Below, in pieces: positions 1-64,000 of a stretch of DNA of 64,000 nucleotides. A model generated the notes under the pieces. That model saw only the letters and a program-made list of their open reading frames with translations. It did no database searches and was not told where the DNA came from. Each line of letters opens with the position of its first letter. Position 1 is the stretch's first letter. Origin of the DNA: Arthrobacter sp. SLBN-83 (GTDB taxonomy: Bacteria; Actinomycetota; Actinomycetes; Actinomycetales; Micrococcaceae); assembly GCF_006715285.1 (NCBI RefSeq), contig NZ_VFMX01000001.1:2356001-2420000 (forward strand). The letters are read 5' to 3'. The position numbers were made by a program, and so were the translations under genes.

Positions 1-917
1 ACCAGGAGTTCGCGGATCTCGGCAGCATCGGTGGCCGTGAGGTCTTGGGCGAGCAGTTCCTTGATCCGGGCCCATTGGGGCTGCTCTGCCGCGTAGGAGA
101 TCAGGGCGGTGCGCTTGCCCTCGCGCAGGTCGCCCCAGCCTGTCTTGCCGGTCCTCGATTCGTCACCGAACGCGCCCACCAGGTCGTCGGCCACCTGGTA
201 TGCGGTGCCGATGATCCGGCCGAACTCGCCCAGGGCCTCCACCAGTTCCTGGTCTGCGCCGGCCAGGACCGCTCCGGCGCGCAGCGGGGTGTCAAACGAG
301 TAGACGGCGGTTTTCAGCTTGGACATCTCCAGGACCTGGTCCACGGTCTGCGGCATTGGGTCCAAAGGTGCCAGCACATCCAGGAGCTCGCCGGCTGCGG
401 AGGCCAGGACCGCGTCGTCCAGCAGGTCGCCCAGGCGCTGCCGCGTGGCCGCGTCCGCGTCGACTTCCGCCAGGAACCGGTAGGCGTTGGCCAGGGCCAG
501 GTCCCCGGCGATCACCGCGGCGGACGCGCCGGTGTGCTCCGCGCGCTCCGCGCTGGTGCCCTGGTCCGCGGCGAGACTGCGGTAGGCGCCGGCCAGGTTG
601 GGCACCCCGCGGCGGGTGAAGTCCTGGTCCACCACGTCGTCGTGGATGATCAGGGCGGTGTGCAGCAGCTCGTAGGACGCGGCCACGGTCGCTGCCGCCG
701 TCCTGTCGGTGCCGCCCAGCAGGGAGTAGGTGGTCATCACCAGCCGGGGACGGAACCGCTTGCCGCCCACCGTGCAGGCCTCGAGGTGTTCCCACAGGCC
801 GAGGTACTGCAGGTGCATGGCACCGGCCCTCACCTTGGCCCTGGAAAAGAAGGATTCCAAAACGTCATTGACCAGGCGGCCGTCATCGGTGTGCGCCAGC
901 GTGGTCCCCGTATCCAT
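1..917 (-). CDS. crtE: Geranylgeranyl/polyprenyl diphosphate synthase, C-terminus cut by window edge
   Basis: Isoprenyl chain elongation from IPP, probably supplying C20 diphosphate for carotenoids. About 305 residues are visible from an ATG at 917. Motifs seen are GGKRFRP near residue 51, the first Asp-rich motif DDVVD at residues 93-97 in the context LIIHDDVVDQDFTRRG, and a second Asp motif QVADDLVGAFGD near residue 232. These are the catalytic signatures of trans-prenyltransferases of the IdsA/CrtE type. The gene runs leftwards off the window, so the end is missing. It is divergent from idi with only 23 bp between the starts, which fits a shared isoprenoid locus. Product chain length cannot be read reliably here. 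Confidence 0.9.
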   Translation of the reverse strand, partial: MDTGTTLAHTDDGRLVNDVLESFFSRAKVRAGAMHLQYLGLWEHLEACTVGGKRFRPRLVMTTYSLLGGTDRTAAATVAASYELLHTALIIHDDVVDQDFTRRGVPNLAGAYRSLAADQGTSAERAEHTGASAAVIAGDLALANAYRFLAEVDADAATRQRLGDLLDDAVLASAAGELLDVLAPLDPMPQTVDQVLEMSKLKTAVYSFDTPLRAGAVLAGADQELVEALGEFGRIIGTAYQVADDLVGAFGDESRTGKTGWGDLREGKRTALISYAAEQPQWARIKELLAQDLTATDAAEIRELL

Positions 918-940
918 AGGTAAAGTAAACACGGGCACCC

Positions 941-1489
941 ATGGGAGGGCAATTGAAGGCGAATGCAGAGCAGGTGGTCCTGGCCGCCGATGACGGTACA
1001 CCGGTCGGCGTCGAGGACAAAGCCACCGTCCACTCTTCCTCCACACCCCTGCACCTGGCCTTCTCGGCCCACGTGTACGATTCCGACGGCCGCATCCTCC
1101 TCACCCGCCGCGCCCTGTCCAAGCTGACCTGGCCCGGCGTCTGGACCAATTCCTTCTGCGGACACCCCGCTCCGGGGGAGGAGCTTGAGGATGCCGTGCG
1201 GCGGCGGGGCGAGTATGAGCTCGGGCTCCGCCTGTCGGACATTGAACTGCGGGTTCCGGACTTCCGGTACCGGGCGGTGGATGCCTCCGGTGTGGTGGAG
1301 AACGAGATTTGCCCAGTCTTCACGGCGCGTGCCGCTTCACCCCTGGCTCCGCGGGCCGACGAGGTCATGGAGTGGCAGTGGACCGATCCGGCCCTGATCA
1401 CAGCCGCCGTGGCCGCGACGCCCTGGGCGTTCAGCCCGTGGCTGACCCTTCAGCTGCCGCTGCTCTACCCGGAGCGGTTCGGCGCGTAA
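941..1489 (+). CDS. idi: Isopentenyl-diphosphate delta-isomerase, type 1 (Nudix fold)
   Basis: Interconverts IPP and DMAPP, the starter for prenyl synthesis. The 182-residue protein has the active-site Cys in NSFCGHP and the catalytic Glu in VENEICPVF, plus the HLAFSAHVYDSDGRILLTRR strand typical of type 1 enzymes; length is as expected. The ATG at 941 has no ribosome binding site, while GGGAGG at 943-948 precedes an in-frame TTG at 953, so the true start may be four codons downstream. Divergent from the prenyl synthase at 1-917. Confidence 0.93.
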   Translation: MGGQLKANAEQVVLAADDGTPVGVEDKATVHSSSTPLHLAFSAHVYDSDGRILLTRRALSKLTWPGVWTNSFCGHPAPGEELEDAVRRRGEYELGLRLSDIELRVPDFRYRAVDASGVVENEICPVFTARAASPLAPRADEVMEWQWTDPALITAAVAATPWAFSPWLTLQLPLLYPERFGA

Positions 1490-1499
1490 TTTCCGTTAG

Positions 1500-2261
1500 T
1501 CACCGCTTGGATGACGGACGACGGCGGCGCTCCCGTCGGGCCTGCAGCGTCACCTTCCAGCGTTCCCACGGCGGGAGCTGGCGCCAGTGGATGCCCAGGG
1601 TGTGGAAGGCGCGCTTGAAGCGCAGTCGAGCGTCGGCACCGCCCGCCAAAGCCCGGGCCGAAATGCCGACCTTCAGCGAAGGATCGTAGGCCGTGCGGCG
1701 GGTGGGGTCGAGCGCAAAGCCGAGGTCGACGTCGTCGTGCACGCCTGTGTCCAGCCGGTTCACCCTGGTGCGGGCCTGTTCCCAGTCCTGGCGGCGGAAG
1801 GCGCAGTTGGAGCCGAAGGGCGGCCAATGCCCCATCGCCCCGGCCATGAGGACGAAGTAGGCCTGGATGTAGGCGATCCCGGCGAGCCGGCTGCGGATCC
1901 TGCCAGTGCCGTAGAAGACGCCGGGCCCGCTCAGCAGGGCCAGGTCCGGTTCCTGCTCGAAGCGCAGGTTGATGCGTTCCAGCCAGTCGGATGGCGGGAT
2001 GCTGTCTGCGTCGCAGCGGGCGATGACGTCTCCGCGGGCGGCATCGTAGCCAGCGGAAGCGGCGGCGGCGATGCCCGGCACGTGTTCGTGCAGGACTCTG
2101 GCGCCGTAGGTTTGGGCGATCTCAGCGGTGTTGTCGGTGGAGTTGTTGTCCACCACGATGATTTCCAGCGGAGCCATGGTCTGGGAGTGCAGGGCCTGGA
2201 GGCAGCGTTCCAGGAACGGGCCGTCATCCTTGCACGGGATGACCACGGAGAGGGGCGGCAT
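1500..2261 (-). CDS. Family 2 glycosyltransferase
   Basis: Inverting nucleotide-sugar glycosyltransferase with a GT-A fold. The 253-residue protein begins with the Rossmann strand PLSVVIPCKDDGPFLERCL, followed by IIVVDNNSTDNT and the metal-binding DAD at residues 84-86 in IARCDADSIPP. A conserved HDDVDLGFAL acidic motif follows near residue 185. No transmembrane segment is obvious, so it acts at the cytoplasmic face. Its place beside idi and crtE suggests it may glycosylate a carotenoid or other polyprenyl product, but that is inference. It ends 11 bp from idi, convergently. Confidence 0.85.
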   Translation of the reverse strand: MPPLSVVIPCKDDGPFLERCLQALHSQTMAPLEIIVVDNNSTDNTAEIAQTYGARVLHEHVPGIAAAASAGYDAARGDVIARCDADSIPPSDWLERINLRFEQEPDLALLSGPGVFYGTGRIRSRLAGIAYIQAYFVLMAGAMGHWPPFGSNCAFRRQDWEQARTRVNRLDTGVHDDVDLGFALDPTRRTAYDPSLKVGISARALAGGADARLRFKRAFHTLGIHWRQLPPWERWKVTLQARRERRRRPSSKR

Positions 2262-2305
2262 CCCCCGATGCTAGCCTGCTTCGTTGTCCCGGGAGCTGGT
2301 TGCCA

Positions 2306-2429
2306 TTTTCGACGCGCAGGTTCCTCCGCGACAGGGTTCTCCATTTTCGAGGCGCACATTCCTTGCCGCACCCCAAATTTGGGCCGCGATAATGGATATG
2401 CGAGTCGCCATGTCATGTGCGCGTCGAAA
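2306..2429 (+). repeat. Intergenic TIR-bounded repeat, copy A (one 38-bp unit plus 86-bp end module)
   Basis: One 38-bp unit starts at 2306 with TTTTCGACGCGCA and is followed from 2344 by an 86-bp module that ends TGCGCGTCGAAA at 2429. The outer ends are inverted repeats of 12 bp. The module has an internal dyad CCCCAAATTTGGGG-like core at 2371-2384. The element lies between the glycosyltransferase and the lipid kinase, just upstream of the kinase promoter region. Same architecture as copies B and C. Confidence 0.8.
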
Positions 2430-2461
2430 TCTCCCCGATCCGTCCACCTAGGATGGTCCCC

Positions 2462-3394
2462 ATGAAGGCTGCCCGAGACGCGGACTCCGTTGCGCTGGTG
2501 ATCAATGCCGGCGCACGTCTTGCCGCGGCGGGGTCGGAGCCCGTGGTCGACAAGCTGCAGAAGGCCGGCCTGCCGATTTCCGCCGTCCACCTTGTCCGGT
2601 CCGGCGCCGACCTGGCTTCCACACTCGGCAGGGTTGCCGCCGACGGACATGACCTGGTGGTTGTCGGTGGCGGCGACGGCACCGTGTCCTTCGCCGCCGG
2701 CTTTTTCGCTGGGACCGGCACCGTGCTCGGCGTCCTTCCGCTGGGGACGGCCAACGATCTTGCCCGCACGCTGGACATTCCCGCCAACCTTGACGCGGCG
2801 TGCGTTGCGCTCGCCGAGGGGAAAGTGGTGGACATCGATCTTGGCCGGGCCAACGGTCAGCCCTTCCTCAACGTGGCCTCCGTCGGCCTGTCCGTGGGGG
2901 TGACCGAGAGCCTGAGCCCGCGGCTGAAGCGGCGGCTGGGGCCCTTGGCTTACGGCGTTGCCGCGATCCGTGCGTATGCCCGGCACAAGCACTTCCGCGC
3001 CCGGCTCGAATTCCCGGAGGGTGACCACGAACCGCTGGAACTGGAGAACATGCTGCAGGTGGCGGTGGGCAACGGCCGGCATTACGGGGGCGGCAACGCG
3101 GTATCGCCCACTGCTGGAATCGACGACCACACCCTGGACATCTACGCCATCCCGGGTGCGCCTCTGCGTGAGCATGTGCGGATCGCCCGGCTGCTCAAGG
3201 ACGGCAGCTTCGTAGAGCGCGACGGCGTGTACCACCTGACCACACAGCGCGTCCGGCTGGTGACAGAGCCGCCAATACCGGTCAACCTCGACGGCGAGAT
3301 CGCCACGGCCACCCCCGTGGACTTCACCATCGACCGCAACGCCGTGCACGTGGTGGTGCCGCAAAACAGCACCGCGGCGCGACTCGACGGGTAG
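2462..3394 (+). CDS. Diacylglycerol kinase/YegS-family lipid kinase
   Basis: Predicted ATP-dependent phosphorylation of a lipid hydroxyl such as diacylglycerol. The 310-residue protein carries the family signature GGGDGT at residues 69-74 within DLVVVGGGDGTVSFAAGF, then LPLGTANDLARTL, and a C-terminal beta-sandwich that includes VNLDGE, typical of DAGK/sphingosine kinase-like proteins. The ATG at 2462 was chosen because a longer upstream reading lies inside repeat copy A. A second repeat array follows the stop codon. Confidence 0.9.
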   Translation: MKAARDADSVALVINAGARLAAAGSEPVVDKLQKAGLPISAVHLVRSGADLASTLGRVAADGHDLVVVGGGDGTVSFAAGFFAGTGTVLGVLPLGTANDLARTLDIPANLDAACVALAEGKVVDIDLGRANGQPFLNVASVGLSVGVTESLSPRLKRRLGPLAYGVAAIRAYARHKHFRARLEFPEGDHEPLELENMLQVAVGNGRHYGGGNAVSPTAGIDDHTLDIYAIPGAPLREHVRIARLLKDGSFVERDGVYHLTTQRVRLVTEPPIPVNLDGEIATATPVDFTIDRNAVHVVVPQNSTAARLDG

Positions 3395-3420
3395 GGGACC
3401 TCCCGCGGCCGCGCTTCCCA

Positions 3421-3620
3421 TTCTCGAGGCGCAAGTCTGTTCGTGACACGGTTCCCCGTTTTCGAGGCGCAAGTCCGTCCGCGATAGGGTTCCCCGTTTT
3501 CGAGGCGCAAGTCCGTCCGCGACAGGGTTCCCCGTTTTCGCGGCGCAGATTCCTTTTCGCACCCCAAATCTGGGCCGCGAAAAGGAATTTGCGAATCGAC
3601 ATCTTATTTGCGCGTCGAAA
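3421..3620 (+). repeat. Intergenic repeat, copy B: three 38-bp tandem units plus 86-bp palindromic end module
   Basis: Tandem 38-bp units begin at 3421, 3459 and 3497, each starting TTTTCGAGGCGCAAG (first copy TTCTCGAGG) and ending GGTTCCCCG. An 86-bp module follows at 3535-3620; it starts TTTTCGCGGCGCA and ends TTGCGCGTCGAAA. Inside the module, arms at 3548-3561 and 3577-3590 form a 14-bp stem with one mismatch. Because 38 is not a multiple of three, all three frames yield repeated peptide fragments that look like genes but are not. Confidence 0.88.
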
Positions 3621-3991
3621 AACCGAGGTGGGGGGCGCACTTCGATGTGTGCCGCCGTCGTACTTCTTGGACGGATGTGGGGGCCGACGGCTTTTTTCGG
3701 ATCGACGCTGACCCGTTGCCTCCGCCGTCGGCCCCTGGCCTGTGTGGAATGGGGGAGTGGTTGCCTGGCGGCGCCGCTTCTTAGCGCCGCCAGGCTCTGA
3801 GACCATCGGTTTTATCCGATGCAGGCGCGGGTTGACTGGGCCCCAGTACCCAGGTGCATCAAGGTTGCTTCCCCGTCCTTCACGCATCACTTTGGAGGGA
3901 GGACCTCAAGGACCTGCAGGGATTCAATCAAGATTGCATCAAGGTCGGCGAAATTTCGTGCCGGGAGACGTTGAAGGCGTCCGCAAAGCGC
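3621..3991. other. Intergenic stretch after repeat copy B; no gene seen
   Basis: No credible coding sequence. It holds the recurrent motif GCCGCCGTCGTAC at 3651-3663 and a GC-rich hairpin with 12-bp arms GCCTGGCGGCGC (3763-3774) and its complement (3784-3795). The hairpin has no T tract, so it is not a clear terminator. Short repeats of TGCATCAAGGT occur near 3852 and 3935. Confidence 0.6.
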
Positions 3992-4038
3992 GGAAGCGCT
4001 GCAGGTCTGGCAAGGGACCTGCAGCGCTTCCGTTGTTT
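3992..4038. terminator. Strong hairpin terminator, probably for the amidase operon
   Basis: Perfect 16-bp arms GGAAGCGCTGCAGGTC (3992-4007) and its complement (4016-4031) with an 8-base loop. It lies 20 bp beyond the stop of the leftward amidase gene. The tail is T-rich on the plus strand (GTTGTTTAA) and weaker on the minus strand, so it may act in both directions. Confidence 0.7.
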
Positions 4039-4050
4039 AATGCTGATTTT

Positions 4051-5058
4051 CTACCGCGAGGAGTAGTCCTCAGCTGTCTTCCGCAGGCGGCTGTGGGCGC
4101 CGCCGTAGGCCTGGGCGCCCTGCAGCGTCCACTTGGGCAGCTTGGCAACCATCGTGTAGTTCGGATCGCAGACGTTGGCCGCGGGGGAGAGGCCCATCTG
4201 GCTGACCAGCTGGTACGAGTCCAGCATGTCCATGCCGGTCAGGTCCGAGGTCCAGGCGATGAGGTCCTTCTGGCTGATCCGGTACGCATCTTCCAACGGC
4301 CGGGTGGAACCGGTGCTCATGATGTAATCATCGTTCTCCAGGCGGGGCCAGGCTGCGGCGCCCTCCTTGATGAGGTCCACCGCGATCACCGAGTTCATTG
4401 CCGACTCCAGGCCGGTGCCGCAGACTTCGCCCTCGCCCTGGCGGGCGTGGCCGTCACCCAGGGAGAGCATGGCCCCGGCCACATTTACCGGCAGGTACAG
4501 CGTGGTCCCGGTGCGGGCTTCCGGGGTGTCCATGTTTCCGCCGTGCGTGGACGGCGTCATGACCAGCCGTACCTCGCCGCCGGCCGGAGCCACACCCACG
4601 GTGCCGTGCATCGGGTCCAGCGGCAGCTGCAGCCGGTAGTCCGAGTTCCGCGCTTTGAAGGAGGCCGTCCAGCTTTCCAGGTCGATGTCGTAGAACCAGA
4701 CGCGTTCCTCCAGCGACTCATTGAGCATGGCCGTCTCGCGCGTTCCGGTCAGGGCGCCGAACTGCGGCAGCACGCAGGACACCGCGTACTTCCTGGCCGG
4801 CACGATGGACACGAAATGGACGGCAAGCATGTCGCCGGGTTCCGCGCCTTCCACCTGGATGGGCCCCGAGACGGGGTTCATCTCGTTGAAGGGCACCACC
4901 TCGCTGGGCAGCCGGTCCGGGGAGGTGACCCGGCCGCCGAAGCAGTCTTCGGTGCTAACCTCCACAATATCGCCGGGCTTGATGCTGATCATCGGCTCCC
5001 GGCCGCCGAACACGTAAGAGTATTCGCCTGGCTGGGGCGCGAGCTTGTGGACAACCAT
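4051..5058 (-). CDS. Acetamidase/formamidase family amidohydrolase
   Basis: Hydrolyses a small amide to an acid and ammonia. The 335-residue protein is full length for the FmdA/AmdA family and shows GDIVEVSTEDCFGG near the N-terminus, NPVSGPIQVEGAEPGD, HGTVGVAP, STHGGNMDT, and the GDGHARQGEGEVCGTG segment, all hallmarks of the family. No signal peptide, so cytoplasmic. It starts 3 bp after the stop of the permease at 5061-6491, so the two form an operon under a glycine riboswitch. That control hints that the substrate or product is glycine-related, for example glycinamide, but the substrate cannot be read from sequence. Confidence 0.9.
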   Translation of the reverse strand: MVVHKLAPQPGEYSYVFGGREPMISIKPGDIVEVSTEDCFGGRVTSPDRLPSEVVPFNEMNPVSGPIQVEGAEPGDMLAVHFVSIVPARKYAVSCVLPQFGALTGTRETAMLNESLEERVWFYDIDLESWTASFKARNSDYRLQLPLDPMHGTVGVAPAGGEVRLVMTPSTHGGNMDTPEARTGTTLYLPVNVAGAMLSLGDGHARQGEGEVCGTGLESAMNSVIAVDLIKEGAAAWPRLENDDYIMSTGSTRPLEDAYRISQKDLIAWTSDLTGMDMLDSYQLVSQMGLSPAANVCDPNYTMVAKLPKWTLQGAQAYGGAHSRLRKTAEDYSSR

Positions 5059-5060
5059 CT

Positions 5061-6491
5061 TTACTGAACCTCCGCTGCTTCAGGTTCCCCTGCCGCCGTC
5101 GTAATTGGTACTTCCTTCTTACCCATGCGCCCGGTCTTGTACAGGACGACCGCGACGACGACGCCCACCACCAGCCATACGAGGCCAAGCAGCTGGGCGC
5201 CGGTGCGGGCGTTGTAAATCACCGAGGCCAGGATCAGTGCCCCGGCAAGCGGGAACACCAGGTGGACGAACCAGCGGCGGGACTTCAGCTTGAAGACGAA
5301 CCACCAGATCACCGCGATGTTCAGGACCAGGAAGGCCGTGAGTGCACCGAAGTTGACCAGCGCCGAGATTGCCACCAGCCCGTCGGGCAGGATGGTCAGG
5401 TAGATGCCCAGCACCAGCGAGATGACCGCGACGACGAAGGTCGCGTTCACGGGGACCTGGTGCTTGGCGCTGATCTTGCTCAGGAAGCGGGGCAGCTGCC
5501 GGTCGCGGGCCATCGCGAACAGGAGGCGGGACGTGGCGGCCTGGGCCACCAGTGCGTTGGCGAAGCCCCAGGCGACGGCGGTTGCTGCCGCGGTGAGCAC
5601 GAACATGAAGGGGCCGCCGGCGTTGGCTGCCGCGTCATAAAAGGCGGTGCCTGCGGGGTCGCCGTTTTCGAGGATTGATGCCGGGTCTTCGACCAGCATG
5701 GAGGCAACCCAGGTCTGGACCACGAACAGCACGCCCACCATTGCAAGCGCGGCGATCATGGACCGGCCCAGGGACTTGCTGCTGCCGCTGTTCTCCTCCG
5801 CGAGGGTGGAGATGCCGTCGAAGCCGAGGAACGACAGCACTGCGATGGACGCCGCCCCGAAGAGCAGCGGGAGCGAGAACGTGCTGGAGTTGAAGAACGC
5901 GTCAAAGCTGAAGCCGCGGCCCTTGCCCTGGGCGAGCGCCACGAGGCCCACCACCAGGAAGATGGCCAGGACCACGAGCTCCAGGATCAGCATGATCTTG
6001 TTGACCTTGGCCGTGAACTGGATGCCCATGTAGTTGATCACGGTGTTCAGGACGACGAAGGCCACCAGCCAGATCCAGACCGGCACGCCGGGGACGATGC
6101 CGTTCATGGCGATGGCTGCGGCTAAGTACAGCAGGCAGGGGATGAGGAGGTAGTCCAGCAGGATCATCCAGCCGGCCACGAAGCCCACCGGCCGTCCGAT
6201 GCCGCGGCCCACATAGGTGTAGACGGAGCCCGACATTGGGAACGCCTGCGCCATCTGGGCATAGGAGTTGGCTGAGAACATCATGGCGAAGAGCGCCACG
6301 ATATAGGCGAGCGGCGCCATGCCGCCCGAGTCGTGGAAGACGCCGCCGAAAATGGCGAACGGGGCGATGGGGACCATGAAGATCAAGCCGTAGATCATCA
6401 GGTCGCTGAAGGTGAGTGTCCTTTTCAGTTCCTGGGTGTACCCGAACTGTTCAATGCCGGGCGATTCCGTCCCGGCAGGTGTGGTGGACAT
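5061..6491 (-). CDS. APC-superfamily amino acid/amine permease
   Basis: Twelve-helix importer in the cytoplasmic membrane. The 476-residue protein begins with a short cytoplasmic tail and the first helix LTFSDLMIYGLIFMVPIAPFAIFG, with the motif GGMAPLAYIVALFAMMFSANSYAQ in helix 2 as in APC-family carriers, and a FLGFDGISTLAEE segment in helix 6 that is shared with amino acid and amine permeases. It is the first gene of the amidase operon. Its start codon lies behind a hairpin that can pair with the Shine-Dalgarno sequence, downstream of two glycine aptamers. Confidence 0.9.
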   Translation of the reverse strand: MSTTPAGTESPGIEQFGYTQELKRTLTFSDLMIYGLIFMVPIAPFAIFGGVFHDSGGMAPLAYIVALFAMMFSANSYAQMAQAFPMSGSVYTYVGRGIGRPVGFVAGWMILLDYLLIPCLLYLAAAIAMNGIVPGVPVWIWLVAFVVLNTVINYMGIQFTAKVNKIMLILELVVLAIFLVVGLVALAQGKGRGFSFDAFFNSSTFSLPLLFGAASIAVLSFLGFDGISTLAEENSGSSKSLGRSMIAALAMVGVLFVVQTWVASMLVEDPASILENGDPAGTAFYDAAANAGGPFMFVLTAAATAVAWGFANALVAQAATSRLLFAMARDRQLPRFLSKISAKHQVPVNATFVVAVISLVLGIYLTILPDGLVAISALVNFGALTAFLVLNIAVIWWFVFKLKSRRWFVHLVFPLAGALILASVIYNARTGAQLLGLVWLVVGVVVAVVLYKTGRMGKKEVPITTAAGEPEAAEVQ

Positions 6492-6498
6492 AGAAAAT

Positions 6499-6513
6499 CT
6501 CCAAGGGGTGGAG
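6499..6513 (-). promoter_or_regulatory. Shine-Dalgarno-sequestering hairpin of the permease
   Basis: On the minus strand CTCCA pairs with TGGAG, with a five-base loop; TGGAG contains the GGAG ribosome binding site located about 8 bp before the permease ATG at 6491. It could be the expression platform of the upstream riboswitch, giving control of translation start. Confidence 0.45.
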
Positions 6514-6550
6514 GGCGCGGGGGCGCCGGAATATGTTGAAGTTCCTCCCC

Positions 6551-6738
6551 GCTCTGTTTTTGGGCCTGAGAGATTCCCGGAAGTGTGGGTTCCGGTTGCA
6601 CCGTCGGCGAGCCTCCGGCTGGGGGCCGGACTCTTTCCAGAGTTGCCTAACCATGGCGGTGTGGGGCCTGAGAGATTCCTGGGGAGGATTTGCTCCTACG
6701 GCGCTCCCGGCTCAGAAGGTCCGGGTAGCTCTCCCGCC
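6551..6738 (-). promoter_or_regulatory. Tandem glycine riboswitch (two gcvT-type aptamers)
   Basis: Read on the minus strand, two successive units end in the invariant glycine-aptamer segment AATCTCTCAGGC: the first at about 6663-6738, opening GGCGGGAGAGCTACC with the AGGAGCAAATCCTCC stem, the second at about 6551-6637, opening GGAAAGAGTCCGG with ACGGTGCAACCGG, and closing AAAAACAGAGCGG. This is the tandem architecture of the gcvT RNA class. It precedes the permease-amidase operon and not a glycine cleavage operon. Confidence 0.88.
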
Positions 6739-6876
6739 ATGCGTCAAGGGCGGTATTCGGTTGTGACGTGCATAACACATCCTATAGGAAAAGGTAAGGC
6801 AACATACCTTTTTTCGGGGGATGAAGCGGTGGGCATCGAGGGAATCAGGTCGCGCTCAGAAAATCTCACCAAGTTC

Positions 6877-7042
6877 GGGCAGCAGCAGTAGGCCTTCCTC
6901 GACTCGCTTCCCCATCTTCGAGGCGTACGGTCCTTTTCGCACCCCGGATTTGGGCCGCGAAAAGGAATTTGCGCAGCGGAACCGCATGTGCGCATCGAAA
7001 GCCGAGGTGCGGGCCGGCACCTGGCGCGCGCCGCCGTCGTAC
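6877..7042 (+). repeat. Intergenic repeat, copy C (86-bp module at 6915-7000) with flanking motif
   Basis: The 86-bp module at 6915-7000 matches the end module of copies A and B in length and layout: TCTTCGAGGCG start, CCTTTTCGC / GCGAAAAGG inner stem, TGCGCATCGAAA end. A degenerate 38-bp unit seems to precede it at 6877-6914. After the module, GCCGAGG and then GCCGCCGTCGTAC (7030-7042) follow, as after copy B, so the flank belongs to the mobile or amplified unit too. Confidence 0.72.
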
Positions 7043-7172
7043 TTTTGTCCTGCCCGCGCCCAAGGAATCTGGTGCCCTTTGCTCCGCAGCGATGAATAAT
7101 ACGGAGTGCTGGGAACAGCGGAAGGGCAGCGGCTGCGGCCGGCTGCTACGACGGCGGCCGAAGGAACGGGAC

Positions 7173-8573
7173 ATGACGAGGTCACACCGGAGCGTACGGC
7201 ATCAGCCCGAAACGAGCGTGGAGCTGAACCCGCTGTTCAGCCGGCCCGGGGAGGCCACCATCTTTCCTCGCTTCACCATCCCGGACGGGGAGTCCCTGCC
7301 GGCCACCGCCTACCAGGTGGTCCACGACGAGGTGATGCTGGACGGCAACTCCCGCCTGAACCTGGCCACGTTCGTTGGGACGTGGATGGAAAAGGAAGCC
7401 TCCCAGCTGTACGCGGAAACGTTCGACAAGAACATGATCGACAAGGACGAATACCCGCAGACAGCGCTGATCGAGACCCGGTGCTGGCGGATGCTTGCGG
7501 ACCTGTGGAATGCTCCGGATCCTGCCGCGGCCATCGGCACCTCCACTGTCGGGTCCTCCGAAGCGTGCATGCTTGGCGGCCTGGCCCTCAAACGCCGGTG
7601 GCAGCACCGGCGTCGTGCGGCCGGCAAGCCCACGGACTCACCCAACCTTGTCCTCAGCTCCGCCGTGCAGGTGTGCTGGGAAAAGTTCTGCAACTACTGG
7701 GACGTGGAAGCCCGCTACGTGCCCGTTTCCGCCGAACACCCCACGCTGGACGGCCATGACCTGGAACGGTATGTGGATGAGAACACCATTGGCGTGGTGG
7801 CCATCATGGGCGTCACCTACACCGGCGCCTACGAACCTGTGGAGCTGATCTCCGCCGCACTTGACCGCATCCAGGCGGACACCGGCCTGGACGTCCCCAT
7901 CCACGTGGACGGCGCGTCCGGGGCCATGGTGGCGCCGTTCCTGAATCCGGAGCTGGTGTGGGATTTCCGGCTCCCCAGGGTGGCCTCCATCAACACGTCG
8001 GGCCACAAGTACGGGCTGGTGTATCCGGGCCTGGGCTGGGTGGTGTGGCGGGACAAAGATGCCCTGCCCGAGGACCTGGTGTTCCACGTCAGCTACCTTG
8101 GCGGGGACATGCCCACCTTCGCCCTGAACTTCTCCCGGCCCGGCGCGCAGGTTCTGCTGCAGTACTATCTCTTCCTCCGGCTGGGCTTCGCCGGCTACAA
8201 GTCCGTGCAGGCAAGTTCGCGCGAGGTTGCCCTGTACCTCTCGCACGAAATCGGGGCCATGGACGCCTTCACCCTGTGGAGCGACGGGGCCGATATCCCG
8301 GTCTTCGCCTGGCAACTCGCGGACGGCCATACCAAGAACTGGAACCTGCACCACCTCTCCGAACGCCTCCGCATGAACGGGTGGCTGGTCCCGGCCTACC
8401 CGCTGCCGGAAGGGCTCGCCGACATCACGGTGCAGCGGATCGTGGTCCGCAACGGATTCACCCGCGACCTGGCCGCCAGCTTCCTGACCGACTTCAAGAA
8501 GGAAGTGGCCTACCTGGATTCCCTGACGGCGCCCATGCCCGACGGGCAACAGAAAGAAGCGTTCCACCACTAA
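7173..8573 (+). CDS. gadB: Glutamate decarboxylase (PLP-dependent)
   Basis: Converts glutamate to GABA with proton use, as in acid resistance. From the ATG at 7173 the protein is 466 residues, the same length as the E. coli enzyme. The PLP-binding lysine is K279 in INTSGHKYGLVYPGLGW, with HVDGASG at 244-250 and STVGSSEA near 124. Longer upstream reading runs into repeat copy C, and AAGGA lies before the chosen ATG. A glutamine amidotransferase follows after 22 bp, which suggests that glutamine deamidation may feed the decarboxylase. No transporter (GadC) is adjacent. Confidence 0.95.
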   Translation: MTRSHRSVRHQPETSVELNPLFSRPGEATIFPRFTIPDGESLPATAYQVVHDEVMLDGNSRLNLATFVGTWMEKEASQLYAETFDKNMIDKDEYPQTALIETRCWRMLADLWNAPDPAAAIGTSTVGSSEACMLGGLALKRRWQHRRRAAGKPTDSPNLVLSSAVQVCWEKFCNYWDVEARYVPVSAEHPTLDGHDLERYVDENTIGVVAIMGVTYTGAYEPVELISAALDRIQADTGLDVPIHVDGASGAMVAPFLNPELVWDFRLPRVASINTSGHKYGLVYPGLGWVVWRDKDALPEDLVFHVSYLGGDMPTFALNFSRPGAQVLLQYYLFLRLGFAGYKSVQASSREVALYLSHEIGAMDAFTLWSDGADIPVFAWQLADGHTKNWNLHHLSERLRMNGWLVPAYPLPEGLADITVQRIVVRNGFTRDLAASFLTDFKKEVAYLDSLTAPMPDGQQKEAFHH

Positions 8574-8595
8574 CGCGCTTTGTAAGGAGTGCCAC

Positions 8596-9465
8596 GTGTG
8601 CCGACTGTTCGGGCTGCACGCCGGGTCCCGGCCCGTCCGCGCCACCTTCTGGCTGCTGGACGCCCCGGACAGCCTGTCCGAGCAGAGCAGGAGGGAGCCC
8701 GACGGCGCGGGGATCGGAAGCTTTGATGCCGACGGCGGCGCGCGGGTCAGCAAACGGCCGCTCGCCGCATGGGAGGACCACGCCTTTGCCCGCGAAGCGC
8801 GGCAGTTGCTGAGCACCACCTTCCTGGCCCACGTCCGCTATGCCAGCACCGGGGCGCACACCATGGTGAACACGCACCCGTTCGAACAGGACGGCCGACT
8901 GTTCGCCCACAACGGCGCGTTCCACGGCCTGGACCGGCTCGATGCCCGTCTTGGTGAGCTTGGCGTGACGGGTCTGGTGCAGGGCCAGACCGACAGTGAA
9001 CGCCTCTTCGCCCTGATTACGGCCGAGACCCGCAGGGCCACCGGGGACGTGGCGGAAGGCATTGCCAGGGCGGTGGGGTGGATCGCCGCCGAGCTGCCCG
9101 TCCTGGCCCTGAACATCATCGTGACGACGGCGACCGACCTCTGGGCGCTCCGCTACCCGGCAACCCACCCGTTGTACATCCTGGAAAGGGACCCGGCAGC
9201 CGAGCCCGCTCCGGCAGCACCGCTGGACGCGCGAAGCCACCGGATCCGTTCGCGAAGCACGGAACTGTCGGCCGTGCGCTCGGTTCTCTTTGCCACCGAA
9301 CCGATGAACCACAACCCCGGCTGGCGTCCCCTGTCTCCGGGGGAGCTGGTGCACGTTGGCCCGGACCTGGCGGTGGCCTGCACCTTTCCGTTCCCGGACC
9401 AACCTGCGTACCCGCTCACGCTCGCCGACCTGGAACCGTCCGCGGCGGCGTCGCAAATGTCCTGA
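8596..9465 (+). CDS. Class II glutamine amidotransferase (YafJ/EgtC-like)
   Basis: Ntn-type glutaminase domain. The GTG start at 8596 gives MCRLFGLHAG, so Cys2 becomes the N-terminal nucleophile after Met removal. Further signatures are HVRYASTG and NTHPFEQDGRLFAHNGAFHG. The 289-residue protein is a stand-alone domain with no synthetase part. Immediately downstream of gadB with a good AAGGAG site at 8583, so likely co-transcribed; the pair could release ammonia and glutamate from glutamine and then decarboxylate the glutamate. The acceptor, if any, is unknown. Confidence 0.85.
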   Translation: MCRLFGLHAGSRPVRATFWLLDAPDSLSEQSRREPDGAGIGSFDADGGARVSKRPLAAWEDHAFAREARQLLSTTFLAHVRYASTGAHTMVNTHPFEQDGRLFAHNGAFHGLDRLDARLGELGVTGLVQGQTDSERLFALITAETRRATGDVAEGIARAVGWIAAELPVLALNIIVTTATDLWALRYPATHPLYILERDPAAEPAPAAPLDARSHRIRSRSTELSAVRSVLFATEPMNHNPGWRPLSPGELVHVGPDLAVACTFPFPDQPAYPLTLADLEPSAAASQMS

Positions 9466-9472
9466 CGGGGGT

Positions 9473-10204
9473 TTAGGTGTTGGGGGCTGCAGCCTTCTTC
9501 GCCAGTGCTTCAGCCATCTTCTGGACCTTTGTGCCGTAGCCGCCGTTGACCGCGGTGTCCTTGATCTTGTTGGCCTGGGCGTCCAGGTCAGCCGGGGCGG
9601 CGTTCTTGAGCGCCGTCAGGTCGGCCTGGAGGTTTGCGGGGAGCTTGGCGAACAGCTTCGGGTGGCCAATGAGCTGGTCTGCCACCTGCTGGAGCCCGGC
9701 ACCCGGGTTGCCCGAGCTGAACGCGGTGCGCAGCTCCTGGCGCAGGCCGGCCAGGCTGGTGGCAGCCTTCTCCGCCGCGTCGGCGCGCTTCTGGATCTCG
9801 GCGCCGTACCCGCCGGACAGGGCAGTGGTCTTAATCTTGTAGGCGTCCTTCACCCGGTCGGCCGCAGGGGCGTCCTTGAGGGTGGTCACGTCCGCCTGGA
9901 GCGCGGCGGGGAGCTTTGCGAAAATCTGCTGGTGGTTCACCAGGGCGGTGGCTGCCTTTGCCGCGCGGTCCCCGGCTGCCTGCGGGCTGTCCGCCTTCAG
10001 GCTGAGGAACGCCTCCAGGCCTCCCGAGCCCTTTGGCGTGTGGGCCTTGGCGGTGGCAGCGGGGGAGGCAGTTGAAGTGGGGGTTGACGTGGGGGATGCG
10101 GACGCGGCACCGACGCCGGCAGCGGCCATGGCACCGGCGGCCAGGACTGCTGCCGCCCCAACTCCGATGCGGGCTTTAATAGACGGAATTGATGGCTTCA
10201 CCAC
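9473..10204 (-). CDS. Secreted protein of unknown function with two internal repeats
   Basis: No family recognised. The start was set at GTG 10204 because GGAAGGA lies six bases upstream; the longer reading would begin inside that site. An N-terminal Ala-rich signal sequence ends near SASPTST, followed by a Thr/Ser/Pro linker. Two units of roughly 65 residues then repeat: each holds IFAKLPAALQAD or LFAKLPANLQAD, a KIK(T/D)TA segment, and (S/N)GGYG(A/T)(E/K)(I/V)QK. They look helical. Probable exported or wall-associated protein. It converges with the amidotransferase gene, 7 bp from it. Confidence 0.7.
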   Translation of the reverse strand: MVKPSIPSIKARIGVGAAAVLAAGAMAAAGVGAASASPTSTPTSTASPAATAKAHTPKGSGGLEAFLSLKADSPQAAGDRAAKAATALVNHQQIFAKLPAALQADVTTLKDAPAADRVKDAYKIKTTALSGGYGAEIQKRADAAEKAATSLAGLRQELRTAFSSGNPGAGLQQVADQLIGHPKLFAKLPANLQADLTALKNAAPADLDAQANKIKDTAVNGGYGTKVQKMAEALAKKAAAPNT

Positions 10205-10341
10205 GTTGTGTCCTTCCAACCTTGCGCGTGCACGCCGGACTCAGTAACCGGCATTGGTTCACTGTAGGAGGGAAGACTGGGGAAAAGCTGAAAAACGCCT
10301 TGGTCCTTACCTCTGTCAGGGGCGCGGATTATGCTCGGACA

Positions 10342-10686
10342 ATGGCGCATGTTTTTCTGACGAAGCCCCTTGTGGGCGGTAAACAGGGGGTTTGGCAGCG
10401 GCGCATGTGGATGTGGATCGCTGCCGCCGGACTGGATGTGTACATTCTGGGTTTCGTCATCGGACTGCAGCCGTCCGGGCCGCTCTGCGGCAGCCCCTTG
10501 GTTCCGAACAGCCGGGCAGCTGAACTGCTCGACCAGCAGCAGGGCGGCGGCGGGGCGGCGGCCGCCTGCTACCGCAGCATTGATGCAGATTCCGTCCCCG
10601 TGTGGGCCCTGCTTGCGCTGGGAATTTGTCTTGTCATCGCCGGAGTGGCGGCGCGAATAGTCACCATCCGGCGGTCCGCTGCCTGA
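10342..10686 (+). CDS. Small two-helix membrane protein, function unknown
   Basis: 114 residues from ATG 10342. Two hydrophobic helices are visible, MWMWIAAAGLDVYILGFVIG near residues 25-45 and VPVWALLALGICLVIAGVAA near 85-105, separated by an extracytoplasmic loop with two cysteines (GPLCG and AAACYRS) that might form a disulfide. The upstream ATG at 10189 would overlap the divergent gene and is less likely. No family recognised. The stop codon lies in a 23-bp duplicated sequence. Confidence 0.55.
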   Translation: MAHVFLTKPLVGGKQGVWQRRMWMWIAAAGLDVYILGFVIGLQPSGPLCGSPLVPNSRAAELLDQQQGGGGAAAACYRSIDADSVPVWALLALGICLVIAGVAARIVTIRRSAA

Positions 10687-10714
10687 GCACTATCCGGCGG
10701 TCCGCTGCCTGAGC
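10666..10714 (+). repeat. 23-bp direct duplication over a stop codon
   Basis: ATCCGGCGGTCCGCTGCCTGAGC (longer than typical slippage units) occurs at 10666-10688 and again at 10692-10714, period 26 bp. The first copy contains the end of the small membrane protein gene. Confidence 0.8.
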
Positions 10715-10815
10715 TGGCGTTGAATGGGACCGGGCCGCCTGCAGCAGTGCCGGGGCATCTGCAAGGATGGGTTGGTGGCTCACCCGGGCGCGCTGATCCT
10801 GCCGAAAGGTCCCGC

Positions 10816-11328
10816 ATGGACATCGTTGAAGTGATTTTGTATGACCACCACGAGCAGCGGCGGCGGTTCGCGCTGCTCGACGAAATGCATGGGTGCGAAC
10901 CCTCAGACCTGGAACCCGTGTGGAAACAGCTCCGCATCCTGCTGGAGGTACATGCCAAGGCAGAAGAGGAACTGTTCTACCCGGCGTTGATGGAATTGGG
11001 GACGGGGGCGGGCGGAAAGGATTCTGCCGGGGATGAAACCGAGGACGCGATTCACGACCACAACGAGATCCGGGACGCCATCGGTGAAGTTACCCGCCAC
11101 CCGGCCGGCACGCCACAGTGGTGGGACGCGATTGCAAAGCTGAATGAAGCAAACGGCGACCACATGGCAGAAGAAGAACGTGAAGGCCTGACCGACTTCC
11201 GGCAGCACGCCTCGCTGGAACTGCGCCACCGGCTTGGACTGTCATTCAGCATTTTCGAGTCAGCCCACGCCGCAGGCATCGAACCCCATGACATCGACCC
11301 CGACGAGTACGTCCACGAGCACGAATAG
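10816..11328 (+). CDS. Hemerythrin HHE-domain protein
   Basis: Likely binds a di-iron centre for oxygen, NO or iron handling in the cytoplasm. 170 residues from ATG 10816, preceded by GAAAGG. The HHE pattern is visible: DHHEQRRRF near residue 11, EVHAKAEEELFYPAL near 48, DAIHDHNEIRDAI near 80, and GDHMAEEEREGL near 117, giving the expected His/Glu ligands in a four-helix bundle. Stands alone and ends in a strong terminator. Confidence 0.85.
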   Translation: MDIVEVILYDHHEQRRRFALLDEMHGCEPSDLEPVWKQLRILLEVHAKAEEELFYPALMELGTGAGGKDSAGDETEDAIHDHNEIRDAIGEVTRHPAGTPQWWDAIAKLNEANGDHMAEEEREGLTDFRQHASLELRHRLGLSFSIFESAHAAGIEPHDIDPDEYVHEHE

Positions 11329-11360
11329 GGCCGGCTGCACCCAGTCGCGGCGCGGTTAGA

Positions 11361-11403
11361 GCCGGTCACCCTGCAGCTGTTCAGCTGCAGGGTGACCGGC
11401 TTT
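11361..11403 (+). terminator. Rho-independent terminator after the hemerythrin gene
   Basis: Perfect 19-bp arms GCCGGTCACCCTGCAGCTG (11361-11379) and complement (11382-11400), two-base loop TT, then TTT. It lies 33 bp beyond the stop codon and before the convergent CopC gene, so may serve both. Confidence 0.85.
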
Positions 11404-11450
11404 GTCCGTCCGGGCGCCGAACCGGCGGCGGTTTTCCTTACCGGTTTGGC

Positions 11451-12041
11451 TTACTGTTCGGGGTCGGAACTTTGGAGCCGGCGCCTGACGAAGATGGCCG
11501 TCACCACCAGCGCGAGGACCAGGACCGCGGCAATGCCGCCCACCAGGGCCCACGGCACCTGGCCGGACTGTGTGGCTGCCTGGGCGGGCGCCGCCGTCGT
11601 GGGCGCCGCACTGCTTGCGACGGCACTGCCTGCACTGCCCCCGGCGTTCGCACTGTTCGCGGTGAAGGTGAAGGTTCCCTCGATGGGGTGCCCGTCCGAG
11701 GAGACCACCCGCCACACCACGGTGTACTTGCCGGCCGGCGCTCCTGCCTTGACCGCCTGGGTGACGTGGTTGTCCACGATCTCCACCGCACCGTCCGCCT
11801 GGTCAGTGCCCGTGGAGTCTTCCACCCGCACGATCGAATTGATGGCGATGGGGGTATGGTCGAACGTCAGGCCGATCTTGGCTGGAACACTCTGCACCGT
11901 GGCGCCGTTGGCCGGATCGCTGGATTCGAGGGCGTCGTGGGCTTGGGCCGCAGCCGCGGGAAGCACCAGGAACGCTGCCGTGGCGAGTGTGAGCAGGAGC
12001 CGTCCGGGCCAGCTCCGCCGGTTGTTACTTTCCGCTTTCAC
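11451..12041 (-). CDS. copC: CopC-domain copper-binding protein with C-terminal membrane anchor
   Basis: Exported copper-binding protein. 196 residues: a signal sequence ending AAAAQA, then the mature N-terminus HDALESSDPANG, in which the first His is the expected Cu(II) ligand of CopC proteins, and SSDGHPIEGTFTFT with the second conserved His. After an Ala/Gly/Thr linker, a C-terminal helix VPWALVGGIAAVLVLALVVTAIF with RRR behind it anchors the protein. It overlaps the end of the YcnI gene by 17 bp, so the two are translationally coupled. Confidence 0.88.
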   Translation of the reverse strand: MKAESNNRRSWPGRLLLTLATAAFLVLPAAAAQAHDALESSDPANGATVQSVPAKIGLTFDHTPIAINSIVRVEDSTGTDQADGAVEIVDNHVTQAVKAGAPAGKYTVVWRVVSSDGHPIEGTFTFTANSANAGGSAGSAVASSAAPTTAAPAQAATQSGQVPWALVGGIAAVLVLALVVTAIFVRRRLQSSDPEQ

Positions 12042-12771
12042 GGCCAGCTCCTTTCACGCGCCGCCCGGCGAGGACAAGCCCCAGGGCAGTGGCACCGAGG
12101 ACCAGTCCGGCCGCCCCCAGCACGATTCCCCATACGGAAGCGGCATCGCTGGACGCAGGGGAGACCTGTGCCGCTGGTTCCGCAGCCGGCGCTCCCGGTG
12201 CGGCAGACGCCGTCGTACCATCCTCGGCGGTGGTGGTGAAGGACGGGGCCGGATGTTGGGGCTCGGGCTGTCCCTCGGTCTTTTCCTGGTCCCAGTTCAC
12301 TACGGAGCCGTCCGTGTAGGTTTGCGCCGCCTTCAACGTCACGGTGGTCCCCGCTGCCGGGAGCCTTCCCACGGACAGGGAGAACGACTGGTACTGGTTC
12401 TGGCCCAACTGGTGCGCCTCATCGGCAGTCCACACCACGGAGCTCGGCGCCTTGGTCACCGTGGCACCGGCCACTGTTACGGGCTTGGGCAGGTCGCTGG
12501 TGATCACCTGGGCGGTCCAGCCCTCCACCGGCTTCACCGAAACGGAGGTAAACGGGGTGTCCGCGGGCAGCTTGACCTCGAGCTTGCTGGTCTTCGCGGT
12601 GGGGGATTCGTTGGGCACATTGAACGTCAGGTGCGAGTAGCCGTTGGCGCCGGTATCGTCCGGGTCCACGCTGACGTGGGCGGATGCGGCGGTAGCACCG
12701 GCGGCGATGATTCCTGCGGCTGCGGTGGCGGCGGCAAGGGACTTCAGGGTACGGCGAAATGTAGTTTTCAT
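12025..12771 (-). CDS. ycnI: YcnI-family (DUF1775) copper-binding exported protein
   Basis: 248 residues from ATG 12771. Signal sequence ends ATAASAHVSV, exposing an N-terminal His as expected for the YcnI copper-binding site; the body contains PNESPT, VKPVEGW and a tryptophan VVWTADEAHQL as in DUF1775 proteins. A C-terminal helix VWGIVLGAAGLVLGATALGLVLAG followed by RR anchors it. It lies between a membrane protein (12848) and CopC, forming a ycnI-copC type copper operon. The upstream reading to 12819 lacks a ribosome binding site. Confidence 0.88.
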   Translation of the reverse strand: MKTTFRRTLKSLAAATAAAGIIAAGATAASAHVSVDPDDTGANGYSHLTFNVPNESPTAKTSKLEVKLPADTPFTSVSVKPVEGWTAQVITSDLPKPVTVAGATVTKAPSSVVWTADEAHQLGQNQYQSFSLSVGRLPAAGTTVTLKAAQTYTDGSVVNWDQEKTEGQPEPQHPAPSFTTTAEDGTTASAAPGAPAAEPAAQVSPASSDAASVWGIVLGAAGLVLGATALGLVLAGRRVKGAGRESGK

Positions 12772-12847
12772 TGCATGCTTTCCAGGAAATGGGCGTGCTG
12801 GCAGGACCCGGCCCGGCAATGGCCCGGGTCAGGATGTCACGTGCCGC

Positions 12848-13432
12848 TCAGGGAGCGGTGCGGACCAGCGGCGGCCCACGCCTGGCCGGCAGCCTGAGGT
12901 TCCGCCAGCGGGAAAGGACGACGACGGCGGGCGGCGCCGGGTGGAGCGGCCAGTCAGGGATCACCACCGGAGTGAGGATCCGGACGAGGGGGCGCAGCCA
13001 CGCGGCGAGGGCCCAGACAGCAGCTTCGCCGCGCGCCAGCACCAAAGCAGTGGCCAGTGTTGCCGCAGCGTGAAGGACCAGCATCAGCGTGCTGGGGACC
13101 GCATGATCCGGGCTGAGTGCAGTCGCGGGCAGCACCGGCCCGGAGCCGTGGAGGTGGCCGATGGCAGTGTGGAGGGCCCCTGCGGGCACGGATAGGGCTG
13201 CGAAAGCCTCATGAAGAATCAACTGGCTGGCCACCAGGAGCGCGGCCATGGCAGGCGCGGCCACTTTGAACCTGGCCAGGATCATGACCGGCGCCAGCAC
13301 CAGCGCCACAAGCCCAAGGAAGATTACGGGCTGGGGCAGCGAGCCGCCGGCCATGACGTGGGCGCCGGCAGCCAAGGCGATCATCGCCGTCGTAACAGCC
13401 AGGGCGCGGGGGAAGCGCAACGGGGCACTCAT
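12848..13432 (-). CDS. Polytopic membrane protein of unknown function in the copper operon
   Basis: 194 residues from ATG 13432, with GGAAGG upstream. At least four hydrophobic helices are visible, starting ALAVTTAMIALAAGAHVMAGG. Histidines sit in loops and helices: LILHEAFAAL, ALHTAIGHLHGSG, SPDHAVPST and MLVLHAAATL, which could bind a metal. The C-terminal part is Arg/Pro-rich. No family recognised; the position directly upstream of ycnI and copC suggests a role in copper handling, by context only. Confidence 0.6.
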   Translation of the reverse strand: MSAPLRFPRALAVTTAMIALAAGAHVMAGGSLPQPVIFLGLVALVLAPVMILARFKVAAPAMAALLVASQLILHEAFAALSVPAGALHTAIGHLHGSGPVLPATALSPDHAVPSTLMLVLHAAATLATALVLARGEAAVWALAAWLRPLVRILTPVVIPDWPLHPAPPAVVVLSRWRNLRLPARRGPPLVRTAP

Positions 13433-13649
13433 GCCATTCGCCACCCTTCCACTCCGATATTGCCGGTATCTACTTTAGGTTCGGCCCCGGCGTACCCGGT
13501 AATTGGCGGCCGCTTTACCGGGCAGTCCCGCTGGCCGTGACGCAAACTGTTCTCTCTGTGCGCCATTCAGGAGTGCCCCAGACTTGAAGAGTAGGGTGAA
13601 AGCCGGTTGCCACCACTGCAGCAATTCGATGCGAGAACCGGAGACACGC

Positions 13650-15860
13650 ATGCCCAAGGGAGTTCCTCCCCAATCCACGTCCAAGCCGCCCGAGCGCCGG
13701 AGCCCGTTGCGCGTCGCCGGCATCACGCTGGGCTGGTTCGTGGGCTTCCTTGCCGTCAGCGCCATTTGCGGGGCCCTTGTTGCCGGTCTGATGATGCCGG
13801 CGGCAGCCGTGACGGAGACGGTGGTGGCGGGCGGATCCCAGGCCCTGACCACCAACCTCCCCAACGACGTCTTTTCCGCGCCCCCGGCACAGATGACGCG
13901 TGTGCTTGCCGCGGACGGGTCCCAGATTGCCACCCTCTTCAACGAGAACCGGACCCGGATTCCCCTGGACCAGATGTCGCCCAACATCAAGAACGCGATT
14001 GTGGCGATCGAGGACTACCGGTTTTACCAGCACGGCGGCATTGATCCCGAAGGCATCTTCCGGGCACTGGCGGTGGACGCCGCCGGCGGGCACCAGGGCG
14101 CATCGACACTGACCCAGCAGTACGTCACCAACATGCTCAACGAAAACCTGATCGCCCAGGGCAAGGACGCCCAGGTGGTGCTCAACGGGCAAAAAGGCGT
14201 GAACCAGAAGATCCAGGAAATGAAGCTCGCCATCGGCCTCGAGGAGAAGTACTCCAAGGACCAGATCCTGGCCGGATACCTGAACGTGGTGGGTTTCAAC
14301 AGCAACGCATACGGCATCCAGGCCGCCAGCCAGTACTTCTTCTCCGTTGACGCCAAGAACCTCACCCTGCCCCAGGCGGCACTGCTCGCCGGCCTGGTCA
14401 ACGGCCCTTCACTCTACGATCCCACCGTCCACCCCGAGGCCTCCAAGTCCCGGCGCGACCTGGTGCTGGATGCGATGCTGCAGCACGGCTACATCAACCA
14501 GCAGCAGCACGACGACGCCGTGAACACGCCCATCCAGCTCAAGGTCAACCCTCCCAAGCAGGGCTGCGCCTACGCTCCCCAGGCTCAATACTTCTGCGAC
14601 TACGTCATCCACCAGATCGAGAATGACCCGGCGTATGGCGCCACCCTGGATGACCGCGACCAGAAGATCATGGCAGGCGGCCTGACTATCAAGACCACCC
14701 TGGATCCCCGGCTGCAGGCACCGGCCCAGGCCCAGGTGGACGCCACCGCCGGTGCGAACCCGGACAAGTGGGGAGCCTCGCTGGTAACCATCGAACCGGG
14801 CACCGGAAAAGTCCTGTCCATGGCACAAAATTCACGGAAGCTGCCCGGCCAAGGTGCGGGATTCGTCTCCGACTACAACTTCAATGTAGATGGCAGTGAC
14901 GCCGCCGGAAACAGCTTGGGCGGTGTGGGTGGCATGCAGCCCGGCTCCACCATGAAGCCGGTGACCCTGGCAGCGTGGCTCGGCGAGGGTAAGTCAACGA
15001 ACCAGATCGTTGATGCCTCCAAGCGGCGCTACGGCATCTACTACCCCTGGAAGACAACCTGCCATCCGGTGCAGGGCTGGTTCGACAGCACCGTGAAGGA
15101 CTCTTCGGACCTGCAGAACGATGAGCCCAACTGGTACCGCCCCATGACGGTCCGGGAAGGCATCTATCAATCGATCAACACGGCCACGTTCGCCTCCCTC
15201 GCCGGGCTCAACGATTTCTGCGATGTCCAGCGCGCCGCGGACGCCATTGGCCTGCACCTGGGCAGCGGAAAGGACGAGAAGATCGACCTCTCAACCCTGG
15301 GGAACATCCTGGGCAGCCAGAACGTGGCACCCCTGACCATGGCGAACGCCTTCGCGACCTTCGCGGCCAACGGCACCTACTGCAGCCCCATTTCCATCAC
15401 GGAAGTGGACGACGCCCAGGGCAAGAAGATCGGGGGTCAAACATCCTCCTGCCAGGCCGGAGCGCTGAAACCCGATGTTGCCAAGGCTGTGACCAACGTC
15501 CTCCAGGACGTCCTCACCAAAGGCTCCGGCCTGCTGATTCCGCAGAAACTCGGGGTCCCGGATGCCGCCAAGACCGGCACCAATGAATGGAACAACCAGA
15601 CCTGGGTGGTGGGCTACACGAAAGGTCTGGCCACGGCATCCTTCTTCGGCGATCCCTTCAACGGCGGCCCGGGCCGGTTGGGCCGCAACATCACCGTCAA
15701 CGGCAAGTTCTATCCCGCCGTGGACGGAGCATTCATCGCCGGCCCGCAATGGGCCCAGTACATGCAGGGGGTAGTGGGCCTCTACGACCACGGAAACTTC
15801 GATGCGCCGCCGCAGAACCTCATCAGCGACCCCGCAGGACAGCGGACCAAGAGCAACTGA
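13650..15860 (+). CDS. Class A penicillin-binding protein (GT51 transglycosylase plus transpeptidase)
   Basis: Bifunctional peptidoglycan synthase anchored by one N-terminal helix. From ATG 13650 (GGAGA five bases upstream) the protein is 736 residues. Helix at about 23-60; GT51 domain with catalytic Glu in EDYRFYQHGG at 121 and GASTLTQQ at 150-157; transpeptidase with STMK at 433-436, SIN at 508-510 and KTGT at 641-644. All key residues are intact. The tail is short and neutral, without PASTA repeats. A broken near-copy lies at 21627-22163. Confidence 0.95.
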   Translation: MPKGVPPQSTSKPPERRSPLRVAGITLGWFVGFLAVSAICGALVAGLMMPAAAVTETVVAGGSQALTTNLPNDVFSAPPAQMTRVLAADGSQIATLFNENRTRIPLDQMSPNIKNAIVAIEDYRFYQHGGIDPEGIFRALAVDAAGGHQGASTLTQQYVTNMLNENLIAQGKDAQVVLNGQKGVNQKIQEMKLAIGLEEKYSKDQILAGYLNVVGFNSNAYGIQAASQYFFSVDAKNLTLPQAALLAGLVNGPSLYDPTVHPEASKSRRDLVLDAMLQHGYINQQQHDDAVNTPIQLKVNPPKQGCAYAPQAQYFCDYVIHQIENDPAYGATLDDRDQKIMAGGLTIKTTLDPRLQAPAQAQVDATAGANPDKWGASLVTIEPGTGKVLSMAQNSRKLPGQGAGFVSDYNFNVDGSDAAGNSLGGVGGMQPGSTMKPVTLAAWLGEGKSTNQIVDASKRRYGIYYPWKTTCHPVQGWFDSTVKDSSDLQNDEPNWYRPMTVREGIYQSINTATFASLAGLNDFCDVQRAADAIGLHLGSGKDEKIDLSTLGNILGSQNVAPLTMANAFATFAANGTYCSPISITEVDDAQGKKIGGQTSSCQAGALKPDVAKAVTNVLQDVLTKGSGLLIPQKLGVPDAAKTGTNEWNNQTWVVGYTKGLATASFFGDPFNGGPGRLGRNITVNGKFYPAVDGAFIAGPQWAQYMQGVVGLYDHGNFDAPPQNLISDPAGQRTKSN

Positions 15861-15913
15861 CCTTGGACGTTTGAGCTGCTGGGGACGGCCGGGGAGCCCG
15901 GAAGGGAACACCA

Positions 15914-16438
15914 ATGGAAAAAGCGCGATCGGGAACGACAGTGCTCGACAGGACCTTCCGCATCTCCCTGCTCCTCAAGGGGCTGGACGGAGTCCTGGAA
16001 CTGATCGGCGGGATCCTTCTTTTGGCGGTCACGCCGGCGCAGATCGGTGAGGTGGCCCGGTTCCTTACCCAGCATGAACTCGCCCAGGATCCCCGGGACT
16101 TCGTGGCCAACAGCGTGCTGCACATGACCGCCAACCTTTCAGGGTCGGCGTCGTTGTTTGGCGCTGTCTACCTTCTTCTGCACGGCGTGGTGAAGATCGT
16201 CTTGGTGTGGGCCGTCCTGAGGGAAAAGCTGTGGGCCTACCCGTGGATGATCGCCTTCCTGCTGGTTTTCATCGCCTACCAGCTCTACCGAATCTCGGTG
16301 TCCTTCTCCTGGGGCATGGTGCTCCTCACGGCGTTCGACATCTTCATCGTGTGGATCACCTGGCGTGAGTACCGGCTCCGGCGGGCGCAGGGCCGGGCGC
16401 CTGAGGACGAAGCGGCACGGCCGCGGTCCTCGCGCTGA
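15914..16438 (+). CDS. DUF2127 membrane protein
   Basis: 174 residues with about four hydrophobic helices: LLLKGLDGVLELIGGILLLA, SLFGAVYLLLHGVVKIVLVWAVL, WAYPWMIAFLLVFIAYQLYRI and VLLTAFDIFIVWITWREY. The LKGLDGVLE start and the HGVVKI motif match the DUF2127 family. Function is unknown in the family. Located 53 bp after the penicillin-binding protein and convergent with tatB. Confidence 0.8.
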   Translation: MEKARSGTTVLDRTFRISLLLKGLDGVLELIGGILLLAVTPAQIGEVARFLTQHELAQDPRDFVANSVLHMTANLSGSASLFGAVYLLLHGVVKIVLVWAVLREKLWAYPWMIAFLLVFIAYQLYRISVSFSWGMVLLTAFDIFIVWITWREYRLRRAQGRAPEDEAARPRSSR

Positions 16439-16458
16439 CGCCTCTGATCCCGGCTGCC

Positions 16459-16788
16459 TTATGTTGCTTCGGAATCAAAGGGGGCTGCCGTTTCCCCGCG
16501 CGTCTTAGTAGACGGAGTCTGGGGAGGCTGGGCAGGTCCATCCAGGAGCGCCTCGCGGATGATCCGTCGGGGATCGTACTGGCGCGGGTCGAGCCGTTTC
16601 CAGTCAATGTCATCGAACTCAGGGCCGAGTTCCTCCCGGAGCTGTTCCTGGGCTCCGGAAGCCATCCGGCGCAGTTCGCGGACGAGGCGGCCAAACTTGG
16701 CGGCGTACTCGGGCAACTTGTCCGGGCCCAGCACCAGGGCGCCGATGATGAGGAGGACGAAGAGCTTTTCGGCGTCGATACCGAACAT
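16459..16788 (-). CDS. tatB: Sec-independent translocase subunit TatB
   Basis: Part of the twin-arginine export machinery. 109 residues: short N-terminal helix FGIDAEKLFVLLIIGALVLGPDKLPEYAAK with the conserved GP after the helix, followed by a charged amphipathic helix RLVRELRRMASGAQEQLREELG and a DIDWKRLDPRQYDPRRIIREAL segment typical of actinobacterial TatB. Stand-alone; tatA and tatC are not in the window. Confidence 0.88.
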   Translation of the reverse strand: MFGIDAEKLFVLLIIGALVLGPDKLPEYAAKFGRLVRELRRMASGAQEQLREELGPEFDDIDWKRLDPRQYDPRRIIREALLDGPAQPPQTPSTKTRGETAAPFDSEAT

Positions 16789-16870
16789 CCCATAATTTTA
16801 CTGCCGTCCCGGCCGCAGTAGTGCGGGAAACTGTGGGCTGGAGGCTTTCCCGGGGCGCTGGTTTTTGCGC

Positions 16871-17935
16871 TCAGGACATGGTGGCCACGGCGAAGAGGCC
16901 GGCCACTCCAACCAGGTAGAGGACCAAGACGACCAACGAGTCGGTTCCCATGCCCAGGCGCTTCTTTTTAGGCCGGAAGAGGAGCCCCAGTACGTAGGCC
17001 AGGGTCAGCAGGATCGCCAGGGCGGTGAGGTAAATGTCGGTGGCCTGGGCCTGGGGCAGCACCGGTTTCCCGGTGATCAGGACTGCAACAAGGAAGAGGA
17101 CGGGCAGGAACGCATTGCCGCCAAAGATGTCGCTGAAGGCCAGCTTGTAGTCGCCCTGCTTCACCGATGCCAGCCCGGTGGAAATTTCGGGCAGGGAAGT
17201 GGCCAGGGCCAGGAAGGTGGCTCCGAAGAGGACGCCCGAAAGTCCGATGTGCCCGGCGATCGCATCCCCGCTGCGCTCCAGCACCACGCCTGCGCCCAGG
17301 GTGGCCAATGCCGCGACGGTGAAGATCAGGGCAGACTTGCCCGTGCTGATGTGCCGGTTCTTGTCGTGGGCCTTCTTCTTCGAATGGCCCCGGGGCTCGT
17401 CCTGCCCGCCGGGCGCGTCTCCTTGCTGGTGCCAGGGAAGGCCCTTCTGGGATCGTTGGACCAGGATCAATCCAAGGATCCAGATCACGGCGATCAGCAC
17501 AGCGGCCGGCGTCAGGCGCAGGCCCACCAGCGAGTTCGGCATCTGGCTTCCGGCGATCACCACGCCCAGGACTGCGATAACGGTGACTGCCTCGATGACC
17601 AGCGTCAGGGACGCTGCCTTATAGCTGAGGGGATCGGTGCCTCGTGTTCCGAACACGTCGAGGATGACCAGCACGACGGTCTGGATTGCGATGCCGCCCA
17701 GGATGTTTCCAACGGCCACTCCGATGTTGTTGGAAGCGGCTGCGCTGACGGTGATGGCGATTTCGGGCAAGTTCGTGGCGATGGCAAGCAGGATGAGGCC
17801 GCCCAATGCCGACCCGAGATGCAGCCGGTCATCAAGAACATCCGTCTGTTTGGAGAGGTGGATTCCCGCCACCCAGATCACCGCTGCGGCGCCGGCAAAA
17901 ATCAGTAACAGAACTGCCAGGGGCAGCGATTCCAT
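16871..17935 (-). CDS. Sodium/calcium exchanger family (CaCA) membrane protein
   Basis: Cation:proton or cation:sodium antiporter. 354 residues from ATG 17935, which has GGGAGAGG upstream. Two inverted halves carry the alpha-repeats: ATNLPEIAITVSAAASNNIGVAVGNILGG near residue 45 and ATSLPEISTGLASVKQGDYKLAFSDIFGGNAF near 265. A charged cytoplasmic loop DEPRGHSKKKAHDKNRH separates the halves. About ten hydrophobic helices. Confidence 0.87.
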   Translation of the reverse strand: MESLPLAVLLLIFAGAAAVIWVAGIHLSKQTDVLDDRLHLGSALGGLILLAIATNLPEIAITVSAAASNNIGVAVGNILGGIAIQTVVLVILDVFGTRGTDPLSYKAASLTLVIEAVTVIAVLGVVIAGSQMPNSLVGLRLTPAAVLIAVIWILGLILVQRSQKGLPWHQQGDAPGGQDEPRGHSKKKAHDKNRHISTGKSALIFTVAALATLGAGVVLERSGDAIAGHIGLSGVLFGATFLALATSLPEISTGLASVKQGDYKLAFSDIFGGNAFLPVLFLVAVLITGKPVLPQAQATDIYLTALAILLTLAYVLGLLFRPKKKRLGMGTDSLVVLVLYLVGVAGLFAVATMS

Positions 17936-18118
17936 GCCTCTCCCTTCCCGGGCGGCGCCCTGCCTCCCAGGAAAACACGTACCCATGGACCGGATCCGGA
18001 ATTGCATCTGCTTGCTGGGAATGCTCTGGGAATTATGGCTGAGGCAGGTATTGCGCCCTGCTGAATTGCAGTATCAATTACTGGTCAGATCTGCGGATGG
18101 GACGCTTAGCCTTCATCC

Positions 18119-18271
18119 ATGCTGAGAATCGTGAAGCAGATCCTGCGATCCAAGCCAAAGTGCCGGTACTGCGGGCAGGCCCTCCCTCCAACTGAGTCTG
18201 CGGCATTTTGCTCCCGTGACTGTTACGACGGCTATCAGTACTGGGACGGCACTGCGGCTCACGAAAAATAG
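18119..18271 (+). CDS. 50-residue zinc-ribbon-type protein
   Basis: Small basic protein starting MLRIVKQILRSKPK, with CRYCG at residues 15-19 and FCSRDC at 31-36: four cysteines in a CxxC...CxxxC pattern that would bind one zinc. It ends YQYWDGTAAHEK. An in-frame stop at 18107-18109 limits the start to ATG 18119 or GTG 18131; no strong ribosome binding site is seen. No family recognised. Next gene downstream on the same strand is the repeat protein at 18385. Confidence 0.6.
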   Translation: MLRIVKQILRSKPKCRYCGQALPPTESAAFCSRDCYDGYQYWDGTAAHEK

Positions 18272-18384
18272 TATCGCCGTAGCGTCCACAACTCTTCGCA
18301 AAACTACTAACCATGCTTAGTATTGTGGGGCGCGGCTGTCCGCTGGGGGCAGAGCACCCGCGCTGCACCGGAGGTTTTTCAAGC

Positions 18385-19041
18385 ATGGACAACGAGATGC
18401 GTCCCCTCACCGATGAAGAACTGATGTCGGAGCAGGCCACCGCCCTGCCGGACAAGGAAGTGGCGTCCGTCCTGGACCTGAACGCGGACCTGGATCTGGG
18501 CATCAACGCAGCGGCGCCCATCGATTTGGCCGTCGCCGCAAACGCCAACGTCGCCGCACCGATCGATGCTGCCGCCTCGGCCAACATTCTCTCCTTCGGC
18601 TCGGACGCGCAGGCACTGTCCAGCCAGGACGCCGCCATTGACCAGGGCATCACCGCCGACGCCAATGCCGACTCCACCCAGGACAGCCTGATCGGTCAGG
18701 GTGACGGCACCACCGACACGGGCACCACCGATGGAACGGCCGGTGCGGTGACAGATCCCACCAGCACCGGTGGGCTCACTGACGCAGCCGGTGCGCTGAA
18801 CGGCAATCTGCTGAACGTTGACGTGAACCTGGACGCCGATGCCGCCATCGCCGCACCCATCAACGGTGCCGTGGCCGCAAACGCCAACGTGGCTGCACCC
18901 ATCGACGCCGCAGTGGCCGCCAACATTGGCTCCATCGACAGCCAGGCGTACGCCATCTCGGACCAGAGCGCCACCATCTCGCAGCACATCGACGGCGAGG
19001 CGAACGCCACCGCCGGCCAGCAGTCCGACCTGCAGCAGTAA
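18385..19041 (+). CDS. Asp/Ala-rich repeat protein next to an M50 protease; possible substrate
   Basis: 218 residues from ATG 18385, GGAGG 10 bp upstream. Low-complexity Ala, Asp, Asn and Ile composition, no cysteine. Two diverged copies of a module occur: DLNADLDLGINAAAPID near residue 31 with NANVAAPIDAAASANILSFGS, and DVNLDADAAIAAPINGA near 150 with NANVAAPIDAAVAANIGSIDS; each is followed by a QSSQDA- or DQSATI-type tail. A Gly/Thr-rich linker (TTDTGTTDGTAG) joins them. No signal peptide. The downstream protease starts 6 bp after its stop, so they are co-expressed. Role unknown; a leader-like N-terminus plus a PqqD-type partner makes a processed substrate possible. Confidence 0.7.
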   Translation: MDNEMRPLTDEELMSEQATALPDKEVASVLDLNADLDLGINAAAPIDLAVAANANVAAPIDAAASANILSFGSDAQALSSQDAAIDQGITADANADSTQDSLIGQGDGTTDTGTTDGTAGAVTDPTSTGGLTDAAGALNGNLLNVDVNLDADAAIAAPINGAVAANANVAAPIDAAVAANIGSIDSQAYAISDQSATISQHIDGEANATAGQQSDLQQ

Positions 19042-19047
19042 GCAAAC

Positions 19048-21489
19048 ATGACCCAAACCCACGGCGGCCCGCCTCCTGAGGCGGGCCCGCCGTCGTCACG
19101 CGTCTCTGTTGCCCCGGACCAGCCGGGCCAAATTACGACGGCGGGTCCCCACCTTCCGGCACGGGCGGACGGCGTCCAGCTGCTGGGCACCGCAGAGGGG
19201 TCCGGCTACCGCGAACCGCCCGCCCTGGTGCGCCGCGCCGACGGCCAGACCCTCCAGCTGACCCGCCTGCTGTACCTGGTGCTGGAGGCGGCGGACGGGA
19301 CCCGCGACCTGGACGGCATTGCGCGGCACGCCAGTGAAGGCTCCGGGCGGCTGGTCAGTGCAGACAACGTCCGTACCCTGATGGACTCGCAGCTGCTGCC
19401 CATGGGCCTGCTTCGGCTCGCCGACGGCAGCCAGCCGGAGGTCAAGAAGTCCAACCCGTTGCTGGGTTTGCGCTTCCGCTACATCGTGTCCGATCCTGCC
19501 CGCACCCGCAGGATTACCGCACCGTTCGCGGTGCTGTTCAACCCGCTGATTTTGGTGGCCGTGACGGCTGCGTTCCTGGTCGCGTGCTGGTGGGTGCTCA
19601 TGGTCAAGGGTCTCGGCTCGGCCACCCATGAGGCTTTCGAGCAGCCTGCCCTCCTGCTGCTGATCCTCGCCGTCACCATCCTGTCGGCCGGCTTCCACGA
19701 ATTCGGCCACGCCGCCGCCACCCGCAAGGGCGGAGCGACCCCCGGGGCCATGGGCGCCGGGCTCTACCTGCTGTGGCCAGCCTTCTTCACGGACGTCACC
19801 GACTCCTACCGGCTGGGCCGCGCGGGCAGGATCCGCACCGACCTGGGCGGCCTGTACTTCAACGCGATCGTGGCAGTCGCCATCATGGGACTGTGGTGGG
19901 CCACCGGCTTTGACGCGCTCCTGCTGGTGGTGGTCACGCAGATCCTGCAGATGATCCGCCAGCTCATCCCGCTGGTCAAGTACGACGGCTACCACATCCT
20001 GGCGGACGCCACCGGCGTGCCCGACCTGTTCCAGCGCATCAAACCCACCCTCCTGGGGATCCTTCCCTGGCGCTGGGGAAGCCCGGAAAGCAAGGTGCTC
20101 AAGCCGTGGGCGAGGGCCGTCGTCACCGTCTGGGTGCTGGTGACCGTACCGGTGCTGCTGTTCAGCATGGTGATGATGGTGCTCTCCCTGCCACGGCTGC
20201 TGGCCACAGGGTGGGTCAGCGTGGTCAAACAGCAGGAAGCGCTGGCGGCGAGCTTTTCTTCCGGCGACCTGCTGGGCGTGGCCGTTCGGGCCCTCGCCAT
20301 TGTTGTGGTGGCGGTCCCGGTGCTGGGCGTGCTGTACATCGTGGTGCGGTTGCTGCGGCAGCTGGTCACGGGGCTCTGGCAGAAGACCCGCGGCAAGGCC
20401 GTGCAGCGCACAGCGGCCATGACCGCCGTCGCAGTCCTGCTGGCAGGGCTCGCTTGGGCGTGGTGGCCCGACGGCGGGACGTACCGTCCGGTGCAGGCCT
20501 ACGAACGCGGGACGCTGGGTGATGCAACGCGGGCCATCCTGCCCCAGCGCGGACGTGAGCGCGTGGAATTGCGGGAGGGTGCTTCGGGGCGGACTGTTGC
20601 GCTGTGGCCTGCGGGTGCTGTGAAGCCCACCCGGGACAACCCCCAGCTGAGCATGGTGCTGGTGCCGGCGGATGCTTCATCGGACGGTGCCTCCCCGGGT
20701 GGCAGCACCTCTTCTGCTGTTGCTCCGTCCTGGGTGTTCCCGTTCGACAGGCCGGCCGCCCCCGCCGCCGACGGAAACCAGGCGCTCGCCGTCAACACCA
20801 CCGACGGCTCGGTGAAGTACAGCGTGGCCTTCGCGCTGGTGTGGGCGGAGGACGGGGAACCGGTCACCACCACCAATGAGGCTTACGCCTTTGCCAACTG
20901 CTCGGGATGTGGGGCGGTGGCCGTGGGGTTCCAGGTGGTCCTGGTGGTGGGGCAGACCGACGTGATCGTGCCGCAAAACCTTTCGGCGGCTGCCAACTAC
21001 AACTGCCTGGACTGCCTCACCTATGCCCTGGCCAGCCAGCTGGTCCTGACCCTCGACAAGCCCTTGGACGGAGACAGTAAGCAGCAGCTCGAAGCCCTGT
21101 GGGCGCAGATCGCGGAGTACGGCCGGAACATCCAGAACGTCCCGCTGTCCGAAATCCAGGCAACGCTTAACGGGTTCAAGGACCAGATCACGGCCATTGT
21201 GAAGGGTTCTTCGGTTTCCGGGGGCACCTCTGTGGCGACGTCGCCCGCTTCGGCGGGCCCCAGTGGCGATCCGACCCCTGGCCCCACTTCGTCCTTCGCC
21301 CAGGATGGGCCCTCCGCACCCGCCGATGCACCTGCTCCGGCAGCGACTGGCGGTGCCACCGCACCGGCGGGCCAGCCTCTGGGAGGCGGGCAGCCGACGT
21401 CGTCCGTTGACTATGCATCGCCGGCACCTACTGCTGATTACGGGGGAGGGGAGACCCTGGCGCCTGCACCTACTTCCAGCGCGGGCTGA
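19048..21489 (+). CDS. PqqD-like domain fused to M50 (site-2 type) membrane metalloprotease
   Basis: 813 residues in several parts: an N-terminal PqqD-like winged-helix region at about 55-125 (LVRRADGQTLQLTRLLYLVLEA, DLDGIARHASEG); a membrane protease with the zinc motif HEFGH at 217-221 and a distal KYDGYH at 311-316; about ten helices to residue 475; an extracytoplasmic domain with two CxxC pairs, CSGC at 618-621 and CLDC at 653-656; and a Pro/Ser/Thr-rich tail. The fusion resembles peptide zinc metalloproteases of RiPP clusters. No radical SAM enzyme or cyclodehydratase is nearby. Confidence 0.82.
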   Translation: MTQTHGGPPPEAGPPSSRVSVAPDQPGQITTAGPHLPARADGVQLLGTAEGSGYREPPALVRRADGQTLQLTRLLYLVLEAADGTRDLDGIARHASEGSGRLVSADNVRTLMDSQLLPMGLLRLADGSQPEVKKSNPLLGLRFRYIVSDPARTRRITAPFAVLFNPLILVAVTAAFLVACWWVLMVKGLGSATHEAFEQPALLLLILAVTILSAGFHEFGHAAATRKGGATPGAMGAGLYLLWPAFFTDVTDSYRLGRAGRIRTDLGGLYFNAIVAVAIMGLWWATGFDALLLVVVTQILQMIRQLIPLVKYDGYHILADATGVPDLFQRIKPTLLGILPWRWGSPESKVLKPWARAVVTVWVLVTVPVLLFSMVMMVLSLPRLLATGWVSVVKQQEALAASFSSGDLLGVAVRALAIVVVAVPVLGVLYIVVRLLRQLVTGLWQKTRGKAVQRTAAMTAVAVLLAGLAWAWWPDGGTYRPVQAYERGTLGDATRAILPQRGRERVELREGASGRTVALWPAGAVKPTRDNPQLSMVLVPADASSDGASPGGSTSSAVAPSWVFPFDRPAAPAADGNQALAVNTTDGSVKYSVAFALVWAEDGEPVTTTNEAYAFANCSGCGAVAVGFQVVLVVGQTDVIVPQNLSAAANYNCLDCLTYALASQLVLTLDKPLDGDSKQQLEALWAQIAEYGRNIQNVPLSEIQATLNGFKDQITAIVKGSSVSGGTSVATSPASAGPSGDPTPGPTSSFAQDGPSAPADAPAPAATGGATAPAGQPLGGGQPTSSVDYASPAPTADYGGGETLAPAPTSSAG
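19062..19092 (+). promoter_or_regulatory. GC-rich hairpin at the 5' end of the M50 gene
   Basis: CGGCGGCCCGCCT and AGGCGGGCCCGCCG form a 13-bp stem with one bulged base and a four-base loop (CTGA region), starting 15 bp into the protease gene and just after the stop of the repeat protein. No T tract follows. It may lower protease expression relative to the repeat protein. Confidence 0.5.
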
Positions 21490-21626
21490 CGGGCTTTTGT
21501 TGGGAATGCGCCGTGAACTCCCCTGGAGTCCCGCGTGGTTGCGGGGGAAAGCCCATGACGCCAGGGGCAGGACGCGTGGGGTGAAAACGTATGCTTGCCG
21601 GCGAGGAAGAAGATCCGGAGACACGA

Positions 21627-22163
21627 ATGGCCTCACGAGTCCCGTTCTGAACCTCCCCAACCGGCCCCGGGGCAGGGGCCTGTTTCGCGCCACGGGAATG
21701 ACGCTGGGGTGGATCCTCGCCTTCCTTGGCGTCAGCGTCCTCTGTGGAGCCCTGGTGGCCGGGTTGATGGTGCCCGCCGCAGCGTTGACCGAGTCGGCCG
21801 TGGGAGGCGTGTGCTTGCCGCGGAGGGGTCCCAGATTGCCACCCTCTTCAATGAGAACCGGCCCGGATTCCCCTGGACCAGATGTCGCCCAACATCAAGA
21901 ACGCGATTGTGGCGATCGAGGACTACCGGTTTTACCGGCGCGGCGGCATTGATCCGGAAGGCATTTTCCGAGCACTGGCGGTGGACGCCCCCGGCGGGCA
22001 CCAGGACGCATCGACGCTGACCGAGCCGTACGTCACAATGAGTGGAACAACCAGACGTGGGTGGTGGGCTGCACGAAAGGCCTGGCCACTGCATAGTTCT
22101 TCGGCGATCCCTTACCTGAGTCGAGGGGGAGCCTGCGGGTCGAAACCTGATGTGCGTGGCTGA
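21627..22163 (+). pseudogene. Decayed partial duplicate of the class A penicillin-binding protein
   Basis: Nucleotide-level copy of the gene at 13650-15860, broken four ways. (1) A frameshift gives MASRVPF then a stop at 21648. (2) About 80 bp are missing after TESAVG, between the membrane helix and the GT51 domain. (3) One base is lost in GAGAACCGG-CCCGG near 21858. (4) After the ACGCTGACCGAGCCGTACGT segment (22013-22032) the sequence jumps to the AATGAGTGGAACAACCAGAC segment, which in the intact gene lies about 1.45 kb further on, past the catalytic Ser and Lys. The GT51 stretch 21816-22030 is almost identical to the intact copy, so the duplication is recent or was gene-converted. Confidence 0.85.
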
Positions 22164-22193
22164 CGATGTGGCATAAAGGAACCAAGATCCACC

Positions 22194-22307
22194 GGACGAA
22201 GGGAGACCGTCCATCCTTAACGGTGGAAACGTAGGGGTCAACATCGGTGCACTGGGGGCCGTGGGCGTCGCCCTGTACGTAGTCCTGGTGGCCCGCCGGC
22301 GCAAGTG
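22194..22307 (+). pseudogene. Possible C-terminal membrane-anchor remnant
   Basis: A reading frame without a start codon ends with VNIGALGAVGVALYVVLVAR followed by RRK and TGA at 22305-22307, that is, a hydrophobic helix and an Arg/Lys tail like the ends of wall-associated proteins. Upstream is a TAA in the same frame. Most likely the tail of a lost surface-protein gene. Confidence 0.35.
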
Positions 22308-22321
22308 AACGGAACGACAGA

Positions 22322-22357
22322 GGGCCGGCCTGCAGTCGTTGAACTACAGGCCGGCCC
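22322..22357 (-). terminator. Hairpin terminator after the Ig-like repeat protein
   Basis: 11-bp arms GGGCCGGCCTG (22322-22332) and complement (22347-22357), 17 bp beyond the stop of the leftward gene. On the minus strand the tail is TCTGTCGTTCC, a weak T tract. Confidence 0.55.
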
Positions 22358-22374
22358 CTGGGCGTGAACATTCG

Positions 22375-24489
22375 TCAGGGCGCAAAACCGGATGCTGTCA
22401 GGGACGCGAAGGGCGCTGTTCCCAGTGGGTTTCCGGCCATGTCCGTAAAACCCGTTGGCGGTGTGTAGCCAGGCTTTCCGGGAACAACACCGACATTGAG
22501 CGTGCCTGCACCCGAGCTTCCATTGGGCGCATTGCCGAACGTGATGATCAGCGCGTTATTTGTACCGTCCCACGTCAGGGTGGACGTGGTTCCATTAGCC
22601 CCGAACGTGGCCGGGTTGCCGGTCAGATAATCACCACCGAGCGTGACGGTACCTATGCTGCAGCCACTGAACGAGAAGGCCAGTGAGTCATTGCTGCCCT
22701 TGTCGGTGATGGTGGCGGTGCCGGACGGAGTAGTCGTCCAGGTGGAGCACACCTTGGTTTGATCCATTTTCTCCGAGAACGTGATGGTGACGGTGTCGCC
22801 AGGATCAGCGGAGGCCTTATTGGTATTCGTCGAACCTCCGTTGGCCAGTTTGATTCCCGTGACAGTTGGGGGAGCGGTGTCCTTCGCAGTGGTGCCGGAG
22901 GCGGTGGCCGTGGTGGTGTTGCCGGCGCCATCCGTAGCGGACGCGGTGTAGGTCAGCGCGCCGTCGGCGAGGCTGGAGATGTCCACCGTTGTCGACCATG
23001 ACGTTCCTGTGGGCGTCACTTGGGCCGTCACCGATTTGAATGCCGAATCCCTTACGGTGACCGTCACGACGGTTCCAGACTCCACAGTGCCGTTCACCTT
23101 GCTGCTCCCGCTGGCGTACAGGGGCGCCGTGATGGTCAGTGCCGGAGCAACGGTGTCCTTCGTATCCGATGCAGTGACCGCAGTGCTGGTGTTGCCCGCC
23201 GCGTCTGTGACAGTGACCGTGTAGGCGACCGGACCGTCTTTGACCGTCCCGAGGTTCATGCTGGCGGACCATCCCCCGCTGGCGTTGGCCGTCGGCGCGA
23301 CCGTGACGGGGGTGGCAGTTCCCGGACTCGTGGCAGACACGGTGACGGTCGCGTTGGCTTCAGCGCTGCCCGAGACGGGGACGGCGCCAACGTTGCCGGT
23401 GTTCACGTAGGCGGGCACTCTCACCCCAGCTGCCGGCCCAGGAACGTTGGTGTCCTTCGTGCTCGTGGCGGTCTTGGCTGCACTGGTGTTGCCTGCAGCG
23501 TCCGTGGCGGTGGCCGTGTAGGTCACCGTTCCCTCGTTCAGGCTGCCGAGGTTCAGGGTGGCGGACCAGTTTCCGCTGCTGTCCGCGGTGGGGGTAGCAG
23601 CGGGCGTGGTGTGGGCGGAACCTGCGTCGGCCGCAGTGAGCGTGATCTTCGCATTCGCCTCTGAGGTTCCGGTAATGGTCACTCCCGCAACCGTGGCGGC
23701 GTTGACGTATGGCGGAGCGCTGAGCGTAAGCACTGGCGCCTGGGTGTCGATCCTGACCGTCAGGCTCTGCGCCGACCCGGGATTGCCCACCTGGTCCGTC
23801 GCGAAGTACGACACCGTGTGCGTCCCGTCCCCGGTGACCGGCATAGTGGCGACGGCCGCGCTGACCGTCTGCTGCGCGCCGCCGTCGACCCCGTACGTAA
23901 TGGAGGCGACGCCGGAACCGTTCGTGCCGTCGTCGGCCGTGACCGTCACGGTGACGGGGCTGCTGTTGTTCCAGCCCGCTGCGTTGGGAGTGGGTGAAAC
24001 TGTGGCTGCCGCGCTGGGCGGGGTGGCATCGCTGCTGATTCCGTTGCTGCGCGGGCTCTCGGCGCCGGTCCAGAGTGCGATGGCAGGGGTGACGGTGTAG
24101 TACCAGGTGCCGCCCGGGACGTTCTGCTCCGTGCAGGTGAGGGTGGTTACGGTGTCCGCGCAGCCGCCGGTGGCCGGGATGGCGGTCCCGCCGGTGGCTG
24201 ATGAGTAGCGGGCCACGGTGTAGCCGGTGGCGGCACGGCCGTTGACGGTGCTGCCGCTGGCCCAGGTGACCGAGAGTGCGGCGCCGTTCGCGCTGACGGC
24301 CGGCTTGGAGCCCGGGGTCAGGGCGTCGGCTGCGGCGGCGGCGTTGTTGCTGCTGGTGGTGGAGGCCCAGAAGGCGTAGGCGGCAGTGCCAGAGCCGAGC
24401 AGGAGCAGGACCGCTGTGATGATCCACGTGAACCTGCGGGAGGGGCGGCGGCCGACGAAGAGTGACGCGTTGCGGACGGCGAGGCTCAT
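22375..24489 (-). CDS. Large secreted protein with Ig-like repeats and alternate-type signal
   Basis: 704 residues from ATG 24489, whose ATGA overlaps the end of the preceding gene. The N-terminal signal WIITAVLLLLGSGTAAYAFWASTTSS has the AYAFW motif shared by four other proteins here. It is followed by a fibronectin-like region and several bacterial Ig-like modules, each ending YTVTVTDAAGNTS or YTATATDAAGNTS and each opening with APxLT and a TSEANAK or SAEANAT segment. The last part, GDTVTITFSEKMDQTKV onward, resembles SwmB/Ig adhesion repeats. It lacks an LPXTG motif. Probable extracellular or surface adhesion protein. Confidence 0.8.
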   Translation of the reverse strand: MSLAVRNASLFVGRRPSRRFTWIITAVLLLLGSGTAAYAFWASTTSSNNAAAAADALTPGSKPAVSANGAALSVTWASGSTVNGRAATGYTVARYSSATGGTAIPATGGCADTVTTLTCTEQNVPGGTWYYTVTPAIALWTGAESPRSNGISSDATPPSAAATVSPTPNAAGWNNSSPVTVTVTADDGTNGSGVASITYGVDGGAQQTVSAAVATMPVTGDGTHTVSYFATDQVGNPGSAQSLTVRIDTQAPVLTLSAPPYVNAATVAGVTITGTSEANAKITLTAADAGSAHTTPAATPTADSSGNWSATLNLGSLNEGTVTYTATATDAAGNTSAAKTATSTKDTNVPGPAAGVRVPAYVNTGNVGAVPVSGSAEANATVTVSATSPGTATPVTVAPTANASGGWSASMNLGTVKDGPVAYTVTVTDAAGNTSTAVTASDTKDTVAPALTITAPLYASGSSKVNGTVESGTVVTVTVRDSAFKSVTAQVTPTGTSWSTTVDISSLADGALTYTASATDGAGNTTTATASGTTAKDTAPPTVTGIKLANGGSTNTNKASADPGDTVTITFSEKMDQTKVCSTWTTTPSGTATITDKGSNDSLAFSFSGCSIGTVTLGGDYLTGNPATFGANGTTSTLTWDGTNNALIITFGNAPNGSSGAGTLNVGVVPGKPGYTPPTGFTDMAGNPLGTAPFASLTASGFAP

Positions 24490-24974
24490 TTGCGGACCTC
24501 CGCCGTCACTGGAACGCTGAACGTTGCGCCCTGGCAGGCTGCGAGCGAGGTGGTATCCATGGTGGCCGCTCCGGGGAGGGTGATGAGTGCCGACGAGTCC
24601 GCGGCAACGTAGGTTGCGGGGGTGAGAGGTGCGGCGGTTCCGGTGATGCTGACGCCGGTGGTGGTGCATCCGGGATGCGCGGCGTCCGCTGTGACAGGCC
24701 CGTTGCCGGTGACGCTGTAGACCTGCACAGAGTAGGGGTTGGGATTGGTCAGGCGGAGGACGACGTCGGCGCTACCGCCAGGGTAGAGGGCCGCCTTGGG
24801 GTTGTCGCCGGCGACGAGGGCGTCCACGGTGACGGCCTGCATGGTGCCGGCGGCTGCCGAGCCGCTCCCGGCGCCCGTGCCGCTCCAGAAGGCGTAGGCC
24901 GTTCCGGCGCCGGCGGTCACGAGGAGGCCTGCGAGGGCAGCTGCCCTGAAGCCACGGCTTCTTGTGGGTGACAT
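24486..24974 (-). CDS. SipW-type alternate-signal exported protein
   Basis: 162 residues. Signal RAAALAGLLVTAGAGTAYAFWSGTGAGSGSAAAG with the AYAFWS motif and small-residue stretch of TasA/camelysin-like proteins. The mature domain is beta-rich and has cysteines in HPGCTTTG and AACQGATFSV, plus a NPNPYSVQVYSV strand. It is coupled by ATGA overlap to the Ig-repeat gene and is 1 bp after the 24976-26112 gene, so all belong to one operon. Function unknown, perhaps a surface-fibre or matrix component. Confidence 0.72.
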   Translation of the reverse strand: MSPTRSRGFRAAALAGLLVTAGAGTAYAFWSGTGAGSGSAAAGTMQAVTVDALVAGDNPKAALYPGGSADVVLRLTNPNPYSVQVYSVTGNGPVTADAAHPGCTTTGVSITGTAAPLTPATYVAADSSALITLPGAATMDTTSLAACQGATFSVPVTAEVRK

Positions 24975-24975
24975 C

Positions 24976-26112
24976 TCAGTTCCCCTGTCCTGATCCTGAG
25001 TAGCTGAGCTGGAGGGCGGCGCCTTTGCAGCCGTCCTGGTTGGTAGACGTGTCCAGCATTCCCACCCGCGGCCAGGCGGTCTGTGCGACGTTGAGCCCCT
25101 GGAGGGAACCGCCCGCGGCCGGAACTGCCAGCGGGTAGGGGCCGCTGTACTGGGTGACGATGAAGTCGGCCGGCGTGCAGGGCAGGTTGGCTGCCACGGC
25201 GGCCGCGCTCCTGGTGACGCCCGCGACGGCGACCGAAAGGTTGGTCAGCGACAAAGGCTTGTTGATGGGGTTACTGATCTGCAGGTTCAGTCCGGCCGAG
25301 GTGCCGGGGGACAGGGCGCCTGGGAGGGACCCGGAGATGCCGAACTGTTTGATGGTGGAGTCCAGGACCAGTTGGACGTTCGCGTAGGCGTACTGCGCCT
25401 TCCCGGCGGAGTCCTTGCCGGTGCCCATCAGGTAGAGGCTGGAGGTTCCGGTGGGGGAGGCGTTTGTGGCGGCCACCTGGAGGGTGGTGGAGTTCCCTGT
25501 GGCCGGGTTGGGCGAGAACGATGCGGTGGCTCCCGCCGGCAGTCCGCCCAGGACGCTGAAGGTGATGGGTCCGCTGAGGTTGGTGCGGCTGAGCTCCAGC
25601 GTGTAGACGGCGGTGGCACCCGGCGGAATGGTGACGGAGTCCGGGGTGGCAGTCATCGAGAAGGAGCCGGAGATTTTGTAGTTCACCGTGAGGCTGGCCG
25701 ATGCGCTGCCGGAGACCTTGCCGCTCGCCGCGGTGATTGTGATTGTGCTTGTGCCCGCCGGCGTCGTTGCGGCGGTAGTGGCGTTCAGGGTGGCCGTTGT
25801 GGTGCTGCCGGAGCTGAGGGTGACGAACGACGGCGTGAACGCGCCGCTTGCGCCGGCCGGAAGTCCCGCGGCGGCCAGGTTCACCGTGCCACTGAATCCG
25901 CCGGTGGAGGTCAGGGTTACCGTGTAGGACGCTTGCTGGCCCTGTTGGACGGACTGGCTCGCGGGGGAGACCTGCACCGTTATGCCCGGCTTTGGATTGT
26001 TGGCCGCCGCAATCAGCGATCCGGCACCGGCCAGCAGCAGCACCAGCGCCACCAGTGCTGCCTTAATTCCGATCCGCCTGCGACGCTGCGCATGCCCGTC
26101 CTGCTCGTGCAC
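24976..26112 (-). CDS. Secreted Ig-like protein, third gene of the alternate-signal operon
   Basis: 378 residues from GTG 26112 (GGAAGAGG upstream). After an Arg-rich start and one N-terminal helix ALVALVLLLAGAGSLIAA, the mature protein begins NNPKPGITVQVSPASQSVQQ. Two Ig-like domains follow, with the signature of putative-Ig folds: SYTVTLTSTGGFSGTVNLAAAGLPAG and YTLELSRTNLSGPITFSVLG. The C-terminal domain resembles the 24486 protein, with CTPADF and DGCKGA cysteines. It lacks the AYxW motif. Probable surface protein. Confidence 0.7.
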   Translation of the reverse strand: MHEQDGHAQRRRRIGIKAALVALVLLLAGAGSLIAAANNPKPGITVQVSPASQSVQQGQQASYTVTLTSTGGFSGTVNLAAAGLPAGASGAFTPSFVTLSSGSTTTATLNATTAATTPAGTSTITITAASGKVSGSASASLTVNYKISGSFSMTATPDSVTIPPGATAVYTLELSRTNLSGPITFSVLGGLPAGATASFSPNPATGNSTTLQVAATNASPTGTSSLYLMGTGKDSAGKAQYAYANVQLVLDSTIKQFGISGSLPGALSPGTSAGLNLQISNPINKPLSLTNLSVAVAGVTRSAAAVAANLPCTPADFIVTQYSGPYPLAVPAAGGSLQGLNVAQTAWPRVGMLDTSTNQDGCKGAALQLSYSGSGQGN

Positions 26113-26189
26113 CCTGTGCCCCTCTTCCTTCGGTGCAAATGACGGCAAGCCGGGGGCGGATTCGCACCGCCCCCGGCCCGCTCGCTTAG

Positions 26190-26642
26190 TTAGTGGCTGG
26201 TGACGTTGACCGTAATGGTGGCGGTCTTGCAGGCGTCCTGGTTATCCGCGGTGTCCGTGAAGGTCAGAGTCCCCGTGCCCACGGTCGTTCCGGTCGTCTT
26301 CGCCAGAACCGTCGTCGGTGAGTTGGACGCGTCGACGGTGAACCAGCTGGCGAGACACTTCGCGTCACTCGTGGCCACCGTCGGAGCCAAGCCCGCGACA
26401 ACCGTGCTGGAGGTGTTCGAGTTGTCTGCCGTGTAGGTCACTGCCCGAGTTTCGCCTGGTGCAATTCCCGTGGCGAACGAGGAGTGCAGGGTGACTTCGT
26501 TGTTGCCTGCCGACGCGACAGCAGATCCCGTACCCGAACCCGTCGTGCTCCAGTAGGCGTACGCTGCACCGCCGCCGGCTGCCAGCAGCGTCGCGGACAG
26601 AGCAACAGCGGCGATCTTGTTCTTCTTGGTCATTTTGCGCAT
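26190..26642 (-). CDS. SipW-type alternate-signal exported protein, first gene of operon
   Basis: 150 residues from ATG 26642 with AAGGAG seven bases upstream. Signal NKIAAVALSATLLAAGGGAAYAYWSTTGSGTG, motif AYAYWS. The mature beta-rich domain has cysteines in AKCLASWF and DACKTATI and an ADNSNTSSTVV strand, and is a paralogue of the 24486 protein. It is followed by three related genes with 0-80 bp gaps. No SipW-like signal peptidase lies in the window. Confidence 0.72.
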   Translation of the reverse strand: MRKMTKKNKIAAVALSATLLAAGGGAAYAYWSTTGSGTGSAVASAGNNEVTLHSSFATGIAPGETRAVTYTADNSNTSSTVVAGLAPTVATSDAKCLASWFTVDASNSPTTVLAKTTGTTVGTGTLTFTDTADNQDACKTATITVNVTSH

Positions 26643-27194
26643 GGAGAGACTCCTTGAATGTGTGGTTGAGAACCCGTTCCCCCATTGGTGGCTCCATCCA
26701 GGTGCCTTCCGGTGGATCGATGACCCAATATTTGCCGCAGCGAAATAGGTGCAACAACAGGTACCGGTACCCGAGTTTCTGGAACCTCAAGAAGCCGGGT
26801 ACTCGGTAAGCGCTGCCACTACCTGCGTTCTCCACGCTGCGTTGCCGTGGAAGATTCTCTGCGCACCGTGAAGGCTCAAGGCGAAAAGGGGCAACCCAAG
26901 TAGTGGACCTACGCGGTCTTCGGGTACTGCCCCAGCACCGCTGTGGAGCGCTCACATTGAGCAAATCTTGAGTACCGTTGGCGTCCAATATCCGGAATAG
27001 GTCACGCACTGGCCCTTGTTGTTCCGGGCCAGCGCCGTCGCCTCCGTGGTGCGTGCCGCCGTCGTGGTTCCGGCGTTTTCGACGCACAAGGCCGGACGTG
27101 ACGCGCAGCTTCCCTGGCGCCCCCGAAGTGTGCGCCTCGAAAAGTACTTTCCGGGTCGGAGGTGGATCTGCGCGTCGCGGACCACCCTACGCCC
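26643..27194. other. Intergenic stretch upstream of the alternate-signal operon; no gene seen
   Basis: About 550 bp with no credible reading frame. Holds an imperfect inverted repeat around 26761-26806 (CGGTACCCGAGT and ACTCGGTAA-type arms), the motif GCCGCCGTCGT near 27056, and repeat copy D. Promoter position for the leftward operon cannot be fixed by eye. Confidence 0.6.
27076..27143 (-). repeat. Intergenic repeat, copy D (short, diverged)
   Basis: Ends TTTTCGACGCACA at 27076-27088 and TGTGCGCCTCGAAAA at 27129-27143 are the same inverted ends as in copies A-C. The inner part is only 68 bp in all and different. The GCCGCCGTCGT motif lies 20 bp away, on the outer side, as in copies B and C. 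Confidence 0.5.
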
Positions 27195-27674
27195 CTACCG
27201 CGTGTCCACGTCCTCAAAGACCAGGAACGTCTGCGTATCGAGCACCCCGGGCATGGTCTGCAGCTGGTCGAAGATGACCCGCCGAAGGTCGATGTTGTCC
27301 ACGGCACGGACCAGCAGGATTACATCGAAGTCGCCGCCCACCAGCGCGATGTGGTGGACCTCGGGGATAGCACCCAGCTGGTCGCGGAGTTCGCGCCAGG
27401 AATCCTGCTTCAGCTTCAGCGTCACGTAAGCCGAGGACTTGAGCCCTGCCTTGATTGGATCCACCAGCGCGGTAAACCGGGTCAGCACGCCGTCCGAAGT
27501 CAACCGGGAGATCCGGGAGTAGGCGTGCGCCCTGGAGATGTGCACGTTCTCGGCCACCTGCGTAACCGACATCCGCCCGTCCCGGGTTAGTTCGGCAATA
27601 ATGCGCCGGTCAATGTCGTCCAGTGGAATCTCGGCAGCGGCGTCCTTGCCCGGCATTTTGTCCACGGCTCCCAT
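27195..27674 (-). CDS. Lrp/AsnC-family transcriptional regulator (BkdR-like)
   Basis: 159 residues. N-terminal helix-turn-helix DDIDRRIIAELTRDGRMSVTQVAENVHISRAHAYSRISRL, then the C-terminal RAM effector domain with VHHIALVGGDFDVILLVRA. ATG 27674 is used; an internal ATG at 27656 is also possible. Divergent from the dehydrogenase operon with a 142-bp gap that has two inverted repeats, so it probably responds to a branched-chain amino acid or keto acid and controls that operon. Confidence 0.9.
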   Translation of the reverse strand: MGAVDKMPGKDAAAEIPLDDIDRRIIAELTRDGRMSVTQVAENVHISRAHAYSRISRLTSDGVLTRFTALVDPIKAGLKSSAYVTLKLKQDSWRELRDQLGAIPEVHHIALVGGDFDVILLVRAVDNIDLRRVIFDQLQTMPGVLDTQTFLVFEDVDTR

Positions 27675-27695
27675 CGGTAATCCACGTCACAGTTA

Positions 27696-27780
27696 CAAAT
27701 CGTCTCCCATACTAGGCAGTTCGAAGCAGGTTCTCCACGATTTGCACACCCGGTAGATACGAAACCTGCTCCAGGACCAT
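27696..27780. promoter_or_regulatory. Candidate Lrp operator region between regulator and dehydrogenase operon
   Basis: Interleaved inverted repeats: CAAATCGT (27696-27703) with ACGATTTG (27737-27744), and AGCAGGTT (27725-27732) with AACCTGCT (27773-27780). Wide spacing suits an octameric Lrp-type protein wrapping DNA. Inferred from position only. Confidence 0.45.
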
Positions 27781-27816
27781 ACTGGGAGCGAATAGTGGCT
27801 ACCGAAGGACGGACCA

Positions 27817-29046
27817 ATGACGATCTCCGCAGACCACACCGCGCCGGACACCACCAGCCCGCAGGAAGCGCCGGACAACGCGCTGAACGAGGCTGTGAAG
27901 AAGTTCGGCATCACGGTGGAGGACTACATGCTCCCCGCCCGGCATCAGATCCAGATGGTGGCCCCGGACGGCAGGCTTATCCCCGAAGGCGAGCAGGGCA
28001 CCCAGCCCGGCCACGAGTACCCCGTGCCCGGAGACAAGGAACTGCTCGAAGCGTACGAACGCCTCGTCGTCGGCCGCCGCGTCAACGACCAGAACTCCGC
28101 CTTGGTCCGGCAGGGCCGCATGGCCGTGTACCCGTCCAGCCATGGCCAGGAAGCCTGCCAGGTGGCCGCCGCCCTGTGCCTGTCCGACGGTGACTGGATG
28201 TTCCCCACCTACCGCGACGCCGTCGCCGTGATGACCCGCGGCGTGGACCCGGTGCAGGTGATGACCATCTTCCGCGGCGACTGGCACGGCGGCTACGACC
28301 CCCTCAAGTACAAGGTGGGCATCCAGTGCACGCCGCTGACCACCCAGCTGCTGCACGCCGTCGGGGTTGCCCACGCCGCCAAGCTCCGGGGCGAGGACAC
28401 CGTAGTGCTGGCCATGTGCGGTGACGGCGCCACCAGCGAAGGCGACTTCCACGAGGCCCTGAACTTCGCCGCCGTCTTCCACCTGCCCGTCATCTTCTTC
28501 GTGCAGAACAACAAGTACGCCATCTCGGTGCCGCTGGCGCACCAGTCCGTGGCGCCGTCGCTCGCGCACAAGGCCGTGGGCTACGGCATGGCGGGCGAAC
28601 GCGTGGACGGCAACGACGTGGTGGCGCTCCTCGCCGTCCTGGACCGCGCCGTTGCGCTGTGCCGGGACGGTTCCGGCCCGCTGCTGGTGGAGGCCAACAC
28701 CTACCGCATGCAGGCCCATACGAATGCCGACGACGACACCCGCTACCGGGAAAGCGCCGAGGTTGCGGAGTGGCGGGCCAAGGACCCCGTCAACCGGATG
28801 CGGACCTACCTGACGGACCGCGGGCTGCTGGACGATTCCGCTGAAGATCGGATCCGTGAGCACGCCGAGGCGGTTGCCGCGCAGCTGCGCGAGGGCCTTA
28901 GCGAAGATGTTCCGGTGGACCCGCAGGAACTCTTCCGCCACGTCTTTGAGCGGCAGACCCCGCAGCTGACGGAACAGTCCGCCATGCTTGCGGACGAACT
29001 GGCCCGCGACGCAGCAGCTACTGAATCGAAGGAGGCCGGCAAGTGA
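27817..29046 (+). CDS. bkdA: 2-oxoacid dehydrogenase E1 component, alpha subunit (branched-chain type)
   Basis: Thiamine diphosphate-dependent decarboxylation of 2-oxoacids. 409 residues; the ThDP/Mg motif is MCGDGATSEGDFHEALNFAAVFHLPVIFFVQNNKYAIS, with GRMAVYPSSHGQEA earlier and EANTYRMQAHTNADDDTRYR, the phosphorylation-loop region of the family. The N-terminus DNALNEAVKKFGITVEDYM is an extension typical of actinobacterial BkdA. Overlaps the beta gene by 4 bp. Pyruvate dehydrogenase specificity cannot be excluded, but the Lrp partner favours branched-chain substrates. Confidence 0.9.
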   Translation: MTISADHTAPDTTSPQEAPDNALNEAVKKFGITVEDYMLPARHQIQMVAPDGRLIPEGEQGTQPGHEYPVPGDKELLEAYERLVVGRRVNDQNSALVRQGRMAVYPSSHGQEACQVAAALCLSDGDWMFPTYRDAVAVMTRGVDPVQVMTIFRGDWHGGYDPLKYKVGIQCTPLTTQLLHAVGVAHAAKLRGEDTVVLAMCGDGATSEGDFHEALNFAAVFHLPVIFFVQNNKYAISVPLAHQSVAPSLAHKAVGYGMAGERVDGNDVVALLAVLDRAVALCRDGSGPLLVEANTYRMQAHTNADDDTRYRESAEVAEWRAKDPVNRMRTYLTDRGLLDDSAEDRIREHAEAVAAQLREGLSEDVPVDPQELFRHVFERQTPQLTEQSAMLADELARDAAATESKEAGK

Positions 29047-30164
29047 GCCCCACCATCACCACCTCATCCGAGGCCAACGGCAACGTTTCCGCCGCCACCG
29101 CCCGCGCCGCCGCATCGGCTGCAGCGTCCGCCGAAGCCGCCGGGCCGCAGCCGGTCACCATGGCCAAGGCCCTCAATACCGCCCTGGCCGACGCCATGCA
29201 GGCAGACTCCTCGGTCCTGGTGTTCGGCGAGGACGTGGGCATGCTGGGCGGGGTCTTCCGCATCACCGACGGCCTCACCGCCACCTTCGGCGAGCAGCGC
29301 TGCTTCGACACTCCGCTGGCCGAGTCCGGCATCGTGGGCATGGCCGTGGGCATGGCCATCAACGGCATGCGCCCGGTCATCGAGATGCAGTTCGACGCGT
29401 TCGCCTACCCGGCGTTCGAGCAGATCGTCAGCCATGTGGCCAAGATGCACAACCGCACCAAGGGCATGGTGAAGCTGCCCATGGTCATCCGCATCCCGTA
29501 CGGCGGCGGCATCGGGGGTGTGGAGCACCACTGCGACTCCTCCGAGTCCTACTACGCCCACACCGCCGGCCTGAAGGTCTACACCCCCGCCACGGTGGCG
29601 GACGGCTACCGCATGCTCCGCGAAGCCATCGACTCCGACGATCCCGTCGTCTTCATGGAGCCCAAGAAGATGTACTGGACCAAGGACGCGGTGGACCTGG
29701 GCGAGCTGCGGCGTCTCCACGACTCCCGTGCGGAAGGTACGACGGCGGGACTTGGCTCGGAAGGTCGTGCCGCCGTCGCGCGTCCCGGCACAGACGCCAC
29801 GCTGATTGCCTACGGCCCGTCCGTGCCCACCGCTTTGGCTGCCGCCGAGGCGGCTGCGCTGGAGGGACGCTCGCTGGAGGTCATCGACGTGCGGACCATC
29901 GTGCCGTTCGACGACGACACGGTATCCGCCTCCGTGCGGAAGACCGGCCGGGCCGTGGTGATCGCCGAGGCGCACGGCTTCGCGTCCGTGTCCTCCGAGA
30001 TCGTGGCCCGGGTGCAGGAGCACTGCTTCCACTACCTGGCCGCCCCGATCCGCCGTGTGACCGGGTTCGACGTTCCGTACCCGGCGCCCAAACTCGAGAA
30101 GTACTACCTGCCCGGCGTGGACCGCATCCTCGACGCCGTTGACGACCTTCAGTGGGAGAACTGA
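29043..30164 (+). CDS. bkdB: 2-oxoacid dehydrogenase E1 component, beta subunit
   Basis: 373 residues from a GTG overlapping the alpha stop. An Ala-rich extension of about 35 residues precedes the family start VTMAKALNTALADAM. Motifs VLVFGEDVGMLGG, RCFDTPLAESGIVGMAVGMAINGMRPV and PYGGGIGG are conserved. Between LGELRRL and TDATLIAYG lies an unusual stretch SRAEGTTAGLGSEGRAAVAR, encoded by DNA with the intergenic GTACGACGGCGG motif (29737-29748) and its partner; this looks like an in-frame insertion. Confidence 0.9.
   Translation: MSPTITTSSEANGNVSAATARAAASAAASAEAAGPQPVTMAKALNTALADAMQADSSVLVFGEDVGMLGGVFRITDGLTATFGEQRCFDTPLAESGIVGMAVGMAINGMRPVIEMQFDAFAYPAFEQIVSHVAKMHNRTKGMVKLPMVIRIPYGGGIGGVEHHCDSSESYYAHTAGLKVYTPATVADGYRMLREAIDSDDPVVFMEPKKMYWTKDAVDLGELRRLHDSRAEGTTAGLGSEGRAAVARPGTDATLIAYGPSVPTALAAAEAAALEGRSLEVIDVRTIVPFDDDTVSASVRKTGRAVVIAEAHGFASVSSEIVARVQEHCFHYLAAPIRRVTGFDVPYPAPKLEKYYLPGVDRILDAVDDLQWEN
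29737..29778 (+). repeat. Intergenic-type GTACGACGGCGG hairpin inside the E1 beta gene
   Basis: GTACGACGGCGG at 29737-29748 and CCGCCGTCG at 29770-29778 form a stem like the terminator at 31689-31719. The reading frame passes through it, adding about 15 residues that have no counterpart in family members I know. Confidence 0.6.
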
Positions 30165-30166
30165 CC

Positions 30167-31654
30167 ATGAACGAACCACGCGTGTTTTTGCTGCCCGACC
30201 TGGGTGAGGGCCTCACCGAAGCGGAGCTCGTTTCCTGGCAGGTGGCCGTTGGTGACGAGATCGCCGTCGACCAGCCCATCGCCGAGGTGGAGACCGCCAA
30301 GTCCGCCGTGGAGGTGCCGTCCCCCTACGCCGGGATCGTTGCTGAGCTGCATGGGCAGCCGGGGGAGACCCTGGATGTGGGGAAGCCGCTGATCTCGGTG
30401 ACGCCTCTTGGTGCTGGGGCCGCCGCGGATGATGCCGCCCCCGCCCCTTCGCCCGCCCAGCCCGAGGTTGAGCCAAGCGAAACTGAGCTTGCCGAACCCA
30501 AACCGGCCAACACCAAGGCCGAGGCCTATCGGGAGGAGGAGAAGGCCGGTTCCGGAAATGTCTTGATTGGTTATGGAACTCCCGGCGGTCATGGTGTTGC
30601 CCGCCGTACCCGTGCCCGGAAGACCGCCGTCGCCCTCGCTGAGCCCGAGGCGCCGTCGAGCCCCACCGAGGATGACCTCACCCTGCTTCGTACCCGTGTG
30701 CCGGGCAAGCTTGGGGCCGTGATCTCGCCGCTGGTCCGGCGCATGGCGCGGGAGCACGGCGTGGACCTGGGAGAGCTTTCCGGCTCCGGCGACAGCGGGC
30801 TGATCATGCGCCGCGACGTCGAAGCGGCGATGCGGACAGCAGCGCCCACGGCTGAACCCCAGGCAGAGCCTGTCCAGGCGGCGCCGAAGCGTCCGTCTCT
30901 TGCGCCGGCTGAAACTCCTGCCGGCTCAACCACCGACACCCGCACCGGCCTTCCCATCTCCGCCCGCACGCCGGTGCGTGGTGTGCGGAAGGCTGTGGCC
31001 ACCAACATGGCCCGCAGCCGCTCCGAAATCCCGGAAGCTACCGTCTGGGTGGATGTTGACGCCACCGCGCTAATGGAGCTGCGCGAGGGATTGAAGGCCA
31101 ACGGCGCAGAAGTCCCCGGCCTGCTCGCGTTCATCGCGCGGTTCGTCACGGCGGGGCTGAAGAAGTACCCGGAACTGAACACACGGATCGAAACCGCGGA
31201 CGACGGGTCGCAGGAGATCGTGTCCTTCGACGGCATCAACCTGGGCTTCGCGGCGCAGACCGACCGCGGCCTGGTGGTGCCCTCCGTACGCGGCGCCGAG
31301 AAGCTCAGTGCGCGTGAACTCGACGTCGAGATCCGCAGGCTCACCCAGGTTGCGCGGGAGGGCAAAGCGACCCCCACGGAGCTGGGCAGCGGCACGTTCA
31401 CGCTGAACAACTACGGCGTGTTCGGCGTGGACGGGTCCGCGGCGATCATCAACCACCCGGAGGTGGCCATCCTCGGCGTAGGCCGGATCATCGACAAGCC
31501 GTGGGTGGTCAACGGTGAGCTGGCCGTCCGCAAGGTCACCGAACTGACCCTCACCTTCGACCACCGGGTCTGCGACGGCGGAACGGCCGGCGGGTTCCTC
31601 CGCTTCGTGGCAGACGCCATCGAAAACCCCACGTCGCTCTTGGCGGACATCTAA
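30167..31654 (+). CDS. bkdC: 2-oxoacid dehydrogenase E2 component (dihydrolipoamide acyltransferase)
   Basis: 495 residues, ATG 30167 with GGGAG upstream, 2 bp after the beta stop. One lipoyl domain at 1-80 with the lipoyl lysine in VETAKSAVEV (K45); a Pro/Ala/Glu linker; a peripheral subunit-binding domain SPLVRRMAREHGVDLGELSGSGDSGLIMRRDV around 190-220; and the catalytic domain ending with DHRVCDGG near residue 466, which holds the active-site His. The E3 lipoamide dehydrogenase is not adjacent. Confidence 0.92.
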   Translation: MNEPRVFLLPDLGEGLTEAELVSWQVAVGDEIAVDQPIAEVETAKSAVEVPSPYAGIVAELHGQPGETLDVGKPLISVTPLGAGAAADDAAPAPSPAQPEVEPSETELAEPKPANTKAEAYREEEKAGSGNVLIGYGTPGGHGVARRTRARKTAVALAEPEAPSSPTEDDLTLLRTRVPGKLGAVISPLVRRMAREHGVDLGELSGSGDSGLIMRRDVEAAMRTAAPTAEPQAEPVQAAPKRPSLAPAETPAGSTTDTRTGLPISARTPVRGVRKAVATNMARSRSEIPEATVWVDVDATALMELREGLKANGAEVPGLLAFIARFVTAGLKKYPELNTRIETADDGSQEIVSFDGINLGFAAQTDRGLVVPSVRGAEKLSARELDVEIRRLTQVAREGKATPTELGSGTFTLNNYGVFGVDGSAAIINHPEVAILGVGRIIDKPWVVNGELAVRKVTELTLTFDHRVCDGGTAGGFLRFVADAIENPTSLLADI

Positions 31655-31688
31655 CCGCCACCCGCAATAGTCCAACCTAGGGTGATGT

Positions 31689-31723
31689 GTACGACGGCGG
31701 TCGCGTGCCGCCGTCGTACTTTT
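31689..31723 (+). terminator. Rho-independent terminator after the dehydrogenase operon
   Basis: Perfect 12-bp arms GTACGACGGCGG (31689-31700) and complement (31708-31719), seven-base loop, then TTTT. The arms are the same motif that recurs in other intergenic regions and in the E1 beta gene. Confidence 0.85.
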
Positions 31724-31787
31724 CCTGGATCCCTGCACCCTGCCGTAATCTTGGAGTCCCCACCGGTCTCACATAAGGGTCAGAATC

Positions 31788-31973
31788 TTGGCGAATACTG
31801 CTCCGCAGGCACCCGCGCTAGGCGCGCTCGAAAACCTTGCCTGGACTGCCCTCTCCGTAGGAGCCGCCGCCGCGCTGCTTCCGGTGATCGGACTGAAGGC
31901 GCTGTCAAGGGCCGCACTCCCTAAAGGATCCACAGCTCCCGTCGTGGATGAACGCCACTACCTGATCCAGTAA
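31788..31973 (+). CDS. Small hydrophobic protein, function unknown
   Basis: 61 residues from a TTG start with an AAGGGTC site upstream. One hydrophobic stretch, ALENLAWTALSVGAAAALLPVIG, followed by a basic turn and VDERHYLIQ. No family recognised; may be a small membrane peptide. GCCGCCGTCGTAC follows at 31998-32010. Confidence 0.4.
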   Translation: MANTAPQAPALGALENLAWTALSVGAAAALLPVIGLKALSRAALPKGSTAPVVDERHYLIQ

Positions 31974-32013
31974 CGGTGGGTGAGACGGGGCCGCATGCCG
32001 CCGTCGTACCTGC

Positions 32014-33096
32014 TCAGCCGCCAAAGCGGAGCGTGATCACCAAAACGATCAGCGCTACCACGCCGGCCAGCAGCATTGCCGCCCGGGGGTCCCCGAAGTT
32101 CAGCGTCCATCCAATGCCGAACCTGCGGGGAACCAGCAGCGCCGGGTCTTCGCGGTTGAAGTAGATCAGGCCGGCGCGCCAGAACTTGTCATCGTCACGG
32201 TGCGTCAGCCCCGTGTCCTCCCCATTCCCGCCGCGGTCCGCGTTGTTCCTGGCCAGGACCGTCACCGCTGCCACTACGGAGGCCAGGACCGGGACCACGA
32301 TTACCAGCGGCGCCCACCGGGCAACAGTCCCGGTCCACATCAACAGTGATGACCCCATCAAGCCCAGATCGATCATGGCCACCAGCCCCAGAAGTGCCTT
32401 GGCGCCCAGCGAAATATAGTGCCGGGCCCAGCGTGCGGAGCCCTCAGGGCGGGCTGGGTCTAGATCCGCCCGGCTTCGTATGATGGCCGCCGCCAGGCCC
32501 GCCAGCAGCGCTGTGAGACCCAGCTGCAGGAAGACCAGCGAAAAGGCCGAGCCAACCGATTTGGCCTCCAACCGGTCGGCAGCTCCATTGCCGGCGTAGT
32601 GCACCACGAGGCTCTGGGGCATGGAGGGATACATCAGGATGCCGATGACCGCGGTCGCGGCAGTGATGAGTGCGGCGGGTGCCAACCAGCGCCAGGGAAA
32701 CCGCGGCGGGTTGGTCCTCAACTCGGTGTCCACCGCGATGCCCTGGTGAAGGCCCTCGAACCAGCCGCCGTCCACCTTCGCCGCCCGGATCTCCTGGTGG
32801 GCCAGGAAGAAGCAGCCGTACCAGAGCCCCACGAGCACCAGCACAGACAAGGGGAGCAGCAGCGGCTGCCGCGTGAGTGCGAGGCTCCCCACGCCCACCA
32901 CGGCAATGACACCCCCGCAGACCAGGACCCGCCGCCGGTACCGGCGCGACTGCTCCGCCACCACAGGATGGGTTGAGTACTGGGCCGGGATCCGCACGCC
33001 GAAGGGCACTGTGCCGCTGGTGACCGATGGCAGCACCAGTGCGAGCAGCAGCACCAGTCCCAGCAGGACAAAGCCCAAAATGATGGAAACGATCAT
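32014..33096 (-). CDS. DUF1648/DUF5808-type integral membrane protein
   Basis: 360 residues, about nine helices. The DUF1648-type region MYPSMPQSLVVHYAGNGAADRL is near residue 156; the end FWRAGLIYFNREDPALLVPRRFGIGWTLNFGDPRA near 305 is the DUF5808 signature. Start overlaps the GntR stop by 4 bp (ATGA), so the two are co-transcribed. Probably an envelope-stress or transport accessory protein regulated by that GntR, as in YtrA-linked operons; the exact role is unknown. Confidence 0.8.
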   Translation of the reverse strand: MIVSIILGFVLLGLVLLLALVLPSVTSGTVPFGVRIPAQYSTHPVVAEQSRRYRRRVLVCGGVIAVVGVGSLALTRQPLLLPLSVLVLVGLWYGCFFLAHQEIRAAKVDGGWFEGLHQGIAVDTELRTNPPRFPWRWLAPAALITAATAVIGILMYPSMPQSLVVHYAGNGAADRLEAKSVGSAFSLVFLQLGLTALLAGLAAAIIRSRADLDPARPEGSARWARHYISLGAKALLGLVAMIDLGLMGSSLLMWTGTVARWAPLVIVVPVLASVVAAVTVLARNNADRGGNGEDTGLTHRDDDKFWRAGLIYFNREDPALLVPRRFGIGWTLNFGDPRAAMLLAGVVALIVLVITLRFGG

Positions 33097-33494
33097 CGCC
33101 TTTCCTCCTGCTGCGGTTGGCCAAATGACTCGAGGAGCGCTTGGCAGGTCTGGAGCACCTGGTCAGCCGGCACTCCGCGGGCAACAGCTTCGGCCAGAAG
33201 GGTCCGGGCCCTCGCGGTCCAGTCGGAGGGGAGCAGTTGGTCCGCGGCACTCGCGGTCACCACTGCTCCGGTCTTGCGGCTGAGGCTGATCAGCCCTTCC
33301 TGCCGGAGGAGATCGTAGGCCTTGTTGACGGTGTGGAAGTTGATGCCGAAATCGGCGGCGAGTGCGCGGATGGGCGGCAGCGTACTGCCTTCCGTGAGTG
33401 CGCCGTGGGCAATTGCTTCCACGATCTGGTCCCGGATCTGCTGGTAGATGGGCACCTCAGCAGCCAGGTCTACGTTGAGGATCAACGCCTTCAC
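33093..33494 (-). CDS. GntR-family regulator, YtrA subfamily
   Basis: 133 residues. Winged helix-turn-helix PIYQQIRDQIVEAIAHGALTEGSTLPPIRALAADFGINFHTVNKAYDLLRQEGLI at 15-70, then only a short helical tail, as in YtrA-type repressors that lack a large ligand domain. The start may be GTG 33494 or TTG three codons later, the latter better spaced from AAGGGG. A 12-bp-arm palindrome sits directly upstream, so autoregulation is likely. Confidence 0.88.
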   Translation of the reverse strand: MKALILNVDLAAEVPIYQQIRDQIVEAIAHGALTEGSTLPPIRALAADFGINFHTVNKAYDLLRQEGLISLSRKTGAVVTASAADQLLPSDWTARARTLLAEAVARGVPADQVLQTCQALLESFGQPQQEERR

Positions 33495-33497
33495 CCC

Positions 33498-33532
33498 TTG
33501 CCTTTGTTCGATTAGTTATAGAACAAAGGCAA
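33498..33532. promoter_or_regulatory. Palindromic operator of the GntR/YtrA operon
   Basis: Perfect 12-bp arms TTGCCTTTGTTC (33498-33509) and GAACAAAGGCAA (33521-33532) around an 11-base AT-rich spacer that contains TATAACT on the minus strand, a probable -10 box. It ends 4 bp before the GTG start of the regulator. Confidence 0.8.
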
Positions 33533-33607
33533 CATGAGTGCCAGAGGCAATTTGACGACGGCGGCCTACCGCCGGCACCGTGCCTCAAATCTTTCCGCAA
33601 TAGGGTC

Positions 33608-33636
33608 TTTACGCACTGGCCACTCCTTATTAAAGT
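33608..33636 (+). promoter_or_regulatory. Sigma70-type promoter of a short transcription unit
   Basis: -35 TTTACG (33608-33613), 17-bp spacer, -10 TAAAGT (33631-33636). Transcription would start near 33643 and run into the terminator at 33734-33766. Confidence 0.45.
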
Positions 33637-33655
33637 GGAACGCGTCATAGTCCGG

Positions 33656-33748
33656 ATGGGCGCCGGGGGCGTCCGGGAAGGGGGATTGCGCATCACCGCT
33701 GACCGATACCAAACGACAAATGACCACTACGTTGAAGGCCCCTCCTAA
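33656..33748 (+). CDS. Putative 20-30-residue microprotein or leader ORF
   Basis: An ORF from ATG 33656 (30 residues) or from TTG 33686 (20 residues, preceded by GGGAAGGGGG) encodes a peptide ending RITADRYQTTNDHYVEGPS. Its TAA stop is exactly the loop of the terminator hairpin. There is no gene downstream on this strand, so it is either a microprotein or the ORF of a small RNA. No family recognised. Confidence 0.4.
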   Translation: MGAGGVREGGLRITADRYQTTNDHYVEGPS

Positions 33749-33766
33749 GGAGGGGCCTTCCCTTTT
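33734..33766 (+). terminator. Rho-independent terminator of the microgene
   Basis: 12-bp arms GAAGGCCCCTCC (33734-33745) and complement (33749-33760), loop TAA, tail CCTTTT. Lies 23 bp beyond the end of the convergent sigma factor gene. Confidence 0.85.
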
Positions 33767-33788
33767 GCCTGCACCCGTGCGCCAGGGC

Positions 33789-35066
33789 CTACCCCGTCAG
33801 CTCACTTATCCGGCCCCGGAGAAACCGCCGTTCCGCGTCGTTGTCGGTGAGGATCAGCGCCTCCTCAAACGCCACCCGGGCCTCCTCCAAACGGCCAAGC
33901 CGGGCCAGGAAGTCGCCGCGGGCGGCGGCAAGGTAGGGGTAGCGTGCCAGCTGTGGTTCGGCGCCCAGCGCATCAAGTTCCGCCAGCCCTTCAGCGGGGC
34001 CTGCGGCGAAACCGAGGGCAATAGCCCGATTGAGCTGAACCACCGGGGAGGGCCACCTTTCCATGAGCAGGTCATACAGGCCCAGGATCTCGTGCCAGTC
34101 GGTCTCGGACCAGGACCCGCTCTCATCATGCACCGCCGCGATGGCGGCCATGAGGGCGAAGCGGCCCGGAGGCCGTGCTGCCAGCGCCTCCCTTAGAAGC
34201 GCCACCCCTTCCTCGATGGCCTGCCGGTCCCACTTTGACCGGTCCTGGTTCTCGAGCAGAACGACGTCCCGGTTTCCGTTGAGCCGGGCACCGGCACGGG
34301 CCTCGGTGAGCAGGACCAGGGCCAGGAGCCCGGCAACATCGGAATCGTGGGGGAGCAGGACGCGCAGCAGCCTCGCCAGCTCAAGCCCCCGCTCGGCGAG
34401 GTCCCTGCGCATCAGGTCTGCTCCCGATGGAGCCGTGTGCCCCGTGGTGTAGACGAGGTAAACAACCGACAACACCCCGTCCAGCCGCTCATGCAGCTCG
34501 GACGACGCCGGCACCCGGTACGGGATGTGCGCGGCCGCGATCTTCTTCTTCGCCCTGGTAATGCGGGCCGCCATGGTTGCTTCAGGGACCAGGAACGCCC
34601 GCGCCACCTCGGCCGTGGAGAGCCCGCACAGGAGCCGCAGGGTCAGGGCCACCTGGGCTTCGAACGCCAGGGCCGGATGGCAGCAGGTGAAAATGAGCCG
34701 GAGCCGGTCGTCCGGGATGTCCCCGCTGTCCCCGTCTTCGGCGACCATCCCTTCGACAACCGTCTCATCAACGCCGGGCTCCCCGGGGCCCACCAGCTTG
34801 GGCAGCGTGCGCTCCGCGGCGGCTGCCCGCCGTCGAAGGTCCAGGGCCCGACGTCGGGCCGTCACCGTGAGCCAGGCCCCCGGGTTGCGGGGGATTCCGC
34901 TCCCGCCCCACGTGGACAACGCACTGGCGTACGCGTCCTGAACCGCCTCCTCGGCAGTGTCGATGTCACCCGCAACCCGGACCGTTGCCGCCAGCACGAA
35001 CGCCCACTCCCGGCGGTGGGCGTCCGCCACCGCGGCAGCAACCTCTGTGCTGGCGGGCCGAGGCAT
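33789..35066 (-). CDS. ECF42-type RNA polymerase sigma factor with C-terminal extension
   Basis: 425 residues from ATG 35066, which overlaps the stop of the DGPF gene (TAATG). Sigma2 region AEEAVQDAYASALSTWGGSGIPRNPGAWLTVTARRRALDLRRR, sigma4 region ALTLRLLCGLSTAEVARAFLVPEATMAARITRAKKKI, then the long TPR-like extension of DUF6596 with GFAAGPAEGLAELDAL and RRFLRGRISEL. There is no anti-sigma factor; ECF42 members are linked instead to DGPF proteins, as here. Confidence 0.9.
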   Translation of the reverse strand: MPRPASTEVAAAVADAHRREWAFVLAATVRVAGDIDTAEEAVQDAYASALSTWGGSGIPRNPGAWLTVTARRRALDLRRRAAAAERTLPKLVGPGEPGVDETVVEGMVAEDGDSGDIPDDRLRLIFTCCHPALAFEAQVALTLRLLCGLSTAEVARAFLVPEATMAARITRAKKKIAAAHIPYRVPASSELHERLDGVLSVVYLVYTTGHTAPSGADLMRRDLAERGLELARLLRVLLPHDSDVAGLLALVLLTEARAGARLNGNRDVVLLENQDRSKWDRQAIEEGVALLREALAARPPGRFALMAAIAAVHDESGSWSETDWHEILGLYDLLMERWPSPVVQLNRAIALGFAAGPAEGLAELDALGAEPQLARYPYLAAARGDFLARLGRLEEARVAFEEALILTDNDAERRFLRGRISELTG

Positions 35067-35401
35067 TAGTTGGCCACCCGAACCGGCCACACCTCAACTC
35101 CGACGCCGGCCGGAACTTCCTTGGCGATCTCCAGCGCCTCATCGAGGTCGGCTGCCTCAATCATGTAGTAGCCGCCCAGCGTTTCCTTCGACTCCACGAA
35201 GGGGCCATCCGTCACCGCGAAACCGCCGGATCCGTCGCGGCGGATCGAGGTCGCCGTGGAGGACGGATGCAGGGCGGCCCCGCCTAGCAGGGAGGACCCG
35301 CGCCGCCGCTGGAACTCCTGGTAGCTGGCGCTGATCGATTCGCCTTCGGCCTGCCTGGCCACCGCCTCGTCCTGGTAGATCAGGATCAGGTACTTGGACA
35401 T
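35066..35401 (-). CDS. DGPF/YCII-domain protein
   Basis: 111 residues, a compact alpha-beta YCII fold: MSKYLILIYQDEA at the N-terminus, then the diagnostic TDGPFVESKETLGGYYMIEAADLDEALEIA. Genetically coupled to the ECF42 sigma factor by a TAATG overlap. These proteins are the usual partners of ECF42 factors; their biochemical role is not settled. Confidence 0.92.
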   Translation of the reverse strand: MSKYLILIYQDEAVARQAEGESISASYQEFQRRRGSSLLGGAALHPSSTATSIRRDGSGGFAVTDGPFVESKETLGGYYMIEAADLDEALEIAKEVPAGVGVEVWPVRVAN

Positions 35402-35577
35402 GTCGTGCTCCCTTCCGGTGTGGTTAAGGGCTTCCCGTCGGAGAAGCTCCTACCCATACGACGCACAGCGGAAGCGGAAATCGACAACGCCAGGCAATTA
35501 TTTTCAAAGGTGACTTCCAGGCAAAGGCCGTCCGCCGCCGTCGTACGCATCCCAACGCCCGCCCAACTGCGGCGCCC

Positions 35578-36681
35578 TCACCCCAGCGGCCAGGGCGGTG
35601 TCGCCTCCTGGTACCTGGTGATGGCGGCCTTGGCCTGCTGGAACCGGGCCTCGCTGGACATCAGCAGGTCCTGCGACAGGAAGCTGAACCCGAAAAGGCC
35701 GTTTGCCTTGAGTTCGGCCATCTTGGAATCAGTAAAGAAACCTTTCATGTCGGCGTCGTATACCGCCAGCGAGTCGTTGTCCGGCTTGTAGTGCGCCAGT
35801 AGGGACAGGCCGTTTCCGTAGCCGTGCAGCGCCTTCACCATCCAGGTGGTTTGTTCCACGTTCTCGTGGATGCCCATCGCCTGGAAGGACTGGAAGTCCG
35901 AGTCATCCATGACGTCCTTGAAGAACGGCAGCATGGACCGGCCGCCGCCGCGTGCGGGGTCATCAAATGTTGCAGCCCAGCCGCCCCACGTCAGGGCGAC
36001 TTTGGAATTGGGTGCGTAGGTGTGGAACGCATTCTTCGCTTCCAGGTAGGCGTCCTTCAGCGCGCGGTAGTAGGCCTGCCCGGTGTCCCAATAGTTCCCA
36101 TCCTCTCGGCAAGGGTACGTCTGGAACTCGGTGAACATGGACACATACAAGGGAGGCCCTGAGGCCGGGCCGCCGGTGTTCTTTGCCAGCTGCACCATGT
36201 CCGTTTGGAACTCCCTGGACAGGGGGTAAGCCTCGCCGCAGACCGGCCCGTACTTGGTCTGCACGATGCCGTCAGGGCTTCCGCCAGGGGTTCCCGGCCG
36301 CGGATAGCCGTCCCAGATGACCAGGTGCATCGCTTTGCCTGCAGCGTAGATCTGAGGCGTGACGTCGGTCCGGTAAATGTCGAAGAAATTCATGTCAGTC
36401 CGGTAGTTGTACCAGCTGGTGACCATGTTGACCGGCGCCTCTTTGACGATGCGCTTGTCCAGCGCCCCGTGCGCCTGCGGCCCGAGTCCGAAGAGGAGCC
36501 CGCCCTGGACCGCGGCTGCACGTTCAGCGGCGGGGCGTGTTGTTGCACCGTCCCCTGTTTGGCTGGCCACTGAAAGGCTTCCGGCCAGGAGGATGCAGAC
36601 GGCGAGCAACACCGCCGGCAGTTGGTGGATCGTTGCCGGACGCCAATATCGGGCACGGAAGTAAGAGCGGATGGATGCCAT
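35578..36681 (-). CDS. Secreted protein, probably TIM-barrel glycosidase-like
   Basis: 367 residues from ATG 36681, GGAGG upstream. Signal QLPAVLLAVCILLAGSLSVA; mature part starts SQTGDGATT. Alternating segments VNMVTSWYNYRTDM, MHLVIWDGYPRPG, LYVSMFTEFQTYP, SKVALTWGGWAATF and FGFSFLSQDLL read like successive strands of a (beta/alpha)8 barrel, with acidic residues at strand ends (D of VIWDG, E of FTEF). I do not recognise a GH family, so catalysis is only a guess. Monocistronic, convergent with the intergenic region beside the DGPF gene. Confidence 0.6.
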   Translation of the reverse strand: MASIRSYFRARYWRPATIHQLPAVLLAVCILLAGSLSVASQTGDGATTRPAAERAAAVQGGLLFGLGPQAHGALDKRIVKEAPVNMVTSWYNYRTDMNFFDIYRTDVTPQIYAAGKAMHLVIWDGYPRPGTPGGSPDGIVQTKYGPVCGEAYPLSREFQTDMVQLAKNTGGPASGPPLYVSMFTEFQTYPCREDGNYWDTGQAYYRALKDAYLEAKNAFHTYAPNSKVALTWGGWAATFDDPARGGGRSMLPFFKDVMDDSDFQSFQAMGIHENVEQTTWMVKALHGYGNGLSLLAHYKPDNDSLAVYDADMKGFFTDSKMAELKANGLFGFSFLSQDLLMSSEARFQQAKAAITRYQEATPPWPLG

Positions 36682-36763
36682 GACACCTCCAGCGGATGGA
36701 AGGCCTGCCCGGGATGTCGGCGGCGGAACGCGCGCCGGGCCGGGATCCCTTCCATTTCCAAAG

Positions 36764-36806
36764 TACCGCGGCCCCGGGGCCTTGCGGCAAGGCCCCGGGG
36801 GTACCG
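36764..36806. other. Long GC-rich hairpin between divergent genes
   Basis: Arms CCCCGGGGCCTTG and CAAGGCCCCGGGG at about 36772-36800, with GTACC and GGTAC outside. It lies 38 bp before the monooxygenase ATG at 36844 and could affect its translation or mark a promoter region. No T tract. Confidence 0.5.
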
Positions 36807-36843
36807 CATACTGGCGGTCGAAAAAGGAAGGGGACGGTTGGGT

Positions 36844-38295
36844 ATGCACGACGTAGTCATAGTGGGGAGCGGACCCACGGGGCTGATGCTGGCGGGCGAG
36901 CTGCGGCTGGCAGGGGTGGACGCGCTTGTCCTGGAGCGGCGCCCGTCCCAGGAGCTGGCCGGCTCGCGCGGCGGCGGAATCCATTCGCGCACCATCGAAC
37001 TGCTGGATCAGCGCGGCATCGCGGACCGGTTCCTCGCCGAGGGCAGGACGCTGCAGACCGCACCGTTTGGCGGCACGCAGCTGGACCTGGGCTCCCTGCC
37101 CACGCGCCATCCTTATACGCTGGCGCTGTTCCAGAACCATATCGAGCGGCTGCTGCTCGAATGGGTAGAGGAGTTGGGCGTGCAGATCCGGCGCGGGGTG
37201 GAGGTCACCGGAGTTTCAGCGGACGACGGCGGCGCGGCCGTGGAGCTCGCGGGGGAGGGGCCGGTGCGGGCCAGGTACGTCGTGGGTGCCGACGGCGGGC
37301 GCAGCGTGGTGCGGCGTTCGGCCGGCATTTCCTTGGTGGGCCCGGATGCGACCCGTAGCAGCCTGATCGCCGAGGTAAAGGTGGCGGGGGAGCCCGGCCA
37401 GCAGGGCAAAGTGGACGCCCGCGGCATCCATGGGCTGTACCCGATGGGGGACGGCGTGGTCCGGGTAGTGGTCACCGAGGCTTCACTCAGCCCGGCTGCC
37501 GAACCCACCCTGGATGACCTGAAGCAGGCCCTGCTCGAGGTGTTCGGCACGGACTTCGGCGTGCACAGCCCCATCTGGGTCTCGCGCTTCACCGACGCCA
37601 CCCGGCAGGCAGAGTCCTACCGGAAAGGCCGGGTGCTGCTGGCCGGCGACGCGGCGCACGTCCACTCACCCACCGGCGGCCTCGGCATCGGGCTGGGGCT
37701 GCAGGACGCCGTCAACCTCGGCTGGAAGCTGGGGCAGGTGGTGCTGCGGAACTCGGGCGAGGAACTGCTGGACACCTACCACGCCGAGCGCCATCCTGCC
37801 GGTGCCCGGGCGCTCAAATACACCATGGCGCAGTCCCTCTTCCAGAAGGCCGATCCGCGGCAGGAGGCTCTGCGCGATCTGCTGGACGAGGTGCTCCGGG
37901 TTGACGCTGCAGGCGCCCCGATCGCGGCGTTGGTCACCGGGCTGGACGTCGCCTACGACCTGGGGCCCGGCCACCCGCTGCTCGGCCGGCGCATGCCCGA
38001 CCTGGACCTCATCACAGCCGACGGCCCGTCCCGGGTGTACCAGTTCCTGCACCAGGGCCGCCCGGTGCTCCTTGACCTTGGTGCCCCCGCGCTGGATCCG
38101 GGGGGATGGGCGGCCCAGGTGCAGCAGGTCAGGGCAACGTACGACGGCGCGTGGCAGCTTCCGGTGCTGGGGACGGTGGATGCCCCGACGGCAGTCCTGG
38201 TCCGGCCAGACGGCTACGTCGCCTGGGTGGGCGAAGGGTCGGCGGATGGGCTCGACGCGGCGTTAACAACCTGGTTTGGTGCGCGGCAGCGGTAG
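36844..38295 (+). CDS. FAD-dependent aromatic hydroxylase (rifampin monooxygenase-like)
   Basis: Class A flavoprotein monooxygenase. 483 residues from ATG 36844. FAD motif GSGPTG near residue 8 with the ELRLAGVDALVLERR adenine-binding segment; the DG motif GADGGRSVVR near 147; and GD motif GRVLLAGDAAHVHSPTGGLGIGLGLQDAVNLGWKL near 261. The C-terminal thioredoxin-like domain is present (LLDLGAPAL to DGYVAWVG). It resembles the Iri/Rox rifampin hydroxylases in plan, but the substrate is not determined by these motifs. Confidence 0.85.
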   Translation: MHDVVIVGSGPTGLMLAGELRLAGVDALVLERRPSQELAGSRGGGIHSRTIELLDQRGIADRFLAEGRTLQTAPFGGTQLDLGSLPTRHPYTLALFQNHIERLLLEWVEELGVQIRRGVEVTGVSADDGGAAVELAGEGPVRARYVVGADGGRSVVRRSAGISLVGPDATRSSLIAEVKVAGEPGQQGKVDARGIHGLYPMGDGVVRVVVTEASLSPAAEPTLDDLKQALLEVFGTDFGVHSPIWVSRFTDATRQAESYRKGRVLLAGDAAHVHSPTGGLGIGLGLQDAVNLGWKLGQVVLRNSGEELLDTYHAERHPAGARALKYTMAQSLFQKADPRQEALRDLLDEVLRVDAAGAPIAALVTGLDVAYDLGPGHPLLGRRMPDLDLITADGPSRVYQFLHQGRPVLLDLGAPALDPGGWAAQVQQVRATYDGAWQLPVLGTVDAPTAVLVRPDGYVAWVGEGSADGLDAALTTWFGARQR

Positions 38296-38334
38296 GACAT
38301 TAGCGGCCGGCCTGGGGGAGTGGCGAAAACGCGT

Positions 38335-38751
38335 TTACTCCTTGGGGCCGGCGATGTTGACCAGCCACTGGATGCCGAACTTGTCAGTGCACATGCCAAA
38401 CGCGTCGCCCCAGATGGCCTTCTCCAGCGGCATCGTTACGGTGCCGCCATCGGACAGCTTGTCCCAGTAGCCCCGCAGCTCGGCTTCATCGTCGCCGCTG
38501 AGGGAGACGCTGAAGGTGTTCCCGGGGTTGTAGTCCATGCGCGCCGGAGTGTCCGATCCCATGAGGGTCAGCCCCGACGGGCCGTCAAGCTGTGCATGCA
38601 TCACCAGGTTGTCTTCTGAGGGGTCCTGGCTTGCGTGAAAGTCGGCGAACGTGCTCATGTTCAGCTCGCCGCCGAAGACATTCTTGTAAAACTCCATGGC
38701 TTCCCGTGCGTTGCTGCGGAAACTCAGGTAGGGGTTGAGGCGCGTGGGCAT
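38335..38751 (-). CDS. VOC/PhnB-like glyoxalase-fold protein
   Basis: 138 residues with one PhnB-type domain: LNPYLSFRSNAREAMEFYKNVFGGELNM at the N-terminus, LVMHAQLDGPSGLTLMGSD in the middle and WGDAFGMCTDKFGIQWLVNI at the end, the latter close to the PhnB and 3-demethylubiquinone-methyltransferase-like group. The role in this family is usually unknown. Single gene, convergent with the monooxygenase. Confidence 0.85.
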   Translation of the reverse strand: MPTRLNPYLSFRSNAREAMEFYKNVFGGELNMSTFADFHASQDPSEDNLVMHAQLDGPSGLTLMGSDTPARMDYNPGNTFSVSLSGDDEAELRGYWDKLSDGGTVTMPLEKAIWGDAFGMCTDKFGIQWLVNIAGPKE

Positions 38752-38986
38752 GAGGGCTCCTTTTGAACGGACGTCGTTGTCTGCACGGTCATGCTAGCAG
38801 CGCCTGCCATTGCCGAGAAGAGGGTCTCCCGCAGGGTGGGACGGGTGACAGGGAGTCCGGGCCATACCAGGCAGACGGACCATGTCCGGAAGGTGAACGG
38901 CCGTTCATCCACAAACCGGCAGGGGTTAATTACGCGAAAGTAACTTGGGGGAGTCTCGGCTAGAACCAAATTTGAGAGGCTCCCCA

Positions 38987-40699
38987 ATGAGCTCGTCCCA
39001 CGGACAACGATTCAGCAGCAAGCGGATGGCCGCCGCCACGGCCGCGGTGGCACTTACCGCCTGCACCCTGAGCGCAGGCTTCGCCGTCCCCGCGGCCGCC
39101 GGCGATAACGGCAGCACAGCCACACCCATCAAGCACGTGGTGGTGATCTTCCAGGAGAACGTCTCCTTCGACCACTACTTCGCCACCTACCCCCAGTCGG
39201 CGAACACGGCAGGCGAAACCCAGCAGGGCAGCGGTACCCCGGCGTCCGCGTTCACCGCAGCCGAGGATACGCCCAAGGACATCAACACCTTGGCCAAGGC
39301 AGGCCTGCTGGCGCCGAACAATCCGAACTCTGTCCAACCTGCCCGGCTCTCGCCCATGCAGGCCGTCACCTGCGACCAGGACCACGGCTACGGCGCCGAG
39401 CAGAAGGCCTACAACGGCGGGGCCATGGACCAGTTTGTCCAGTTCACCAGCCGCGATGCCTGCGGCACCAACCAGTATGGCCGGCCCGGCCTGACCATGG
39501 ATTACTACGACGGCAACACCGTCACCGGCATCTGGAACTATGCCCAGAACTACGCCATGGGCGACAACCACTTCAGCACCGTCTTCGGTCCTTCCACCCC
39601 CGGCGCCCTCAACCTTGTCTCCGGCCAAACCCACGGCGCCAAGGAGTTCACGGCTGCCGGAGCGCCGGTGGCCACACCCGCTGCCGGAAGCAGCACGGTC
39701 CGCCAGCCTGGCGCAAACGGCGTTGGCACCGTGATCAACGACCCCGACCCTGTCTACGACGACTGCTCCAACAACAGCCACGCCAAGAGCAACAACCTCG
39801 CGGGCATGACCGGCACCAACATCGGCGACCTGCTCAACGCCAAGGGCACCTCCTGGGGCTGGTTCCAGGGCGGGTTCACACCCACTACTCCGGCGACAGG
39901 GACCACGCCGGCCTCCTGCCTCTCCAGCCACACCAATGCCGCCGGTGCCTCCGTGGTGGATTACTCCCCGCACCACCAGCCGTTCCAGTACTACGCCTCC
40001 ACGGCCAACCCGCACCATCTGGCACCCGCGTCAGCTGACGAAATCGGCCACAACGGCCAGGCCAACCACCAGTACGACCTGACCGACTTCGACAAGGTGG
40101 TCAACACCGACAACATGCCCGCGGTGTCCTTCCTGAAAGCCGGGATGTTCCAGGACGGCCATGCCGCCTATTCGGACCCCGTCGATGAGCAGAACTTCAT
40201 CACGAAGACCGTGAACCAGATCCAGCAGTCCAGGAACTGGGAGGACACCGCCGTGGTGATCGCCTATGACGACTCCGACGGCTGGTACGACCACGTGGCC
40301 GCCCAGGTTAAAAACTCCTCCAACACAACGGACGACGCCGGGTGGTGCCAGAGTGCCGCGGCCGCGGGGGTGCCCATGGCGGGCGGCTACACTGACCTCT
40401 GCGGCCCGGGCCCCCGGCAGCCGCTGGTCGTCATCTCCCCCTATGCGAAGAAGAACTTCGTGGACCACACGGAAACCGACCAGGCCTCGGTTCTGCGCTT
40501 CATCGAAGACAACTGGAACACCGGACAGATCGGTGACGCCTCGGCCGACGCTACGGCGGGATCGATCAGCAGCATGTTCAACTTCCACCACCTGCGGAAC
40601 GACAAGGTGATGCTCGACGAGCAGACCGGAGCCGTGGCATCCATTACCCATGCAGGCAATGGCAATGGCGCATCCGGCAAGGGCCGTGGTCCGCAATAA
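38987..40699 (+). CDS. Secreted phosphoesterase/phospholipase C-like protein
   Basis: 570 residues from ATG 38987, GAGAGG upstream. Signal KRMAAATAAVALTACTLSAGFAVPAAAG, then the family start IKHVVVIFQENVSFDHYFATYP as in bacterial phospholipase C and acid phosphatases. Metal-ligand-type motifs NHFSTVFGPSTPGALNLVSG, VVIAYDDSDGWYDHV and RQPLVVISPYAKKNFVDHTETDQASVLRFIEDNW follow. Likely hydrolyses phospholipid or phosphate esters outside the cell. Single gene, ends at a terminator. Confidence 0.88.
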   Translation: MSSSHGQRFSSKRMAAATAAVALTACTLSAGFAVPAAAGDNGSTATPIKHVVVIFQENVSFDHYFATYPQSANTAGETQQGSGTPASAFTAAEDTPKDINTLAKAGLLAPNNPNSVQPARLSPMQAVTCDQDHGYGAEQKAYNGGAMDQFVQFTSRDACGTNQYGRPGLTMDYYDGNTVTGIWNYAQNYAMGDNHFSTVFGPSTPGALNLVSGQTHGAKEFTAAGAPVATPAAGSSTVRQPGANGVGTVINDPDPVYDDCSNNSHAKSNNLAGMTGTNIGDLLNAKGTSWGWFQGGFTPTTPATGTTPASCLSSHTNAAGASVVDYSPHHQPFQYYASTANPHHLAPASADEIGHNGQANHQYDLTDFDKVVNTDNMPAVSFLKAGMFQDGHAAYSDPVDEQNFITKTVNQIQQSRNWEDTAVVIAYDDSDGWYDHVAAQVKNSSNTTDDAGWCQSAAAAGVPMAGGYTDLCGPGPRQPLVVISPYAKKNFVDHTETDQASVLRFIEDNWNTGQIGDASADATAGSISSMFNFHHLRNDKVMLDEQTGAVASITHAGNGNGASGKGRGPQ

Positions 40700-40714
40700 C
40701 CAGCACATCACAGT

Positions 40715-40750
40715 GAGCCCGGCGCACCTCCTTGGGGCGCCGGGCTCTTT
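40715..40750 (+). terminator. Rho-independent terminator after the phosphoesterase
   Basis: Arms GAGCCCGGCGC (40715-40725) and complement (40737-40747), then TTT. It overlaps the 3' end of the leftward gene at 40749. Confidence 0.75.
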
Positions 40751-41036
40751 AGTGTCTCCTGTGCTGCCTGAGCCTGCGGCTCTGCCCCAGCGGGACCTTC
40801 CGGTCGTGCTGGGGTGCCGCCTGCTCGTGCTGTTCAACCCGTCGCCGGTAAGCGCTGGAGGTGTGGTCCCTGATCGGCGCCGTGGCCGCCACCTCGCGGA
40901 AGGAATTGATGCCGTCGACTGCGGCGCTGCTGCTGGTGAAGGGGACTGAGACTGCGATTTCCTCGCCACGTCCGTTCACCAGTCTCACCAGGCAGTTGCC
41001 GTCCTGGTCGGTAACGAGTTCAAAATGGCCAGCCAT
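40749..41036 (-). CDS. DUF1508 (YegP-like) small protein
   Basis: 95 residues from ATG 41036, GGGAGG upstream. GHFELVTDQDGNCLVRLVNGRGEEIAVSVPFTSSSAAVDGINSFREVA contains the DUF1508 unit with the (F)E-(x)-D-G-(x)-RL and (V)(x)GI-(x)-S elements. One unit is present, then a basic tail. Function of the family is unknown; YegP is a small compact protein. Confidence 0.72.
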   Translation of the reverse strand: MAGHFELVTDQDGNCLVRLVNGRGEEIAVSVPFTSSSAAVDGINSFREVAATAPIRDHTSSAYRRRVEQHEQAAPQHDRKVPLGQSRRLRQHRRH

Positions 41037-41443
41037 TGAAACGCCTCCCAAAAAGATTGGTAGAGCGAGCCGGCTGCTTGACCTCTTTCCGACGATACAA
41101 AGCGCTGGTGCCCGGTGGTCAAGGGGATGACGGCTACAGAATCATTAATTCGGGGAAATTGATCAAAAGATTGGGGATTTAGTCCCTTCTTCCGAGCCGC
41201 GGGAGAGGGCTAGGCTGGTTCCAGGTCAGGCAGACGGCCTCTGTGTTGCCGTCTTGAAACCGGTGACGGCTCTCCGCCATTCAGGCCGGGAGCCGGTCCT
41301 GCAACTGATTCTCGACGCAACCACCCGCAGAGCTGACGCGGGTGTGGCCCAGGCAAATCCAGTATCGGGGGTGGACCACGCTCGCGTCGTAGACTCCGGG
41401 AGCCAGCAGCGTCGCTGGCTCCCGGTCTGGTTCTCCCGGAACT
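41037..41443. other. Intergenic stretch, no gene; hairpin at 41396-41425
   Basis: About 400 bp with no credible reading frame on either strand. The only structure seen is a 12-bp-arm hairpin, CCGGGAGCCAGC (41396-41407) and complement (41414-41425), which lies just after the stop of the leftward GAF-ANTAR gene and may terminate it. Confidence 0.6.
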
Positions 41444-42181
41444 TCAGTCCTCGAAGTGGGCCTTGGCGTCTTCCGGCGCTGCAAAGCGGTTCACGAGTGA
41501 TTCGGCCAGCTCATTGAGCTTCTGGTTGCGTGTGTTGGAGGCACTGCGGAGGATCTCGAAGGCCCTGTCCTTGGTGCACTTGTTCTCCGCCATGATGATC
41601 CCGCAGGCAAGATCAATTGCCGTCCTCGTGTCCATTGCCGCCTTCATGTTTTCGGCACGCTGGTCCGCCGCCGCGATCCGGACGGCCAGGCGAAGCGCTT
41701 TCCCTGCCATGTCGGCGAAACGTACCCCGTCGTCCACTGCCTGCTCATCGAAGAGCCCACTGACGGGGGCGAAGTAATCAAGGACCGCTCCTGCGTCGTC
41801 CTCCAATTTCATAGGGATGCCGAGCGAGCCGCCGATGCCTGCGGCGGACAGCGCGCTGCGGTACTCGGGCCAACGTGGATCGGAGGACACGTCGCCGAGC
41901 AGGACGGGAACGCCGCTTTCCAGGGCCTCGATGCAGGGGCCGTCGCCCAGGCTTTGTTCGATGCGGTCGATAACCGTCGCCCTGCCGCTGCTCCCGCCGA
42001 TGGTAGCTGTGCGTTTTCGCCGGTGCAGGGTCACGGCACACTCAATGGGCACTCCGGTGCTGCTGCTCATGCTGGCCGCAGCAAGCCCGGTGAGGCCGTC
42101 CAGCATGGATTTAATGTCCTCCATTCCTGTGACAAGATCTACGAGCCCTTCGAGGTCATCTGCGACGTCCTGGTCAACCAT
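41444..42181 (-). CDS. GAF-ANTAR RNA-binding antiterminator-type regulator
   Basis: 245 residues. GAF sensor domain at about 25-165 (IEQSLGDGPCIEALESGVPVLLGDVSSDPRWPEY), then the ANTAR three-helix domain at 180-235 with MKAAMDTRTAIDLACGIIMAENKCTKDRAFEILRSASNTRNQKLNELAESLV. ANTAR domains bind tandem hexaloop hairpins in mRNA to prevent termination. One of four ANTAR proteins in this window. Confidence 0.9.
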   Translation of the reverse strand: MVDQDVADDLEGLVDLVTGMEDIKSMLDGLTGLAAASMSSSTGVPIECAVTLHRRKRTATIGGSSGRATVIDRIEQSLGDGPCIEALESGVPVLLGDVSSDPRWPEYRSALSAAGIGGSLGIPMKLEDDAGAVLDYFAPVSGLFDEQAVDDGVRFADMAGKALRLAVRIAAADQRAENMKAAMDTRTAIDLACGIIMAENKCTKDRAFEILRSASNTRNQKLNELAESLVNRFAAPEDAKAHFED

Positions 42182-42284
42182 AGGTTCACCCTAGAAGCAT
42201 CAGTAGGCGGTCACAAGGCCGCAGTTTTTGGGATCAGAAGTCAGCGTTCTCCCAGTGACCGTCCAGCAGGGTTATGGAAACGTT

Positions 42285-42292
42285 ATATATAA
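42285..42292 (+). promoter_or_regulatory. Strong -10 element of the acyltransferase gene
   Basis: TATATAAT at 42285-42292, about 35 bp before the ATG at 42327. The -35 region is not obvious. Confidence 0.45.
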
Positions 42293-42326
42293 TTGCTTAG
42301 TGGTTTTGAGGTTGAGCAGCGGAAAG

Positions 42327-43505
42327 ATGTCAGTGCCAGATCTCCCGGCGGCGTCCGAAACGGGCCTTATCGCCGGACGCAAGCATGCCCTGGACGGGCT
42401 CCGGACCGTCGCCGTAGCGGGCGTGTTCTTCTTCCATACCGCCACCGAGTCGATGCCCGGCGGGTCCATAGGCGTGGACGTGTTCTTCACCCTCAGCGGC
42501 TTCGTGATCACGCTGCTGATCATGAAGGAACGGCTCGCCACCGGCCGGCTCCACCTTGGCATCTTCTACGCCAAGCGCCTGGCCCGGCTCTGGCCGGCAC
42601 TGTTGGCGCTCTGCGCGGTGATCCTCGCCGTCGGCTTCCTGTTCCCTGCCTCAGGCTGGGGCGGGCAGGCGGGGTTTGTCCTTCCCGCTGCCGCCTACGT
42701 GATGAACCTGGCGCACTTCGGCATGTTCGGTGACTCCATCGCCGGAGAGACCCTCGGCCCCACGTGGACCCTGGCCGTTGAGGAACAGTTCTACCTGGTG
42801 TGGCCGCTGCTGCTGCTGGTGATGCTGCGGTTCTGGAAGGTCCGCACCACAGCCTTCGCCACAGTGGCCCTGGCCGCCGGCTTCGTGCTGAACCGGTTCC
42901 TGCTGGTGAATGCCGGCGAACCACTGGACCGGATCTACAACGGGCCGGACACCCGCGCCGACGAACTGCTGATCGGCTGCGCCCTCGCCCTGCTGTCCAC
43001 CGCCGTCCGCCAGGGCTCGCGGCTGCACAATGCCTTGCTGTCGGTGTCCCGCTGGGCCGCGCCCCTGGCCGGCACCGCCCTCTTGGCCGCGCTGTTCCTG
43101 CTGAAGGAACCGGACGCCCCCGGCACTTGGTTCAACGTGTTCTGGACGGTTGGCCCCACCGCACTCGCACTGCTGTCCGCCGTGCTGGTCGGCTCCCTGG
43201 TCCTCCAGCCGGCCGGCTTCCTGTCACGCATCTTCAGCCACCCCTGGCTGGCCCGCCCCGGCCGCGACCTGTCCTACGGAATGTACCTCTGGCACCTGCC
43301 GGTCTACCTACTGCTGATGCCGCTGATCCCGGCGTTGCCGCTCCGGATCGCCCTAACGGCAGCCCTCACTGTGCTGCTGGCCTTCACGTCCTTCCGCTGG
43401 GTTGAGCGTCCGCTGCGCCGCTGGGCGAACAAAAGGCTGGATCCCGCCGTCGTGCCTTCCACGCCCGAGTCCTCCAAGGCACCCGTGGGGGCATCAGCGG
43501 GCTAA
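42327..43505 (+). CDS. Acyltransferase 3 family membrane protein
   Basis: 392 residues from ATG 42327 with GGAAAG upstream. About ten helices. The family signature HALDGLRTVAVAGVFFFHT is at the start, with GSIGVDVFFTLSGFVITLLIMKE and WTLAVEEQFYLVWPLLLL. It transfers acyl groups to a sugar or lipid in the envelope; the substrate is unknown. The C-terminus is a short Pro/Ser tail without an SGNH domain. Confidence 0.9.
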   Translation: MSVPDLPAASETGLIAGRKHALDGLRTVAVAGVFFFHTATESMPGGSIGVDVFFTLSGFVITLLIMKERLATGRLHLGIFYAKRLARLWPALLALCAVILAVGFLFPASGWGGQAGFVLPAAAYVMNLAHFGMFGDSIAGETLGPTWTLAVEEQFYLVWPLLLLVMLRFWKVRTTAFATVALAAGFVLNRFLLVNAGEPLDRIYNGPDTRADELLIGCALALLSTAVRQGSRLHNALLSVSRWAAPLAGTALLAALFLLKEPDAPGTWFNVFWTVGPTALALLSAVLVGSLVLQPAGFLSRIFSHPWLARPGRDLSYGMYLWHLPVYLLLMPLIPALPLRIALTAALTVLLAFTSFRWVERPLRRWANKRLDPAVVPSTPESSKAPVGASAG

Positions 43506-43536
43506 AGCGTTCGGCTGACCTGAGCCGCCCGCGAGA

Positions 43537-44454
43537 TTAGTGCGGGATGCTTTCCTGGTCGCGGTGGGCGGCGGGCTCGATCTGGAAGGTGGAGTGCTCC
43601 ACGCTGACGTCGAAGTCCTGGGCCACGCAGCGCTGCAGGTCCGCCAGGATGGTGGCCGAATGGCCGTCGCGCATGCACCCGTCCTGCACGGTGACGTGTG
43701 CGGACAGGACCGGCACGCCCGAGGCCACCAGGGAGGCGTGCAGGTCGTGGACGTCGATGACATGCGGCAGCGCCAGGATGTGCCGGCGGACCTCGGCCAG
43801 GTCCAGGCCCGGGGGAGTGCTCTCCATCAGCACGTTCACCGTGTCCCGTAACAGCTTCAGCGTGCGCGGGATGATCAGCACACCGATGAGCAGGGAGACG
43901 ACGGCGTCCGCCCGGGTCCAGCCCGTCATGGCAATGACCAGCGCGGCCACGATCACGGCAATGGAGCCGAGGGCATCGTTGAGCACCTCAAGGAATGCGG
44001 CCTTCATGTTGAAGCTGTGGTGGCGGCCGGAGGCGAGCACCAGCAGTCCCACGGCGTTGCCGGCGAGGCCAATGACGCCGAACCACAGCATCAGCGAACC
44101 GCCCACTTCCGGCGGCTCCAACAGGCGGCGGATGCCCTCGACGATGACGAAGCCGCCCACCCCCAGCAGCAGGGCGGCCTGCCCGGCAGCCGCGAGGATC
44201 TCGGCGCGCTTGTAGCCCCAGGTGCGCCTGAACGTTGGCGGCTTCAGGGCCAGCGACGCCGCAATCACGGCAATCAACAGCCCGGCGGAATCGGTGAACA
44301 TGTGTCCGGCGTCGGCCAGCAGGGCCAAGCTGCCGGTGAGGACCGTTCCCACGATCTCAGCCACCATCACCGTGAACGTGATGGCGAAAACCAGCAACAG
44401 CTTCCCCCGCTGGCTGTGGGCATCCATGCCCCCGTGGCTGTGGTCGTGGCCCAT
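43537..44454 (-). CDS. czcD: Cation diffusion facilitator (Zn/Co/Cd efflux)
   Basis: 305 residues with a His-rich start (GHDHSHGGMDAHSQ). Helices include LLLVFAITFTVMVAEIVGTVLTGSLALLADAGHMFTDSAGLLIAVIAASLA, with the HMFTD site, and the HHSFNMKAAFLEVLNDALGSIAVIVAALV pair. The soluble C-terminal domain has VIDVHDLHA and CVAQDFDVSVEHSTFQIE, as in CzcD/ZitB types. It is the last gene of the CmtR-linked metal operon. Confidence 0.92.
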   Translation of the reverse strand: MGHDHSHGGMDAHSQRGKLLLVFAITFTVMVAEIVGTVLTGSLALLADAGHMFTDSAGLLIAVIAASLALKPPTFRRTWGYKRAEILAAAGQAALLLGVGGFVIVEGIRRLLEPPEVGGSLMLWFGVIGLAGNAVGLLVLASGRHHSFNMKAAFLEVLNDALGSIAVIVAALVIAMTGWTRADAVVSLLIGVLIIPRTLKLLRDTVNVLMESTPPGLDLAEVRRHILALPHVIDVHDLHASLVASGVPVLSAHVTVQDGCMRDGHSATILADLQRCVAQDFDVSVEHSTFQIEPAAHRDQESIPH

Positions 44455-44456
44455 GG

Positions 44457-45200
44457 TCAGCCTTTCCTGATGGTCGGCAGGCCCAGCGGTTGCGGGTTGG
44501 CGGAAGGTGAATCAGGGATGGAGGCGGCGCAGCCTGGGCAGCAGCCGTCCTGTTCTTCGCCGGCTTCCGCCGGGTGCGGGACCGCGCAGCAGGCGTCCCC
44601 GCGCCATGCATTGATGCCTTCCCGGACGGCGATGCCCGCGATGACCAGTGCCGCGCCGGCGTCGGCCCACCACCAGCCCAGGGTGCTGTTGAGGACCAGG
44701 CCCACCAGCAGCACGGCTGAGAGGTAAGTGCACAGCAGCGTCTGCTTGGAGTCCGCCACGGCCGTCCTGGACCCGAGTTCCCGCCCGGCCCGGCGCTGCG
44801 CCCAGGACAGGACAGGCATGATGACCAGGCTGAGTGCAGCGATCACGATGCCCGGCACCGAGTGCTGCGCTTCCCCGCCGCCGGCCAGGGACCGGACGGA
44901 ATCGGCGGCCACGAACGCGGCCAGGGCGAAGAACGACACGGCAATGATCCGCAGCGTCAGGTGCTCGCGCCGCTCGGGATCCTTGGCGGAGAACTGCCAG
45001 GACAGTGCCAGCGCGGACCCTACTTCGATCACGGAGTCCAGGCCGAACCCGATTAGCGCGGCTGAATCGGCTGCGCCGCCGGCCCACAGCGCCACGATGG
45101 CCTCGACGACGTTGTACGTGATGGTGGCCGCCGCGAAGAGCCTGATCCGCCGGGTCAGTACTCTCCGCCTCTCCATGCCTGGCAGGCTGGGGGCGGTCAT
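44457..45200 (-). CDS. CDF-family metal transporter with cysteine-rich C-terminus
   Basis: 247 residues from ATG 45200, overlapping the sensor stop. Helical segments RLFAAATITYNVVEAIVALWAGG, SAALIGFGLDSVIEVGSALALSW, and DSKQTLLCTYLSAVLLVGLVLNS are CDF-like with metal-site Asp residues. Unusually, there is no cytoplasmic domain but a tail with RGDACCAVPHPAEAGEEQDGCCPGCAAS, five cysteines clustered as CC and CCPGC, like a metal-binding tail. Also seen in CmtR-associated transporters. Confidence 0.78.
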   Translation of the reverse strand: MTAPSLPGMERRRVLTRRIRLFAAATITYNVVEAIVALWAGGAADSAALIGFGLDSVIEVGSALALSWQFSAKDPERREHLTLRIIAVSFFALAAFVAADSVRSLAGGGEAQHSVPGIVIAALSLVIMPVLSWAQRRAGRELGSRTAVADSKQTLLCTYLSAVLLVGLVLNSTLGWWWADAGAALVIAGIAVREGINAWRGDACCAVPHPAEAGEEQDGCCPGCAASIPDSPSANPQPLGLPTIRKG

Positions 45201-45523
45201 GCCAGGCACTCCCCATCAGGCGCGCAGCAGGCAGGATCAACAGCAAGGACCACGCTCAGCAGGTCCTTGATGGCGTGCCCGATCCGCGCATCCGCCAGCT
45301 CATAGCGGCTCCGCCGCCCGTCCGGCACAGCAACAACCAGGCCGCAGCCGCGCAGGCAGGTCAGGTGGTTGGACATGCTTTGCCGGGATACGGCCAGGTT
45401 GTCCGCCAGATCCGAGGGGTAGGACGGCGCCTCCGCAAGGGCCAGCAGCACGCGGGCACGGGTGGGGTCCGATACCGCGTAGCCGAAGCGGGCCAGCACC
45501 GGGGCATGGGTGAGGGTCTGCAT
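45197..45523 (-). CDS. cmtR: ArsR/SmtB-family sensor, CmtR-like (Cd/Pb)
   Basis: 108 residues, winged helix DPTRARVLLALAEAPSYPSDLADNLAVSRQSMSNHLTCLRGCGLVV. The recognition-helix pair C-x-x-x-C in LTCLRGCG matches Cys57 and Cys61 of M. tuberculosis CmtR, and DPACCAPDGEC near the C-terminus supplies the third thiol (CmtR Cys102). It starts the operon with two CDF transporters. Repression relieved by Cd or Pb is expected from the family. Confidence 0.85.
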   Translation of the reverse strand: MQTLTHAPVLARFGYAVSDPTRARVLLALAEAPSYPSDLADNLAVSRQSMSNHLTCLRGCGLVVAVPDGRRSRYELADARIGHAIKDLLSVVLAVDPACCAPDGECLA

Positions 45524-45533
45524 GTTCCCAAAG

Positions 45534-45549
45534 TACAGCTCTGACTGTA
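45534..45549. promoter_or_regulatory. Candidate CmtR operator
   Basis: Inverted repeat TACAG-6-CTGTA (45534-45538 and 45545-45549), 11 bp upstream of the start codon of the sensor. This would cover the promoter of the leftward operon. Short arms, so tentative. Confidence 0.35.
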
Positions 45550-45569
45550 TTCAGGCAAAGCTGGATTCT

Positions 45570-45632
45570 CCGCGAGATGGCAGTTAGCGGCAGTTCGGGC
45601 GCCCGGGATTGCCGCGAACTGCCATCTCGCGG
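45570..45632. repeat. Large imperfect palindrome beside the LCP gene stop
   Basis: 23-base arms (45570-45592 and 45610-45632) with 22 matches: CCGCGAGATGGCAGTT then AGCGGCA on the left, TGCCGCGAACTG on the right. The right arm begins 4 bp after the LCP stop codon. It can act as that gene's terminator hairpin, though the following T tract is poor; the AACTGCCATCTCGCGG unit looks like a dispersed repeat. Confidence 0.7.
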
Positions 45633-45636
45633 GCTG

Positions 45637-47169
45637 CTATCCCAGCGGGTTGGCCGACTGGCACTTCTGGTCGCTGCCGGTCTGCGCCACCACGCTTCCG
45701 GAAGAATCAGCGGACGACGGCGGTGCCGCGGGTTTGGTGCCTGAGGCAAAGTCCGTGCCGGCGTACAGTTGCACACCCTGGATGTTGGCAACCTGCTGGA
45801 TGCTGCTGGCCGGCAGGCCGAACAGCGCGGCAACGTCGGCAGCCACGTCCTCGAACCCGGCGGAGTAGTACACCATGGTCTGGCCCTGCGCCTGCGCCGG
45901 CAACTGGGTGAGCTTGGTGAACCCGGCGTCGGACAGCAGCCCGGCGATCGCCTTGCTGCGGCCCGTTACGCCGGTGCCGTTGGCGATGGAGACGGGCTGC
46001 AGCGACTTGTCATAGGCAGGTGCCGCGGGCGTCGCCGGAGTCTCAGGTGCTGCCGGGGCAGGCTGGCTGAGGTCCGGACTGTTGCGCAGCGCCTTGAAGA
46101 AATTGGACGCAGCGGGTTCATCCAGGGCCAGCCGGTTGGGGTCCTGCGGCGAGGGAACGGTGGGGGTGGTGATGAAGTTGATGTTGGCCGGATCGATGTT
46201 CTTCAGCCGGTTGGCGATGGTCAGCAGGGAGGGGACCGAGGCCAGGCCGGAATCCACCGTCAGGTTCTTGGTGATGGTGTCGGCGATGGTCAGCACTTTT
46301 TGCGGGTTGCCAAGGGTGCCTTCCGACTTGAGCTTGCGGCTGAGCGAGGCAAGGAAGCCCTGCTGCGCCTGGATGCGGCCCAGGTCACCGCCGTTGGCGA
46401 ACGCGTGCCGGGTCCGCAGGAAGGCCAGCGCCTGGTCGCCCTGCACCTGGGAGGTTCCGGCCGGCAGGTTCAGGTGCGAATCGGGATCGTTGACGGCTTC
46501 GGTAACGCAGACCTCCACGCCGCCCACCGCGTTGGACAGCTCCTTGACGGCGTTGAAGTCCGCCATCATGAAGTGGTCCACCTCAAGGCCCGTCAGCTTG
46601 TTCACCGTGTCCACGGCACAGCCGATTCCGGCCTGGGCCATGGCGCTGTTGATCATGGCGCTCTTTTGCTCGGGATACGTCTGGTTGGTCTTGGAGTCCG
46701 TGCAGGCCGGAACATCCACCAGCAGGTCCCGGGGGAAGCTGATGACGTTGACGTGCTTGTTGTCCGCGGAGATGTCCAGCAGCATCATCACGTCAGACTG
46801 CCCGTAGCCGGAGGACTGGTCCGCCGTACCGTATTGGCTGTTGCTGCCGCTCCGCGTGTCCGAGCCCAGCACCAGGATCTGCAGCCGGTCCGTGCTGTCA
46901 TTCACGGCCCCTTCGGTCCGCTCCCCGCCCGCGGACAGCTGTGAGGTGCTGATGTTGGACTGCAGGCGCCAGGCCCAGTAGCCGCCGAAGGCCAGGACGC
47001 CCAGAAGCAGGACGGAAACCACGGCCGTGAGGGCCTTGACCCAGCGCGGGGCGCGGACGAGTGGCCTGCTGTGGCGGGAACTGGCGGCATACAGCTCACC
47101 TTGGCCAGGGTAGGCAAGGGGGCTGGAGCTTTCCTGTTCCGGGCCGGGGGATTTTCTGGAACCGAACAC
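45637..47169 (-). CDS. LytR-CpsA-Psr family wall-polymer ligase with LytR_C domain
   Basis: 510 residues. Cytoplasmic start, one helix WVKALTAVVSVLLLGVLAFGGYWAW, LCP domain with LQILVLGSDTRSGSNSQ, QSDVMMLLDISADNKHVNVISFPRDLLV and LAFLRTRHAFANGGDLGRIQAQQGFL, the Asp and Arg cluster of LCP phosphotransferases. A Pro/Ala linker then leads to a C-terminal LytR_C domain with SIANGTGVTGRSKAIAGLL. It attaches undecaprenyl-linked polymers to peptidoglycan. Confidence 0.92.
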   Translation of the reverse strand: MFGSRKSPGPEQESSSPLAYPGQGELYAASSRHSRPLVRAPRWVKALTAVVSVLLLGVLAFGGYWAWRLQSNISTSQLSAGGERTEGAVNDSTDRLQILVLGSDTRSGSNSQYGTADQSSGYGQSDVMMLLDISADNKHVNVISFPRDLLVDVPACTDSKTNQTYPEQKSAMINSAMAQAGIGCAVDTVNKLTGLEVDHFMMADFNAVKELSNAVGGVEVCVTEAVNDPDSHLNLPAGTSQVQGDQALAFLRTRHAFANGGDLGRIQAQQGFLASLSRKLKSEGTLGNPQKVLTIADTITKNLTVDSGLASVPSLLTIANRLKNIDPANINFITTPTVPSPQDPNRLALDEPAASNFFKALRNSPDLSQPAPAAPETPATPAAPAYDKSLQPVSIANGTGVTGRSKAIAGLLSDAGFTKLTQLPAQAQGQTMVYYSAGFEDVAADVAALFGLPASSIQQVANIQGVQLYAGTDFASGTKPAAPPSSADSSGSVVAQTGSDQKCQSANPLG

Positions 47170-47372
47170 GACAAAAGGACCTTCGGGAGGGGACAGGTTT
47201 CCGCCACTTTACAGGCCGAAGCTGGCAATTCGCCTAGAACCCTTGACTTGTCGGGTGTCCCCGCGTCCCTCAGTGCCGGGGTGGGCGTACTCTTTCTTCT
47301 CGGCGGTAACCGCCCGGGCGTCGGGCCCGGCCCTGCGGGAAACCCCGGGTGTGCAGGCCGAGGAACGGACAG

Positions 47373-48713
47373 ATGAGTACAGGACAGAAGCAACGTGTAA
47401 CGCGTCCTCCTGCCCGGCGCGGGCTGGGCAAACTGGCGGTGTGGCTGGAAGACGACTCGCCGGGCCGCCTGCGGCCGCTGATCCTGGCCGTGGTGCTCAC
47501 GCTCTCGGCGATCGGACTCGTGGAGGTGGCGTCGGCGTCGTCCGTGGAATCCGTGGCGGCAGGAAACAATCCGTACGATCTTCCCCTGAAGCAGGCCATG
47601 TGGACCGTGGCCGGCGTGGTGCTCATGCTGGTGCTGGCCCGGATGCCCCTGCGGCGGATCCGGTGGCTGGCCTGGCCGATGCTGATCGGTTCCCTGTTTG
47701 CCCTGGTGCTGGTGTTCACGCCGCTGGGCATGACAGTGAACGGCAACCGGAACTGGATCAGCGTGGGTGGTTTCACCGCGCAGCCGTCCGAGTTCGCCAA
47801 GCTCTCGCTGATTGTGTGGGGAGCCTGGATCCTGGACCGGAAGCAGGCCCTGCTGGGGCAGTGGAAGCACGCGGTCATGCCGCTGGCACCGGCCGGCGGG
47901 CTGATTATGGCCATCGTGGCGCTGGGGCACGACCTTGGCACCACTTTGATCATCATGATGATCCTGGCCGCCACCATGTTCTACGGCGGCGTTCGGATGA
48001 AAGTTTTCTCCGTGGCCGGGCTGATCTGCGTGGCGGCAGCCCTGGTGCTTGCGGCCACCAGCGGCAACAGGATGGGTCGGATCTCCTCGTGGCTGGGCAT
48101 GGGATCCGACGAGGATGCGCAGGGCATGGGCTACCAGGCGCAGCACGGCGCGTACGCCCTGGCTTCGGGCAGCTGGTTCGGTGTGGGCCTGGGGCAGAGC
48201 CGGCAGAAGTGGAACTGGATCCCGGAAGCGCACAACGACTTCATCTTCTCCATCCTGGGCGAGGAACTCGGCCTTGCCGGAACGCTGCTGGTGCTGGGCC
48301 TGTTCGCCACCCTGGCCATCGCCGTGTTCAAGACCATCGCCCGGACCACGGATACGTTCTCCCGGATCGTGGCCTGCAGCGTGATCACCTGGATCCTGGG
48401 GCAGGCGGTGATCAACATTTCCATGGTCAGCGGGCTGCTGCCCGTGATTGGCGTGCCGCTACCGTTTATCTCCTACGGCGGGTCGGCGATGGTGTCCTCC
48501 CTGGCGGGAATCGGGGTGATCCTTGCGGTGACGCGTCCGGAAGGTACTGTTCCTCCCGCCCGTCCCGGCACCCGCCTTGGCCAAGCCCTCCGTCGCGGTG
48601 CCGGGTCCAAGCACGCTGCGCGGAAACGCTCGGGCTCAACCCGGGTTGGGTCTGACCGTGCCGGGTCCAACGGTGCCGTGAAGCAGGCCCGGGAGCATGC
48701 GCACCAGCGGTAG
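47373..48713 (+). CDS. FtsW/RodA/SpoVE family peptidoglycan glycosyltransferase
   Basis: 446 residues from ATG 47373 with GAGGAAC upstream. About ten helices; SEDS signatures include GNRNWISVGGFTAQPSEFAKLSLIVWGAWIL, the PEAHNDFIFSILGEELGLAGTLLVL loop with catalytic Asp, and LPFISYGGSAMVSSLAGIGVILAV. An Arg/Ser-rich C-terminal tail is present. Which divisome or elongasome partner it serves is not clear; it is divergent from the LCP gene and overlaps the transporter downstream by 17 bp. Confidence 0.9.
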   Translation: MSTGQKQRVTRPPARRGLGKLAVWLEDDSPGRLRPLILAVVLTLSAIGLVEVASASSVESVAAGNNPYDLPLKQAMWTVAGVVLMLVLARMPLRRIRWLAWPMLIGSLFALVLVFTPLGMTVNGNRNWISVGGFTAQPSEFAKLSLIVWGAWILDRKQALLGQWKHAVMPLAPAGGLIMAIVALGHDLGTTLIIMMILAATMFYGGVRMKVFSVAGLICVAAALVLAATSGNRMGRISSWLGMGSDEDAQGMGYQAQHGAYALASGSWFGVGLGQSRQKWNWIPEAHNDFIFSILGEELGLAGTLLVLGLFATLAIAVFKTIARTTDTFSRIVACSVITWILGQAVINISMVSGLLPVIGVPLPFISYGGSAMVSSLAGIGVILAVTRPEGTVPPARPGTRLGQALRRGAGSKHAARKRSGSTRVGSDRAGSNGAVKQAREHAHQR

Positions 48714-50001
48714 CGCCGGGGGTACCCTTCCCGCAGCGCCGATGACCGCCATTCGCTTCATCCTGGCCTTCGGGATTGTCAGTGCGCTGATGGACATGGT
48801 GTACGAGGGTGCGCGCAGCGTCACCGGCCCGTTCCTTGGCGCGCTGGGGGCATCGGCGCTCCTGATCAGCGTCGTCACCGGTGCCGGTGAGGCCGTGGCC
48901 CTGGTCTTCCGCCTGGTGTTTGGGCGGCTGGCCGACCGGCCCGCGCTGCGGTGGTCGCTCGCCATTAGCGGTTATGCCCTGACCGCGGTTTCCGTGCCCC
49001 TGCTCGGGATCACCGACGCACTCTGGATTGCCTGCCTGCTGGTCCTGGCCGAGCGTCTGGGCAAGGCGGTGAGGAGCCCGGCGAAGGACACCATGCTCGC
49101 GGAGGCCGGTTCCGCGCTGGGCAGGGGAAAAGCGTTCGCGCTGCATGAGGCGCTGGACCAGGTGGGCGCGTTGGTGGGGCCGCTGCTGGTGGGGGTGGCC
49201 CTGGCGCTTTCCGGCAACTACGGGCCCGGGTTCCTGCTGCTGGCTGTGCCCGGACTGGCCGCCATGCTGGTCTTGTTCTGGCTGAAGCGCAGGGTTCCTG
49301 ATCCTGCCGTTTACGAGCTCGCTGCCCTGCAGCCTGATGCGCTGAAGCCGGCCGGCGTGGAGCCGGCTGCGGCGGAACCTCTTGATGGGGCACCCCTTGA
49401 CGTGGAGGCCGGGGAGGCCACCCGCGTTCCTGGCAACGCGGCTGGAATGCCGCGCCAGTACTGGCTCTACGCTGTGTTCAGCAGCCTGACGATGTTCGGC
49501 TACGCCACGTTCGGGCTGCTCTCATTCCACCTGGTGGCCACCGGGCTCCTGCCGCCGGCGCTGGTCCCTGTGCTTTACGCCGCGGCCATGGGTGTGGACG
49601 CCGTGGCAGCCCTGGTCTCCGGCTGGCTTTTTGACCGGGTGGGGCTGCGGGTCCTCCTGGTCCTGCCGGTGCTGGCCGCCGCAGTCCCGTGGCTGGGTTT
49701 CAGCAACAACACGGCGCTCGCGGTGGCAGGAGTGCTGGTGTGGGGAGCGGCGATGGGCGTTCAGGAAAGCACCATGCGCGCCGGCGTGGCGGGACTCGCT
49801 CCTGCAGCCCGGCGGGGGAGTGCCTACGGCATGTTCACCGCCTGCTACGGACTGGCCTGGCTGGCCGGCAGCTTCCTCATTGGCCTGCTGTACGAGCAGT
49901 CGATCTTCGCGCTTGCCGTTACCGTCACGGTGGTGCAGGCAGCCGCATTGGTGATCTTCGCCGTCGTCCGTCCTGGCGACTCCCGGGACTTGACTGCTTA
50001 G
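48697..50001 (+). CDS. Major facilitator superfamily transporter
   Basis: 434 residues from ATG 48697, overlapping the FtsW gene; ATG 48742 is an alternative but without a ribosome binding site. Twelve helices, the MFS loop 2-3 signature FGRLADRPALRWSL and loop 8-9 DRVGLRVLL, and TPR-poor central linker with Ala/Glu/Pro (EPAAAEPLDGAPLDVEAGEA). Substrate unknown. The stop codon overlaps the convergent small gene at 49998. Confidence 0.85.
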   Translation: MRTSGSAGGTLPAAPMTAIRFILAFGIVSALMDMVYEGARSVTGPFLGALGASALLISVVTGAGEAVALVFRLVFGRLADRPALRWSLAISGYALTAVSVPLLGITDALWIACLLVLAERLGKAVRSPAKDTMLAEAGSALGRGKAFALHEALDQVGALVGPLLVGVALALSGNYGPGFLLLAVPGLAAMLVLFWLKRRVPDPAVYELAALQPDALKPAGVEPAAAEPLDGAPLDVEAGEATRVPGNAAGMPRQYWLYAVFSSLTMFGYATFGLLSFHLVATGLLPPALVPVLYAAAMGVDAVAALVSGWLFDRVGLRVLLVLPVLAAAVPWLGFSNNTALAVAGVLVWGAAMGVQESTMRAGVAGLAPAARRGSAYGMFTACYGLAWLAGSFLIGLLYEQSIFALAVTVTVVQAAALVIFAVVRPGDSRDLTA

Positions 50002-50144
50002 GCGACCGCCCCCGCAGCGTCCGGGCACTCGGCGCAGCGGACGTCCGCAACCAGGGAGCCGGCGTCGTCCTTTTGGAAATGGGTGACGTGATTGGTGGTC
50101 CTGCCGCACGTGGGGCAGAAGCTCTGGCTTTGTTTAGTCCACAT
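49998..50144 (-). CDS. 48-residue zinc-ribbon protein
   Basis: Starts MWTKQSQSFCPTCGRTTNHV and ends CAECPDAAGAVA; CPTC at residues 10-13 and CAEC at 37-40 form a CxxC...CxxC zinc ribbon. The TATTAT box lies only 7 bases upstream of ATG 50144 and no ribosome binding site is visible, so the mRNA may be leaderless. It overlaps the transporter stop by 4 bp, tail to tail. No family recognised. Confidence 0.6.
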   Translation of the reverse strand: MWTKQSQSFCPTCGRTTNHVTHFQKDDAGSLVADVRCAECPDAAGAVA

Positions 50145-50320
50145 GCATGAATAATACGGAACGCCGTTATAAAGAGAAGATCAGGGGTCAAAGTATGTGG
50201 ATCCCCGCAGATTTCCTTAACCGGATCTTGACCAAATGTGCTGGCGATCCTTCAGAAAACGCTGAGTTTCACCGCGTAGCTTGGGCTCATCACGCAGTTA
50301 CAGGGAAGGGGCGCAGGACA

Positions 50321-50425
50321 ATGACCATTACCGATTACTTCATGGCCCTTGGCGGCATGCTGGCTTCACTCGGTTGCGCAGGACTGGTGGCGGCTGGGGT
50401 TATCCGGGCACGGGCGCGCCACTAG
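50321..50425 (+). CDS. 34-residue membrane microprotein
   Basis: MTITDYFMALGGMLASLGCA then GLVAAGVIRARARH. One hydrophobic helix with a basic tail, preceded by GGGAAGGGG and CAGGACA. A longer reading to ATG 50147 exists but is less likely, because its N-terminal part is polar. Possibly a small membrane regulator. No family recognised. Confidence 0.45.
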   Translation: MTITDYFMALGGMLASLGCAGLVAAGVIRARARH

Positions 50426-50482
50426 GCCGCGGTCACCAGGCCGGGCAACCAGGACCTTGCCGCAAAGTTTGTACACCAGTTT

Positions 50483-51265
50483 CTAGGCGATGGCCGGAGG
50501 CTCGAAACGGGTTCCGGGCGCGCCGCTGGGCATGGCACGGAGGATGCTGTCCGCGACGCTGCGGACTTTGAGGTTGCGGTTCCTGGACGTGCCAGCCAGC
50601 TTGCTGAAGGCCTCTGTGTAGGAGCAGCGGTTCTGCGCCATGAGTACTCCGCAGGCAACGTCGATGCTGGTCCGGCTCTCCAGTACCTGCTTCAGGTTAT
50701 CGCCGGCACGGATGACGCCGTGGACGTCCAGTGCCAGCTTCAAGCTGTGCGACGCCACCCCGGCGAACCAGGCCGCTTCATCAACAACCTTCGCCGTGAA
50801 CCCAATATTGGGTGGGGCCAGGAAGACCAGGGCGGCGGCTGAACCGGGTTTCAGGTCCAGGGGAAGGGCAAGGGCTGCGCCGTAGCCGCTGTCCACCATA
50901 CGCCTCCGGTAGGCCTGCCAGCGGGCGCCTGCCTGGTTGATCACCGTTGGAGCAGCCAGGGCGGAACCCAACGCTGTGGGACCATCCCCGTGTTCGTCCT
51001 CTGACGCTGCCAGGCCGGCCGCGACCGGTGAGCTTCCGGCGGAGGCAGGACAGGACCGCTGCCGGTGCAGCACTGCGGCGCACTCGATCGCCGCACCTGC
51101 CGCGGTACTGACCCAGTGGGCTGCAGCATCGGCGAGTATCTGCAGGGACCCTGCCTCGCCGTCGGCCCCTGTGACCAAATCCAGCAGGAACCCGTGCCGC
51201 TCCGGCCCACTGTTGTTTGTCGGGTCAACTGCCACCGACACACACCCCCATTCGATTACGCCCAC
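50483..51265 (-). CDS. GAF-ANTAR regulator with degenerate ANTAR
   Basis: 260 residues from GTG 51265; a later GTG 51241 is possible. GAF domain at 40-175 (AHWVSTAAGAAIECAAVLHRQ, LALPLDLKPGSAAALVFLA), then ANTAR DNLKQVLESRTSIDVACGVLMAQNRCSYTEAFSKLAGTSRNRNLKVRSVADSIL at 190-245. Member of the ANTAR group in this window. Divergent from the MarR gene. Confidence 0.82.
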   Translation of the reverse strand: MGVIEWGCVSVAVDPTNNSGPERHGFLLDLVTGADGEAGSLQILADAAAHWVSTAAGAAIECAAVLHRQRSCPASAGSSPVAAGLAASEDEHGDGPTALGSALAAPTVINQAGARWQAYRRRMVDSGYGAALALPLDLKPGSAAALVFLAPPNIGFTAKVVDEAAWFAGVASHSLKLALDVHGVIRAGDNLKQVLESRTSIDVACGVLMAQNRCSYTEAFSKLAGTSRNRNLKVRSVADSILRAMPSGAPGTRFEPPAIA

Positions 51266-51462
51266 CAGTTACAGGTGCGGTGGGTTCCTAGAAACCTATT
51301 GGGCTGCCGGGGCAGGGGCACGAGTAGCCGGTACTCTACTTTTTCGCCCGGGCTGCGAAGGTACCTGCTTGACTTTTCATCCTCATGGAAGTGGAACGGC
51401 GGCAAGTGGGCTACGATGGCTTTGTTAGACAGCCAAGCAAGTAGGATATCGAAGGAATTCGC

Positions 51463-51981
51463 ATGAACCCGCATGGTGCAAGCGAAGGCCACTGGTACCC
51501 ACTCGTTGAGGGGACCCAGCCCAGAGCCGTTGACGTGATCAACGCTCTCCGGGAGTTCCGGACATCTGAAAGTGCCATGAGAAGGCGTACCCGTTCCTCC
51601 TTGGCGATGGGGGAGACCGACCTCCTGGCGCTGCGCTACCTAATCGACGCGGAGTCTGCCGGCATCGGAATCCGGCCCACGGAACTCGCCGCCCGCCTGG
51701 GCATAACTTCAGCGTCGATGACCAGCCTCGTGGACCGGTTGGTGGCCAGCGGCTATGTAACGCGCGAACCCCATCCCACCGACCGGCGCGCCGTGATTCT
51801 CAGGCCCACCCCCGGCGCTGACGAAGAGGTACGGCACAACCTCAACCAGATGCACAAGCGCATGCTGGAGGCCGCCGAATCACTGTCTCCCGAGGAAATC
51901 AAGGCGGTGATGCACTTCCTGGAGCGGATGCGGGAAGCCATGGACACACTCAATGCCAAGCCCGACGTTCCCACCCGGTAG
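51463..51981 (+). CDS. MarR-family transcriptional regulator
   Basis: 172 residues. Winged helix LLALRYLIDAESAGIGIRPTELAARLGITSASMTSLVDRLVASGYVTREPHPTDRRAVILRPT. Upstream is GTTAGACAGCCAAG, which resembles GTTAGACTAGC before the next gene, so the two may be controlled by the same site. Ligand unknown. Confidence 0.88.
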   Translation: MNPHGASEGHWYPLVEGTQPRAVDVINALREFRTSESAMRRRTRSSLAMGETDLLALRYLIDAESAGIGIRPTELAARLGITSASMTSLVDRLVASGYVTREPHPTDRRAVILRPTPGADEEVRHNLNQMHKRMLEAAESLSPEEIKAVMHFLERMREAMDTLNAKPDVPTR

Positions 51982-52043
51982 ACAAGATGAGAATCCTAGT
52001 TAGACTAGCTACATACTTGTTTATCAATTGAATGGTGGACCGA

Positions 52044-52550
52044 ATGACTGCAGTACTTGAACCTCAGGCACCGGGACAGTCGACCTTCATCGAGAACCGT
52101 GGTGAACGTCTGCAGGAGTCCGCGGTGCCCATTGTCCTGGACCAGCCAACGGGACTGCCGGGCTCTTCCTTTGCCGCGGAGCAGCGATCAGGAAGTGGCA
52201 TGGATGATCCGGCTGCCCCATTCCACTGCGGCGTCGCAATGATGTCCACCCCGGTGCCCGTACCGTCCTTGAGTTGGGCCTCCACGGAACTTGACTCCAA
52301 GGAGTGGACCTGCGCGTGCGGCTTCAGGATGGACGTGGGCATCACCGCCGATTCCATGGAGGCCGTGCGGCTCGAATCGGCCATGCTGGAAAGCCTGCAG
52401 TGGGAGATGGACGCAGCGCAGGAACGCTTCGAAAACGCGGTGCGTGCCGCTTCCCGGCTGGGCGCGGCGCCGGAGGCTCTTGGCAAGGCTGCCGGCCTCA
52501 CCCCCGAGGAACTCCAGGAGATCCTGTCCGGCGGCGTTCAACTGCTCTGA
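52044..52550 (+). CDS. Hypothetical protein with a CxC motif
   Basis: 168 residues from ATG 52044 (or ATG 52032). N-terminal half Pro/Ser-rich; FHCGVAMM near residue 57, WTCACGFRMDVG near 85 (possible metal site), then a predicted helical end SAMLESLQWEMDAAQERFENAVRAA and LTPEELQEILSGG. No family recognised. Lies downstream of MarR, with its own AT-rich promoter region, and is likely regulated by it. Confidence 0.6.
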   Translation: MTAVLEPQAPGQSTFIENRGERLQESAVPIVLDQPTGLPGSSFAAEQRSGSGMDDPAAPFHCGVAMMSTPVPVPSLSWASTELDSKEWTCACGFRMDVGITADSMEAVRLESAMLESLQWEMDAAQERFENAVRAASRLGAAPEALGKAAGLTPEELQEILSGGVQLL

Positions 52551-52584
52551 CGCCTGGTTAACGGCTAACAAAAGCTCCGCAGAC

Positions 52585-52630
52585 CCCGAAGCGCAGCCAT
52601 CCGTCTGTTCAGATGCAGCTGCGCTTCGGG
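52585..52630. terminator. Hairpin between convergent genes
   Basis: 13-bp arms CCCGAAGCGCAGC (52585-52597) and complement (52618-52630). Lies between the rightward gene ending at 52550 and the leftward gene ending at 52708. No long T tract, so perhaps bidirectional and weak. Confidence 0.55.
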
Positions 52631-52707
52631 TCGTTGGGAGCGGTAAAGCGAAATAAGGGCCGGCCGGCTCTGGCCCGAAAGGTGGGCGCGGCGAGCAGCC
52701 GGATGGT

Positions 52708-53031
52708 TTATGCGGCCAGGCGAACTGCCCTGGGACGCGGATGTCGCCGCTGGGCCAGCACGCTGATGGTGCAGGGCGCCTGGTCCGGATCGATCTTCGC
52801 GGGCAGGTGCCGGGTTTCGGAGGCGGTACGGAGCATGTCCAGCGCCTCCTCATCAACCAGGGCACTGGATACGTCGAGCTCCAGGTCCAGGCCTCCCTTG
52901 AGGGAGTTGGCACGCTTCGCCACTACATAGAGGGCGTTGACGCTGTGGATGGTGATATGCCCCTTTGCAATCACTTGGGCCTTGCTGTGGTCCAGATCCA
53001 CCCGGACTACGATGTTCAGCTTAGAGTTCAA
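52708..53031 (-). CDS. STAS-like hypothetical protein
   Basis: 107 residues. NIVVRVDLDHSKAQVIAKGHITIHSVNALYVVAKRANSLKGGLDLELDVSSALVDEEALDMLRTASE alternates strands and helices in the order of STAS/anti-anti-sigma proteins, but the phosphorylatable Ser/Thr motif is not obvious. Arg-rich tail. Function unknown. Confidence 0.55.
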   Translation of the reverse strand: MNSKLNIVVRVDLDHSKAQVIAKGHITIHSVNALYVVAKRANSLKGGLDLELDVSSALVDEEALDMLRTASETRHLPAKIDPDQAPCTISVLAQRRHPRPRAVRLAA

Positions 53032-53187
53032 GTTGTAAAGCCTTCCCCGGCATTGGCTGCGACGCTGCAGCTTCTTGCATGGCCTGTTTGCTTAAGCCTC
53101 AACTAGATTAGGCAACCAATGTGACGAGCGCAACACAGTGACGTTTATTACACCGCATGTAGTTTCCTATCAGTTTGAGGAGCACCC

Positions 53188-53622
53188 ATGAGTACCGATC
53201 CCGCCGGCAAGCCTTCCGTCCTCTTTGTCTGTGTCCACAACGCAGGCCGTTCCCAGATGGCGGCCGCTTTCCTGGCCTCCCTGTCCCGGGGAGCGGTGGA
53301 GGTGCGTTCCGCAGGCTCCCAACCCGCGGAGAAGGTGAACCCGGCTGCAGCTGAGGCCATGGCTGAGGTGGGCATCGACCTCTCCGCGGAGGTTCCGAAG
53401 ATGCTAACCACCGAGGCAGTGAAAGAATCGGACGTGGTGATCACCATGGGGTGTGGTGACGAGTGTCCGGTGTTCCCGGGCAAGCGTTACGAGGACTGGG
53501 AACTGGAGGATCCAGCCGGCAAGGGCGTTGACTCCGTTCGTCCCATCCGTGATGAGATCAAGGCACGCATCGAAAAACTGATCACCGAACTCCTGCCCGC
53601 GCAGCACGCGGACGCCCAGTAG
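53188..53622 (+). CDS. arsC: Arsenate reductase, low-molecular-weight phosphatase fold
   Basis: Reduces arsenate to arsenite. 144 residues. P-loop [16 protein letters not shown] holds the nucleophile Cys (CxxNxxRS), and [25 protein letters not shown] carries the later cysteines and DP motif of the actinobacterial enzymes, which use mycothiol or thioredoxin. A thioredoxin reductase follows after 22 bp, suggesting the electron source. No arsR or pump in the window. Confidence 0.92.
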
Positions 53623-53644
53623 TACCGCCACCGAAGGACAAGCA

Positions 53645-54622
53645 ATGAGCAAAGAACAGCTGATCATCATCGGCTCCGGCCCCTCCGGCTACACCGCCGC
53701 CATCTACGCCGCCCGCGCCGGCCTGAACCCCCTGGTCCTGGCCGGGTCCGTCACCGCCGGTGGCGCGCTGATGAACACCACCGAGGTGGAAAACTTCCCC
53801 GGCTTCCCCGGTGGCGTCCAGGGCCCGGAGTTGATGGACGGGCTGCAGCAGCAGGCGGAAAAGTTCGGCGCGCGCATTGAGTACGACGACGCCACGTCCG
53901 TTGACCTCAAAGGTCCGGTCAAGCGCGTGGTCACCGGCGGCGGGGAGACTTATGAGGCAAAGGCCGTCATCCTGGCCACCGGCTCTGCCTACAAGGAACT
54001 CGGCCTGCCGGAGGAGAAGAAGTTCAGCGGCCACGGTGTTTCCTGGTGCGCCACCTGCGACGGATTCTTCTTCCGCGAACAGGACATCATCGTGGTGGGC
54101 GGCGGTGACTCCGCCATGGAGGAAGCAACTTTCCTGACCCGCTTCGGAAAATCCGTGACCGTCGTCGTGCGCAAGGGCGAACTCCGGGCCTCCCGCATCA
54201 TGGCCCAGCGCGCCAAGGACAACCCCAAGATCAGCTTTGCCTGGAACTCGGCCGTCACGGCCATCCACGGCGACGGCAAGGTCACCGGCGTTACCCTCAC
54301 GGACACCCGCACCGGGGAAACCCGGCAGCAGGACGCCACGGGCATCTTCGTGGCCATCGGGCACCTGCCGCGCACGGACCTCGTGGCCGGCCAGGTGGAC
54401 CTGGACGAGGAAGGGTACATCAAGGTGGACTCGCCCACCACGTGCACCAACCTGCCCGGCGTCTTTGCCTGCGGCGACGCCGTGGACCACCGCTACCGCC
54501 AGGCCATCACCGCCGCCGGCACCGGCTGCGCCGCGGCCCTGGACGCCGAGCGCTTCCTCGCCGCGCTGGAGGACGCCGCCAGCATCGCCACCGCGCTGGT
54601 CGAGGAGCCGACGCACAGCTAA
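53645..54622 (+). CDS. trxB: Thioredoxin-disulfide reductase
   Basis: 325 residues: FAD site [20 protein letters not shown], redox centre [12 protein letters not shown] near residue 136, NADPH site [19 protein letters not shown] and C-terminal [34 protein letters not shown]. All family features are present. Operon with arsC. The thioredoxin gene itself is not nearby. Confidence 0.95.
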
Positions 54623-54635
54623 GTTGTGGATTGGC

Positions 54636-54677
54636 GGGAAAGGCTCCCTGGGTCAGACGACTTCGGGGAGCCTTCCC
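54636..54677 (+). terminator. Terminator of the arsC-trxB operon
   Basis: GGGAAAGGCTCCC (54636-54648) with GGGAGCCTTCCC (54666-54677), one bulged base, followed by GTTAATACT. It overlaps the stop end of the leftward gene at 54653. Confidence 0.65.
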
Positions 54678-54994
54678 GTTAATACTGATACGGGAGCGGC
54701 TGACCAGCGCTCGCGTTCCGGCTCGTAGGAGACCACCATGGACACGTCGTTGCCGCGCGCCTCGTCGATGGCCAGTAGCAGGGCGTCCTCCATGTGCCTG
54801 GCATATTCCAGCCGCTCGGGCAGGGAGCCCTGCAACCCGCCGTCGTCAATCAGCGCGTGGCTCTTGCCGTCAACAATGACCTTCAATGAATACCCGCGGT
54901 CCTCCTGCCTGGACCCGCGGGTGGATGTAATCTCTGTGACTCGATCGGCCCGGACCAGCCCGTTGCCCAGCGTGCGGATCCACACTTCGCCCAT
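54653..54994 (-). CDS. Hypothetical protein
   Basis: 113 residues. WIRTLGNGLVRADRVTEITSTRG and YSLKVIVDGKSHALIDDG read as beta strands, then a helix ERLEYARHMEDALLLAIDEARG and a strand VSMVVSYEPERERW. No family recognised and no signal or membrane helix. Its own promoter lies in 54995-55191. Confidence 0.65.
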   Translation of the reverse strand: MGEVWIRTLGNGLVRADRVTEITSTRGSRQEDRGYSLKVIVDGKSHALIDDGGLQGSLPERLEYARHMEDALLLAIDEARGNDVSMVVSYEPERERWSAAPVSVLTGRLPEVV

Positions 54995-55191
54995 GAAATG
55001 ACCTCCCCTTGGCTGTGGGCGCAGACCACCAGCGCCCCATAGGGCGAACAGTACTCTTTACCGGCATCTTTGTGACCCCTGTACTTTTCCGGGATCTGCT
55101 GGGCGGAATATGACATGTCCTTTTCATCCTGGTCGGTTAGGGTGGGTGCCGATAAACCGCCGGTGCGCGCACCTGACCTTGGGAGGAATGT

Positions 55192-55806
55192 ATGTGGTCA
55201 AAGCTTGATACGTATCTTTATCCGCTGCAGCCCTCCGCGGAGTGTCCATCCGGGACCTTCAAAGTGCACGTCCCTTCCGGGAAAATGGAGTGGTCGGAGG
55301 GCATGTACGGCATCCACGGGCTCAAACAGGGTGAGGTGGTACCCACCTTCGAATTGTTCATGGCGCACAAGCACCCGCTGGACCGGGAGGCCGTGCTCGC
55401 ACTCTGGGCGGACCTCCTGAAAGGCGGCGGCCAGGGGGCCCTGCTGCACCGGGTCATTGACGTCCGCGGCAAGGAACGGCGCGTTTTTTCCGCCATCCAG
55501 GCTGTCGCGGAGCCCTCCGGACAGGTGGACTACGTCCGCGGCTTCATGGTGGACGTGACCCAGAGCCTGCGCATCGAATCCCAGCATGCGGCCGAGGAGG
55601 CCATCGAGGGAGCCTATGGGCATAAGGCCCTGATTGAACAGGCCAAGGGCATTGTTATGGCCTTGCAGGGCGTCGACGGCCCTGCCGCGTTTCAGCTCCT
55701 GGCCACCAGGAGCCAGCACGCCAACACCAAGCTGCACATTGTGGCAGAAGAACTGGTGAACGCGGCAGCGAACGGCAAGGCCGCCGAAGTCCTGGCCGGT
55801 TACTGA
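55192..55806 (+). CDS. PAS-ANTAR regulator
   Basis: 204 residues. A PAS_3-like sensor at 10-125 (GKMEWSEGMYGIHGLKQGEVVPTFELFMAHKHPLDREAV, ...RVIDVRGKERRVFS), then an ANTAR domain with AYGHKALIEQAKGIVMALQGVDGPAAFQLLATRSQHANTKLHIVAEELV at 142-195. RNA-binding antiterminator-type regulator. Confidence 0.88.
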   Translation: MWSKLDTYLYPLQPSAECPSGTFKVHVPSGKMEWSEGMYGIHGLKQGEVVPTFELFMAHKHPLDREAVLALWADLLKGGGQGALLHRVIDVRGKERRVFSAIQAVAEPSGQVDYVRGFMVDVTQSLRIESQHAAEEAIEGAYGHKALIEQAKGIVMALQGVDGPAAFQLLATRSQHANTKLHIVAEELVNAAANGKAAEVLAGY

Positions 55807-55813
55807 CCTCCCG

Positions 55814-56215
55814 CTAACCCATTACCTGCTGGTTGACCCACCGTTCCAAAGGCGGCACCAGCAGCAATACCGCGACGCCGGCCACCATCAGGACGTGAAC
55901 GAACACATTCCAAGTAGTGGTCCCCACCGTCTCGCCTCCGCCCGTCGCGGCCACCCAGAACGGCACCAAGGTGATCAGCCCCAACGCCGCAGAGGCCAGG
56001 GCTGCGTACTCCCACCAGCTCCACCGGGCGAACAGTCCCCACGTGGCCACCAGGAATCCCAACACGGTCAGCAGCGACAGCACCATGGTGACGGCCCACC
56101 AGACGCCGGAGGTGTTGACCCCTTTACTGGCGAACGTGGGCGTCAACCACAGCCAGCTGCTCCCAGCCATCAGGAGGGCGATCCCGCCAAGGGTGCGAAG
56201 AGTGAACACTGCCAA
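55814..56215 (-). CDS. Small integral membrane protein
   Basis: 133 residues with four hydrophobic helices: GIALLMAGSSWLWLTPTF, GVWWAVTMVLSLLTVLGFLVATWGLF, YAALASAALGLITLVPFWVA and VFVHVLMVAGVAVLLLVPPL. Function unknown; no conserved catalytic motif seen. Confidence 0.7.
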   Translation of the reverse strand: MAVFTLRTLGGIALLMAGSSWLWLTPTFASKGVNTSGVWWAVTMVLSLLTVLGFLVATWGLFARWSWWEYAALASAALGLITLVPFWVAATGGGETVGTTTWNVFVHVLMVAGVAVLLLVPPLERWVNQQVMG

Positions 56216-56396
56216 CCACTTCCTTCAAAAAGGCTCCATGTCCAAATAGGCTCCGTGCTGCCGGCACCGCCGGAACAGTGCCGAACGGCCTGCCGTCCCC
56301 TGTGGGCGGTGTCCCCGGGCACTTCACCGGGCACTTCCGGCGTCGGGGGACCTTCGGCACTTTTTGCCGCGGGTGTTCATACGGGACGCTGTTGGC

Positions 56397-56828
56397 ATGG
56401 CGGCCAGGACTACCACCAGCCGGAGCGGCAACGTTGGCTCCGCCGTGATCAACGCCCTGCTGCTCTGGGGGATCAACATCTGGCCGGGCTGGCAGGTGGT
56501 GCCTTTCCTAACCGGTGACATGACGCGCGTCCTTGGCCTCGTCAATGCATCCCTGATCGCGGGCATCATCGTGAACGTGGTCTGCGCGGTGATCCATGCC
56601 CGGGCACTTCTTTCGCTGGGGAACATCGTGGTCATGGGCATCGGGGTGGCGGCCATGCTGCGGATGTGGGAGGTCTTCCCTTTCGATTTCGGCACCAGCT
56701 GGTCCGGTTGGCCGGTGGTGGTGCGGGTGCTCCTGGTGCTTGGCATTGTGGGATCGATCATTGGCGCCATTGTCGAGGTTGTGAACTTCTTCCGGGCGCT
56801 GGCGGGATTCGAGCCGCGCGCCCGGTGA
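56397..56828 (+). CDS. Small integral membrane protein
   Basis: 143 residues from ATG 56397. Four helices: VINALLLWGINIWPGWQVVPFL, VLGLVNASLIAGIIVNVVCAVI, LLSLGNIVVMGIGVAAMLRMW and VVVRVLLVLGIVGSIIGAIVEVV. Function unknown. The upstream TTG reading to 56364 is less likely. Confidence 0.65.
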   Translation: MAARTTTSRSGNVGSAVINALLLWGINIWPGWQVVPFLTGDMTRVLGLVNASLIAGIIVNVVCAVIHARALLSLGNIVVMGIGVAAMLRMWEVFPFDFGTSWSGWPVVVRVLLVLGIVGSIIGAIVEVVNFFRALAGFEPRAR

Positions 56829-56852
56829 ACCCGTGCCCGGAGAAACGGAGCC

Positions 56853-57593
56853 TCAGTCGAAGTGCGTAATGACGTTGGGATCCTTGCCCACCGACGCCAC
56901 GAGCAGGGCCGCCACATCCCGAAGCTTGCGGTTGCGGGTGTTGGAGGCGCTCCGCAGGACCTTGATGGCAGTTTCCTGGTTGCAGTTGTTCTGGGCCATG
57001 ATGATTCCCGTTGCCAGGTCGATGATGGTCCGTGACTCCAGTGCTGCGGCCAGGTTGTCCCGGTCTTCTGTCAGTTGGGCCAGGCGCACGGCAAGCCGCA
57101 GCGCCTTGGACGCCTGGCCTGCGTGCACCTCCGCCTTGTGGATCGCTTCGTCGCTGAACGCATGCGTTTGGGCCGCGTAAAGATTCAGCGCTGCACTTGC
57201 CTCCCCTTCCAGCGGGAGCGGAACGGAGAGGATTGAGCGGATGCCTTCAGACCAGGCCGTGGCGCAGTAGTGGGGCCAGCGGCTCTCCTCATGGAGCGTG
57301 GGGACATAGACGGTGTCCAGGTCCCGCAGGGCGGTCAGGCATGGCCCATCGCCGTAGGCATACTGCAACTCATCCATGGCCTTGACCCGGGGGTGGCTGG
57401 TGGCAACCGTGGCCGGTTTCTTCTTCCGAACCATGGTGACGCCGCACAGCAGCCTGGTGTGGACGGACAGCGCTGCGGCAGAGAGGGTCACGAGTTCATG
57501 GAGGAGTTCGGCCATGTCCGGTGTCTTCAGGACAAGGTCCTGTAGACGCTCCACGACCCCTTCCTCGCCGGGAGCGCCGTGCTTTCCCGCCAT
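56853..57593 (-). CDS. GAF-ANTAR regulator
   Basis: 246 residues. GAF at 30-160 (MVRKKKPATVATSHPRVKAMDELQYAYGDGPCLTALRDLDTVYVP and LPLEGEASAALNLYA), ANTAR at 180-240 with DRDNLAAALESRTIIDLATGIIMAQNNCNQETAIKVLRSASNTRNRKLRDVAALLV. Closely similar to the protein at 41444-42181. Confidence 0.9.
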   Translation of the reverse strand: MAGKHGAPGEEGVVERLQDLVLKTPDMAELLHELVTLSAAALSVHTRLLCGVTMVRKKKPATVATSHPRVKAMDELQYAYGDGPCLTALRDLDTVYVPTLHEESRWPHYCATAWSEGIRSILSVPLPLEGEASAALNLYAAQTHAFSDEAIHKAEVHAGQASKALRLAVRLAQLTEDRDNLAAALESRTIIDLATGIIMAQNNCNQETAIKVLRSASNTRNRKLRDVAALLVASVGKDPNVITHFD

Positions 57594-57715
57594 GCGGCAT
57601 CACCCCAATGTGCTGCTTAGGGCGATTCTAGGGTGCAGGGCGGCGGACGGACCCCCGTAGCGGACCCCCTTTCCAATGCAGGGGGACCACATCGGACGGC
57701 CATAGGATAAATCTG

Positions 57716-58936
57716 ATGACTTCCCCGGATGACCCTGAGCCCTTCAGCCTGCGCAGTATCGCGGTTGCCGCTTTCGGCCCCACACTGCTTTTCGGAATCG
57801 GGCAAGGTGCCATCCTGCCGGTGGTGGCGTTGTCCGCCCGCGAACTGGGCGCTTCGGTGGCGGTGGCGGCCCTGATCGTCACCCTGATCGGGCTGGGGTC
57901 CTGGTTCTTCAACCTGCCGGCGTCCCTGGTGACCCTACGCTTCGGTGAGCGCTGGTCGATCGTGGGCGCCGCCGTCGCCGCCGGCCTGGCGCTGGCAGCA
58001 GCAGCCGCCTCCTCCACCCTTGCCGTAAACGGACTGTGGCTGCTCGCGGTGGCGATGGCCGTCGTCGGGATGTCCGGGGCGGTGTTTGGCCTGGCCCGGC
58101 AGAAATACCTCACCGAGGCCGTGCCTGTGGCGTTCCGCGCCCGGGCGCTGTCCACGCTGGGCGGCGTGAACCGGATCGGCGTATTCATCGGCCCGTTCGC
58201 GGGGGCCGCGGTGATGCAGTTCCTCGGCCTCGCCGGTGCCTACTGGGTGGGCGTGGTGGCCATGGCGGCCGCCGCGCTGCTGTCGCTCACCATCCCGGAC
58301 CTGACGACGCCGGAGGTCCACTCAGGAGGTGACCCCGGCACCCAGCCCACGCTCCGGAGCGTGGCGGTCTCGCACGCGGGCGTGTTCCTTTCGCTGGGCG
58401 TGGGCATCCTGCTGCTCAGTGCGCTGCGGTCCTCCCGCCAGGTGGTGATTCCGCTCTGGTCCGACCACCTGGGCATGGACGCCACCTCGGCGTCCCTTAT
58501 CTACGGATTGTCAGGCGCAATCGACATGCTGGTGTTCTATCCCGCCGGGAAACTGATGGATCGCAAGGGCCGGCAGTGGGTGGCCATCCCGTCCACGCTG
58601 CTCATGGGAACCGCGCTGCTCCTGATCCCGCTCACCGGCTCCTTTGTGGGACTGCTGCTGGCGGCGCTGCTGATCGGCTTCGGCAACGGCATCAGCTCCG
58701 GGCTGGTGATGACCCTTGGCGCCGACTTCTCGCCGGACCGCGGCCGGGGCCAGTTCCTGGGCCTCTGGCGGTTCATGGCTGACGCCGGATCCACCGGCGG
58801 CCCTGTCCTCCTCTCCGGGGTGACCGCGCTCGCCTCCCTGGGCCCGGGGATCTCAGCCACCGGCATCCTGGGGTTTGCGGCGGCAGCCGTGTTCGCCGTC
58901 GTGATTCCCCGCCTGAAGCACCGCCGCAACTACTGA
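57716..58936 (+). CDS. Major facilitator superfamily transporter
   Basis: 406 residues, about twelve helices. MFS features include LFGIGQGAILPVVALSARELGASVAVAALIV, the loop RFGERWSIVGAAV and a later AGKLMDRKGRQWVAIPS. N-terminal charged start MTSPDDPEPFSLRSI. Substrate unknown. It precedes the lipase-like gene by 57 bp. Confidence 0.85.
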   Translation: MTSPDDPEPFSLRSIAVAAFGPTLLFGIGQGAILPVVALSARELGASVAVAALIVTLIGLGSWFFNLPASLVTLRFGERWSIVGAAVAAGLALAAAAASSTLAVNGLWLLAVAMAVVGMSGAVFGLARQKYLTEAVPVAFRARALSTLGGVNRIGVFIGPFAGAAVMQFLGLAGAYWVGVVAMAAAALLSLTIPDLTTPEVHSGGDPGTQPTLRSVAVSHAGVFLSLGVGILLLSALRSSRQVVIPLWSDHLGMDATSASLIYGLSGAIDMLVFYPAGKLMDRKGRQWVAIPSTLLMGTALLLIPLTGSFVGLLLAALLIGFGNGISSGLVMTLGADFSPDRGRGQFLGLWRFMADAGSTGGPVLLSGVTALASLGPGISATGILGFAAAAVFAVVIPRLKHRRNY

Positions 58937-58993
58937 GGCGTGTTTGCCGGCCCGTTTGGTGGGTACCGCGGCCGGCGCGGTTATTCTCGACAC

Positions 58994-59695
58994 ATGAGTG
59001 ATCCCGGCGCCGCTGCCCGCATCAGTCCACTGCAGAAGGCTGCGTGGTGGGCGCAGGACTATGTGTACGCCGCGGGCTGGCAGGTGCGCGGGTTCCTGTC
59101 GCGCGTGCAGCCGGCCTCCTTCCGCACCGGGACCCGTGCGCCTGTGGTGATCATCCCCGGGGTGTACGAAAACTGGCAGTTCATGATGCCGGTCATCCAG
59201 GCCATCCACGACGCCGGTCATCCCGTCCACGTGGTCACCGTGCTCCAGCGCAACAAACTGAAGGTGCCGGAGGCCGCCAAGCTCGTGGCCCAGCACCTGG
59301 AGGAGGCCGGCCTGCGCGGCGCGATCCTGGTAGCGCACAGCAAGGGCGGGCTGATCGGCAAGTACACCATGCTGTCCCTGGACCCCGAGCACCGGATCGA
59401 CCGGATGATCTCCGTGTGCGCACCATTTTCCGGCTCGCGCTATGCCCGGTACATGCTGCTGCCCAGCCTGCGGATCTTCTCGCCGCGGAATGCCCTGACC
59501 CTGCAGATGTCCCGGGAGCTGGCCATCAACAGCCGCATCACGTCCATCTACGGGCCGTTCGATCCGCACATTCCGGAGGGGAGCGTCCTGCCCGGGGCCA
59601 CCAACATCGAACTGCCGGTAGCCGGGCACTTCAAGATCCTGGGCGATCCCGGAACCGCCCGCATCATTGTGGAGCAGCTGAACCTTCCTGCCTGA
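58994..59695 (+). CDS. Alpha/beta-hydrolase, lipase-like
   Basis: 233 residues from ATG 58994. The oxyanion region VIIPGVYENWQFMMPVIQAI, nucleophile elbow VAHSKGGLIGKY (AHSKGG), and a C-terminal VAGHFKI containing the catalytic His. Probable cytoplasmic esterase or lipase. The gene's end overlaps the convergent flavin monooxygenase by 32 bp. Confidence 0.85.
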   Translation: MSDPGAAARISPLQKAAWWAQDYVYAAGWQVRGFLSRVQPASFRTGTRAPVVIIPGVYENWQFMMPVIQAIHDAGHPVHVVTVLQRNKLKVPEAAKLVAQHLEEAGLRGAILVAHSKGGLIGKYTMLSLDPEHRIDRMISVCAPFSGSRYARYMLLPSLRIFSPRNALTLQMSRELAINSRITSIYGPFDPHIPEGSVLPGATNIELPVAGHFKILGDPGTARIIVEQLNLPA

Positions 59696-60791
59696 GGTTG
59701 TGCTGTGGCTGTGGCGCTGCTGCCTGTGGCGCGCGTGCAGCTATGTGCCGGGCGATGAAGGCCGCATCCGTGCCCACCCCGTGGACCATGGACGAGGACA
59801 ACGACCGCTGGAAGGTGGCGCCCAGGAAATAGAGTCCCGCCTGTGATTTGGCCACCCCGCGGTCCTGTTCCGGTTCGCCGTCCGGGCCGAACACTGGGAG
59901 GTGGATCCACTCCAGGTCCGGGCGGAACCCGGTGCACCAAATGATGTTGGCTACCTCGAGTGCCCGGCCATCCGAGAGCGTGGGCTGCCCGTCCCTGGTT
60001 TCCTCGGTCCTGGGAACGCGTTCGACGCCGGCACGCACCAAGTCCCGGTTCTTCACCCTGACCAGGGGCCCGCTGTGTGCAAGGATTTGCGGGCGGGCCT
60101 TCCGGCCGGCAGGCGTGTTGAGGTTCAGGACGTGGGAAAACGCGAAGAAGACGGCGAGGGTGAGGGGGCGGGTGGCGAAGGCGTCGATGCTCCACGGGAT
60201 TTCGCCGGGATGCCTGCCGGAGAGGTACGTCCTCCGGGTTGGGGCCAGCTCCAGGGCGATGTCCGCGCCGGAGTTGCCCGCGCCAACCACCAGGACGGGG
60301 CCCGGCGCGAGGTCCTTCTGGTTTTTGTAGGTTCCCGCCGTGAGCTGCTTGATCTGCGGGCTGAGTTGTCCTGCGAATGCCGGCACCTTGGGCTTCCGGT
60401 CCCAGCCCGGGGCGACCACCACGTTGCCGGCCTCTAGGCGCTGGTTGTTAGTTTCGATGACGAAGCTCAGGCCGTTGTGGCTGAGGCCGGTGACCCGGAT
60501 GTTGTTCCGGACCGGCAGCGCGAAGTGGTCCGCATAGCCGCTGAGGTACTCGGCGAATTCTTCCCGCGACGGGTAGGACCAGGGCGGGGCCGGGTAACGG
60601 CTGCCGGGAAGGGCGTCGTACCGGGCGGGGGTGAACAGTCGAAGCGAGTCCCAGCGGGTGCGCCAGCTGTCGCCGGTCCTCGTGTTCTCGTCGAGGATGA
60701 CGAAGGGACGCTTCAGGCGGGACAGGTGGTAGCCCATGGCCAATCCGGCCTGGCCCCCGCCGACCACTATGGTGTCGAAGTGCTCTGACAT
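59664..60791 (-). CDS. Flavin-dependent monooxygenase (YUC/FMO-like)
   Basis: 375 residues from ATG 60791. FAD-binding TIVVGGGQAGLAMGYHLSRL, the FMO-type motif SLRLFTPARYDALPGSRYP, NADPH-binding VLVVGAGNSGADIALELA and a late WCTGFRPDL. It resembles CzcO-type and YUC-like monooxygenases, which oxygenate carbonyl or N-containing compounds. It is the sole target of the divergent TetR at 60908 by position. Confidence 0.88.
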   Translation of the reverse strand: MSEHFDTIVVGGGQAGLAMGYHLSRLKRPFVILDENTRTGDSWRTRWDSLRLFTPARYDALPGSRYPAPPWSYPSREEFAEYLSGYADHFALPVRNNIRVTGLSHNGLSFVIETNNQRLEAGNVVVAPGWDRKPKVPAFAGQLSPQIKQLTAGTYKNQKDLAPGPVLVVGAGNSGADIALELAPTRRTYLSGRHPGEIPWSIDAFATRPLTLAVFFAFSHVLNLNTPAGRKARPQILAHSGPLVRVKNRDLVRAGVERVPRTEETRDGQPTLSDGRALEVANIIWCTGFRPDLEWIHLPVFGPDGEPEQDRGVAKSQAGLYFLGATFQRSLSSSMVHGVGTDAAFIARHIAARAPQAAAPQPQHNLRQEGSAAPQ

Positions 60792-60867
60792 GATGCCCTG
60801 CCCTTCCACCCCTGTGCCGCTTCCTTGCGATGGGCTCTCAGCGGCCCGGGGCTTCCTGCTAGAATTC

Positions 60868-60886
60868 ATCCGAATTGTATTCGGAT
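60868..60886. promoter_or_regulatory. TetR operator between monooxygenase and regulator
   Basis: Perfect 8-bp arms ATCCGAAT (60868-60875) and ATTCGGAT (60879-60886) with spacer TGT. It lies 22 bp before the TetR start codon and overlaps both promoters by position. Confidence 0.75.
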
Positions 60887-60907
60887 TAATTAAGGCTAGG
60901 CCTGGCG

Positions 60908-61573
60908 ATGAGTGAAGTCAATGCCCCCGCACGCCGCTACCACTCGCCCCGGCGAAAGGAGCAGGCCGCCGCAACCCGCGATGCCGTGCTGACTGCCGCA
61001 CGTGACTTATTTGTGGGGGAAGGCTACGGTTCCACCACTGTGGCGGGCATTGCTCGGAGGGCGGGTGTCGCCGTCGACACTGTCTACGCCACCATTGGAC
61101 GCAAGCCGGACCTGCTGCGGGAAGTGGTGGAGACGGCCATCTCGGGGACCGGGCAGGCCGTTCCCGCCGAGAGCCGCGACTACGTCGTTCGCTTGCGGGA
61201 AGCGGAGCGCGCGGCCGATAAGATCTCGATCTATGCCCACGCCCTGGCCGGCATCCAGCCGCGGCTCGCGCCGGTGTACGTGGCCCTGCGCGATGCTGCC
61301 GGGACCAACCCCGACTGCGCTGCGCTCTGGCGGGAGATCTCTGACCGCCGCGCTGCGAACATGCTGAAGTTTGTTGAGGACCTTGCCGCCACTGGGGAGC
61401 TGCGGACCGACCGCCCGGCCGCAGAGCTTGCCGACGCGGTGTGGAGCATGAATGGGCCCGAGTACTGGGTGCTGTTGGTGGACCAGCGCGGGTGGACTCC
61501 GGGACAGTTTGCCCACTGGCTGACCGATGCCTGGTGCCGGCTGTTGCTGACTGCTGGCCACGCTAAGAAATAG
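60908..61573 (+). CDS. TetR-family regulator (monooxygenase repressor)
   Basis: 221 residues. HTH ATRDAVLTAARDLFVGEGYGSTTVAGIARRAGVAVDTVYATIGRKPDLLREVVE near residues 18-75, then a helical ligand domain. Divergent from the flavin monooxygenase with a palindrome between them. It ends convergently overlapping the cupin gene by 11 bp. Confidence 0.88.
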   Translation: MSEVNAPARRYHSPRRKEQAAATRDAVLTAARDLFVGEGYGSTTVAGIARRAGVAVDTVYATIGRKPDLLREVVETAISGTGQAVPAESRDYVVRLREAERAADKISIYAHALAGIQPRLAPVYVALRDAAGTNPDCAALWREISDRRAANMLKFVEDLAATGELRTDRPAAELADAVWSMNGPEYWVLLVDQRGWTPGQFAHWLTDAWCRLLLTAGHAKK

Positions 61574-61934
61574 TAGGTCCAAGGCGGCCGGCTTGGGTGG
61601 CCGGCGCGTGCTGTTCCTCCCCGCGGGATGTGTCCGGGCGCGGTTCCTTCAGCTCGATGAAGAGGCAGTGGGTAGGTGTGGTGCCCGTATTCGTGCCGGA
61701 ATGTTCCTGCGCGTCGAGCCAGCGGGCCTGCCCTGCTGGGAGTTCCACATTCACCTCCCGGCCTCCTGATTGGAGCCGGCGGGCGAATGAACTGAGCGTG
61801 ACCATGACGCTGTCCGGGTGTGAATGGCTGCCGGTGCTTTCTCCTGGGCCGTCGCTGTACTCAAGGACGCGGACCCGTTCGTTCTCGAAGACCAGCCGGT
61901 AATGCTGCGGATTCACTGCAATGGGATCGGCCAT
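61563..61934 (-). CDS. Cupin-domain protein
   Basis: 123 residues. Cupin motif 1 SHSHPDSVMVTLS is seen with two His; the rest is beta-rich with PAGQARWLDAQEHSGTNTG. A small single cupin of unknown substrate. Divergent from the TetR gene at 61997 and its operator. Confidence 0.8.
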   Translation of the reverse strand: MADPIAVNPQHYRLVFENERVRVLEYSDGPGESTGSHSHPDSVMVTLSSFARRLQSGGREVNVELPAGQARWLDAQEHSGTNTGTTPTHCLFIELKEPRPDTSRGEEQHAPATQAGRLGPTIS

Positions 61935-61960
61935 GGGAAACCCCTAATATTCATGGGACG

Positions 61961-61981
61961 TACGTACCGTTACGGTACGTA
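61961..61981. promoter_or_regulatory. TetR operator between cupin and regulator
   Basis: Perfect 10-bp arms TACGTACCGT (61961-61970) and ACGGTACGTA (61972-61981) around one T. It lies 15 bp before the GTG start of the TetR gene and 26 bp before the cupin start. Confidence 0.78.
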
Positions 61982-61996
61982 TGTATCATAAGTCCT

Positions 61997-62596
61997 GTGT
62001 CCCTACGCCACAACGAAAATTATCTGGAGACCGGCAGGACCCGGCAGAAGTCGCGCACACGCGAAGAGTTGGTGTCCGTCCTCCGGGACCTGCTAAAGGA
62101 CGGGCGGGACCCGTCTGTTGCAGAAGTTGCTGCCATAGCCGGCATCTCCCGGACAACTGCCTACCGGTACTTTCCGGACAAGGAAGCCCTGCTGCACGCG
62201 GCCCTCCCCGAGACCGGGCTGGGGTCGCTGCTGGGTGATGACCCGCCGTCGGACGTCCGCGCCCGCTTGGAGCGCACGCTGGGCGCGCACTTCGACTTCA
62301 TCCGCGCCTGGGAACCGCAGTTGCGGGCATCGCTGCGGCTGTCCTTGACCCCGGGCGCAGCCCGACCCACGCTTCGCGGCGGCCGGGCTGTGGGCTGGTA
62401 CCGTGATGCCCTCTCCCCGTTGGAAACCGCAGGCTCCGGGATCGACACCGCCGCCCTGGCTGTCCGGCTTCGGGCGGTTGCCGGCATTGAAGCCTATGTC
62501 TGGCTGCGAGATGTGGCAGGTCTCCGGCCGGACCAGGCGTTCGGGGTTATGCGGGCCAACGCCATGGACATTCTTGGCGCGGCGCTCGCTGGCTAA
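61997..62596 (+). CDS. TetR-family regulator
   Basis: 199 residues from GTG 61997, in frame with a longer ORF that starts inside the cupin gene. HTH VLRDLLKDGRDPSVAEVAAIAGISRTTAYRYFPDKEALLHAAL near residues 25-65, helical C-terminus. Operator sits directly upstream, so it may repress both itself and the cupin gene. Confidence 0.85.
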   Translation: MSLRHNENYLETGRTRQKSRTREELVSVLRDLLKDGRDPSVAEVAAIAGISRTTAYRYFPDKEALLHAALPETGLGSLLGDDPPSDVRARLERTLGAHFDFIRAWEPQLRASLRLSLTPGAARPTLRGGRAVGWYRDALSPLETAGSGIDTAALAVRLRAVAGIEAYVWLRDVAGLRPDQAFGVMRANAMDILGAALAG

Positions 62597-62794
62597 GCGC
62601 AGGGCTGGTGGCTGCTTCGATATGTGATGGGTAAATCAGGGCAATTTGGATAGAAGTGCAGGTCAGGAGCCTGTTGAACTTTCAAATAACTTGAGCCTTT
62701 GTTGACGCTATACACCCTCACTTCCTGAGGTTGGCCCTGCAAAGTGGTCCTCAGTTAGACCACAGCACACCAACCAAGTCTGAGGGGACACATC

Positions 62795-63346
62795 ATGAAG
62801 AACAGCACTTTGATCAAGGGAACCGCCGCCATCGCCGTTGGCGCAGCACTGCTGCTGGGCGGCGGGGGCACCCTGGCCAACTGGAACGCGTCAGCTTCCG
62901 CCACTCCCGGCACTATCGTTGCGGGTGACCTGAATGTCGAAAACCTCGTGAATGGCACGTGGACTGACCGCAACGGGGCAGTGATCACGAACATTGCCAA
63001 TTACACTGTGGTCCCCGGCGACAAGCTCACATTCACGCAGGATTTGAAAGTGACTTTGCATGGCACCAAAATGGCCGCAAAAATCGAGACGTCGGGTGTG
63101 AACAACCCCACGAACGGCTTCACTGGAACTAACGTGAGCGTGTCCCCTGTGACTCTGAAGGTTGGGACCACAACTCTGGCGAATCCGCTTGGTCCCTCAG
63201 CTGACGCCCAGACCGTCACCGCAAGCGTCACATTCGAATTCAGCGCTACTACGGCTGGGCGGACTGACGTGGGCGCCAGCTACAAGTTCAACACCGTGGG
63301 CTTCACCCTCACTCAGGTGAACTCGCTCAACGACGGTCTCTCCTAG
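62795..63346 (+). CDS. Alternate-signal (SipW-type) exported protein, RER_14450-like
   Basis: 183 residues. The signal KNSTLIKGTAAIAVGAALLLGGGGTLANWNASASATPGTI has the (A/L)(x)W(x) motif seen in the 22-26 kb group, with the GGGGTLANWN version typical of the TIGR04089 family. Mature domain is beta-rich with VNNPTNGFTGTNVSVSPVTL, no cysteines. Stop at 63344-63346. Part of a two-gene unit with the next protein. Confidence 0.78.
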   Translation: MKNSTLIKGTAAIAVGAALLLGGGGTLANWNASASATPGTIVAGDLNVENLVNGTWTDRNGAVITNIANYTVVPGDKLTFTQDLKVTLHGTKMAAKIETSGVNNPTNGFTGTNVSVSPVTLKVGTTTLANPLGPSADAQTVTASVTFEFSATTAGRTDVGASYKFNTVGFTLTQVNSLNDGLS

Positions 63347-63348
63347 CC

Positions 63349-63381
63349 TGATGCCGGGTGGTTCGTTGCCACCCGGCATCA
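63349..63381 (+). promoter_or_regulatory. Intercistronic hairpin between two alternate-signal genes
   Basis: Perfect 13-bp arms TGATGCCGGGTGG (63349-63361) and CCACCCGGCATCA (63369-63381), seven-base loop, no T tract. It may limit read-through or stabilise the upstream mRNA, giving more of the first protein. Confidence 0.6.
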
Positions 63382-63414
63382 TGCAGCAGAAAAGACTAGG
63401 ACCAGGAGGGGACC

Positions 63415-64000
63415 ATGCGCACCAAGCGCAGACTGCAGGCGGCGGCATTCACCGCGGCGGCAGTGGTCCTGGGCCTGTGCACCGTGCAGGGAACATACGC
63501 GTTGTGGAGTGCCGCAGCCTCGGCTTCCCCGGGGACCATCTCGTCGGCCTCGTTCGATACGACGATGACCGCAGTCAACACCGGCCAAACGACCAACATG
63601 ACCCTCACCAATGGGACGGCGGCTACCCTGACTTTGTCTCCCGCAGGGACACTGGGACCGGGCACCTCGGTCTACGGGGGAGTGGTGGTCACCAACAACA
63701 CCAACGCCGGTGGCCAGTTCAATGCCGCCATCACTGCAAGCCAGCCCACCATCGCGAACGTCAACGGCGGAAGCCTTGCCAGCTACGTCCGCGTCAACGC
63801 AAAGAGTGCCGCCTCCTCCACGGAGTGCAGTACCGCCACCGGCTTCGCACCGATCGGTTCCACGGGGCTCGTTTCGCCCACGGTGGTGAAAGGCGCCTCG
63901 ACCGTCTTCTGCTTCCAGATCGCCCTGGATTCCGCCGCCCCGGCCACAGTGAAAGGACAGGCAGTGAACATCTCGCTCCAACTCACCGCGCGTCAGCTTT
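63415..64000 (+). CDS. Alternate-signal exported protein, truncated by window edge
   Basis: About 195 residues visible from ATG 63415, GGAGGG upstream. Signal RRLQAAAFTAAAVVLGLCTVQGTYALWSAAASASPGTI with the ALWS motif, then beta-rich sequence with ECSTATG cysteine and VFCFQIALDS. The reading frame is still open at 64000. A paralogue of the gene just upstream; a signal peptidase gene of SipW type might follow outside the window. Confidence 0.72.
   Translation, partial: MRTKRRLQAAAFTAAAVVLGLCTVQGTYALWSAAASASPGTISSASFDTTMTAVNTGQTTNMTLTNGTAATLTLSPAGTLGPGTSVYGGVVVTNNTNAGGQFNAAITASQPTIANVNGGSLASYVRVNAKSAASSTECSTATGFAPIGSTGLVSPTVVKGASTVFCFQIALDSAAPATVKGQAVNISLQLTARQL

Follow-up and report, generated by a model that had tools for sequence, protein, structure and literature searches.

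Organization of the locus

The window analysed here is a stretch of 64,000 nucleotides from the genome of Arthrobacter sp. SLBN-83. Two adjacent genes of the forward strand are considered, and ORF reading places 6 bases between the stop codon of the first and the start codon of the second; their features are collected in Table 1. An initial annotation, made from the sequence alone, had described a 218-residue Ala/Asp protein, a 6-bp gap and an 813-residue membrane protein with a HEFGH motif and two distal CxxC pairs, and ORFs, composition and motifs agree with it in each of these points. The neighbours scanned in the window encode a penicillin-binding protein, a DUF2127 protein, a TatA-like protein, a Na/Ca exchanger and Ig-like surface proteins. 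No sigma-70-like site was found on the + strand between 18000 and 21800.

Table 1. Features of the gene pair, in window coordinates; residues are those of the encoded protein
Feature	Position	Strand	Basis
Shine-Dalgarno-like GGAGG before the repeat-protein gene	18370..18374	+	sequence
Putative two-unit acidic precursor (repeat protein), 218 aa	18385..19041	+	ORF; homologue upstream of protease in relatives
Leader-like N-terminus, LTDEEL...LPDKEVASVLDLN	18385..18492	+	alignments; LPxKEVxS
Unit 1, residues 43-106	18511..18702	+	unit comparison, column parity
Linker, Asp/Thr/Gly/Pro, variable	18703..18807	+	alignments; 26% mean identity
Unit 2, residues 142-218	18808..19038	+	unit comparison, column parity
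RRE-S2P-like (M50) membrane protease with CxxC domain, 813 aa	19048..21489	+	ORF, alignment, model
RRE-like (PqqD-like) domain, residues 35-126	19150..19425	+	AF2 model; VIA-align Z up to 8.1 against an RRE-leader complex
Site-2 protease-like core, residues 140-382	19465..20193	+	3b4r, Z 7.3; motifs
HEFGH, residue 217	19696-19710	+	sequence
DGY, residue 313	19984-19992	+	sequence
CxxC domain, residues 560-725, probably extracellular	20725..21222	+	alignment; homology to separate proteins
CxxC pair, residue 618	20899-20910	+	sequence
CxxC pair, residue 653	21004-21015	+	sequence
Pro/Ser/Thr/Ala-rich low-complexity tail	21253..21486	+	sequence; pLDDT about 26-36 from residue 731

The repeat protein

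The product of the first gene contains 50 Ala and 27 Asp, neither Cys nor Trp, and 33 acidic residues (D+E) against 3 R+K+H. No hydrophobic segment of signal-peptide or transmembrane strength is present in it (best 19-residue mean 1.25). Alignments of the family give the leader consensus LTxEEL...LPDKEVxSxLDLN, and LPxKEVxS occurs in 105/105 loci, a count without de-duplication. These loci are not independent, as they comprise 96 distinct repeat proteins and 95 distinct proteases, the window's own included, and the start codons of their genes were chosen by rule. Besides the window, the alignments hold 17 of 25 loci (A1) and 49 (A2) and 30 (A3) of the 105, picked for diversity.

The leader is followed by two units that resemble each other and are separated by the linker. 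Units 1 and 2 are identical at 38 of 63 ungapped positions, which none of 10,000 shuffles equals. Columns conserved at 90% or more follow a strict parity: all 10 are odd between residues 71 and 108 and all 12 are even between residues 184 and 218, ranges that cover the predicted strands and were picked after the alignment had been seen; the stretch 43-70 has no alternation. Conserved columns of a single parity would be seen in strands that bury one of their faces. Across 29 loci the mean identity to the window is 81% for the leader (residues 19-42), 74% for the units and 26% for the linker, and in the protease it is 73% for the site-2 protease (S2P) core, 64% for the RRE part and 60% for the CxxC domain. 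The units are conserved like the catalytic core, and more than the RRE and CxxC parts.

The structure model of the repeat protein is poor (pLDDT 50) and unfit for structure search. Neither this protein nor the CxxC domain matches any family at curated cut-off in Pfam, NCBIfam, PHROGs or PDB sequence searches; Ten_N (E 0.021), Gasdermin (0.16) and Strep_pep (0.82), each matched by one repeat protein, were set aside as weak.

The front and core of the protease

In the AF2 model of the protease the front is good, the membrane core is good for the most part but dips at residues 231-250, and the C-terminal third is mostly poor. Foldseek with the whole model returned nothing at E 0.001 or better; a second look with VIA-align then resolved the two front domains. 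A PqqD-like front had been proposed by the initial annotation, and the predicted fold does match: its secondary structure (strands 44-48, 59-62 and 68-71, helices 73-81, 88-99 and 105-116) follows the order of PqqD and TbiB1, three strands and then three helices, and against solved structures residues 35-126 reach Z 8.1 with the TbiB1 RRE-leader complex, 7.2 with PqqD (5sxy) and 7.0 with TruD (4bs9). Some winged-helix structures other than RREs tie with them on the same residues (8hkr, Z 8.1), and since the Z values are also middling, leader binding does not follow from the fold by itself. The Pfam PqqD model PF05402 has no match at the locus up to E 10; this model is described in the RRE-Finder paper (PMC7470986) as recovering other RREs incompletely.

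For residues 140-382 the best solved match is the S2P of M. jannaschii (3b4r), with Z 7.3 and rmsd 5.2 over 157 residues, a value which is middling for helical proteins on the scale of the tool. D313, G314, Y315 and the HEFGH residues are invariant in 50 aligned proteases. HEFGH is found in 104/104 proteases, partly by construction because these were located with HExGH. PF02163 was matched in only 4 of 50 protease members (best E 0.066), and a match of phrog_31992 to the window protease (E 0.045) was set aside as weak. The front region thus resembles an RRE of the PqqD kind and the core resembles a site-2 protease.

Linkage and distribution of the pair

Both genes are present in 25 of 59 related genomes, own genome included, neither is present in 34, and none has a single one, a full-length protease being counted at 57% identity or more; nine of the 34 genomes without the pair have weaker or partial M50 matches only. 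In all 25 relatives with a full-length protease the repeat gene lies upstream of it. With the repeat protein as query, 199 relatives were confirmed in a scan of a species-genome collection; in the best 80 of these 199 the protease is directly downstream in 80/80 loci, one of which (L107) has its protease cut by the contig end; L107 and L096 are the loci truncated in this way. Intergenic spacing is 10 nt or less in 89 of 104 loci. The pair is real and not a product of chance, and the joint conservation on which the initial annotation had staked its proposal is borne out.

The neighbourhood was compared in 24 diverse loci of the 80 (flanks up to 8 kb, ORFs of at least 70 aa, gene groups reported if found in at least three other loci), and no third conserved gene appeared among them. 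These 24 loci share no modifying gene either. The groups that did appear are a dehydrogenase (5 loci), a transporter (4 loci) and antisense shadow ORFs; the first two were judged incidental, without a check of their places.

The loci of the above scan that were placed in the protease tree, some of them from metagenome bins, belong to the Micrococcaceae, Microbacteriaceae, Intrasporangiaceae, Nocardioidaceae, Geodermatophilaceae, Mycobacteriaceae, Pseudonocardiaceae and Micromonosporaceae. When 119 genomes sampled evenly from the phylum were searched, the repeat profile matched seven (four with the long protein and three with weak matches to short ones) and the protease core matched nine at E 1e-20, one being of the daptide type. 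The two-gene system is widespread yet patchy. Literature searches gave no account recognisable as this gene pair.

Sister systems and the protease tree

In other classes of Actinomycetota a sister protease, 42-45% identical over front and core, adjoins two or three short precursors. These (L128, L130, L160, L162) carry a leader of the LPERE, LPERA or LEDRE type together with a single copy of the unit core, LINANLAAPVNAAVAANVLSDxSxAYANAEQ...IDQS; most are 64-92 aa long, and one ORF gives 132 aa when translated from the first start codon. Their profile has 13 rows, with the second short precursor of L130 left out; at L129 (G064) the contig ends before any protease could be seen. Because the sister precursors carry a single unit copy, the window protein is most simply read, from the sequences compared, as a fused two-unit form of them. 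Further sister proteases adjoin different short precursors with related leaders.

The tree groups the double-unit proteases in one clade (100/100) that roughly tracks host families. Short-type rows do not form a single clade and L130 stands apart; the row L161 bears the short-type label, although all that was found there is a basic unit protein that has no leader, and no precursor was recognised at L150. At L152 a daptide-type protease lies beside LEALEAP precursors ending in Thr, and L152 and L133 are separated together by a long 100/100 branch.

The CxxC domain

A domain homologous to the CxxC domain of the window protease is a separate protein in L128, L130, L127 and L148, where it has, by eye, a signal-peptide-like start. 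The homology is supported by tblastn (8e-22, 2e-14), BLASTP (1e-12, 3e-11) and alignment, and these starts argue that the fused domain is extracellular. Matches of the L127 protein to DUF7351 (E 0.0011) and CpXC (0.0061) were set aside as weak.

The second rung of the domain gives an ungapped alignment with the precursor unit. Against the double-unit profile the domain gives E 0.046, a score reached by 2 of 150 shuffles, and against the short-precursor profile E 0.005, a score equalled by none of 400 column shuffles, nor by any shuffle in which parity was kept (0/400 for the precursor, 0/199 for the CxxC domain). Since hhalign assigns the match a probability of only 1-7%, a shared ancestry or fold of CxxC domain and precursor unit is taken as suggestive only.

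Comparison with known systems

The closest architecture is that of the daptide proteases MpaP/DapP (NF041824), described in PMC10036551 as an RRE with an intramembrane site-2 protease encoded next to the precursors; as in the window, the RRE is N-terminal and fused to the protease. The same source gives the daptide leader motif as ELExMEAP. In the family of the window the leader is instead LPxKEVxS throughout, and the C-terminal residue of the 105 repeat proteins is Q in 98, A in 3, H in 2, N in 1 and P in 1, not an invariant Thr. Unlike daptides, neither the 24 loci compared nor the window neighbours scanned show a conserved oxidative decarboxylase, aminotransferase or methyltransferase. NF041824 aligns to residues 58-393 at 102.3 bits, for a cut-off of 300, and daptide membership fails on leader, C-terminal Thr, modifying genes and cut-off.

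The epipeptide protease EpeP/YydH/LiaK (NF058609) also has an M50 core. PMC10885120 presents EpeP as an M50 protease believed to cut its peptide and also to export it, and adds that EpeX production was not fully abolished by deletion of epeP. On the window protease NF058609 scores 35.6 bits, for a cut-off of 225; this model and the daptide one, both under cut-off, are the best that NCBIfam offers for it. In epipeptide systems a gene for a radical-SAM epimerase is adjacent. No radical-SAM candidate is found as conserved third gene in the 24 loci or among the window neighbours scanned, the substrate is far larger, and epipeptide membership fails on the cut-off and on the radical-SAM neighbour.

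Among proteins that assemble on the surface, curli CsgA and CsgB have repeated beta units with alternating conserved Ala, Ser and Gln, and CsgB is a partner with similar units. The window family is analogous in its alternating conserved units, putatively beta, and in a partner that resembles them; its repeat spacing differs. The curlin model PF07012, positive in an E. coli control, finds nothing up to E 10 in the genome of the window, and by this test the family falls outside the curli-type amyloids. A likeness may also be drawn with the chaplins and rodlins of Streptomyces, described as self-assembling actinobacterial surface proteins. Chaplins use ordinary signal peptides, unlike the window precursor, which lacks one; moreover, the Pfam chaplin model is absent from the six families matched with E up to 1 across 31 repeat-protein members, and chaplin membership was rejected. 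By the tests made, the pair is an unusual variant of RRE-S2P precursor processing outside daptides, epipeptides, curli and chaplins.

Proposed mechanism

For many soil actinobacteria the likely picture is a membrane protease that recognises the conserved two-unit protein encoded beside it, cleaves it and exports it. That an RRE brings a leader to an enzyme is an established logic, as set out in PMC10036551 and PMC7470986. By this logic the N-terminal RRE-like domain would bind the LPDKEVxSxLDLN leader of a cytoplasmic precursor devoid of signal peptide, and the site-2 protease would cleave near the border of leader and unit. The same membrane protein may then help to move the apparently unmodified, acidic two-unit product outward; export by the protease itself is proposed because EpeP is described as believed to do both, although its deletion leaves some product, and because the loci compared have no conserved transporter. 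Outside the cell the strictly alternating A/S/I/Q units could form a beta-sheet stack, as parity, composition, conservation and the likeness to the CxxC domain suggest, and the unit-like CxxC domain might, speculatively, be a docking or starter rung for it. With poor models of precursor and CxxC region the beta stack is drawn from sequence, and the Ala/Val stretches of the precursor could act in membranes instead.

The initial annotation had seen the repeat protein as the recognised and processed substrate, and its standing as such has strong indirect support from the co-occurrence, the RRE- and S2P-like folds, a leader motif common to the short precursors and the lack of a conserved modifying gene; like export and assembly, binding and cleavage are inferred steps. 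What that annotation missed is that the protein appears as a fused double-unit precursor, and that the CxxC domain is separate elsewhere and weakly unit-like.

Other explanations have to be weighed. Instead of a structural protein, the product freed by leader removal may be a peptide with a signalling, antimicrobial or cannibalism-type role, comparable to epipeptides and daptides; the daptide and epipeptide models that come closest to the protease and the short multi-copy precursors of sister systems speak for such a product. We nevertheless consider it unlikely, as the units do not diversify across families and are conserved to the degree of the catalytic core, it would have to be a long and acidic molecule with a duplicated unit, and the 24 loci hold no conserved third gene for immunity, modification or transport. 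The strict co-occurrence would fit a complex too. In such a case the repeat protein would regulate the protease or serve as its adaptor, and the real target would be some other protein, on the model of sigma-factor site-2 proteolysis; this is quite unlikely, because a leader with RRE logic, and several precursor copies per sister protease, suit substrates better.

It is very unlikely that cleavage and further handling of the repeat protein take place in membrane or cytoplasm and that it stays in the cell, with the CxxC domain as a sensor of the outside: the precursor indeed has no signal and no export machinery was identified, but the separate CxxC proteins have signal-peptide-like starts and resemble the unit. 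That the two genes are unrelated neighbours, for which no supporting point was found, is practically excluded and already contradicted by the linkage in the best 80 of 199 relatives and in the 25 genomes above. We give about an even chance to a two-gene unit in which a beta-rich protein without modifications is cut under the guidance of its leader and probably exported, and in which it possibly assembles with the CxxC domain. Its fullest form is a minimal signal-peptide-independent pathway for surface fibres, where one membrane protein reads the leader, cuts, exports and seeds assembly on a substrate-like extracellular CxxC rung, a CsgB-like starter fused to an exporter-protease; this extension is rather unlikely.

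In daptides, from which RRE-S2P fusions are known, their task is to remove leaders from short peptides that carry modifications. The comparable engine described here goes with a protein that is long, duplicated, conserved and apparently unmodified, and with no further conserved gene. This suggests a possible role of the leader/RRE logic for proteins of the cell surface or matrix, beyond small peptide products. With two genes only, the system is a direct testing ground for an M50 protease that would also export its substrate.

Occurrence in phages and plasmids

Among 50,697 phage records no relative of the protease core was found at E 1e-3, and of 117 pattern matches in viral contigs none was confirmed. 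One short precursor searched for in plasmids gave no match; six plasmid records contain a relative of the protease core, every one below 60% identity.

Additional genes and precursor types around RRE-S2P proteases

In two of the systems that combine a sister protease with short one-unit precursors (L128 and L130), the gene encoding the separate CxxC protein is followed by one for a lipoprotein-like protein (see table). The two lipoprotein-like proteins are related (E 8e-17), their genomes belong to different GTDB families, and a Pfam search assigned no family to this protein. Small basic proteins that carry a similar unit (e.g. ISAAVAANVGE...SQRVSIVQR) without a leader are encoded at L128, L160 and L161, and these could possibly be cytoplasmic partners.

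Other precursor types are found beside RRE-S2P proteases. At L163, L164 and L165 an LPxR leader precedes a hydrophobic core rich in LLG/GLPL, often ending in GPGWLIGS, and the two precursors of L149 are very similar to each other, Gly-rich and Cys-containing, with LLPERAVL leaders. Four sister proteases (L124-L127, in G013, G015, G030 and G051) carry a C-terminal ParA/MinD-like ATPase part, for which family matches, which were weak, were tested for L126 only, the others being judged by eye; paired precursors of about 66 residues with LLPxRETL leaders adjoin them.

Features at loci in other genomes
Feature	Locus	Coordinates	Position
Lipoprotein-like gene	L128	2666-3442	After CxxC gene, short-precursor system
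Lipoprotein-like gene	L130	2961-3764	After CxxC gene, short-precursor system
Small basic unit protein	L128	6828-7055	
Small basic unit protein	L161	5263-5520	
Small basic unit protein	L160	3113-3313	
Protease C-terminal-part fragment	L062	7336-7815	Just upstream of repeat gene
Protease C-terminal-part fragment	L065	6998-7774	Just upstream of repeat gene
Hydrophobic-core precursor	L163	757-1157	Adjoins same kind of protease
Hydrophobic-core precursor	L164	4050-4310	Adjoins same kind of protease
Hydrophobic-core precursor	L165	3364-3552	Adjoins same kind of protease
RRE-S2P and two precursors	L149	3497-5670	Streptomyces changanensis plasmid

Genomic surroundings

The extra protease fragments of L062 and L065 are apparent partial duplications. 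Directly after the protease gene of the window, 21611-22113 holds pieces of the penicillin-binding-protein gene 13503-15860 (72-94% identical). Further on, the minus strand encodes a run of proteins (22378-26642) with signal regions of AYAFW/AYAYW type, as judged by eye, and one of them has Big_13/Ca_tandemer adhesin repeats.

Upstream of the window, at a distance of about 43 kb, G000:C1:2313065-2313259 gives a clear PqqD-family match (48 bits). G022, a genome of the same genus, is without the window's pair and holds the daptide-like RRE-S2P of L133, which adjoins an ABC-transporter ATPase gene (PF00005).
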